This document shows positions 1 to 34,143 of a stretch of DNA of 34,143 nucleotides, one piece after another. The translations under genes were made by a program, and so were the position numbers. Within the stretch, counting starts at the first letter, position 1. Each line of letters opens with the position of its first letter. The notes under the pieces were generated by a model. It did not search any database. It was not told where the DNA came from and saw nothing but the letters and a program-made list of their open reading frames with translations. Origin of the DNA: Candidatus Hydrogenedentota bacterium. GTDB lineage: Bacteria > Hydrogenedentota > Hydrogenedentia > Hydrogenedentales > JAJRTN01. The DNA lies in assembly GCA_024278275.1 (NCBI GenBank), contig JAJRTN010000103.1, forward strand, positions 1 through 34,143. Reading direction: 5' to 3'.

Positions 1-834
1 AGAGTTTATGACTCTACAGGCGCAACCCAATTATAGGACACTTTTTTTGGGCATTGCAGCAAAAGCCGCGCCCCATAACAATCTCGAACCAACATCTCGC
101 CTAAACAGGCATCAACAAAACGATTATGGGGCAGGCTCTACCTATCCCCGGTTTGGGGCATCATCCACGCCGTGGGCGAAACCCACGTCAGTCCCGTAAG
201 GGACGATTGAAAGCCTTCCATGCCCTAAGGCCCCAGGCGCTCGGGCACAGGTTCAATCGTCTGCGGGACGAAGCGGCATGGCCGCTACGGGACGGAGGTG
301 GGATTCACCGGCTTGAACCTAACCCGGCATAGCCGGAATCATCTCCGCGGAGAACCGTGGCTCCGAAGCAACGTAGAAGAGGCTTCCAGCCTCTTCAAAA
401 GCGGCAGGAAGCGCTTCCACGTTTTCCCGCGAAGGCGGGGCGCCATGATTATGTATCCGCAGATTGCGCAGATGAACGCAGATTCTCCCGTTCCCATGCA
501 GAGCGTGGTGGGAAGGGTGGGCCTTGGCCCACCAGGCCTATGTATTTGAGGCGGTACCGTCTTGCCCTGGGAGAAGGTTACGGTGGGCCAAGGCCCACGG
601 ATTTCGTGTATTTTGTGTATTTCGTGGTTGAACCTGGAAAGGGCCGTTGCGCCCTTATCACGGAGGATTCCACGCGTTCTATTTCGCCATGGAGCAATGA
701 CGTATATCGAAGGTTCTCCACTCCCCCGAGAGGTGAATGCACCGACGCACGCAAAGCACTTTCCGGCACTGCGGCAACCCGTTTTTTGGCGTTGCGAATT
801 ACGGGTGAATTCCCCGCATCGGCGACAGGTGCCT
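1..834. repeat. Repeat-rich intergenic region, no supported gene
   Basis: No reading frame here looks like a real protein; the ORFs present are low-complexity translations of repeats. The stretch is a string of short modules. These include GTCCC-GTAA-GGGAC hairpin DNA near 195-205, with an inverted GACGATTGAA/TTCAATCGTC pair (about 203-212 and 252-261); ACCCGGCATAGCCGGAA at 322-338; a double hairpin at 370-421; a CCCGCGAAGGCGGG module near 426-439; CGCAGATTGCGCAGATG-type tandem units near 456-484; GGTGGGCC-TT-GGCCCACC at 516-533; its sibling at 583-598; and TTCGTGTATTTTGTGTATTT near 603-622. Several modules recur elsewhere in the window. The stretch lies downstream of the minus-strand glycosyltransferase. 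Confidence 0.7.
322..450. repeat. Composite intergenic element, copy 1
   Basis: Three modules occur in order: ACCCGGCATAGCCGGAA (322-338), a double hairpin (370-421, with GAGGC/GCCTC and AAGCG/CGCTT stems), and a CCCGCG-AA-GGCGGGGC-GCCATGA module (about 426-448). The same three modules in the same order and nearly the same spacing occur at 7368-7500. In the hairpin, this copy reads GAGGCTTCCAGCCTC where the complement of the other reads GCGGCATCCAGCCGC, so both arms changed together and pairing is kept. Confidence 0.65.
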
Positions 835-1926
835 TTACGAGTTCGTTCGTGATGACAAAGGGGGCGCCACCGCGGCCAGTGCCGCTTGCAGGACAGGGTA
901 GTACACCGCGTGGGTATAACGGGCCAGCACGGTATCCCGGGCCGCAGCGCCCATCCGACGGCGAAGGGCGCCATCGCTGATGAGCCGGTCGAGCTTGGTC
1001 TCCCATTCTTCGGGACTGTCGGCAAGGAAACCATTGACGCCATCATCGATCACCTCCGTATTCATCCCCACGGGCGACACCACGCAGGGCACGCCAACAG
1101 CCATGTACTGGAGGGCCTTGAAAGCACACTTGCCCCGGGCACGCGGCGTGTCTTTCAAGGGCATAAGGCCGATATCCGCTTCGTGGAGGTAGGCGATTTC
1201 CTCGTCCAGCGTCCACGGGTGATTCACGACTTCCACCCCGTCCAGGTGGTAATCCCGACCGGTGGCTATGGAGAGTTGAAGAGCATGCTTGGACGCCAGC
1301 CGCCGGATCACAGGCTCAATGGGTTCGAGATAGCCCAGGTTGTCCTTGAGTCCGACCCACCCCAGGGTTACCTTGTTTGTGTCGGTTATTATCTGTTTTG
1401 AGTTATGCTTCGTTATGTCGATACAGGTTGGTATGATGGTTATGCTTGGGTTGTATCGTTTTACGTATTCCGCCAGGTGGCGATTTCCCACCACGGCATG
1501 ACGGCACAACCCCGCCATTTTACGCACCCAGCCGAAATCCATGCAGCGCAGAAAGACGCTGTCCACGTGGGCGGGCGGCTCCCAGATGGCGTCGTCTATG
1601 TCAAAGATAAGACGCGGGTTCAAGCATCGGATGAAGCGCTCGAAAACGGGGGGACCATAAGGGAAAAGCGGCCCCCGGAAATAGACAACATCGGCTCCCG
1701 GCACATGGCGCAGTTGTCCCAGCCGCCGCAGCAGCACGAGGAAGAGATAGAGCAGCTTTCGGCCTCGCCCGCGGTTTTCGAAGAGCCGGTCGCGCAGGGA
1801 AACCGATGCGGGCAGACAGATGGTGCAATGGTGCCCGTCGGCTTCCAACATGCGGGCAAAGGTGATGATGCGGTATCGGATTGCGGCGATTTTCTCGGTT
1901 TCATTGCCGAAAAAAACGATCCGCAT
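835..1926 (-). CDS. GT4-like glycosyltransferase
   Basis: Predicted cytoplasmic or peripheral glycosyltransferase of 363 aa with a GT-B fold, probably moving a nucleotide-sugar residue onto a cell-surface glycan; donor and acceptor are unknown. The N-terminal domain starts MRIVFFGNETEK. The C-terminal nucleotide-binding domain shows GWVGLKDNLGYLEP, then GKCAFKALQYMAVGVPCVVSP and a VNGFLADSPEEW segment, the usual GT4 order. The typical E-x7-E pair is replaced by a K...K..QYMA version, which I recall from a GT4 subgroup. I chose the start at 1926 because GGAG sits about 8 nt upstream; a longer reading to 1956 would run into the upstream gene. The upstream hydrolase stop lies 4 nt before this start, so the two are probably co-transcribed. 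Confidence 0.85.
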   Translation of the reverse strand: MRIVFFGNETEKIAAIRYRIITFARMLEADGHHCTICLPASVSLRDRLFENRGRGRKLLYLFLVLLRRLGQLRHVPGADVVYFRGPLFPYGPPVFERFIRCLNPRLIFDIDDAIWEPPAHVDSVFLRCMDFGWVRKMAGLCRHAVVGNRHLAEYVKRYNPSITIIPTCIDITKHNSKQIITDTNKVTLGWVGLKDNLGYLEPIEPVIRRLASKHALQLSIATGRDYHLDGVEVVNHPWTLDEEIAYLHEADIGLMPLKDTPRARGKCAFKALQYMAVGVPCVVSPVGMNTEVIDDGVNGFLADSPEEWETKLDRLISDGALRRRMGAAARDTVLARYTHAVYYPVLQAALAAVAPPLSSRTNS

Positions 1927-1930
1927 GGGG

Positions 1931-2851
1931 CTACTCCACCGGGGGGATGAGGCCATTGGCCCGCAGCCAGGTGATGAGTTGTCCCGGCCAGGTGCTCATG
2001 GCGGGATCACCCTTGCCCATGCCCAGGCCATGCACCCCTTTCTGAAAGCAATGCAGTTCGGCGGCGACGCCCTTTTCGCGCAGCGCCAGGAAGAGCATAA
2101 CGCTGTTCTGCACGGGCACGGTCCCGTCTTCCGCCGTGTGTACGATAAACGCGGGGGGCGTGTCCCTAGTGACCTGCTTTTCGGGGGAGAGCCGGTCCAT
2201 GAGGGCCGGGTCGGGGGAAGGCCCCAGCAGGTTTTGCCGCGATCCCAGGTGCGCGTAGGGTCCGGTCATGGCAACCACCGGGTAGACGGGCACCATGAAA
2301 TCGGGCCGCGAACTCACCCGTTCCACCGGGTCATCCGATGCGGGGTCCCCCGCATCATAGAGGGTTGCCGCCGTGGTGGTGAGATGGCCCCCGGCCGAAA
2401 AGCCCAAAATACCAATGCGGTCCGTTTTGACCTTCCATTCCCCCGCGCGGGCACGGACGGTGCGAATGGCGCGATGGGCGTCCATGAGCGGATAGGGATG
2501 GCGGTAACCCGGGGCGTGGCGGTAGCGGAGCACGAAGCCGGCGATACCTTCCGTATTGAGCCAGCGGGCCACGTCTTCCCCCTCATAGTCGAAAGCCAGC
2601 CCGCCATACCCTCCGCCGGGACAGATCACCACCGCCGTACCATTGGCTTTGTCCCCCGGGGGCAGAAAGACGGACAGCGTCGGAACATCATCGAGACCAT
2701 CCCCCTTTGCGCCGGGGGCGCCCTGGGACCAGAGTTTCACAACCGCGCCGGGGGGCGCCGGGTTATTCGAATGGTTCATCGCTTCTTTCCCTGGTGCCGC
2801 GGCCGCGCAGGTCGCCATGATAAGCCCCAGTATCGGCCTTCGCCACATCAT
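1931..2851 (-). CDS. Secreted alpha/beta hydrolase (acetyl-esterase/BD-FAE type)
   Basis: 306-aa alpha/beta-hydrolase, probably an exported carboxyl- or acetyl-esterase acting on acylated sugars; the substrate is inferred only. The N-terminus (RRPILGLIMATCAAAA) is a signal peptide. ICPGGGYGG (76-84) supplies the oxyanion-hole loop of the HGGG type, with Pro in place of His. The nucleophile motif is GFSAGG (Ser152), the acid is Asp242 in HTAEDGTVP, and the base is His274 in KGVHGLG, so the triad is complete. Two adjacent ATGs are possible starts; GAGGG lies upstream. It is followed 4 nt later by the glycosyltransferase. Esterases of this family are common in polysaccharide-degrading bacteria. 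Confidence 0.88.
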   Translation of the reverse strand: MMWRRPILGLIMATCAAAAPGKEAMNHSNNPAPPGAVVKLWSQGAPGAKGDGLDDVPTLSVFLPPGDKANGTAVVICPGGGYGGLAFDYEGEDVARWLNTEGIAGFVLRYRHAPGYRHPYPLMDAHRAIRTVRARAGEWKVKTDRIGILGFSAGGHLTTTAATLYDAGDPASDDPVERVSSRPDFMVPVYPVVAMTGPYAHLGSRQNLLGPSPDPALMDRLSPEKQVTRDTPPAFIVHTAEDGTVPVQNSVMLFLALREKGVAAELHCFQKGVHGLGMGKGDPAMSTWPGQLITWLRANGLIPPVE

Positions 2852-2938
2852 TTACACCCTCTTCGTTTTGGCGGCATTTGCGGAATTGGGGATCTTCTTA
2901 CGCGCCGGCCGCAGGACCGCGTTCGGTTCCAGTATTTC

Positions 2939-2969
2939 GTATGTTGCGGCTACGATAGCCGCAACATAC
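2939..2969. repeat. Perfect 14-bp inverted repeat, 3-nt loop
   Basis: GTATGTTGCGGCTA and TAGCCGCAACATAC flank the loop CGA with no mismatch. On the minus strand it lies downstream of dapB and 88 nt upstream of the hydrolase start. No T-rich tail follows on either side, so it is not a classical intrinsic terminator. It could be an mRNA-stabilising hairpin, an attenuator-like structure or an operator. Confidence 0.75.
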
Positions 2970-3118
2970 AGGATCATGTGGCCGTCTCGCTGAAAATCAC
3001 CTTTTCGCAAATGGCACTTTTTTCCATGCGCAGGGTGCGCTTCAGCACACCGCCATTCCTGATATGCTGTGACCAGTATACCGAACAGAGGTTATGGGGT
3101 ACACCGGTTTCCTTGAAG

Positions 3119-3174
3119 GTGGCACAGCCGCCCCCTGTGGGCCGTACTCGGCCCGAACCGGGGGCCGTGGCGCC
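3119..3174 (+). repeat. GTGGCACAG palindromic repeat, copy A (full length)
   Basis: This 56-bp unit starts GTGGCACAGCCGCCC, contains GGGCCGTACTCGGCCC in the middle and ends GGGGGCCGTGGCGCC. The reverse complement of 24911-24966 has the same length and matches at 51 of 56 positions by my count. Internal self-complementary segments (CACAG/CTGTG, GGCCG/CGGCC) suggest a folded RNA or DNA element of REP type. Confidence 0.85.
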
Positions 3175-3199
3175 CCGGTGAAGGGATAGGTCATTCGTT

Positions 3200-3994
3200 T
3201 CATCGCAAACCCAGCACCTGCTGCATATCGTACAGCCCCGGCGCGGCATCCTGGCAGAACCGCGCGGCGATCAAGGCGCCCCGCGCGAAATTGTCCCGAT
3301 TATGGGCCTTGTGGGTCAGTTCAACGCGCTCGCCCTGCCCGGCGAAAATGACCGTGTGCTCCCCGGCGATATCGCCGCCACGCAGGGCGTGCATGCCGAT
3401 CTCGCGCACGGGGCGCGCCCCCACCATGCCTTCGCGGCCATGGACTGCATGCTCGTCATAGCGCAGGTCCAGCGCTTCCGCAACCACCTCGGCCAGGCGC
3501 TTCGCCGTGCCGCTGGGACTGTCCTTCTTCTGATTGTGATGGATCTCGACGATCTCCACGTTATAGTCCAGGCCCAGGGTGGCGGCCACTTCCTTCGTGA
3601 TCTTGAAGAGCAGGTTCACGCCAACGCTCATGTTGGGCGCATGGACAATGGGAAGCGCCCGGGCAAGATCGCCGAGTTCCGCCACTTCCGCATCGCCCAG
3701 GCCGGTGGTGCCGATGACGACGGGCACGCCCATCCTCGCGGCCAAGCGTGCGTTGGGCATGCAGGCCCCGGCCACGGTAAAGTCGATGAGCGCGTCCGCC
3801 CCGGCCAGGGCTTCCTTTGGCGGGGCAAGGGTGATGGTTTGGGGTTGACCGCATTCGGTCCCCACCGTGAGGGTGACGCCTTCATTCCCGGGCGCGTCGA
3901 AAGCCCCGGCTATGGCCAGGTCATCGGCCGCCCGGGCCAATTCCAGGATGCGCCGCCCCATGCGGCCCAAAGCGCCCGCCATGCAGATCTTCAT
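3200..3994 (-). CDS. dapB: 4-hydroxy-tetrahydrodipicolinate reductase
   Basis: 264 aa, full length for DapB. It reduces (2S,4S)-4-hydroxy-tetrahydrodipicolinate with NAD(P)H in the diaminopimelate/lysine pathway, in the cytoplasm. The nucleotide-binding loop is GALGRMGRR (7-15). The family signature EIVEIHHNQKKDSPSGTA spans 147-164, with the catalytic His/Lys pair at H152 and K156. IGTTG (94-98) and the FARGALIAARF segment near the C-terminus also fit the family. AAGGTGA lies about 7 nt upstream of the ATG. No other lysine genes are adjacent, so it appears as a stand-alone housekeeping gene between the SDR reductase (77-nt gap) and the hydrolase. Confidence 0.96.
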   Translation of the reverse strand: MKICMAGALGRMGRRILELARAADDLAIAGAFDAPGNEGVTLTVGTECGQPQTITLAPPKEALAGADALIDFTVAGACMPNARLAARMGVPVVIGTTGLGDAEVAELGDLARALPIVHAPNMSVGVNLLFKITKEVAATLGLDYNVEIVEIHHNQKKDSPSGTAKRLAEVVAEALDLRYDEHAVHGREGMVGARPVREIGMHALRGGDIAGEHTVIFAGQGERVELTHKAHNRDNFARGALIAARFCQDAAPGLYDMQQVLGLR

Positions 3995-4071
3995 TTGTCT
4001 TCACCTTTTCCGACCACCGCTTGTGGGTGTGTCAATCCATGTTCGCTCCCTGGCGAATGTCCCGCACGAAA

Positions 4072-4935
4072 CTATTTCACCAGGAACGTCCGCAGCGCGT
4101 CCCGCCAGGGGGGCATTTCATCCAGGCCCTGGGCCCGTGCATGGACATTGTCCAGCACGGAGTAGGACGGACGGCGCACGGGCAATTGGAACTGCTTACA
4201 ACTCACCCGAATGAGATTCGCCTCCACGCCCGCCTCCTCAAAGATGGCCTCGGCGAAGGCATGCCAGGAACATTCGCCCTGGCAGGTGGCGTGATACACC
4301 CCGGGTTCGGCCTTTTCGGCGAGCACGCGAACCTGCCGGGCCAACGCCAGGGTCAGGGTGGGCGTGGTGATTTCATCATCCACCACCCGCACTTCCGCCC
4401 CTTCCTCGGCCTGGCGCAGCATGGTGTCCACGAAGTTCAGACCACCTTTCGCCCGGCACGGGGCGGGACCATAGAGGGCCGCCGTCCGAATGATCACATG
4501 ATCCCGGCAGTGGGCGGCGACGAGATGTTCGCCCGCGAGCTTACTCGCGCCATACACGCTCAGGGGCGCGGGAAGATCCTCTTCCACGTAGGGGCGTGTG
4601 GCACCGTCGCCAAAGACATAGTCGGTGCTGATGTGTACCAGCCGGGCGCCGGCGTGTTTACAGGCCGTGGCCAGGAAACCGGGGCCGGACGCGTTCACGG
4701 CAAAGGAATGGGCCGGATGTTTCTCACACTGGGGAAGGCTGTGGGCCGCGGCGGCGTTGATCACCAGGTCCGGTTTCAACTCATCCAGGATAAGCCGGAA
4801 AACCTGCTCTTCCTGGCTGATATCAACGAGGTGATTCTCTCCGTCCAAATCGGCCCGGAGTACGTGAACATCGTCGAAAACATCGCAAATCGCCGTCCCC
4901 AACTGTCCATTGGCGCCAATAACAAGAACTTGCAT
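4072..4935 (-). CDS. dTDP-4-dehydrorhamnose reductase-like SDR
   Basis: 287-aa extended short-chain dehydrogenase of the RmlD family, expected to reduce a nucleotide-linked 4-keto sugar with NAD(P)H for surface-polysaccharide precursors. The Rossmann motif is GANGQLG (7-13). The catalytic residues are in HISTDYVFGD (101-110) and the Y128-x3-K132 motif of VYGASK. The substrate-domain segments AALYGPAPCRAKGGLNFV and EITTPTLTLALA are RmlD-like. An ATG 33 nt further upstream would add MELNPPRIVQH, but the Rossmann fold begins at MQVLVIG, so I use 4935; GAGG lies about 12 nt before it, somewhat far. There is no rmlA, rmlB or rmlC nearby, so the actual sugar is uncertain. Confidence 0.87.
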   Translation of the reverse strand: MQVLVIGANGQLGTAICDVFDDVHVLRADLDGENHLVDISQEEQVFRLILDELKPDLVINAAAAHSLPQCEKHPAHSFAVNASGPGFLATACKHAGARLVHISTDYVFGDGATRPYVEEDLPAPLSVYGASKLAGEHLVAAHCRDHVIIRTAALYGPAPCRAKGGLNFVDTMLRQAEEGAEVRVVDDEITTPTLTLALARQVRVLAEKAEPGVYHATCQGECSWHAFAEAIFEEAGVEANLIRVSCKQFQLPVRRPSYSVLDNVHARAQGLDEMPPWRDALRTFLVK

Positions 4936-5160
4936 ATGCTGCACTATCCTCGGTGGGTTCAATTCCATGCATTCGCGCGCCAGACCCCGCCGGAAGCCCC
5001 GGCCCTTGACATGACACGCCGTGAACGGGGCCTATTCTTCACCCGTTCCCCGTACCCGAGTATGGCACACGGGCAAGAAGACAGGCAACAGGCCCTTGGG
5101 CCATTTGCGAAACCAGGGGTCGGTGTATGTGCCATCCGCCGGACCGTGTTCGGTGCCCGC

Positions 5161-5847
5161 CTACACCAGGTGTTCGGCGGTCGCCGTATTCTCGCGGAAG
5201 GCGGCGACGGTTTGGACGGGGTCGGCCCCGGGCGCGGGGAAAAGGACGGAGCCGTCCAGCACGATACGGTGTACGCCCATGCGGGCGAAGGTGGCGGCTT
5301 CCCGGGAGCCGATGCCGCCTTTCACTTCCAGGGTGGTGGGGTATTGGTGGTAGCGGATGATCTCCTGGAGGATCCGGGCGCGTTCGTAGGCCGATTTGAG
5401 GGGCTTCTCCCCGTCCTCGTGAAAGTCACGGGTGACGAGCAGCACGCGGCCTGTTTCAGCCAGAAGGTAGTCCAGCATGGTAAGGGGTGTCGTCGCCTTG
5501 AGGGCAATACCCGGCGTGGCTCCGGCATCGCGCACCTGTTGCAGCACGCGGTGGGGATGGAGGCACGCTTCGGCATGAACCGTGATGATGTCGCAGCCCG
5601 CGGCGACGAAGGCATCAATGTGCCGCTCAGGGGATTGCACCATGAGGTGGGCGTGACAGGTCAACCCACAGGTAGCCTTCGCCAGGCGAACAAAGGCGGG
5701 GTCCAGACCGAAAAGGGGCGCAAAGCGCCCGTCGCCAATCTCGAAATGCAGTTCGGCGATATTCGCCTTTTCGAGGGCCTCAAAAACGGATTCCAGCCGG
5801 CCCAGGGGCAGTTGCCGCACGGCGGCGGCGAGGTGCGAATCGCTCAT
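5161..5847 (-). CDS. Divergent ribulose-phosphate 3-epimerase-like protein
   Basis: 228-aa TIM-barrel protein of the ribulose-phosphate 3-epimerase family. Conserved: H34 and D39 (HFEIGDG), H67 (AHLMVQSPERHI) and the DIITVHAEA strand. Not conserved: the catalytic Asp of the usual VDGGI loop is Lys176 (LEVKGGIG), the N-terminal ISPS-type strand is absent, and the NPGF-GGQ phosphate-loop region reads VTRDFHEDGEK. Canonical pentose-phosphate epimerisation is therefore doubtful; it may act on another phosphorylated or modified sugar, or be a repurposed barrel. I chose the start at 5847 because its ATG overlaps the radical SAM stop (ATGA), implying translational coupling. Confidence 0.82.
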   Translation of the reverse strand: MSDSHLAAAVRQLPLGRLESVFEALEKANIAELHFEIGDGRFAPLFGLDPAFVRLAKATCGLTCHAHLMVQSPERHIDAFVAAGCDIITVHAEACLHPHRVLQQVRDAGATPGIALKATTPLTMLDYLLAETGRVLLVTRDFHEDGEKPLKSAYERARILQEIIRYHQYPTTLEVKGGIGSREAATFARMGVHRIVLDGSVLFPAPGADPVQTVAAFRENTATAEHLV

Positions 5848-7013
5848 GAGAGGGCTCCTTCCGCCTCCGCGGTGGCAGGTTTGTTTTGCGCCGCGGTGCG
5901 CAGTCCGTTGTGCTCGATAAAGCAGCAGCCGGGGCAGGGGGCAAAGAGTTTCTTTCGGCAGGCCTGGCGGAAATCGCGCATGAGGGCGTTGTTCCACAGG
6001 GTCTTGATGCTGCTCTCGCGGACATTGCCGATCTTGCGAATCCAGCAGGGGAAGGCGTCGCCCTGGCGGCCGATGAAGAGGGTGTTCCAGGCGTTCCGGC
6101 ACTCGAATTCCACGAGATCCATGTGCCCTTCATAGTAGTCGAGAAGGTTGCTTACGGGCATGCGGGGCATGCGCAATTCAAGCCCGACACGCTTGGCTTC
6201 CTCCACCGTGCGGTCGAGGGCCGGCCCCAGTTGCTTCCGACTGATACGGGGGTACTCAAGCTGGTCCATCCGGTACGTCCGGGGGTCCACTTCACCCAGG
6301 TTGGGCAATTCGTGCATGCGGGACTCGGTCACCAGGTTGAGCACGTCGGCCCCGGCCTCCTTGATCACCTCGGGCATCTGGTGCAGCACGTCCACGTTAC
6401 TGACCTGGATGACCGTGGTGACGTGGATCTTGGGGCACTGTTTGTGGCTGATTTCGCGGTGCTTTCTCAGCATGGCGATGCCGTTCATGGAGCGCTCGAA
6501 GGCCCCCCGCAACTTGCGTATTTCGTCGTGCCGGTCTCCGGGCGCCTCAATCGACGTACCCGCGAAGTTGAACCCTATGCCGCCAAGACGCTTCGGCGCG
6601 AGGGCCGCCACCGCTTCGGCGCGGTCCTCGGGCAGCATGGTGGTGTTCGAGATGAAATGGGTTCGCGCCTTCCGGCTGGCGTGCGTGAGGATGTCCATGA
6701 AGTCCTTGCGGACAAAGGGCTCGCCGCCGGTAAACGTAATGAGGCTGAAGCGCTGCACCTGGTCGATGACGGACAGCCATTCTTCCGTGGAGAGTTCCCC
6801 TTCCTTCTGTACCCGGATCGGTTCATTTTCGAGCCATTCAATGTATTGGCACATTTTACAGCGCAGATTGCAGCGACGCGTGACCTCCATGTAATAGTGC
6901 CAGGCCGGGAAGGCATAGCCGTTCCTGAAATAGGTATAGGGCAGGGCGCTGTACATCCGCTGGGCGGTGTCGTACAGACGGGAAATACGAAAGATATCTT
7001 TCGGCGAGTCCAT
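5844..7013 (-). CDS. Radical SAM protein with Cys-rich C-terminus
   Basis: 389-aa radical S-adenosylmethionine enzyme. The 4Fe-4S motif CNLRCKMC is at C48, C52 and C55, followed by TGGEP (95-99), which binds the SAM amino group. The C-terminal part carries further cysteines (a Cys before RNAWN, PCWIRK, and CPGCC), resembling a SPASM/twitch-type auxiliary cluster. Proteins with this layout modify peptides, sugars or small molecules; the substrate cannot be read from the sequence. It overlaps the epimerase-like gene by 4 nt and probably works with it. The start ATG at 7013 has no strong ribosome binding site, but TAAAAT lies 12 nt upstream on the minus strand, so a very short leader is possible. 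Confidence 0.88.
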   Translation of the reverse strand: MDSPKDIFRISRLYDTAQRMYSALPYTYFRNGYAFPAWHYYMEVTRRCNLRCKMCQYIEWLENEPIRVQKEGELSTEEWLSVIDQVQRFSLITFTGGEPFVRKDFMDILTHASRKARTHFISNTTMLPEDRAEAVAALAPKRLGGIGFNFAGTSIEAPGDRHDEIRKLRGAFERSMNGIAMLRKHREISHKQCPKIHVTTVIQVSNVDVLHQMPEVIKEAGADVLNLVTESRMHELPNLGEVDPRTYRMDQLEYPRISRKQLGPALDRTVEEAKRVGLELRMPRMPVSNLLDYYEGHMDLVEFECRNAWNTLFIGRQGDAFPCWIRKIGNVRESSIKTLWNNALMRDFRQACRKKLFAPCPGCCFIEHNGLRTAAQNKPATAEAEGALS

Positions 7014-7367
7014 AAAAAGGGTTCCATTTTATCGCGCCGCGCATGGGGTCTCCAGGGAAAACATCCTGCACAAGAACGACATTCCGGGACCATGCGCCCG
7101 GCAAACGGTAGTATACACATGGAAAGGTGGAAAAGGCATCGATTGATGCATTTATGAAAAGATCGTTCTCAATGAGAGCGCCATATATATTTTCCTTCCC
7201 GTTCCAACGCTTCCCTTGGGAAGGTACACGGCATGAACCCGGATTGTGCGCATCGGGCAGGGGCTTGCTCCCGCATGACCGCGGGCGGCGCGTGTTCCGC
7301 GCCGACAGGGCGCTCCATGGTAAAGCGCGGTCCGCTTCGGGCAGCGGATAAGCGGGCGCTTGTCCCC

Positions 7368-7500
7368 ACCCGACATAGCCGGAAGCCCGTTTTCGTCAGC
7401 ACGGAAATCGGGGGAGAGCAAATGCGGCATCCTGCCGCATTCAAAGCGGCTGGATGCCGCTTCTACGTTACCGTCACCCCCGCGCGGGCGGGGCTCCATG
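7368..7500. repeat. Composite intergenic element, copy 2
   Basis: Modules: ACCCGACATAGCCGGAA (7368-7384); a double hairpin (7421-7469) with perfect ATGCGGCA/TGCCGCAT and AAGCGGC/GCCGCTT stems; and CCCGCG-CG-GGCGGGGC-TCCATGA (about 7479-7501). Same order as 322-450. The hairpin module is inverted relative to copy 1 while the flanking modules keep orientation. Confidence 0.65.
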
Positions 7501-7516
7501 ACAGGGCGCAATACGT

Positions 7517-7548
7517 TGAGGGGTGGCACATCCGTGTGCCACCCCTCA
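7517..7548. repeat. Perfect 14-bp hairpin, possible terminator
   Basis: TGAGGGGTGGCACA pairs perfectly with TGTGCCACCCCTCA around the loop TCCG. It begins 15 nt after the stop codon of the small minus-strand ORF at 7564-7764, a typical terminator position, but no T-run follows on the minus strand. It shares the GGTGGCACA core with the dispersed palindromic family, so it may be a diverged member. Confidence 0.5.
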
Positions 7549-7563
7549 CATGTTGTTGAAGTG

Positions 7564-7764
7564 CTAAGCCAGCAGGTCGAGGTCGTGTCTGGCCGGTCCA
7601 GAAACTGATAGTGCGCGTTGAATAAGATTCAGCGCGGCGGTCCTCACATCGTCAACGGGCTGCCCCTGATCCTTCAGATGGGCCTGCTGTCCGATGGTCT
7701 GGATTCGACCTTGACGCACACCGGCCCCGATGCCACTGGCCATAACAGGTGCTAAACCAGCCAT
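7564..7764 (-). CDS. Small protein of unknown function
   Basis: 66-aa ORF that I do not recognise. It is worth keeping because AAAGGAG lies 7 nt before the ATG at 7764, one of the best ribosome binding sites in the window. The protein starts MAGLAPVMASGIGAGVRQG, a Gly/Ala-rich helix-like segment, then has a polar middle (HLKDQGQPVDDV) and an amphipathic C-terminus (AALNLIQRALSV...LDLLA). There is no cysteine and no clear transmembrane helix. It is monocistronic, pointing away from the PQQ operon, with a hairpin just after the stop. An upstream in-frame start at 7785 would add seven residues but would overrun the ribosome binding site. Confidence 0.5.
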   Translation of the reverse strand: MAGLAPVMASGIGAGVRQGRIQTIGQQAHLKDQGQPVDDVRTAALNLIQRALSVSGPARHDLDLLA

Positions 7765-8319
7765 GACAAGTCTCCTTTGTTGCACATCGGGCCAACTTCT
7801 TCAACTCTGTTTCTTTCTTTCGGCAGTACAGGGTTAAACCTTTAGCTGATAAGGGAGGGGGCGGTTTCCCGCACAACCGCACTCCCCGGGCAAGGGTTTC
7901 CTTTTCCCGGTGCGGCCGACACCAAAGGGCCGTCATTGCGAGGGAGCCGCAGGCGACCGTGGCCATCAGGATTCCCGCGGGCGGGCTTGTCGGTTGCGTC
8001 AAACGCGCCTGCCGCGAGGAAGGGTGGGACATGCATGGATTTGTGACTGTTTTGTGGAGCATTGCACGGGTAAGGGACTGCGAAGTTTTCGTGGGCTCGC
8101 TGCGCTCACCCGCGGCCCGTCACCGCGGAACCTTTGCGTACTCCCTCAGCGGCCGGTATCATAGGGGCATGCAACACCCCTGCCTGGGATGCATTTGCGA
8201 AAAAATGGTTGTCCTGAGCGGACCGTCCCATGCTTTTCCCTTTCGCGGATGTCTTCAGGGGGGCGAATAAGCCGTGCTCGCCGTGTGTTCACCATTGCAC
8301 CGGCGGAAGCGGCCAAACC
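7765..8319. other. Intergenic region, divergent promoters expected
   Basis: This stretch separates the small minus-strand ORF from the PQQ operon, so it should hold both promoters. CGTCATTGCGAGGGAG near 7932-7947 matches a widespread bacterial intergenic repeat type. TATCAT at 8157-8162 is a possible -10 box for the PQQ operon; an ATG lies six bases after it, opening only a 33-codon frame (CLGCIC) that I do not call. No convincing gene. Confidence 0.55.
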
Positions 8320-10629
8320 ATGGAACCGCAGTACATCATGACTTGTTCCCTCATTCAACGCGCCACGTTTTTGCTGTTGTTTGTTCTTTCCATCCGGGCC
8401 GACGCGGGTGATTGGCCCCAGTGGCGGGGGGATGCCACGCGCAGTGGGGCGGTGTCCGAAGCATTGCCCCCATCGCTCACGCTGTGCTGGCAGCGGGAAT
8501 ACGGCCCCCGTGAACCGGTGTGGGACGATCCGTTGAACTGGGATCTCATGCGCTATGACCGTGTTTTCGAGCCGGTGGTGGCGGGAAAGCGCATGTTCCT
8601 GGGATTCAATGACAGCGACAAGGTGGTGGCCCTGGACACGGACTCGGGGGAAGAGCTTTGGCGCTTTTACACCGATGGCCCGGTACGTTTTCCCCCGGCC
8701 GTGTGGAAAGAGGGGGTTTTTGCCGTGAGCGACGATGGTTATCTCTATTGCCTGGACGCCGCGACCGGCGCCCTCCGGTGGCGGTTCCGGGGCGGACCGT
8801 CGGACCGCAAGGTGCTGGGCAATAAGCGGCTCATCTCAAGCTGGCCGGCGCGGGGCGGGGTGGTCGTTCGGGACGGCGTCGTCTATTTCGGCGCGAGCAT
8901 TTGGCCCATGATGGGCACTTTTCTTTACGCGCTGGAAGCGGCTACGGGGGAGGTCGTGTGGGTCAATGACGGCACGGGCGCCTACTATATGAATCAGCCG
9001 CACAACTCGCCGTCCTTTGCAGGGGTGGCGCCCCAGGGCGCGCTGGTGGCCACGGGCAACAGGCTGCTTGTTCCCGGCGGCCGGTCGGTGCCCGCCTGTT
9101 TCGATATTCGCACGGGCGACTTCCTCTATTATCGCCTGGCGGACAATGGCAAGACGGGCGGGGCCTTCGTGTGCGGTGGGGGCGACGTGTTTTTCGCCCA
9201 TCACCGCGAGGGCGTCACCAGTATGTATAACCTTGCGGACGGCGAGGCGATTATCCGGGAAGTGGGCATGTTTCCCGTGGTGACCCCCGATACGTACTAT
9301 TTCTCGGGTGATTCCATTCGCGCATATGACGTGGCAAGACTGCACGCCGACCGGAAGGCGTGGAAGAAAAGCCTGCGCTGGGAGTTGGCGGTGGACGCCT
9401 CGGGCGATCTCATTCTCGCGGGCAACCGCCTTTACGCCGGGGGCGGATCGGCCATCACGGCCCTGGCCCTTCAGCCCGAGGGCGCACCCGCCGTGGCGTG
9501 GCACAGGGAAGTGCCCGGCACGGTGGAGCGGCTGGTGGCGGCGGACGGCAAACTTTTCGCGGTGACCCTGGAAGGGGTGATTTACGCCTTCGGCGTCAAG
9601 AAGAACACGACGCCGGTTCCCGCGCACTTCACGCCCCAAAGCGCCCCGGCGCAACGCACCACGCACGCCGACCTGGCCTCCATCCTCTCCCTGGGCGTCA
9701 CGGAAGGCTACGCTGTCTTCCACGGCGCGGGCGATGGTGTGCTGCTGCAAGCCCTGGTTGAAAACACCAGGCTGCACCTGATCGCCACCGACCCGGACCC
9801 GGAGCGGGTGAAGGCGCTCCGTTTCCATTTTGACGCCTTGGGGTACTACGGTAAGCGGGTCTCCCTGCACGTGGGCACGCCGGAGACCTTTCCGGCACCG
9901 CCTTATATCGCCTCGCTCACGGTGGTGAACGAGGGTGATTCCCCCCGCGACCGTGCCATGATCGAGCGTGTGTTTCGGTCCATGCGGCCCTATGGCGGCG
10001 CGGCATGGATCCGTCCTCCCAAAGACGCGGCACCGGGGGCACTTGCTTTGATACTGGCGGAAGCCGGTCTGAAGGGAGCGGAGGCATTGGCCGGGGACGG
10101 TCCCTGGCGCTTTACCCGGAAAGGTCCTCTTGAAGGCGCGGGTACCTGGACCCACATCTACGGTAATATCGCCAACACCACGAAATCGGACGACCGCCTG
10201 GTGAAGCTGCCCCTGGGCGTGTTGTGGTTTGGGGGCAGTTCAAACGCGGATGTGCTCCCCCGCCATGGACACGGTCCGCCGGAGCAGGTCATCGGGGGGC
10301 GGCTCGTTATCCAGGGCATAGATTGTATCAGCGCGCGGGATGTTTATACCGGCCGGGTATTGTGGAAGACGAAACTCGAAGGGCTCGACACCTTCGGCAC
10401 GTACTACGATGCGACCTATGTCGAAGCGCCGACAAGCACGGCCTATAAACAAGTACACATCCCCGGGGCCAACGTACGCGGCACGAATTTTATCGCCACG
10501 GAGGATCGGGTGTATGTCCTGGAGCGCGGGGGCTGTGCCGTGCTGGACGCGGAAACCGGCACGTTCCTGGGCACGTTTTACCTGCCCCGCGTGGTGGAGG
10601 GGGAAAGCGGTCGTCCCCTGCCGCCGTAA
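8320..10629 (+). CDS. PQQ-propeller protein, N-terminal part (in-frame stop)
   Basis: 769 codons up to a TAA at 10627-10629; the same frame then continues without shift to 12087. A signal peptide (LIQRATFLLLFVLSIRADA) is followed by DWPQWRGDATRSG (31-43), the usual opening of secreted PQQ-like propellers. WD/PQQ blades (LDTDSGEELWRF, LDAATGALRWRF, LEAATGEVVWVN) run to about residue 440. About 463-600 resembles a degenerate class I methyltransferase (GAGDG, then ATDPDPERVKALR), an insertion I recall from planctomycete-type relatives. Blades resume with WTHIYGNIANTTKSDD. Likely periplasmic; ligand unknown. I chose ATG 8320 (GGAAG about 10 nt upstream); 8338 is an alternative. Confidence 0.85.
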   Translation: MEPQYIMTCSLIQRATFLLLFVLSIRADAGDWPQWRGDATRSGAVSEALPPSLTLCWQREYGPREPVWDDPLNWDLMRYDRVFEPVVAGKRMFLGFNDSDKVVALDTDSGEELWRFYTDGPVRFPPAVWKEGVFAVSDDGYLYCLDAATGALRWRFRGGPSDRKVLGNKRLISSWPARGGVVVRDGVVYFGASIWPMMGTFLYALEAATGEVVWVNDGTGAYYMNQPHNSPSFAGVAPQGALVATGNRLLVPGGRSVPACFDIRTGDFLYYRLADNGKTGGAFVCGGGDVFFAHHREGVTSMYNLADGEAIIREVGMFPVVTPDTYYFSGDSIRAYDVARLHADRKAWKKSLRWELAVDASGDLILAGNRLYAGGGSAITALALQPEGAPAVAWHREVPGTVERLVAADGKLFAVTLEGVIYAFGVKKNTTPVPAHFTPQSAPAQRTTHADLASILSLGVTEGYAVFHGAGDGVLLQALVENTRLHLIATDPDPERVKALRFHFDALGYYGKRVSLHVGTPETFPAPPYIASLTVVNEGDSPRDRAMIERVFRSMRPYGGAAWIRPPKDAAPGALALILAEAGLKGAEALAGDGPWRFTRKGPLEGAGTWTHIYGNIANTTKSDDRLVKLPLGVLWFGGSSNADVLPRHGHGPPEQVIGGRLVIQGIDCISARDVYTGRVLWKTKLEGLDTFGTYYDATYVEAPTSTAYKQVHIPGANVRGTNFIATEDRVYVLERGGCAVLDAETGTFLGTFYLPRVVEGESGRPLPP
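10627..10629 (+). other. In-frame TAA interrupting the PQQ-propeller gene
   Basis: The frame reads ...PLPP-TAA-WGYIGVYEDLLLGG... with no frameshift on either side. The residues after the stop continue a propeller strand, so the TAA splits what was one reading frame of about 1255 codons. One base change from a sense codon (for example GAA, CAA or AAA) explains it. Confidence 0.85.
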
Positions 10630-10644
10630 TGGGGGTATATCGGG

Positions 10645-12087
10645 GTGTATGAGGACCTGCTCCTGGGGGGCAACCAGTTCGTGCCGTACTCGAAAATGGA
10701 TGGCGCAAAGAGCCTGAAAGCCACGGAATGGAATGATTTTGACCAGAGCGCCAGCCGCGAGATGGTCGCCCTGGATCGGTACACGGGCGCGGTGCGGTGG
10801 CGGGTCAAGGCCGACCACGGTTTTCTGCACAATGGCACGGCGGTGGGCAACGGGGTTATCTACCTGATCGACAAACTCCCCCTGAGCATCGAAAAACGCC
10901 TGAGCCGGCGGGGGACCATGCCGCCGGAATCCTACCGGCTGAAGGCCCTCGACGTGCATACGGGCCGGCCGCTCTGGGAAAAACGGCGCAATGTCTTCGG
11001 CTCCTTTCTGGCCTATTCGGAAGAATACGATATCCTGCTCCAAAGTACCCGGCCCTCACGGGACATGGTGGAGGGCGAAAACGGCGAGCGCATGATTGCC
11101 TACGACGGCAAGACGGGCGCCATCCTGTGGGATCGGCCCAATACGTACGACTCGGTGCCCATCCTCCACGGCGACCGCATCATCTGCCAGGGCGCCATGT
11201 ATTCCCTGCGCACCGGCGAAGTCCTGACGCGCCGCAATCCCCTTACCGGCGTTGTCGCCCCGTGGACTTTTGAGCGCCAGTATGGCTGTAACTATCCCAT
11301 CGCCAGCGAGTATCTGCTTACCTTCCGTTCGGCGGCGGCCGGTTTCTTCGACTTGGGCTCCGATGGCGGAACCGGCAACCTGGGCGGATTCAAGTCGGGC
11401 TGCACGTCCAACCTCGTGGTGGCCGACGGCGTGCTTAACGCGCCGGATTATACCCGTACGTGCAGTTGCGCCTACCAGAACCAGACCTCCCTGGCCATGG
11501 TGCATATGCCCGAAGGCGAAGTGTGGACCTTTAACCTCTTCGCCGAGGCCGCGGCGGACGCGCCCCTGCGTCGACTGGGCGTGAACTTCGGCGCGCCCGG
11601 CGACCGCATGGCGAAGAACGGCACCCTGTGGCTTGAATATCCCGTGGTGGGCGGGCCTTCCCCCGAGATCCCCATCGAAGTGACCGGCGTGAATGACGTG
11701 GCGCCGCGGATGTTTCGTCATCATGCGTCGCTTTTCGGGGGTGACGGGCCGAACTGGGTCATGGCGTCGGGCATCCGGGGCGCGGAGCGCATCCGTCTCA
11801 ACCTGGGAGATGGCACGGAACGGCCGTACACGGTGCGCCTTTATTTCGCGGAACCCGACCTGCTGAATGCGGCGCTTCGGGCGATGACCGTGACCGTGCA
11901 GGGCCGGGCGCGATTGTCGGCCTTTGATGTGGCCCAAGTCGCCGGCGGAAGCCGTCGCGGCCTGGTGCGCGAATTCAAGGGCGTGCTTGTTTCCGACACC
12001 CTGGATATTGATTTTTACATGGATAACAGCAGCGATCTCGATGAGCCGGTATTGAGCGGGCTCGAAGTTGTCGCGGAGGATTGGTGA
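10645..12087 (+). CDS. PQQ-propeller protein, C-terminal part with malectin-like domain
   Basis: Continuation of the gene at 8320 beyond the TAA. As a separate ORF it would start at GTG 10645 with no good ribosome binding site and no signal peptide, so it is unlikely to work alone. It carries further propeller blades (LDRYTGAVRWRV, LDVHTGRPLWEK, YDGKTGAILWDR). A Cys-rich segment follows (SGCTSNLVVADGVL, TRTCSCAYQNQ), seen in PQQ proteins of similar bacteria. The last ~120 residues form a malectin/carbohydrate-binding-like beta domain (PYTVRLYFAEPDLL, GLVREFKGVLVSDTLDIDF). The stop overlaps the next gene's start (TGATG). Either the gene is a recent pseudogene, the TAA is an assembly error, or the stop is read through. 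Confidence 0.8.
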   Translation: MYEDLLLGGNQFVPYSKMDGAKSLKATEWNDFDQSASREMVALDRYTGAVRWRVKADHGFLHNGTAVGNGVIYLIDKLPLSIEKRLSRRGTMPPESYRLKALDVHTGRPLWEKRRNVFGSFLAYSEEYDILLQSTRPSRDMVEGENGERMIAYDGKTGAILWDRPNTYDSVPILHGDRIICQGAMYSLRTGEVLTRRNPLTGVVAPWTFERQYGCNYPIASEYLLTFRSAAAGFFDLGSDGGTGNLGGFKSGCTSNLVVADGVLNAPDYTRTCSCAYQNQTSLAMVHMPEGEVWTFNLFAEAAADAPLRRLGVNFGAPGDRMAKNGTLWLEYPVVGGPSPEIPIEVTGVNDVAPRMFRHHASLFGGDGPNWVMASGIRGAERIRLNLGDGTERPYTVRLYFAEPDLLNAALRAMTVTVQGRARLSAFDVAQVAGGSRRGLVREFKGVLVSDTLDIDFYMDNSSDLDEPVLSGLEVVAEDW

Positions 12088-13253
12088 TGTCAGGCAGGCG
12101 ATGGTGGATCCTGGCGGCGGTGACGCTCGGCGGCACGGCCTGGGCGTGCGATGTGCCGGTCTACCGATGGGCCCTGGAACGCTGGGAAGCCGACCCCTTC
12201 GAGGCGGTCGTGTTTCATCACGGCACGCTGGACGCCGCGGGAGAAACATGCGTCGCCACGCTGGAAGGGGGCCGCGCCGAGGGGGCGAACCTCCTGGTGA
12301 AGACGGTCAATCTTGACGCGCCCATGCCCCCCGCGATGGCGGCGCTCTGGAAGCGCCAGCAAGATCCCGTGACCCCGTGGCTGGTGGTGCGTTTTCCCCT
12401 CACCGTGAAAGGACAGCCGCCCGCCTGGTCCGGTCCCCTCACGACGGAAACCTGCGAGGGCGTCATCCATTCCCCCGTGCGGCGCCGGGTGGCCGCAGAC
12501 CTCATCGACGGGGAGGCGGGGGTGTTCATTTTTCTCGCGTCCGGGGATAAGCGCCGCGACGAGCGGGCGGAAGCGACCCTCGTGGCCGCTTTGAAGAAGG
12601 CCGAGGAACATCTTGAACTGCCCACGGGCAGCACGGCCGCCGCGCCCCAGATGGACGACGCCCTGCTGGACAAGCTGGATGTCCGCTTTTCCATGATCCG
12701 TGTCGCGCGCAACGATCCCCGCGAGCAGATCCTTGTTTCCACCCTGCTGGGCATTGAACCGGATCTGCGCGGCCTCGACGGCCCCATGGCTTTTCCCGTG
12801 TTTGGGCGGGGCCGGGCGCTCTACGCCCTGGTGGACCGGGGCATCAACGAAGACACCATTGCCGAGGCGTGCAGTTTCATCGTCGGCAGTTGCACCTGCC
12901 AGGTAAAAGACCTGAACCCCGGCACCGATCTGCTGCTGGCCGCCAACTGGGAGGACAAACTGGATACGCTCCTTTCGGTGGAAACCCTGGTCCGGGTACT
13001 GCCCCGTCCTTCCGAAATGATCGCCGCCACGGCGGCGCCCGGAAATACGGTCCCGGAGGGAGCGGATCTTTCTTCCCCCTCTCCCGCCGCAACACCGCCA
13101 TCCCTTCCCGCGCCGGCGGATGAAGCCCCGCGGTCCCTGCGCGGCAAAGTGATCCTCAACGTGGGGCTTGCTATACTGGGCGGACTGATCGTGGTCGTGG
13201 CGGCGTCCATCCTACTCGTGTATCGCAAGCGGCACCAGCACGGAGCCATGTAG
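12087..13253 (+). CDS. Single-pass membrane protein of unknown family
   Basis: 388 aa, not recognised. A signal peptide (RRWWILAAVTLGGTAWA) is followed by Cys21 in CDVPVYRWALERWEADPFE. The extracytoplasmic part contains GSCTCQVKDLNPG (C-x-C near 268-270), a Pro/Ala-rich linker (about 320-345), then one transmembrane helix (VGLAILGGLIVVVAASILLVY) and a short basic tail. The two cysteine sites suggest redox or metal chemistry in a periplasmic domain, but that is inference. The start overlaps the PQQ stop by one base (TGATG), with GGAGG upstream. It sits between the PQQ protein and an ABC exporter, so it is probably a partner of that exporter. Confidence 0.82.
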   Translation: MSGRRWWILAAVTLGGTAWACDVPVYRWALERWEADPFEAVVFHHGTLDAAGETCVATLEGGRAEGANLLVKTVNLDAPMPPAMAALWKRQQDPVTPWLVVRFPLTVKGQPPAWSGPLTTETCEGVIHSPVRRRVAADLIDGEAGVFIFLASGDKRRDERAEATLVAALKKAEEHLELPTGSTAAAPQMDDALLDKLDVRFSMIRVARNDPREQILVSTLLGIEPDLRGLDGPMAFPVFGRGRALYALVDRGINEDTIAEACSFIVGSCTCQVKDLNPGTDLLLAANWEDKLDTLLSVETLVRVLPRPSEMIAATAAPGNTVPEGADLSSPSPAATPPSLPAPADEAPRSLRGKVILNVGLAILGGLIVVVAASILLVYRKRHQHGAM

Positions 13254-13260
13254 CCAAGCC

Positions 13261-14550
13261 ATGCATATTTCGCGCCTGGTTCTACAGGAAATACGCTACC
13301 GCAAAATCGATTTCATCCTCGGCGTGTTTGCCGTGGTGGTGGCCTCGGGTTGCCTTGTCGCGGTGATGACCCTGCTTCGCGGCCACGCGCTTCGGGTGTC
13401 GGAACTGATGGAAGCCCAGCAGGCCGACACCCTTTCCCTCATGCGTGCGGCGGAGGATGATTACCGGAAAATCACGAAGAAGCTGGGTTACAACATACTC
13501 ATCCTGGCCAAGGAACAGGACCTCAACGCCTTCCACACCCAGGGCTACGCCACCGCCCTCATGCCGGAAAGCTACGTGGAGCAATTGGTCAACCAAAAGG
13601 TGATGACCATCCGCCACCTTCTGCCCACCTTACATGAGAAAATCACATGGGACGAGCAAGACAATTTACCCGTCATCCTGGTGGGCGTGCGGGGCGAAGC
13701 CACCTTGGCCCACCGTCCACCCCGCAAATCCATGCTCGATCCCGTGCAACCCGGTGAAATCCGTATCGGCAGCGTCCTCCATGAACGACTGGGGTTGAAC
13801 AAAGGCGACACGGTCCGTCTTAAAGGCCGCTCTTTTACCATCAGCGAAGTGCAACCGCCGCGCGGCAATGCCGACGATGTTACCGTGTGGGTTCACCTCA
13901 AGACCGCCCAGGAAATGCTGAAGCGTCCCGGAAAAATCAACGCCATCATGGCCTTAAGCTGTCACTGCCAGGGAGCCCCCATTGAAGGGATTCGCAAGGA
14001 GCTGCTCGCCATTCTCCCCGACACACAGGCCATTGAACTGGTTTCGCGCTCCGTCGTGCGCGACGAGGCACGGTCCCGAGTTTCCGCGCTCAGCCGGGAA
14101 ACCGTGGAGGATCAGGCGGAGCACCATGCCCAGTTGCGCGAGGCCCGTGAAGCCTTCGCCGCATGGCTGGTTCCGCTTATCCTGGTTGGCGCCACCGTTT
14201 GGATCGGTCTGCTGACCCTGGGCAACGTGCGCGAGCGCACCACCGAAATCGGCATCTGGCGCGCGCTGGGCTTTCGTTCCACCCAGGTGCTGCGTATCTT
14301 TGTTACCAGGGCGATGATTACCGGATTGGCCGGCGCGGCCTTGGGCTGGGCGGGCGGGTTCCTCGTGGGCGTGCTCTGGAGTCGCGCCGAAGGCGTTTCC
14401 GCCGGAAGCATCGGCGCAGGCGCCCTGGTGGACATGCCGCTGTTGGCGGCAGTGCTGCTGCTTTCACCTTTGTTGACCGCCCTGGCAAGCTGGCTCCCCG
14501 CCATGCTTGCCGCCCAGCAGGATCCCGCGCAAGTGCTGCGGCAGGAGTAA
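13261..14550 (+). CDS. MacB/FtsX-family ABC transporter permease
   Basis: 429-aa inner-membrane permease with the four-helix MacB/LolC/FtsX layout. TM1 is FILGVFAVVVASGCLVAVMTLL (about 18-38). A large periplasmic domain of about 250 residues follows, then three C-terminal helices (AAWLVPLILVGATVWIGLLTL, MITGLAGAALGWAGGFLVG, LLAAVLLLSPLLTALASWL). The VRERTTEIGIWRALGFRSTQVLRIF coupling segment between TM2 and TM3 is typical. Such transporters are mechanotransducers that move lipoproteins, peptides or envelope factors rather than solutes across the inner membrane. It begins 7 nt after the previous stop and is followed by its ATPase. Confidence 0.92.
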   Translation: MHISRLVLQEIRYRKIDFILGVFAVVVASGCLVAVMTLLRGHALRVSELMEAQQADTLSLMRAAEDDYRKITKKLGYNILILAKEQDLNAFHTQGYATALMPESYVEQLVNQKVMTIRHLLPTLHEKITWDEQDNLPVILVGVRGEATLAHRPPRKSMLDPVQPGEIRIGSVLHERLGLNKGDTVRLKGRSFTISEVQPPRGNADDVTVWVHLKTAQEMLKRPGKINAIMALSCHCQGAPIEGIRKELLAILPDTQAIELVSRSVVRDEARSRVSALSRETVEDQAEHHAQLREAREAFAAWLVPLILVGATVWIGLLTLGNVRERTTEIGIWRALGFRSTQVLRIFVTRAMITGLAGAALGWAGGFLVGVLWSRAEGVSAGSIGAGALVDMPLLAAVLLLSPLLTALASWLPAMLAAQQDPAQVLRQE

Positions 14551-14554
14551 CCCC

Positions 14555-15217
14555 ATGGCACGCATTCACGTGGAAGAACTGTCCAAAGCGTACCCCGGTC
14601 GCCCGGGTGCGGTACAGGCCCTGGATAAGGTGTCCCTCGAAGCGGACGCGGGCGATTTCGTGGCCGTGCGCGGGCCGAGCGGGTGCGGAAAAACCACGCT
14701 GCTTCTCACCCTCGGCGGACTGTTACAACCCACGACCGGCCTGATTGAACTGGACGGCACGCAGCCCTACGCGCTGTCACCCGAGGCCCGGTCGCGTTTT
14801 CGCGCGCAACACATCGGTTTCGTCTTTCAACAGTTTCATCTCGTGCCCTACCTCAACGTGTTTGAAAACGTCCTGGCGCCGTCAGTTGCCGCGCCCGTGG
14901 CGAATGCCCGCGAGCGGGCGCGGGAACTCATCGAGCGAGTCGGCCTGGGCCACCGCGCCGATCACCACCCCGCGGAACTCAGCACGGGGGAGCGCCAGCG
15001 CACGGCCCTCGCCCGCGCCATGCTGAACAATCCCAAGGTGCTCCTTGCCGACGAACCCACGGGCAACCTGGATGAAGGCAACGCGGAGGTGGTTCTGGGT
15101 CACATGAAGGCCTTCGCCGAAGACGGCGGAACCGTGCTCCTTGTCACCCATGAAGATCATGCCGCTTCCTTTGCAAGCCGGACCCTGAAAATGCGTGAAG
15201 GCCGCCTGGCACCGTAA
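14555..15217 (+). CDS. ABC transporter ATP-binding protein (MacB/LolD type)
   Basis: 220-aa ATPase, full length for LolD/FtsE-like subunits, powering the permease at 13261. Walker A is GPSGCGKTT (40-48), the Q-loop is Q92 in FVFQQFHL, the signature is LSTGERQ (142-148; the usual LSGGQ is altered but functional in type), Walker B is VLLADEP (162-168), and the H-loop is H199 in LLVTHED. AGGAG of the upstream gene end lies 7 nt before the ATG. This is the last gene of the PQQ/exporter operon; 132 nt separate it from the next gene. Confidence 0.95.
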   Translation: MARIHVEELSKAYPGRPGAVQALDKVSLEADAGDFVAVRGPSGCGKTTLLLTLGGLLQPTTGLIELDGTQPYALSPEARSRFRAQHIGFVFQQFHLVPYLNVFENVLAPSVAAPVANARERARELIERVGLGHRADHHPAELSTGERQRTALARAMLNNPKVLLADEPTGNLDEGNAEVVLGHMKAFAEDGGTVLLVTHEDHAASFASRTLKMREGRLAP

Positions 15218-15336
15218 AAGCGGCGCCCGGCCGGCATTGTGCCCTTTGCCCGCCTCCCCCTTGCCCGTCCTTCCCCCTCGGCACGGCGGTCATGGTTGGG
15301 ATATTGGAAAACCTTCTTACGGGTCATCCCCTTTGC

Positions 15337-15342
15337 TACAAT
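15337..15342 (+). promoter_or_regulatory. Possible -10 box, leaderless start
   Basis: TACAAT lies 7 nt before the ATG at 15350, so transcription starting about 7 nt downstream would begin at or next to the start codon. No ribosome binding site is visible. No clear -35 box. Confidence 0.35.
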
Positions 15343-15349
15343 CGCGGCC

Positions 15350-16927
15350 ATGGCGCGATTTCTCCTCATAGGACTGGACGGCGCGGAACCGTCCCTGGTG
15401 GGGCCGTGGATGGACGCGGGCTTCCTGCCGAACCTGGCGGCATTGGGGGCGCGGGGCGCTTTTCTTCCATGCGCGAGCACGCGGCCGCCGGTCACCTTTC
15501 CCGCGTGGACCACCTGCGTCACGGGGGTCAACCCGGGGCGGCACGGCATCTTCGATTTCACGGAGATCCCCGAGGGCACGCGCGGCCTGCGTTTCGTGAA
15601 CAGCTCCTTCCGCAAGACGCCCGCCCTCTGGCGCATCCTGTCGGACGCGGGGCGGCGGGTGGGCGTGCTGGGCGTTCCCGCCACCTACCCGCCCGAGCCG
15701 GTGAACGGTTTCATGGTCTCCGGTTTCGATTCCCCCGTGGCCACGGGCGTGGACCCCACCTTCGTGTACCCCCGTGACCTCTACCCGGAGGTGAAGAACT
15801 GGCGCTTTGCCGACGTGCAGGAGCACCGCGTCGGCCCGGGGTGGCACGGGCGCATGTTGGCGGCGTTGCTCCGCAAGATCGAGGACCAGGAGCGCATCGC
15901 CTGCACCATGCTTGCCCGCGAAGCGTGGGATTTCTTCATGGCGGTCTTCGGGGAATCGGACACGGTGGCCCATCATTTCTGGATGTTTCACGATCCCCAT
16001 TCGCCCCGGCATCGGCCGGGCTTCGAGGACGCCATTCTCCAGGTCTACCGGCGGCTCGACACCGCCGTGGGGCGCATGGTGGACGCGGCGGGGGAGGAGG
16101 TCGTGGTGGGCATTGTCTCCGACCACGGCTTCGGCGGCGCAGGCACGGGCGTGGTCCATCTCAACAACCGCTTGGCCGAGCAGGGCTGCCTTCGCTTCAC
16201 GAGAGGCCGGGGCAGTGCCCTTAAACAGGTTGCCCTCGCCACGGTGCCCGCGCAATGGCGAGGCGCGGTGTTCCGGCGCTTCCGGGGACTGGCGAGCAGG
16301 GCGGAAAGCAAGTCACGCTTCTCGGGGATTGATTGGAAACACACCACCGCGTGGTCGGAGGAGCTAAATTACTTCCCTTCCATCCGGGTCAATCTGCGGG
16401 GACGCGATCCCGAAGGTCAGGTGGCGCCACAAGATTGCGACGGCTTTGTGCGGGATCTGTGCGCGGCCCTCGAAGCCTGGGAACCCGTCGCCCATGCGTG
16501 GCCGCGCCGGGAGGTTTTCGACGGCCCCGAAACCTCACGCGCGCCCGACATCATCCTCGAACTCGCCTTGGAAAACGGCTACTCCCACTCCTGTCTTCGT
16601 GGACGGGGCGGTCCCGCCTTCCGGCGCATCGGGCCCGGCGAATACCCGGGAGGCAAGGAACGGGGCATGAACGGCAACCATCGGCCCACGGGCGTGTTGC
16701 TCCTTTCCGAACCCACGGGGGCTACCACCGCCACGCTGGCCGACGTGGCGCCCACGGTGCTGGCCGTGCTGGGCGTGGCGGGTCCGCCCATGGAAGGCCG
16801 CCCGCTGTTGGGCGAAGCCGCGCCGCCCACCGGCGCGCCCGCCGTGTCCGGCGGGGCGCACGCCTACACACCGGCGGAATCGGCGGTGATTGAAGCGCGC
16901 CTTCGCGGCCTGGGGTACCTTGAATGA
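15350..16927 (+). CDS. Type I phosphodiesterase / nucleotide pyrophosphatase family protein
   Basis: 525-aa alkaline-phosphatase-superfamily hydrolase, expected to bind two metal ions and cleave phosphodiester or phosphoester bonds. Metal and nucleophile sites are visible: D10 (LIGLDGAEP), nucleophile T49 (PPVTFPAWTTCVTGVNPGRHGIFDF region), D and H in ESDTVAHHFW, DH in VSDHGFGG, and a late H in NGNHRPTGVL. No signal peptide, so it is probably cytoplasmic. The ATG 15350 starts directly at the first strand; a longer frame from 15239 adds low-complexity sequence. The stop overlaps the glycosyltransferase start (ATGA), suggesting a joint role, perhaps in processing a lipid- or nucleotide-linked glycan. 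Confidence 0.9.
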   Translation: MARFLLIGLDGAEPSLVGPWMDAGFLPNLAALGARGAFLPCASTRPPVTFPAWTTCVTGVNPGRHGIFDFTEIPEGTRGLRFVNSSFRKTPALWRILSDAGRRVGVLGVPATYPPEPVNGFMVSGFDSPVATGVDPTFVYPRDLYPEVKNWRFADVQEHRVGPGWHGRMLAALLRKIEDQERIACTMLAREAWDFFMAVFGESDTVAHHFWMFHDPHSPRHRPGFEDAILQVYRRLDTAVGRMVDAAGEEVVVGIVSDHGFGGAGTGVVHLNNRLAEQGCLRFTRGRGSALKQVALATVPAQWRGAVFRRFRGLASRAESKSRFSGIDWKHTTAWSEELNYFPSIRVNLRGRDPEGQVAPQDCDGFVRDLCAALEAWEPVAHAWPRREVFDGPETSRAPDIILELALENGYSHSCLRGRGGPAFRRIGPGEYPGGKERGMNGNHRPTGVLLLSEPTGATTATLADVAPTVLAVLGVAGPPMEGRPLLGEAAPPTGAPAVSGGAHAYTPAESAVIEARLRGLGYLE

Positions 16928-18030
16928 CCCTGCGCATCGCCATGGTGGGGGCGTGTCCCTACCCCGTTCCGCAGGGATCGCAGGTCTTCCTCCGCGATTC
17001 GGCCCTCGCGCTGCGTAGGCTCGGCCACGACGTGTGCCTTGTAACCTATGGCCACGGTCTCGGCGAGGATCCCTCGGGGCTGGCCGTGTATCGCGTGCCC
17101 CGTCTCCCCTTCGACCATCGCACGGCGGCCGGTCCCTCAGCGATGAAACCCCTGCTCGACGCGATCCTGTCCCGAACGCTTCGGCGCGTCGTGCGCGACC
17201 GGGGCATCGACGCCGTCTGCGTTCACAACTACGAAGCCCTGGCCGCGGCGCTCCTGGCACGGGTGCGCCCCATTGTTTACTTCGCCCACAACGCCCTGTC
17301 CGACGAATTGCCCCATTACTTTCGCGGCGCGGCCTGGGCCGGTTGGATCGGCGCGCGGCTCGACGGCTTCCTGCCGCGCCGGGCCGATGCGATCATCGCG
17401 CCCCACCCACGGCTGGCGGCCTGTCTTCGCGCGCGGGGATGCCGCCGGGTGACCGTGATTCCGCCGCCCATGGATGCGACCGCCTTTCCCGAACCCGTGG
17501 TGCAGGAAACGATTCCGCCCGTGCTTTACACGGGCAACCTCGACGCCTACCAAAACCTGGGGCTACTGGAGGAGGCCATGGCGCGCCTTCGCCGACGGCT
17601 GCCGGATGCCCGACTGGTCGTCGCCACGGCGCGCAGGGAAACCCTCCCCGGCACGGAACACCTCCACACCCCCGGCTTTCCCGCGCTCCTCGCCACACTC
17701 GCCCAGGATGCCGTGGTGGCCGCGCCCCGCGTTTCCTGGTCCGGCTACCCCATCAAGCTCCTCAACGCCATGGCCGCCGCCAAGGCCGTCGTCGCCTGCG
17801 AAAGCGCCGCCCATCCCCTGGCCCACGAAGCGACCGGCCTGGTGGTACCGGACAACGACGCCGAGGCCTTCGCCGGGGCGCTCCACTGTCTGCTGACCAA
17901 CCCCGCCCTGCGGAAACGCCTGGGCCACGCCGCCCGCGAACAGGTGATCCGTGCCCACGCCCCGGAAATTATCGGCCGGGCCGCGGAAAAGGAAATCGAA
18001 GCGGCAACCCGTCGCGTGCGCGGAGGCTGA
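16924..18030 (+). CDS. GT4 glycosyltransferase
   Basis: 368-aa GT-B glycosyltransferase. The N-terminal acceptor domain opens MTLRIAMVGACPYPVPQGSQVFLRD (a GGxxxF-like loop) with ALRRLGHDVCLVTYG. The C-terminal donor domain has VLYTGNLDAYQNLGLLEEA, SWSGYPIKLLNAMAAAKAVVA and the HEATGLVVPDNDAEAFAGAL segment. The E-x7-E motif is replaced by a K-LL-N-A-M form. It starts within the phosphodiesterase stop (ATGA), so translation is coupled. Donor and acceptor are unknown; a lipid or surface polysaccharide is likely. It is unrelated in close sequence to the GT4 at 835-1926. Confidence 0.9.
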   Translation: MTLRIAMVGACPYPVPQGSQVFLRDSALALRRLGHDVCLVTYGHGLGEDPSGLAVYRVPRLPFDHRTAAGPSAMKPLLDAILSRTLRRVVRDRGIDAVCVHNYEALAAALLARVRPIVYFAHNALSDELPHYFRGAAWAGWIGARLDGFLPRRADAIIAPHPRLAACLRARGCRRVTVIPPPMDATAFPEPVVQETIPPVLYTGNLDAYQNLGLLEEAMARLRRRLPDARLVVATARRETLPGTEHLHTPGFPALLATLAQDAVVAAPRVSWSGYPIKLLNAMAAAKAVVACESAAHPLAHEATGLVVPDNDAEAFAGALHCLLTNPALRKRLGHAAREQVIRAHAPEIIGRAAEKEIEAATRRVRGG

Positions 18031-18106
18031 GGACAGCCTCCGCTTTTCCACGCTCTGCGTGGTCCTTCTTTCACCCGTGTCATCTCCTAATTCGTGTATT
18101 TCGTGG

Positions 18107-18112
18107 TACCAT
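18107..18112 (+). promoter_or_regulatory. Possible -10 box inside a repeat copy
   Basis: TACCAT lies 6 nt before the DUF58 start codon. The sequence just upstream, GTGTATTTCGTGGT (18094-18107), is identical to 615-628 in the repeat-rich left end, so the repeat may supply part of the promoter. A weak match; no ribosome binding site. Confidence 0.25.
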
Positions 18113-18118
18113 CGCGTC

Positions 18119-19408
18119 ATGAAGAATGGCGCGTGGTTTATCGTGGCGGGTGTGGCGCTGGGCGTGGCCTTTATCGCCAAGGCACCCTATGTGGCTTTTG
18201 CCGTTTACACCTTCCTGCTGCTGGTGGTGCTGGCCCATTTTTCGTCGGTGGCCTGGCTGGCGGGGCTGGACTGCGAGCGCAGCATCAGCGAGACCACGGT
18301 GCGCCAGGGCGAGGAAGTGGTGGTGAAGGCGAAAGTCACCAACGCGCGGGGCTGGCCCATTCCGTGGATCTTCCTGGAGGATTACCATCCGCCCGATTTT
18401 CCCCGGAACGGCGCCAACAAACGGCTGGCGGTGCTTATGCCGGGCCGGTCGGTGGAGATGGAGTACACGCTGCTCTGTCCGCGCCGGGGGTACCATCGCG
18501 TGGGGCCGTTGCTGATGGAGTCGGGCGATCTCTTCGGCCTGCAGCGGCGCTTCCGCACGGGCGAACGGCAGGACTATGTTTCCGTGCTTCCCACCATCGC
18601 CTACATGGACACCTTCAATATCGCGGCGAAGCGGCCCCTGGGGGCGGTGCGGATTTCCAACCGGGTGTACCAGGATCCCACGCGCATCAACAGTATCCGT
18701 GAGTACCGGCCGGGCGACCCGCTCAACACGATTCACTGGAAGGCCACGGCCCGCACCGGCGCCTTGCACGTGAAAACCTTCGAGCCGTCCACCGTGGTGG
18801 GCGGCACGTTGTTCCTCGATCTGCACGAGGACAGTTACCTGCCGGACCGGCGGGAGGAGCGCATGGAGTTGGCCATCACCACGGCGGCTTCCATCGCCTA
18901 TCTCTTGCAGATGTCGGGCGAGCAGGTGGGCCTGGTGACCAACGCCCGCGACGCCGCGGAGGTGGCGCAATACGATGTGCGCCGGGAGGCCGTGTTGAGC
19001 CGGAGCGAGATGGACGCGGCGGTTTCGGAGGAGGAAGATTCCACGCGCATCAGTCCGCTCAGCGTGGCCACGGCGCGCGCTCCCGTTCAGGCACGGCGCA
19101 TCATCGAGAACCTGGCGCGGGTGCTGCCGGGCCGTGGATTGGACGCGGTGGGCCTGGTGATGGCCGAGTTCCGCCGCCTGCCACGGGACGCCGCGCTCCT
19201 GCCCGTGGTGCCCCAGGTGACGGAGCAACTGGCCCTGACCCTCGGGTCGATGAAGCTGCAAGGCTTCAACGTGTCGGTCTTCTTCATCAGTCACCCCACG
19301 GGCTACGAAGAGGCCGCGCGCCTCCTCGCGCCGCACCACATCAACGTGTTTCACATCAATACCGCGCGGGATCTCCACGAACTCAATCCCGCCGACATCG
19401 GGCGTTAG
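18119..19408 (+). CDS. DUF58 domain membrane protein
   Basis: 429-aa protein. An N-terminal hairpin of two hydrophobic helices (GAWFIVAGVALGVAFIAKAPYVAFAVYTFLLLVVLA) is followed by an extracytoplasmic beta domain and the DUF58 core, whose hallmark REYRPGDPLNTIHWKATAR is at about residues 200-218. The C-terminal von Willebrand-like region (GTLFLDLHE, late SVFFISHP) follows. DUF58 proteins usually pair with a MoxR AAA ATPase and a transglutaminase or DUF4129 protein in envelope-associated clusters. Here only a DUF4129-type partner follows, 2 nt downstream. There is no ribosome binding site; the -10-like box is very close to the ATG. Confidence 0.92.
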   Translation: MKNGAWFIVAGVALGVAFIAKAPYVAFAVYTFLLLVVLAHFSSVAWLAGLDCERSISETTVRQGEEVVVKAKVTNARGWPIPWIFLEDYHPPDFPRNGANKRLAVLMPGRSVEMEYTLLCPRRGYHRVGPLLMESGDLFGLQRRFRTGERQDYVSVLPTIAYMDTFNIAAKRPLGAVRISNRVYQDPTRINSIREYRPGDPLNTIHWKATARTGALHVKTFEPSTVVGGTLFLDLHEDSYLPDRREERMELAITTAASIAYLLQMSGEQVGLVTNARDAAEVAQYDVRREAVLSRSEMDAAVSEEEDSTRISPLSVATARAPVQARRIIENLARVLPGRGLDAVGLVMAEFRRLPRDAALLPVVPQVTEQLALTLGSMKLQGFNVSVFFISHPTGYEEAARLLAPHHINVFHINTARDLHELNPADIGR

Positions 19409-19410
19409 CC

Positions 19411-21204
19411 ATGGTGGAACCCTACGAGCCCAACGCGCCCCGGCCCGATGACCAGGCTCCCGGGAAAAGCGACATCGCCGCGCTCATGTCGGCCCCGGCG
19501 ACCGCACGGGCTGAAGCGCGTGCCCGGGAGGGGGCGCCGACGCGCACCGACCTGGAATCGCTCCGGAAGGAGGGCTACGACGAGATTCCCCGGCCGCGAC
19601 ACGGCACCTTTACCGATATACTCATCGACGGGGTGACGCCATGCCTGATTTTCTTCATGGTCTACGCGCTCATCTTCTTCCTCCTCGACGTGCGCTACGT
19701 CTACACGGAGGTCCAGAACGGCAACATCCGGTGGACGGCCTTCTTTTTCATCCTGGGCGTGGTGGCGCTCAACCGCCTCGTTGCCCGGCGCGGCAGGGAG
19801 GAATCCTTCGGCTGGATGATCTTCTTTGGCCTGGTCGTCGCTGCCTACACCTTCAGCATGTCGAGCCTCTACGGCGTAGGGTCCCTGGCGCGGGGCTTCA
19901 TGGGCGGCAACCCGCTCCAGGCCACGGCCTTCAACGTGGGGGTCGCGGGGTTGTTGTGGTGGGTGGTGAACCGCCTGACCCACGAATGCTGTGTCGATGA
20001 GAACCGCATTGCCGGGGACGTGGGCATATTGACCGGCACGGCGCGGCGTTTCCGCGAGGCCACCCGCCGCCATGAACAGGTAAAGCCCGTCCACCCGTCG
20101 CCGTCCAAGCCCCGCGACGCGAATGATCCCTTCCTGCCCATGGTGGTCATCGAGGCCTACGACCCCACCCTCGACTACCAGCCCAAGGTTAAGGCCGCGC
20201 CCACGCCCGGGGGGAGTCTTTCGGACCGGCTTTCCCGGCGCCACCCGGGCATGTCCATCTTCTACTTTTCTGTTCCCGCCCTCTTCGCCTTTGCCATCGG
20301 CTTGCGCGTGGTGCAGCACGGCGGCCCGGCCATGGTGCTCGCCGGGCACTTCTACGTCGGTGTCTATGCCGTGTCCGCCCTGCTGCTGCTCATGCTCACC
20401 AGCCTGGGGGGATTGCGCCAATACTTCCGGGCACGTTTCGTGGATTTGCCCCCCCTGTTGGGGCCGTTCTGGATTGGCCTGGGCGGAGTCATGGTGGCCG
20501 CCGTATTGGTGGGGGCCACCCAGTTGCCCCTGCCGGGGCTCCCGGACATCGCCTACGTGGACCGTCACGAAACCGACTTCTGGTCCCGCGATTCCACCTT
20601 CCAGCTTACCCAGGTGACCGCCACGCCCGTGCGGATTCTGCAGGAAACGCGGTTCATGCAATACGTGGGGCGCGCCGTGCTGGCCTGCATGGGACTGGTG
20701 CTGCTCTACGGCGCGTTGAAGGCCCTCGCCGCCGCGGCGGCCCGTCTTTCGGCCAGTGCCCGGTTACCCCGCTTCCTCGTGACCTTTTGCCGCCGCGTTG
20801 AACGGTTGCTCGATTTCCTGACCTCCGCCCCGCGCCTGCCCCAACGCACGCCCCGGGTCCGGGTACAGCGCGCCCTGGCGGCATCCGTCCGCTTCGAGTC
20901 CACCCTCAGCGACCCCGAGGCCGAGCGGCAATTGGACACCAAGGGCCACGTCGAACACGCCTACGCCGCCCTCTGCGCCCTGGCGCAAGACGCGGGCGTG
21001 CCGCGCCATCCCGGCGAAACACCCTACGAATTCCTCGACCGCTTTCCAAAAACGCTGTATTCCCTGCGCCACGAGGCCCGCGACCTGACCCGGCTTTATG
21101 TTATCGCCGCCTATTCCCCCATGAAAATGGACGACAAGACCCGCGACCGGCTTCGTAAGTTCTGGATCACCTACCGCCGCATCCGCAACACCGTGGTGCG
21201 CTGA
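19411..21204 (+). CDS. Polytopic membrane protein with C-terminal DUF4129-like domain
   Basis: 597 aa. A cytoplasmic N-terminus of about 70 residues is charged and Pro/Ala-rich. Several transmembrane helices follow (CLIFFMVYALIFFLLDVRYVY, AFFFILGVVALNRLV, SFGWMIFFGLVVAAYTF, FYFSVPALFAFAIGLRVV, FYVGVYAVSALLLLMLTSL, FWIGLGGVMVAAVLVGA, AVLACMGLVLLYGALKALA). The C-terminal ~100 residues (HAYAALCALAQDAGVPRHPGETPYEFLDRFP, then LTRLYVIAAYSP) match the DUF4129 pattern found at the end of TgpA-like transglutaminases. No transglutaminase Cys-His-Asp core is evident. It starts 2 nt after the DUF58 stop; the pair is one transcription unit. Confidence 0.85.
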   Translation: MVEPYEPNAPRPDDQAPGKSDIAALMSAPATARAEARAREGAPTRTDLESLRKEGYDEIPRPRHGTFTDILIDGVTPCLIFFMVYALIFFLLDVRYVYTEVQNGNIRWTAFFFILGVVALNRLVARRGREESFGWMIFFGLVVAAYTFSMSSLYGVGSLARGFMGGNPLQATAFNVGVAGLLWWVVNRLTHECCVDENRIAGDVGILTGTARRFREATRRHEQVKPVHPSPSKPRDANDPFLPMVVIEAYDPTLDYQPKVKAAPTPGGSLSDRLSRRHPGMSIFYFSVPALFAFAIGLRVVQHGGPAMVLAGHFYVGVYAVSALLLLMLTSLGGLRQYFRARFVDLPPLLGPFWIGLGGVMVAAVLVGATQLPLPGLPDIAYVDRHETDFWSRDSTFQLTQVTATPVRILQETRFMQYVGRAVLACMGLVLLYGALKALAAAAARLSASARLPRFLVTFCRRVERLLDFLTSAPRLPQRTPRVRVQRALAASVRFESTLSDPEAERQLDTKGHVEHAYAALCALAQDAGVPRHPGETPYEFLDRFPKTLYSLRHEARDLTRLYVIAAYSPMKMDDKTRDRLRKFWITYRRIRNTVVR

Positions 21205-21258
21205 ACTGCGTGTATTGTCCCGTTGCGGGGGACGGAACGAAGACTGGCGCATACGCCC

Positions 21259-21304
21259 CGGCCCGGACTGGGGGCTGTACAGTAAATGTGGCACAGCCGC
21301 CCTT
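21259..21304 (+). repeat. GTGGCACAG palindromic repeat, copy B (rearranged)
   Basis: GGCCCGGACTGGGGGCTGTA resembles the distal half of copy A, and is followed by GTGGCACAGCCGCCC (21288-21302), the proximal half. The halves are in swapped order, as if two tandem units had lost their outer parts. Confidence 0.65.
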
Positions 21305-21330
21305 GGAAGAAAGCCTTTCTCAATTCGTAC

Positions 21331-21348
21331 GGTGGGCCTCGGCCCACC
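21331..21348. repeat. GGTGGGCC/GGCCCACC hairpin
   Basis: Eight-base perfect arms around TC. The same arms around TT occur at 516-533 and a seven-base version around AA at 583-598. CCAAGGCCCACGGATT is shared between 588-603 and 27940-27955. Confidence 0.7.
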
Positions 21349-21537
21349 ATATCCCTGGTTCAAGGGTTTCTGATTCGCTTAAAGGTTTGGCATTGGTGGG
21401 CAAGGCCTCCCTACTTCCTGATTTATTGGTTTTGAGACGGTGAACGGTTACGCTTTTATTTCATGGAGTCCCATATTCACGGGAATGACGACCGGGCGTT
21501 GTGGGACCATGATACCGCATGACCGTCCACGCGCCGT

Positions 21538-21567
21538 TTGACTCCCTTGTTCGGCGCACGTTATAAC
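21538..21567 (+). promoter_or_regulatory. Sigma70-like promoter for the symporter/TolC operon
   Basis: TTGACT (21538-21543), an 18-nt spacer and TATAAC (21562-21567). It would give a leader of about 165 nt before the symporter ATG at 21741. Confidence 0.4.
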
Positions 21568-21611
21568 CTTTCGCGATAACCGTTCAAATGGGATCGCTGT
21601 TTTTGCTCCGC

Positions 21612-21655
21612 CGATGCGGCGCCTGCCGCATCATCAAGCGGCTCCCGCGGGAAGT
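21612..21655 (+). repeat. Degenerate hairpin related to the composite element
   Basis: ATGCGGCGCCTGCCGCAT followed by AAGCGGCT matches the ATGCGGCATCCTGCCGCAT and AAGCGGCT arms at 7422-7451. The first hairpin is intact (GATGCGGC/GCCGCATC); the second is lost. It lies in the presumed symporter leader. Confidence 0.5.
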
Positions 21656-21740
21656 GGAGGTGCGTTGAAGCGCATCCCGTGGGATTCCGTGAACGCTTGC
21701 ACACAACACAACACAAGACCTGGCGTGACAAGGAGAATCC

Positions 21741-23372
21741 ATGGTCACCACCCGACAAAGCCAACATCTGTTCCCGGCCCTGGCCGTCCTGTTTTTTCTG
21801 ATCGGCGGCGCTGTTTTCCTGCCCGCGGCCTGGGCGCAGGGAAACGTGGAGGCCGTTGAGGAAACCCGCCTGGATCACGAAATCGACCGGTGGTTCGGGA
21901 ACATCATCGACCATTACCTGGCCCCGGTGCTTTTCGCCTCGGTCTACGAGTTCGAGAAAGTGGATGGGGACGGCCGGCCCGTGCTCGGAGAAGATGGAAC
22001 GCCGCAAACTTCGGGCTTTCCACTTATCGTCGTGGTGCTCGTGGCCGGCGGCCTTTTTTTCACCATACGTTATGGCTTTGTCAATATCCGGCTCTTTTTT
22101 CATGCCATTCGGGTGGTGCGGGGGCACTATGACGATCCCGAGGATGCCGGCGAGATATCCCACTTCAAGGCCCTCACCTCCGCCCTCGCGGCGACCGTGG
22201 GCCTGGGGAATATCGGGGGCGTTGCCGTGGCCATCACCACCGGCGGCGCCGGCGCGGTTTTCTGGATGTGGGTCACCGCCATTTTCGGCATGAGTATGAA
22301 GTTTTCCTCCTGCACCCTGGCGCAACTCTACCGCCGTTTCAAGGAAGATGGTCACGTGTTGGGCGGTCCCATGGTGTACCTGAAAGACGGTCTCCGGGAG
22401 CGTGCGCCCGCTTGGATATCCTGGGTGGGTTACATTTTCAGCCCCCTTTTCGCAATCCTCACCATCATGGCCGCCTTTGGCGGCGGCAACATGTACCAGT
22501 CGAACCAAACCTATGAAGTGATGCGCCAGGTTTTCGGCTTCGGCGATTCCGAGGCCCTGCCCATTGCGGTCGGCCTGCTGCTGTTTCTACTCGTCGGTAT
22601 TGTTATTATCGGCGGCATCAAGCGCATCGGTGAGGTGACCTCGAAGGTCGTTCCCGCCATGTGCGTGGGGTACGTGCTCGTGTGCCTTATCGTCGTGGTG
22701 ACCAACTTCCGTGACGTACCCGCCATGCTCCTGTCCATCCCCCGAAGCGCCTTCTCCCTCAAGGCGGGACTCGGCGGTTTCCTGGGCATTGTGATCGTGG
22801 GAATGCAGCGCGCCGCGTTCAGCAACGAGGCCGGCCTGGGATCCGCCGCCATCGCCCACGCCGCGGCCCGCACGAATGAACCTGTCCGCGAGGGCCTCGT
22901 GGCCATGCTCGGACCGTTCATCGACACGGTGGTGGTCTGCACCATGACCGCCCTCGCCATTCTGATTACCGGCGTTCACAAGGAAGTGGCGGGCATGGGG
23001 GGGGTGGAAATCACCGCCCGGGCCTTTGGCTCGGTTCACGGCCTGTTTCCCTATTTCCTCGTGGTGGCCGTCTTCATCTTCGCCTATTCCACCCTTATTT
23101 CCTGGTCCTATTACGGCGAACGGGCCGTGGAATACCTCACCGGCCCTTACAGTCCCCACGCCGTCGGTGCCTACCGTATCGTCTATTGCCTGGTGGCGGC
23201 TGTCGGCCCGCTCCTGAGCCTGACCAACGTGATCACCTTCGCCGATATGATGCTCCTCAGCATGGCCTTCCCCAACATCCTCGGCATGGTCCTCCTCTCG
23301 GGCAGGGTGCGCCAGTTGAAAAACGATTACGAAGAGCGCCTCGCCCATGGTGAGATGCAGGTACTCCGTTGA
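21741..23372 (+). CDS. Sodium:alanine/glycine symporter (AGCS family)
   Basis: 543-aa secondary transporter importing a small neutral amino acid with Na+. AGCS hallmarks: TVGLGNIGGVAVAITTGGAGAVFWMW region with GMSMKFSS, and AAFSNEAGLGSAAIAHAAA with the conserved NEAG. About ten further hydrophobic helices follow. The N-terminus is longer than usual: an extra cleavable-looking hydrophobic segment (LFPALAVLFFLIGGAVFLPAAWA) and an inserted polar loop (FEKVDGDGRPVLGEDGTPQT) precede the family core. A clear GGAGA lies 5 nt before the ATG. Its stop overlaps the next start (TGATG), an odd coupling of an amino-acid importer with a TolC-like protein. Confidence 0.94.
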   Translation: MVTTRQSQHLFPALAVLFFLIGGAVFLPAAWAQGNVEAVEETRLDHEIDRWFGNIIDHYLAPVLFASVYEFEKVDGDGRPVLGEDGTPQTSGFPLIVVVLVAGGLFFTIRYGFVNIRLFFHAIRVVRGHYDDPEDAGEISHFKALTSALAATVGLGNIGGVAVAITTGGAGAVFWMWVTAIFGMSMKFSSCTLAQLYRRFKEDGHVLGGPMVYLKDGLRERAPAWISWVGYIFSPLFAILTIMAAFGGGNMYQSNQTYEVMRQVFGFGDSEALPIAVGLLLFLLVGIVIIGGIKRIGEVTSKVVPAMCVGYVLVCLIVVVTNFRDVPAMLLSIPRSAFSLKAGLGGFLGIVIVGMQRAAFSNEAGLGSAAIAHAAARTNEPVREGLVAMLGPFIDTVVVCTMTALAILITGVHKEVAGMGGVEITARAFGSVHGLFPYFLVVAVFIFAYSTLISWSYYGERAVEYLTGPYSPHAVGAYRIVYCLVAAVGPLLSLTNVITFADMMLLSMAFPNILGMVLLSGRVRQLKNDYEERLAHGEMQVLR

Positions 23373-24895
23373 TGAAACCGCGAAACGACAAGAAGTTGAA
23401 AGAAACCCTTCACCGCTCTTCCCTCACACGGGCGCGTAGTGCGCTGAGGCGCAGCCTGTGGCGAACAAATAAAGGGGTGGCCTGTCCCCGGATTTTTGTC
23501 TGGCTTCTTCTCTTCCTTTCCGTGGCGCCTTGGACACTTGGCGCGGAGACGTCCGTGCCGCTGCTTGACGGTGCGCGGGACGTGGTGGTCCATGCGGCGG
23601 CGGCCACCGGGCATGCCGAAGAAGCCAAGGCGCCTCTGCTTCACGTGGACGTGGAGGGTTGCGTGCGCATGGCCTTGCGCGGGAGTGGCCGCGCCCTGGC
23701 GGCAGCGGAGGATGTCACCGCCCGCCAGGCCGACGTGAACAAAGCGAAAGCGGCGCGCCGGCCCACCATCAAGGTACAAACGGGGTTCCTTTATATCGAC
23801 GGACAGCAGGGGGGGATGTCCTCGCCGATTACGCGCCTGCTGGGGGTGGGCAATGTGGCGCCGTCCAACGAAGTGGCCGTCGCGGCGCTTCAGTTGCAGC
23901 AGGTGCTGTACGCCGGCGGCCGCATCCGGGCCGCTATTCGGGCTTCGCGACACCTGGCGGTGTCGGAAGGGTGGAAACGCGACGCCGTGCTGGCGGACCT
24001 GGCGCTGGAGACACGAAAGGCCTATTATGACAGCCTGTTGGCCCAGGCGCTGGTCGAGGTGGCCTCACGAAGCGTGGAAACCTTTGACCGCCACCTGGCC
24101 GATGTGCGCCACTTCGAGGGAAATGGCGTGGTCAGCCATTTCGAGGTGCTTCGCGCTGAAACGGAGCTGGCCGCCCGTAAAACAGACCGTACCTCGGCGG
24201 AGACGGCCCTGGAATTGGCCCTGCTCAATCTTCGCCGTCTGACGGGCATCCCCCAGGACACCCCGCTGGCGCTGGACGGATCCCTGGCGTGGCGCGAGAT
24301 GGATGTGCCTCTTCCAACGCTGGTCGCGGAAGCCACCACGCAGCGCGCCGAGTTGCGTGCCCTGGACGAGGCCATTGCCGCGGCGGAAGAGGGGGTGCGG
24401 GTGCAGCGCGCCGACTACCGGCCGTCGGCGGGCGTGCTGGTGCAGTACCAGGAAGTGGATGGTGGCGGGCAAATCCTGCCGGACGGGCTGGTGGCAGGTA
24501 TCGGCGGGCAGTGGACCTGGTATGCCGGGGGCAAGCGAAAGGCCAACGTGGCCGAGGCCAAGGCCCGCCAACGCGGCCTGGAACACCAGCGTACCGATGT
24601 GGCGCGTCTCGTCGAGATGGACGTGCGCCAGGCCCACGCGCGGGTGAGGGAGGCCGTATCGAAGATCCGGCGGGAAGATCAAAGCGTGAAAACGGCCCGG
24701 GAGGGGCTGCGCCTCGCCGAACTGCGTTTCCGGGAAGGGGCCGGCACGCAGACGGAGACCCTGGACGCCGACCTCGCCTTGACCACGGCCCGCACCGCCC
24801 TTGCCCGTGCCCTGCACGACTATGCCGTCGCCCTGGCTTCCCTGGAGCGCGCCGTGGGAAAAGCGGTGTCTGAAGAAGCTACTGGTTCACGGTAA
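23372..24895 (+). CDS. TolC-like outer membrane efflux protein
   Basis: 507 aa. A long basic N-region is followed by a hydrophobic signal core (FVWLLLFLSVAPWTLGAETS). The mature part has the two-fold OEP pattern: long alpha-helical coiled coils (ALAAAEDVTARQADVNKAKAARRP; ELAARKTDRTSAETALELALLNLRRLTG; and in the second half ANVAEAKARQRGLEHQRTDVARL) and beta strands (TIKVQTGFLYIDG; SAGVLVQYQEVDGG; GIGGQWTWYAGGKRKAN). It forms a trimeric outer-membrane channel for efflux or secretion. It overlaps the symporter stop by one base. No membrane-fusion protein or inner-membrane pump is adjacent. Confidence 0.9.
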   Translation: MKPRNDKKLKETLHRSSLTRARSALRRSLWRTNKGVACPRIFVWLLLFLSVAPWTLGAETSVPLLDGARDVVVHAAAATGHAEEAKAPLLHVDVEGCVRMALRGSGRALAAAEDVTARQADVNKAKAARRPTIKVQTGFLYIDGQQGGMSSPITRLLGVGNVAPSNEVAVAALQLQQVLYAGGRIRAAIRASRHLAVSEGWKRDAVLADLALETRKAYYDSLLAQALVEVASRSVETFDRHLADVRHFEGNGVVSHFEVLRAETELAARKTDRTSAETALELALLNLRRLTGIPQDTPLALDGSLAWREMDVPLPTLVAEATTQRAELRALDEAIAAAEEGVRVQRADYRPSAGVLVQYQEVDGGGQILPDGLVAGIGGQWTWYAGGKRKANVAEAKARQRGLEHQRTDVARLVEMDVRQAHARVREAVSKIRREDQSVKTAREGLRLAELRFREGAGTQTETLDADLALTTARTALARALHDYAVALASLERAVGKAVSEEATGSR

Positions 24896-24910
24896 CCGTT
24901 CACGGGTGTC

Positions 24911-24966
24911 GGCCCCACAGCCCCCGGTTCGGACCGAGTACGGCCCACAGAGGGCGACTGTGCCAC
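24911..24966 (-). repeat. GTGGCACAG palindromic repeat, copy C (full length)
   Basis: Reverse complement reads GTGGCACAGTCGCCCTCTGT and ends GGGGGCTGTGGGGCC, the same 56-bp unit as 3119-3174 in opposite orientation with five differences. It lies 15 nt after the TolC stop, in a terminator-like position. Confidence 0.85.
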
Positions 24967-25128
24967 ACAAGGGCGCATCGGTGTTCTTATGGTGACAACA
25001 CAACACCCCTGAAATATGGGCGTTCCCCGTCGTGAACCAGGGGGACTTCCGGTACGCCCATGTTTTCTTGGGTGGCCGACCCCGAAAGCACGAAACGGAA
25101 AGTTGAGCACGGCCCCGTCCGCACGGCG

Positions 25129-25134
25129 TATAAT
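25129..25134 (+). promoter_or_regulatory. Consensus -10 box, leaderless start
   Basis: TATAAT lies exactly 6 nt before the ATG at 25141; with the usual spacing, transcription would start on the A of the start codon. TTGAGC at 25103-25108 is a possible -35 with a long 20-nt spacer. No ribosome binding site precedes the ATG. Confidence 0.5.
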
Positions 25135-25140
25135 AGCCCC

Positions 25141-26331
25141 ATGAAAGTACAGGCAACACAATGGAAACAGTCCATCGCCCTGCTTTTCCTCGCGGGCGTG
25201 TTTTTCATGCTTATCATTTTTCAGGCGGAGTTTCTCTGGTTCGGTATTCATTTCGAGGACCTGGGCCGTTTCCTGTACCGGCCCGCCGTTATCATGCTCG
25301 CGCCGTTCCGTGGATTCGCCATCCTTATCACGCCGCCGCACCGGGCCCACTTTCCCGTCATACAGACGGCCCTGCTGTGTCTCATGGCCCCCGCCGTTTT
25401 TTTCACGGCCTGGCGGTTGGCGCGACGATTTTACCCGTGGCGAAAACCCGGCCGGACAACAACGGGCAATCATTCCATCAGCCGCCGGGGTTTTCTTGCC
25501 CTGTGCGGCGCCACGCCGTTGAGTGGCGCAGGTGTCTACGGCATATATGTCGAGCCCGAGCGCCTTCGTGTCGCCCGTTACACGGTTCCCGTGGCGGATT
25601 TGCCTCCAGCGCTGGATGGCCTGCGCATGGTTCACGTGTCGGACACGCATTACGGACCCTTCGTGACCGCGCGGTATCTGCGCGAGGTCATGGCGCGGAT
25701 CAACGCGCTGACCCCGGACCTCATCGTCCTCACGGGGGATTATGTTCACAAGACCCCGCGCGCCATTGGTTCGGGCATCGGGATCTTGCGTGAGTTGCAC
25801 GCGACTCTCGGTGTCGTGGCGGTGCTGGGAAATCACGAGCACTGGGAAGGCGTTGAAGCCTGCCGGGAACGTTTTCGGGAGGTGGGGATCCCGCTATTGG
25901 ACAACCGGCGCTGTTTTCTCACGAAGCAGGGCATCGTTGACGAAGAACGCGTGGGGGAGAGCCTGTGCCTTGCCGGGGTGGGTGACCTGTGGGAAGGACA
26001 ACCCTCCCTGAAAGCGGCGCTGGACGGCGTGGCGCCCGGGATCCCCCGCCTTCTCCTCAGCCACAACCCCGACTTTGCCGAGGCGGGGAATGACGGCTAT
26101 CGCGTGGACCTCATGCTCAGCGGGCACACCCACGGCGGCCAAGTTCGATTGCCGATCATCGGCGCGCCCTGCGTACCCAGCCGATTCGGCGAGAAGTACG
26201 CGGGCGGTTTATGCCACGGCCCCTGGTGTCCCGTGCTGGTGTCACGGGGGGTCGGGTTGGCCGGATTGCCGATTCGTTTGGGCGTGCCCCCGGAAATAGG
26301 CCTCATTCAACTGCGCGGACATCGCCCATAG
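25141..26331 (+). CDS. Membrane-anchored metallophosphoesterase (YkuE-like)
   Basis: 396 aa. Two N-terminal helices (SIALLFLAGVFFMLIIF; VIQTALLCLMAPAVFFTAW) precede an internal twin-arginine-like segment SRRGFLALCGATPLSGAG (114-131), and then the calcineurin-like domain. Metal motifs: D168-x-H170 (VSDTHYG), D200 (LTGDYVH), N231-H232 (GNHEHW), LLSHNPD near 303-309, and SGHTHGGQ near 325. Relatives hydrolyse phosphomonoesters or lipid precursors such as UDP-diacylglucosamine; the substrate here is unknown. The catalytic domain is expected outside the cytoplasm if the third segment is membrane-embedded. It is monocistronic, with its own -10 box and an intrinsic terminator. Confidence 0.9.
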   Translation: MKVQATQWKQSIALLFLAGVFFMLIIFQAEFLWFGIHFEDLGRFLYRPAVIMLAPFRGFAILITPPHRAHFPVIQTALLCLMAPAVFFTAWRLARRFYPWRKPGRTTTGNHSISRRGFLALCGATPLSGAGVYGIYVEPERLRVARYTVPVADLPPALDGLRMVHVSDTHYGPFVTARYLREVMARINALTPDLIVLTGDYVHKTPRAIGSGIGILRELHATLGVVAVLGNHEHWEGVEACRERFREVGIPLLDNRRCFLTKQGIVDEERVGESLCLAGVGDLWEGQPSLKAALDGVAPGIPRLLLSHNPDFAEAGNDGYRVDLMLSGHTHGGQVRLPIIGAPCVPSRFGEKYAGGLCHGPWCPVLVSRGVGLAGLPIRLGVPPEIGLIQLRGHRP

Positions 26332-26366
26332 TTCGGAGGAGGCAACGGGACCACACTGCCCTCCCC

Positions 26367-26403
26367 CCGGAGACGCCAATCTCCCGGTTGCTTTTTCTTC
26401 TTT
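26367..26403 (+). terminator. Intrinsic terminator after the metallophosphoesterase
   Basis: CCGGAGA-CGCCAA-TCTCCCGG (one bulged C) is followed by TTGCTTTTTCTTCTTT. A wider pairing of GCAACGGGA with TCCCGGTTGC is also possible. It lies in the 125-nt gap between two convergent genes. Confidence 0.6.
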
Positions 26404-26456
26404 CCCGTGGGTGACGACGGCCCGCTGAGGAACGCTCCACGGCTTGTTGGTGGCGC

Positions 26457-27842
26457 TTATCCGCGCCAATAGGGAGCCTTGAGAGACCAGCCGTTCCGGT
26501 AGTCGCGGTAGGCCCAATGGTTGGCCGCGCGCACAGCGGCGCCGGAGCCTTTGAAGCGCTCTTTCTCCGGGTCCCATTGGAGTTCACTTCCCGCCACGTA
26601 AGAGCAGGTGCCCATGTGACAGGTGCGCGTGGTGTTGAAAATGGTCTCCACATCGCAGATGGGATCCTTGCGGGAATGGACACACTGAACGAAGTTTTCC
26701 CAGTGCGGTTCATTCATGGGCGCCGCGCCGCCTTCCTTCTTTTCGCAACCGCCATTCTGTGGCGAGGGAATGACACGGTAGCCGCCCCGGTCCACGATGA
26801 GGCTGCCCCTGGTGCCGTGGAAGAGAATGCCGTGCCCGCGGTGGCCGCCGGGCAGGTAGGGGTTGTACACGCGATTGGAAAAACTCAACAGGTAGTCATC
26901 GTATTTCCACAGCACTTCAAGGGTATCGGGCGTGGTGCGGTTGTCCTCCATGACAAACTTGCCGCCCTTGGCCACGACGGACGTGGGCTGCTTCTCCTGT
27001 CCCATGGCCCAGAGGGCAATATCGACCAGGTGAACCCCCCAATCGGTGATTTTCCCGCCTGAATAGTCGAGGAACCAGCGGAAATTGTAGATCCAGCGAT
27101 TGGTGTTGAAAGGGTAGTGCTCGGTCCAACCCTGGTGGAAGGGCCAGTCACATCCGGGATACTTGCGAATGTCGTCGTCCCCCATGCCGATGCCCTCAAG
27201 CGGCATGTTGTCGTGAATCCAGGTTTCCACGCGGGCGACTTGGCCGATGTGACCGGAGCGCACCAATTCGACGGCGTCACGGAATTGTTTGCCGCTCCGT
27301 TGCATAGTGCCGCCCTGAAAGACCACCCTGTTGCGGCGCACCGCGTCAACCATGGCGCGCCCTTCCTCGATGGTGGTCGAAAGGGGTTTTTCGCAATAAA
27401 TGTCCTTCCCCGCGTCCGCGGCATGAAGCGTGGCAAGGCAATGCCAGTGATCCGGGGTGGCAATCACCACCGCGTCCACGTCCTTGTTCTCCAGGAGATC
27501 CCGGAAATCATGGTACGTGGCGAAATGGGGAAACTTCTGCTTGAGCATGGCCCCCGCCCGCGCCAATTGTTTGGGGTAGAGATCGCACAACGCGACGGGC
27601 TGTATGTCATTACGTTTCAGGCAGAACATGAGGTCCGCGCGGCCCATGCCCCCCACGCCGATATGCCCCGTGCAAATCCGCTCGTTGGCGCCCAACACCG
27701 CACCGGGAAGGATGGACTTATAGACATCCGCCTTGGCGGCATGCTGCACGGCAGCCGCGCCGACGGCCACGGCGCCCGCTTTCGAAATGAAGTTTCGGCG
27801 ACTCACTGCTGTTTTGTTCCGGTCTTGCGCGGTGTCGGACAT
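26457..27842 (-). CDS. Tat-exported Gfo/Idh/MocA family oxidoreductase
   Basis: 461-aa NAD(P)-dependent sugar or polyol oxidoreductase with a twin-arginine signal (SRRNFISKAGAVAVGAAA, RR at 15-16), so it folds with its cofactor and is then exported to the periplasm. The Rossmann motif is IGVGGMGRAD. Family marks include IATPDHWHC and YCEKPLS, with the catalytic Lys of EKP. The C-terminal beta-sheet domain carries FRWFLDYSGGKITDWGVHLVD. The paralogous Tat-Gfo/Idh proteins are abundant in planctomycete- and Hydrogenedentota-like genomes and are thought to act on complex polysaccharide sugars. GAGGAG lies 8 nt upstream of the ATG. Divergent from the dehydrogenase at 28227. Confidence 0.94.
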   Translation of the reverse strand: MSDTAQDRNKTAVSRRNFISKAGAVAVGAAAVQHAAKADVYKSILPGAVLGANERICTGHIGVGGMGRADLMFCLKRNDIQPVALCDLYPKQLARAGAMLKQKFPHFATYHDFRDLLENKDVDAVVIATPDHWHCLATLHAADAGKDIYCEKPLSTTIEEGRAMVDAVRRNRVVFQGGTMQRSGKQFRDAVELVRSGHIGQVARVETWIHDNMPLEGIGMGDDDIRKYPGCDWPFHQGWTEHYPFNTNRWIYNFRWFLDYSGGKITDWGVHLVDIALWAMGQEKQPTSVVAKGGKFVMEDNRTTPDTLEVLWKYDDYLLSFSNRVYNPYLPGGHRGHGILFHGTRGSLIVDRGGYRVIPSPQNGGCEKKEGGAAPMNEPHWENFVQCVHSRKDPICDVETIFNTTRTCHMGTCSYVAGSELQWDPEKERFKGSGAAVRAANHWAYRDYRNGWSLKAPYWRG

Positions 27843-28226
27843 GCCTGGTTCTCCTCGGATAGGTCAACATGGGAACGCCACCCGCGTACACGCCGGACGC
27901 ACGATGGCAAAAAGCAAACAAGGCGTTCATGGTAGCGTCCCAAGGCCCACGGATTCAAAAACACGAAGGTTGTGCTGTCTTGCTTCTCCTGGAAGTGGAC
28001 AACCGGGAAACGGGGACAAGAGACGGCGTATGGAATGGGTCGTCGAGCCAGTCTCGCAAGTCGCGGCAGGTAAACAGGTTCAGACGAAGCATAGAGGCCA
28101 GGTCTGTTGAAAACCGTCTTTTCCCAGAGGGCACTTACGCCAACGCGGGGCGGCCATGTTACTATGGCCTGGCGAGGGATACGAATGACCGGAACCCAGC
28201 CGGCCAACTGAAAGGAGACCAAGCCC
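27843..28226. other. Divergent promoter region
   Basis: 384 nt between two divergent genes. It contains CCAAGGCCCACGGATT (27940-27955), a match to the left-end repeat at 588-603, and TACTAT at 28160-28165, a weak -10 candidate for the dehydrogenase. No credible gene. Confidence 0.55.
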
Positions 28227-29633
28227 ATGTCCGACCTGTCCTTCCTGGAGGGTGTGAACCAAACCTTTGACCGCGCCGTAGCCACGTTGGATCTGCCCGA
28301 CGGCCTTGCCGCGAAAATGAAGCAGTGCAGCTCCGTTTTCATGGTGCGCTTCCCCGTGGGCTTTCGCGGGGTCTACAAGGTCTTCACCGGCTGGCGCGCC
28401 GTGCACAGTGAGCATCGCCTGCCCGTGAAAGGCGGCATCCGTTACGCTCCGCATTGCAACCAGGAAGAGGTCGAGGCCCTGGCCGCGCTCATGTCGTATA
28501 AGTGCGCCATCGTGGACGTGCCCTTCGGCGGGTCGAAGGGCGCGCTGGATATCGATCCCCGTGATCACACGGAGGAGGAGCTGGAACGCATCACGCGGCG
28601 GTTCACGGTGGAGTTGAGCAAGAAGGGGTACATCAGCCCCAGTTTGAACGTGCCCGCGCCCGACATGGGCACGAGTTCGCGCGAAATGGCGTGGATCGCC
28701 GATACCTACCGTGACATGCACCCCCATGACATTAACGCCGTGGCCTGTGTCACGGGAAAGCCTGTGACCCAGGGCGGTATCGCGGGGCGGACCGAGGCCA
28801 CGGGCCGGGGCGTGGTCTACGGAATCCGCGAGTTCTTCCGCCATCCGCGTGACGTGGAAAAGGCGGGCCTCAAAGGCGGAATGGACGGCAAGAAGGTCAT
28901 CATCCAGGGCTTCGGTAACGTGGGACGGAACGTGGCGCGCGTGTTGTCCGAGGAAACCGGGGCGATTGTCACCGGCATTGTCGAATTTGACGGCGCCATT
29001 GTTTCGGACGGCGGCATTGACATCCCCGCGTTTTTTGATCACTTTTCAGAGAAGCACAGTGTAAAGGGATTTCCCGGCGTGACGTATGTGGAGGATGGCC
29101 AGTCTGTTCTTGAACATGAATGCGATATTCTGATCCCGGCGGCCCGGGAAGGGCAGATCACCACAGCCAACGCACCCCGCATCAAGGCGCGGGTCATCGC
29201 CGAGGCGGCAAACGGTCCCACCACCTATGACGCCGACCAGTACCTTCGGGAGCACGGTACCTTCATCCTGCCCGACGTGTTTCTGAACTCGGGCGGCGTG
29301 GTCGTATCCTATTTTGAATGGATCAAGAACCTGTCCCACATTCGTTTCGGTCGCATGCAGCGCCGCTTCGACGAGGTTCGCGGCGCGCACATGGTGGAAC
29401 TCGTGGAGGCGATGCTGGAGAAGCCCGCGCCCAAGGCCCTGGCCAGCCAACTGAAAAAAGGCGCGCTGGAGTTAGACCTCGTTCGCTCCGGGCTGGATGA
29501 TTCCATGCGTGGCGCCTACCAGGCCATTCATGAGCGCTTCTGGTCCACCGAGGCGCTTCCCGACCTGCGTACCGCGGCCTACACCATCGCGCTGGAGAAG
29601 ATCGCCCGAAGTTACCAGGAGATGGGCATCTGA
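28227..29633 (+). CDS. Glu/Leu/Phe/Val dehydrogenase (glutamate dehydrogenase type)
   Basis: 468-aa cytoplasmic enzyme that reversibly deaminates an amino acid to a 2-oxo acid with NAD(P); glutamate is most likely. Substrate-site lysines are K68 (PVKGGIRY), K92 (YKCAIVDVPF) and catalytic K104 (GGSKGALDIDP). PAPDMGTSSREM supplies the catalytic Asp. The Rossmann motif is IIQGFGNVGRNVA, and the late NGPTTYDADQ and LPDVFLNSGGVVVSYFEW segments are conserved. AAAGGAG lies 9 nt upstream of the ATG. Convergent with the ADP-ribosylglycohydrolase, only 10 nt apart, so the transcripts probably overlap. Confidence 0.94.
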   Translation: MSDLSFLEGVNQTFDRAVATLDLPDGLAAKMKQCSSVFMVRFPVGFRGVYKVFTGWRAVHSEHRLPVKGGIRYAPHCNQEEVEALAALMSYKCAIVDVPFGGSKGALDIDPRDHTEEELERITRRFTVELSKKGYISPSLNVPAPDMGTSSREMAWIADTYRDMHPHDINAVACVTGKPVTQGGIAGRTEATGRGVVYGIREFFRHPRDVEKAGLKGGMDGKKVIIQGFGNVGRNVARVLSEETGAIVTGIVEFDGAIVSDGGIDIPAFFDHFSEKHSVKGFPGVTYVEDGQSVLEHECDILIPAAREGQITTANAPRIKARVIAEAANGPTTYDADQYLREHGTFILPDVFLNSGGVVVSYFEWIKNLSHIRFGRMQRRFDEVRGAHMVELVEAMLEKPAPKALASQLKKGALELDLVRSGLDDSMRGAYQAIHERFWSTEALPDLRTAAYTIALEKIARSYQEMGI

Positions 29634-29643
29634 CGTAACGGCC

Positions 29644-30954
29644 TCATACCTCGTCATTCACCGCCCATACCCGGGCCGCCTGTCCCATGAAACGCTTCAC
29701 CAGGTCATTGTTTCGAATATGCCCGTGGTTGTGCAGGTAGGTACGACAGCGGTTCCGGAAGGGTTTCCACCAATGGCCGGGAATGCCGTCGATGCCGAGG
29801 ATTGCGCCCAGCAGGGAGCCTGCCGTGGCGGCTGTACAGTCGTTGTCCAATCCCATGGCGACGGTGATGCCGATGGTTTTCGTGAAGTCCCCCCCGCCGA
29901 GAAGCAACCCGAAGACCGTCAGGCAGGCGTTGTTGTTGGTGTGAACGGGTGACATGCCGGGGAAACGCTGGTCCACGGCGTCCCGGGCTTCCCGCCAGCC
30001 GGAGAGGCCGGGCGCGGTTTCCAGTGCCCACCGCAGGTCTTCCGCGAGCCGGCACCGGGCCGGAATTTCGGTGAGTCCCACGCACAATGCTTCTTCCGCG
30101 TCTTGCACGGCAAAGGCGGCGGCCATGGCGGCCGCGAAAAACATGGCGCCATAGAGACCATTACGCCGGTGCGAAAGGAAAGCGTCGCGCCAGGCCATGG
30201 CCGCGGCGCGTTCGGGCCAGCCCGGCGCGGCATAGGCCCAGGGATCGCTACGGATGTCCGCCCCAATCCACTCCACGTAAGGGTTGTTACGAAGGGCCGC
30301 CTTCGTCGCGGGCACACCCGCTTTCAGGTTTTCAAGCGCCACGCGCTCCGCGGTACAGGCCATGGGCAGTTCGTCCAGCCACGTCCGCCCCACGTCCCCG
30401 GTGGTGAAAGCCGGACCAAAACGTTCCAGAATCGCCAGCCCGAGGACGGTGTAGGTCAGGTCGTCATCCACCGGGATCTCGCGGATTCCGTCCCGCAGGT
30501 AGTCTCGAACCGTCGAGGTACCGTAGCGTTTCGTATCGGCGGACGGATGGCCGGACCAGTAGTCCCGGGGCGGGAAGGCGTCGCCATGGCTTCGGGCGAG
30601 TTCCATCATGCCCTCGACGGACCACATTTCCACCGGCGCGCCGAGCGTACATCCCGCGGCCCGCCCGAGCCAGGCTCCCTTGAGGCGCTTCTCCAGGCCG
30701 CGCGCGGGCAGTTTTTCCCACAGCTTCCGTGGACCCGCGGGCCGGAGCCGCCGTATGGCCTCCAGGGTGTCCGGCTCGCGGTCTCGGAGGAGCGGATCTG
30801 TTTTCACGCGCTTTACGTCGCGCAAGGCTTTCCGCAAGGCACGCTTTGTGTCGGCCACGATGGGCGCCACGGCGGCGCCCTGCTCGGTACGCAAGTCGGC
30901 CCATAAGCCCAGTTGCCCTATAAGATCCTGTAACTCATGGTCATAATACGGCAT
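29644..30954 (-). CDS. ADP-ribosylglycohydrolase family protein
   Basis: 436 aa. The family core starts at LKGAWLGRAAGCTLGAPVE (91-109). The first acidic motif is VDDDLTYT (162-169) and the second GLDNDCTAATAG (368-379); together they bind the two Mg2+ ions used to cleave ADP-ribose from a protein or small molecule. The second motif is D-N-D-C-T rather than the common D-T-D-x-T. An N-terminal extension of about 90 residues, helical and charged (ADTKRALRKALRDVKRVK), is not part of the core. GGGGA lies about 8 nt upstream. It starts 20 nt after the DUF3604 stop, so it is last in the fpg operon. Confidence 0.88.
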   Translation of the reverse strand: MPYYDHELQDLIGQLGLWADLRTEQGAAVAPIVADTKRALRKALRDVKRVKTDPLLRDREPDTLEAIRRLRPAGPRKLWEKLPARGLEKRLKGAWLGRAAGCTLGAPVEMWSVEGMMELARSHGDAFPPRDYWSGHPSADTKRYGTSTVRDYLRDGIREIPVDDDLTYTVLGLAILERFGPAFTTGDVGRTWLDELPMACTAERVALENLKAGVPATKAALRNNPYVEWIGADIRSDPWAYAAPGWPERAAAMAWRDAFLSHRRNGLYGAMFFAAAMAAAFAVQDAEEALCVGLTEIPARCRLAEDLRWALETAPGLSGWREARDAVDQRFPGMSPVHTNNNACLTVFGLLLGGGDFTKTIGITVAMGLDNDCTAATAGSLLGAILGIDGIPGHWWKPFRNRCRTYLHNHGHIRNNDLVKRFMGQAARVWAVNDEV

Positions 30955-30974
30955 GGCTTATCCCCGTAGGCGGT

Positions 30975-32834
30975 TCAGCGCCGCACCCAGATGGGCGTGG
31001 ACCAGGCGCGTTCGCCGTTCTTCTGCACCACGCGGAGATAGTAGAAGTTATCCTTCTCCGGGGGCAAATCGGTCAGCGATACTTCGATAACGCCATTGTC
31101 CGTTCGGTCAACCCGGATCTCGTCGTTGTTTCGGATAAGGTGGACGGCGAATTGGTCCTCCTGGCCGATCACGGTGTAAGCGATGTTGCAAGGGCCATCC
31201 TGCTTCAGGTCGCTCCCCATGGTTTCGCCATTGAGGGTAAACTCCACATAGATACGGTCAAAACTCATTCCATAGACACGGTAGTTCCACAGGGCATTCC
31301 AAATTGCTTCGCGGGTTAACTCGGGGGCGAGAAAGGCGGTAAGTCCGCCGGGGTAGTGGCCCCATTGGCTGCGGCCCGGCTTGGAGTCGTGGCAGTCACT
31401 CGACGCGATGACACCGAAACGCAATCCCTTCGCCAAGCCGGCCTGCATGAACTTGCGCTCGTCCCTGGCGCCCGGCAGGGGGCGGGGGTTGTTCAGGTAT
31501 TCCGACGCGCCGTGGGAGGAATAGACCTCCACGAAGCGTGCGGAACGGGGATCCCAGAGGCCGAAGGGATAACGGTCATCACCACGATCATAGGTGAAAT
31601 GATGGGGACCCGTGATGACCCTAGGCTTCTCGCCGCTGTTGTACTGCGTCTGGAGCATGTCATAGAGCTCGTCATACCGTGACGGCCATCCCTGGATGTG
31701 GGGCGTGCTGTCGCCGCGGAAATAGAAGTTCATGTGGTCCGATCCCGCCCCCGATTCCTGCGCCAGCAGGGCCACGTACTTGTTCGGCTCGTGAAATTCC
31801 TTCACCGCCGCGATGTTGGCCGGCCAGGCAAAGTGGCCGTGGTCGGTGAGGGAACATACATCCAGGTCCGCCACGTCGCGACCGAAAGCGAAGAACTCGC
31901 GGGCGTCCTCGCCCAAGCCGTCGGACACGCTGGTATGTCCATGAATGTCACCCCAATAAATGCGCAACGCGGGCAGAGTCTTGAAGGCTTTGCAGGGATT
32001 GGCGCGGCCCGTGAGCGTGCCGTCGCTCAGGCGAAAACGCCGCGGACCCGGCGTGTCCACCCGGATCATCACCCGGGCCGGTTCGCCGGACAAACCGACC
32101 TCGGAAAGCAGCACCGTCCCGTCCTCGTCGGTCACACGCACCATGCCTTCATAGGTATCAACGAAATTGTAGAACCTGTCTTCCGCGCGAAGCTGGATCT
32201 CGAAAGGTTTTCCCACCTCGATCTGCGCGGGTACCGACGCGACAAGGTGATCGGGCGCGGCCGGCAGGATGTCCATGCGGGGCTGTTGGGCGATACCCTT
32301 GAACACGCCGTCGCCATCGACATCCGTACTGATGTGGAATTCGTGACCCGGATCACTCATGGATTGGACGGTGGCCTTCTTGTCGCCCGCGCCGACGATG
32401 ATGCGCACGGTTTCACCCGGCGCGATGGCCCGCTTCCTTACCTTGGCAATGGCGGTCTGGTGGTGGATAAAGTCGCTGGTTCCGCTGGCGCGCCTGTTCC
32501 GGAACGTGCCCGGAGGCGCCCATGTATGCCAGGTGACATCGAAGTTGTCGTCGATCACTCCGCTGAAACGGATGTAGCCCCTCTTCTCGGGCGCGGAGGT
32601 CTGCAATCCCGGCCAGGAGGCCGCGTGATGAAAGCCCAGGCACAGCCCGCCGCCGACAGGGATGCCGGAAGGACCGGCGGTCACCTCGAGCACCACGCGC
32701 GTGGTTTCGCCCGCGATCAGCCGGGCCGGTGTCACAATGCGCGCCGTGCCCTCGCCATCTTCCGCCATCGCCAACGACGTAACGGAAAGGCTTATCATTG
32801 CCATCACGGACACGATACAACGAATTGAAATCAT
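30975..32834 (-). CDS. Secreted DUF3604 / PHP-like protein
   Basis: 619 aa with a signal peptide (MISIRCIVSVMAMISLSVTSLAMA). An N-terminal beta-rich region of about 280 residues (two Ig-like blocks: RLIAGETTRVVLEVTAG, PAQIEVGKPFEIQLRAEDR) precedes a PHP-like TIM-barrel core with metal motifs YWGDIHGHTSVSDGLG, LTDHGHF and SSDCHDSKPGR. A last beta domain (IYVEFTLNGETMGSD to VRR) ends it. DUF3604 proteins are predicted metal-dependent hydrolases of unknown substrate. I use the ATG at 32834 (GGAGG upstream); the longer frame to 32972 would overlap fpg. Second gene of the fpg operon. Confidence 0.9.
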   Translation of the reverse strand: MISIRCIVSVMAMISLSVTSLAMAEDGEGTARIVTPARLIAGETTRVVLEVTAGPSGIPVGGGLCLGFHHAASWPGLQTSAPEKRGYIRFSGVIDDNFDVTWHTWAPPGTFRNRRASGTSDFIHHQTAIAKVRKRAIAPGETVRIIVGAGDKKATVQSMSDPGHEFHISTDVDGDGVFKGIAQQPRMDILPAAPDHLVASVPAQIEVGKPFEIQLRAEDRFYNFVDTYEGMVRVTDEDGTVLLSEVGLSGEPARVMIRVDTPGPRRFRLSDGTLTGRANPCKAFKTLPALRIYWGDIHGHTSVSDGLGEDAREFFAFGRDVADLDVCSLTDHGHFAWPANIAAVKEFHEPNKYVALLAQESGAGSDHMNFYFRGDSTPHIQGWPSRYDELYDMLQTQYNSGEKPRVITGPHHFTYDRGDDRYPFGLWDPRSARFVEVYSSHGASEYLNNPRPLPGARDERKFMQAGLAKGLRFGVIASSDCHDSKPGRSQWGHYPGGLTAFLAPELTREAIWNALWNYRVYGMSFDRIYVEFTLNGETMGSDLKQDGPCNIAYTVIGQEDQFAVHLIRNNDEIRVDRTDNGVIEVSLTDLPPEKDNFYYLRVVQKNGERAWSTPIWVRR

Positions 32835-32875
32835 GGTCTTCTTCCCTCCCGTGGGGCGGTGCGCTGAAGCACACC

Positions 32876-33673
32876 CTATCGTCTTTTCCTTTGATGGCGC
32901 GGACAATAATAGGTGGATCGGCCCGCGACCCGATGCACCTTCAGTGTAGCACCGCATCGGGGACACTGACATGTACGGTTGCGGTGACGCAACAGGAAGT
33001 TTTCCGGCAGTTCCGCGTACCGGGTCTCCACCGCCAGGGAAGCCCCGAAGGCCGTCATCATCGCTTCGTACAGCTTCTTCACGGTCGCGGGCTCCAGGTC
33101 CGCCGCCCGCGTCTCGGGATGCAGACCCGCCTGATAGAGCATTTCATCAGCGTAGAGGTTGCCAATCCCCGCGATGACCCGTTGGTTAAGGAGTATTCCC
33201 TTGAGATTCCCGCTACGGCCCGCGAAGATCTCCCGGAAGGCATTCAGGTCAAAGCCGGGCAAGGTGGGGTCCGGCCCCCAATGACGCGTCGCCAGAAAGG
33301 CGTCCACGTCGTCCGTCATGCCCGCGCCCCCGAACTTGCGCGAATCCACGAAGGCCAACGTGTGGCCGTCATTCAAGTGCAAAGCCAGGCGAACGAACCG
33401 GGGCGGCGTCTCGTCCACGCCATGGACCGCGAGCCGCCCCGTCATACCGAAATGCAACACCAGCCAGCGCCCGTTTTCCAGACCGGTGAAAAGCCACTTC
33501 CCGTGGCGGCGCGTGGCAGTGATGCGTTGACCTTTCAGGGATCCGGTGATTTCAGCCGGACCGATGCGCTTCGTCACCGTGGGGTCGATCACGGCGACCT
33601 TCAGAATGCGCCGGCCTACCGCTTGCGACTCCATGAAACGTCGTCGCATTTCAACCTCGGGCAGTTCAGGCAT
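32876..33673 (-). CDS. mutM: Formamidopyrimidine-DNA glycosylase
   Basis: 265 aa, normal length. It removes oxidised purines such as 8-oxoguanine and nicks the DNA by beta/delta-elimination. MPELPEVE at the N-terminus gives the catalytic Pro and Glu after Met removal; K59 (RRHGKWLF), HFGMTGRL and the helix-two-turn-helix NQRVIAGIGNLYADE (163-177) are conserved. The zinc finger is C237-x2-C240-x16-C257-x2-H260: the fourth ligand is His instead of Cys, and an extra Cys235 is present. R252 in GRSTYYC is kept. The true start is 33673 with GAGG upstream; the longer frame to 33808 reads through a repeat. It leads an operon with DUF3604 and ADP-ribosylglycohydrolase. Confidence 0.95.
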   Translation of the reverse strand: MPELPEVEMRRRFMESQAVGRRILKVAVIDPTVTKRIGPAEITGSLKGQRITATRRHGKWLFTGLENGRWLVLHFGMTGRLAVHGVDETPPRFVRLALHLNDGHTLAFVDSRKFGGAGMTDDVDAFLATRHWGPDPTLPGFDLNAFREIFAGRSGNLKGILLNQRVIAGIGNLYADEMLYQAGLHPETRAADLEPATVKKLYEAMMTAFGASLAVETRYAELPENFLLRHRNRTCQCPRCGATLKVHRVAGRSTYYCPRHQRKRR

Positions 33674-33760
33674 AGGCCAGACCTCGTAGTGGTGTGGTTT
33701 TATTTCGGAAATCGTAGTCGTCCACGGGGCAATCTGTGGCGGGGGGCGCTCTTTCGAGAA

Positions 33761-33786
33761 TGTGGCACAGCCGCCCTCGGCTGTGG
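33761..33786 (+). repeat. GTGGCACAG palindromic repeat, copy D (short form)
   Basis: CACAGCCG and CGGCTGTG pair perfectly around CCCT: the short form of the family, lacking the middle of the 56-bp unit. It lies 88 nt upstream of the fpg start. Confidence 0.75.
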
Positions 33787-33893
33787 AACCCGCAAGGGGT
33801 CCATCCACGATTTCTACCGATGCCTTCCATCCACAAGCGAAGGCGTGCCCTTTAACATCCTATGAACCGATCATGAATTCAATTGAGGCCTGT

Positions 33894-33924
33894 CGGCCCC
33901 ACAGCCGGGGACGGCTGTGCCACA
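33894..33924 (-). repeat. GTGGCACAG palindromic repeat, copy E (short form)
   Basis: Reverse complement reads TGTGGCACAGCCGTCCCCGG then CTGTGGGGCC. The perfect CACAGCCG/CGGCTGTG stem faces copy D in opposite orientation about 110 nt away. Confidence 0.75.
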
Positions 33925-34072
33925 TAAGAGGAGGCCTACCCGCGGAGTCTTGTGGGGCGCGCCTTCCATAGGTCAACCGAGGATCGTTGTCGTGAATGGG
34001 CACTAAGAGGGTGTTTGCAAAGTGTAGTTTAGGCTAACCCTCTGCCGCAAGAGACTGCCACCCCTTTCATCT

Positions 34073-34098
34073 GCCCGGCTTTGCCGGGCTTTCTTCTT
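34073..34098 (+). terminator. Intrinsic terminator, plus strand
   Basis: GCCCGGC-TTT-GCCGGGC followed by TTTCTTCTT. No plus-strand gene precedes it in the window within 4 kb, so it appears orphan; it may insulate the next module. Confidence 0.7.
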
Positions 34099-34123
34099 GA
34101 CTTTTAAGTATAGCGTATATAAC
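34097..34123 (+). promoter_or_regulatory. Promoter-like sequence overlapping a palindrome
   Basis: TTGACT (34097-34102), a 15-nt spacer and TATAAC (34118-34123). The spacer is shorter than ideal. An ATG at 34138 immediately follows the palindrome but the window ends two codons in. Confidence 0.35.
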
Positions 34124-34137
34124 ATATGCTATACTTA
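34105..34137. promoter_or_regulatory. 33-bp AT-rich near-perfect palindrome, likely operator
   Basis: TAAGTATAGC (34105-34114) and GCTATACTTA (34128-34137) are perfect inverted arms; the centre continues as TATATAACATAT with most positions still pairing. It overlaps the promoter-like sequence, as an autorepressor site would. Base composition is far more AT-rich than the rest of the window. Confidence 0.55.
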
Positions 34138-34143
34138 ATGCGA

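Follow-up and report, generated by a model that had tools for sequence, protein, structure and literature searches.

Results

Organisation of the interrupted gene

The window analysed here is a stretch of 34,143 nucleotides corresponding to contig C66 of a draft Candidatus Hydrogenedentota genome (5.35 Mb in 200 contigs). On its forward strand, a reading frame extends from 8320 to the TGA at 12085-12087 and is interrupted by a sole internal stop, a TAA at 10627-10629. Translation thus confirms what the first-pass annotation had reported, including the residues on each side of the stop (GRPLPP before it and WGYIGVYEDLLLGG after it). The TAA separates 803 open codons from 485 further ones, and the candidate start positions are 8230, 8320 and 8338.

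Translation, Pfam, an AlphaFold model and full-length homologues together predict that the gene (8320-12087, forward strand) encodes, from N to C-terminal, a signal peptide, a first PQQ/BamB-like propeller, a SAM-methyltransferase-like domain, a second propeller and a malectin-like domain. Both halves match the Pfam family PF13360 and, in a single frame, they display over the full length the domain order of a two-propeller PQQ/malectin family. The model of residues 441-1255 gave matches to BamB, methyltransferase and malectin structures, with a mean pLDDT of 72.5, so that the fold of this part is only moderately certain. The malectin-like domain was recognised by fold comparison only (9ikp_A, E-value 1.5e-8), with no Pfam match. 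The model matches both BamB and tetrathionate hydrolase folds, but the predicted protein differs from BamB/PQQ-type propellers in that two propellers are fused with methyltransferase-like and malectin-like domains. In the model, the TAA (10627-10629) falls inside the second propeller, in a loop predicted between strands 309-314 and 331-337.

The downstream genes form a conserved cassette

The interrupted gene is the first of a conserved four-gene cassette (8320-15217), the three other members of which are intact and lie on the same strand. The second gene (12087-13253) codes for a membrane-anchored protein with no Pfam match; its ATG (12087-12089) overlaps the terminal TGA, in agreement with the TGATG junction described earlier. 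It is followed by an FtsX/MacB-like permease (13261-14550; PF02687, PF12704) and by an ABC ATPase (14555-15217; PF00005). The permease and the ATPase resemble those of MacB/LolCDE-type ABC systems, but the cassette pairs them with a giant propeller protein and with the anchored protein that has no Pfam match.

The assignment of these genes to a cassette rests on synteny in relatives as well as in other phyla. Among 80 homologous loci, many of which end early, the anchored protein was found on either side of the propeller gene in 33, the permease in 24 and the ATPase in 22. The cassette recurs in several phyla, sometimes with another gene order (L033, L036, L040, L041, L043, L059, L060, L067, L089, L120, L126 and others). 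The initial suggestion that translation of the whole operon would be affected by the stop is probably too strong: the effect may be mild, since the second gene has a Shine-Dalgarno sequence of its own, GGAGG, at 12075-12079.

Homologues cross the stop site in one piece

The 80 loci, retrieved from named genomes with an alignment query, come from Hydrogenedentota, Verrucomicrobiota, Planctomycetota, Bacteroidota, Armatimonadota and other phyla; the C-terminal half used alone as query gave no matches. In all 80, a single alignment segment spans the site of the TAA and none has a stop there. The same holds for 16 loci found by whole-genome search within the same order, a set that overlaps with the 80, being partly on the same contigs. 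Full-length homologues of the order each have one open frame, about 1220-1350 residues long. The nearest ones belong to Candidatus Hydrogenedentota metagenome-assembled genomes, two of which (JADLGB010000075.1, L059, and JADLCA010000404.1, L060) share the domain order and the downstream neighbours at about 57-58% identity and, unlike the interrupted gene, have no stop at the site. The alignment column at the TAA is variable and mostly occupied by charged or polar residues, directly before a conserved motif that is usually W-[GA]-[YF]-I-G. From these alignments, the TAA is private to this assembly. Together with the fold prediction, the 80 loci support the view of the first-pass annotation that one gene is cut by one stop, without frameshift, inside one propeller. 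Moreover, two long, strongly coding stretches lie in one frame and the homologues are joined across the site; therefore, the arrangement cannot be due to chance.

These data also answer the question, raised by the same annotation, of whether the TAA could be the true boundary of two adjacent genes, a reading to which we give almost no credence. Genes of this family can indeed be split: a homologue on contig C165 of the same genome has the first propeller in one gene and the methyltransferase/second propeller part in another, and another locus (L042) is split near residue 400. Both splits, however, fall between the first propeller and the methyltransferase-like domain, whereas the TAA lies inside a propeller and no homologue begins or ends at its position. 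The boundary is thus refuted by the homologues, whose genes are naturally split elsewhere. The C165 case (L051) is a paralogue encoded by two adjacent genes, and shows that natural splits of the family fall between domains. Separately, a Bacteroidales homologue (L118) carries a private stop of its own at the position of residue 173, which shows that other drafts also have lone stops in this family.

Absence of decay on either side of the stop

When compared with 88 non-redundant homologues, the protein of the window has none of its near-invariant positions altered, neither the 75 before the stop nor the 56 after it (0/131 in total). Many intact homologues likewise score zero, and this value therefore denotes an absence of decay and not a special constraint. 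With its six nearest full-length relatives, the protein shares 52-56% identity before the stop and 54-60% after it. A decayed pseudogene was rejected, as there is no further stop or frameshift and no near-invariant position is altered. Given the lack of losses and these identities, the stop is either very young or absent from the organism.

Other interrupted genes in the same assembly

A coding-potential scan was applied to 1.6 Mb of the genome, and candidates, partly chosen by eye, were checked with Pfam and NCBIfam. Most same-frame pairs are ordinary neighbouring genes, and the count was restricted to stops that fall within a single recognised domain or equivalog. Such stops were found in PriA, XerD, a TrpD-type transferase (TAG; contig C145, position 6529 of L250), a 2-phosphosulpholactate phosphatase (TAA), a GH65/95-type protein (TAG) and one sulfatase. 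In PriA, a TGA lies between the N-terminal part and the helicase part (L144, contig C196, position 38799), and no other copy scores above the curated cut-off in the genome. In XerD, the stop is a TAG (L153, contig C186, position 19556); again no other copy exceeds the curated cut-off, and a second Xer-type gene, on C61, is intact. The scan gives a lower bound, having missed at least one true case, a sulfatase on C186. A family search provided the second sulfatase with a lone stop, so that among the about 62 sulfatase genes of the genome two carry a lone stop (one TAG, one TAA) and two are frameshifted. The latter have single frameshifts at approximate positions (L058, C80 near 36950; L057, C48 near 33850). 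TGA matches in other PQQ genes (C104, C151) proved to be natural gene ends overrun by the domain match, and were not counted.

The same scan over 0.8 Mb of two better-assembled relatives, selected for their contiguity, yielded no stop inside a recognised domain among ten tested candidates. Seven stops in 1.6 Mb against none in 0.8 Mb would be expected with a probability of about 0.06 under equal rates, a contrast that is only suggestive; the weight rests on the kind of genes hit. Within the genome, none of 65 ABC ATPase domains contains a stop, where fewer than one lesion would be expected. The literature was searched for premature stops in metagenome-assembled genomes, and this returned nothing.

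Readthrough, reinitiation and codon reassignment

Fifteen bases past the stop, an in-frame GTG (10645-10647, forward strand) follows a G-rich, Shine-Dalgarno-like stretch at 10631-10636. Its computed anti-SD pairing energy is -9.7 kcal/mol, against -9.5 for the next gene, which places it among the best 5% of random 17-mers. The original statement that the second half has no start signal is thus not quite right. The same bases also encode the conserved W-G-Y, the GTG is probably a fortuitous candidate for reinitiation, and a product begun there would have no signal peptide.

The stop could be real and nevertheless bypassed, readthrough giving a full-length protein or reinitiation at the GTG a split one. 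The conserved residues retained past the stop, the well-paired GTG and the in-frame stops of other genes of the genome go in this direction, but on balance we regard such a bypass as quite improbable. Programmed readthrough would predict a stop conserved in homologues, while none of the 80 has one, nor do they offer a conserved context. Moreover, TAA terminates strongly when the next base is a T, as is the case here. A reinitiated half would also be deprived of the signal peptide. Furthermore, since TAA, TAG and TGA are all represented among the interrupted genes, no single suppressor or reassignment fits; all three also end intact genes, and reassignment was therefore rejected. ARAGORN, run on 40 sampled stretches (0.8 Mb of the genome), found three tRNA genes, none of them with an unusual anticodon, a partial sample too small to say more. 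It is more improbable still that the organism tolerates scattered stops of all three kinds, priA and xerD included, through unusually frequent readthrough or reinitiation with the genes still working.

Discussion

Secreted proteins combining two propellers with methyltransferase-like and malectin-like domains are here met in an interrupted form, for which the first-pass annotation had left three causes side by side: a very recent null allele, an assembly error or true readthrough. Between the first two, the stops in housekeeping genes shift the balance toward an error or a minor variant. Readthrough finds no support.

It is possible, although less likely than an error, that the TAA is a genuine and very recent nonsense mutation. 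It would then be a null allele in the population, the protein ending inside the second propeller and losing its malectin-like domain while the three downstream genes remain intact. A single lesion in an otherwise pristine gene is what a young null would look like, and private single stops are occasionally seen in homologues, as at residue 173 of L118. The gene is not universal either: in the order, a match to it was found in only 30 of 60 genomes, so that its loss is tolerated there. However, lone stops also break PriA and XerD in this assembly. Nulls of these two genes would not be expected to last, and this suggests a cause that lies beyond the propeller gene.

We favour, with a probability of roughly 60%, a base error or a base from a minor strain in the draft. 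In this explanation the consensus of this draft assembly, which is of the metagenome type, would carry a wrong or minority base at the TAA, and the organism's gene would probably be intact, encoding a secreted two-propeller protein with the frame running straight through the position. It is consistent with the uninterrupted frame of all 80 named loci, with the conservation of near-invariant positions on both sides and with an identity to the nearest relatives that, past the stop, is much the same or higher. What makes us prefer it to a recent null is that lone stops also break housekeeping genes of this draft: lesions in PriA, XerD and the TrpD-type transferase, where nulls are unexpected, are of the kind that errors would produce, and they are accompanied by the two frameshifted sulfatases, with no in-domain stop in 0.8 Mb of the two relatives. 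Conversely, for a short-read assembly the implied density of errors is high, the control genomes are well assembled by choice, the ABC ATPase domains are free of stops, although less than one was expected, and real recent nulls could explain the sulfatases and the interrupted gene. Considering all of this, we infer that the lone stops of this assembly are mainly assembly or consensus errors, this TAA among them. The case resembles that of a metagenome-assembled draft gene hit by one nonsense lesion or consensus error, with one stop in an otherwise intact conserved frame and other lone stops scattered over the assembly, and we found no feature that sets it apart.

Most likely, then, the stop does not reflect a new mode of gene reading, and whichever of the two causes applies, knowledge of translation is unchanged. 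If it is an error, the draft carries scattered false stops, and calls of gene loss as well as automatic pseudogene calls need to be checked against the reads. Should it instead be a real null, a conserved cassette would have lost a large secreted protein very recently. The stop itself is ordinary, and greater interest attaches to the uncharacterised cassette, which may merit a separate study.
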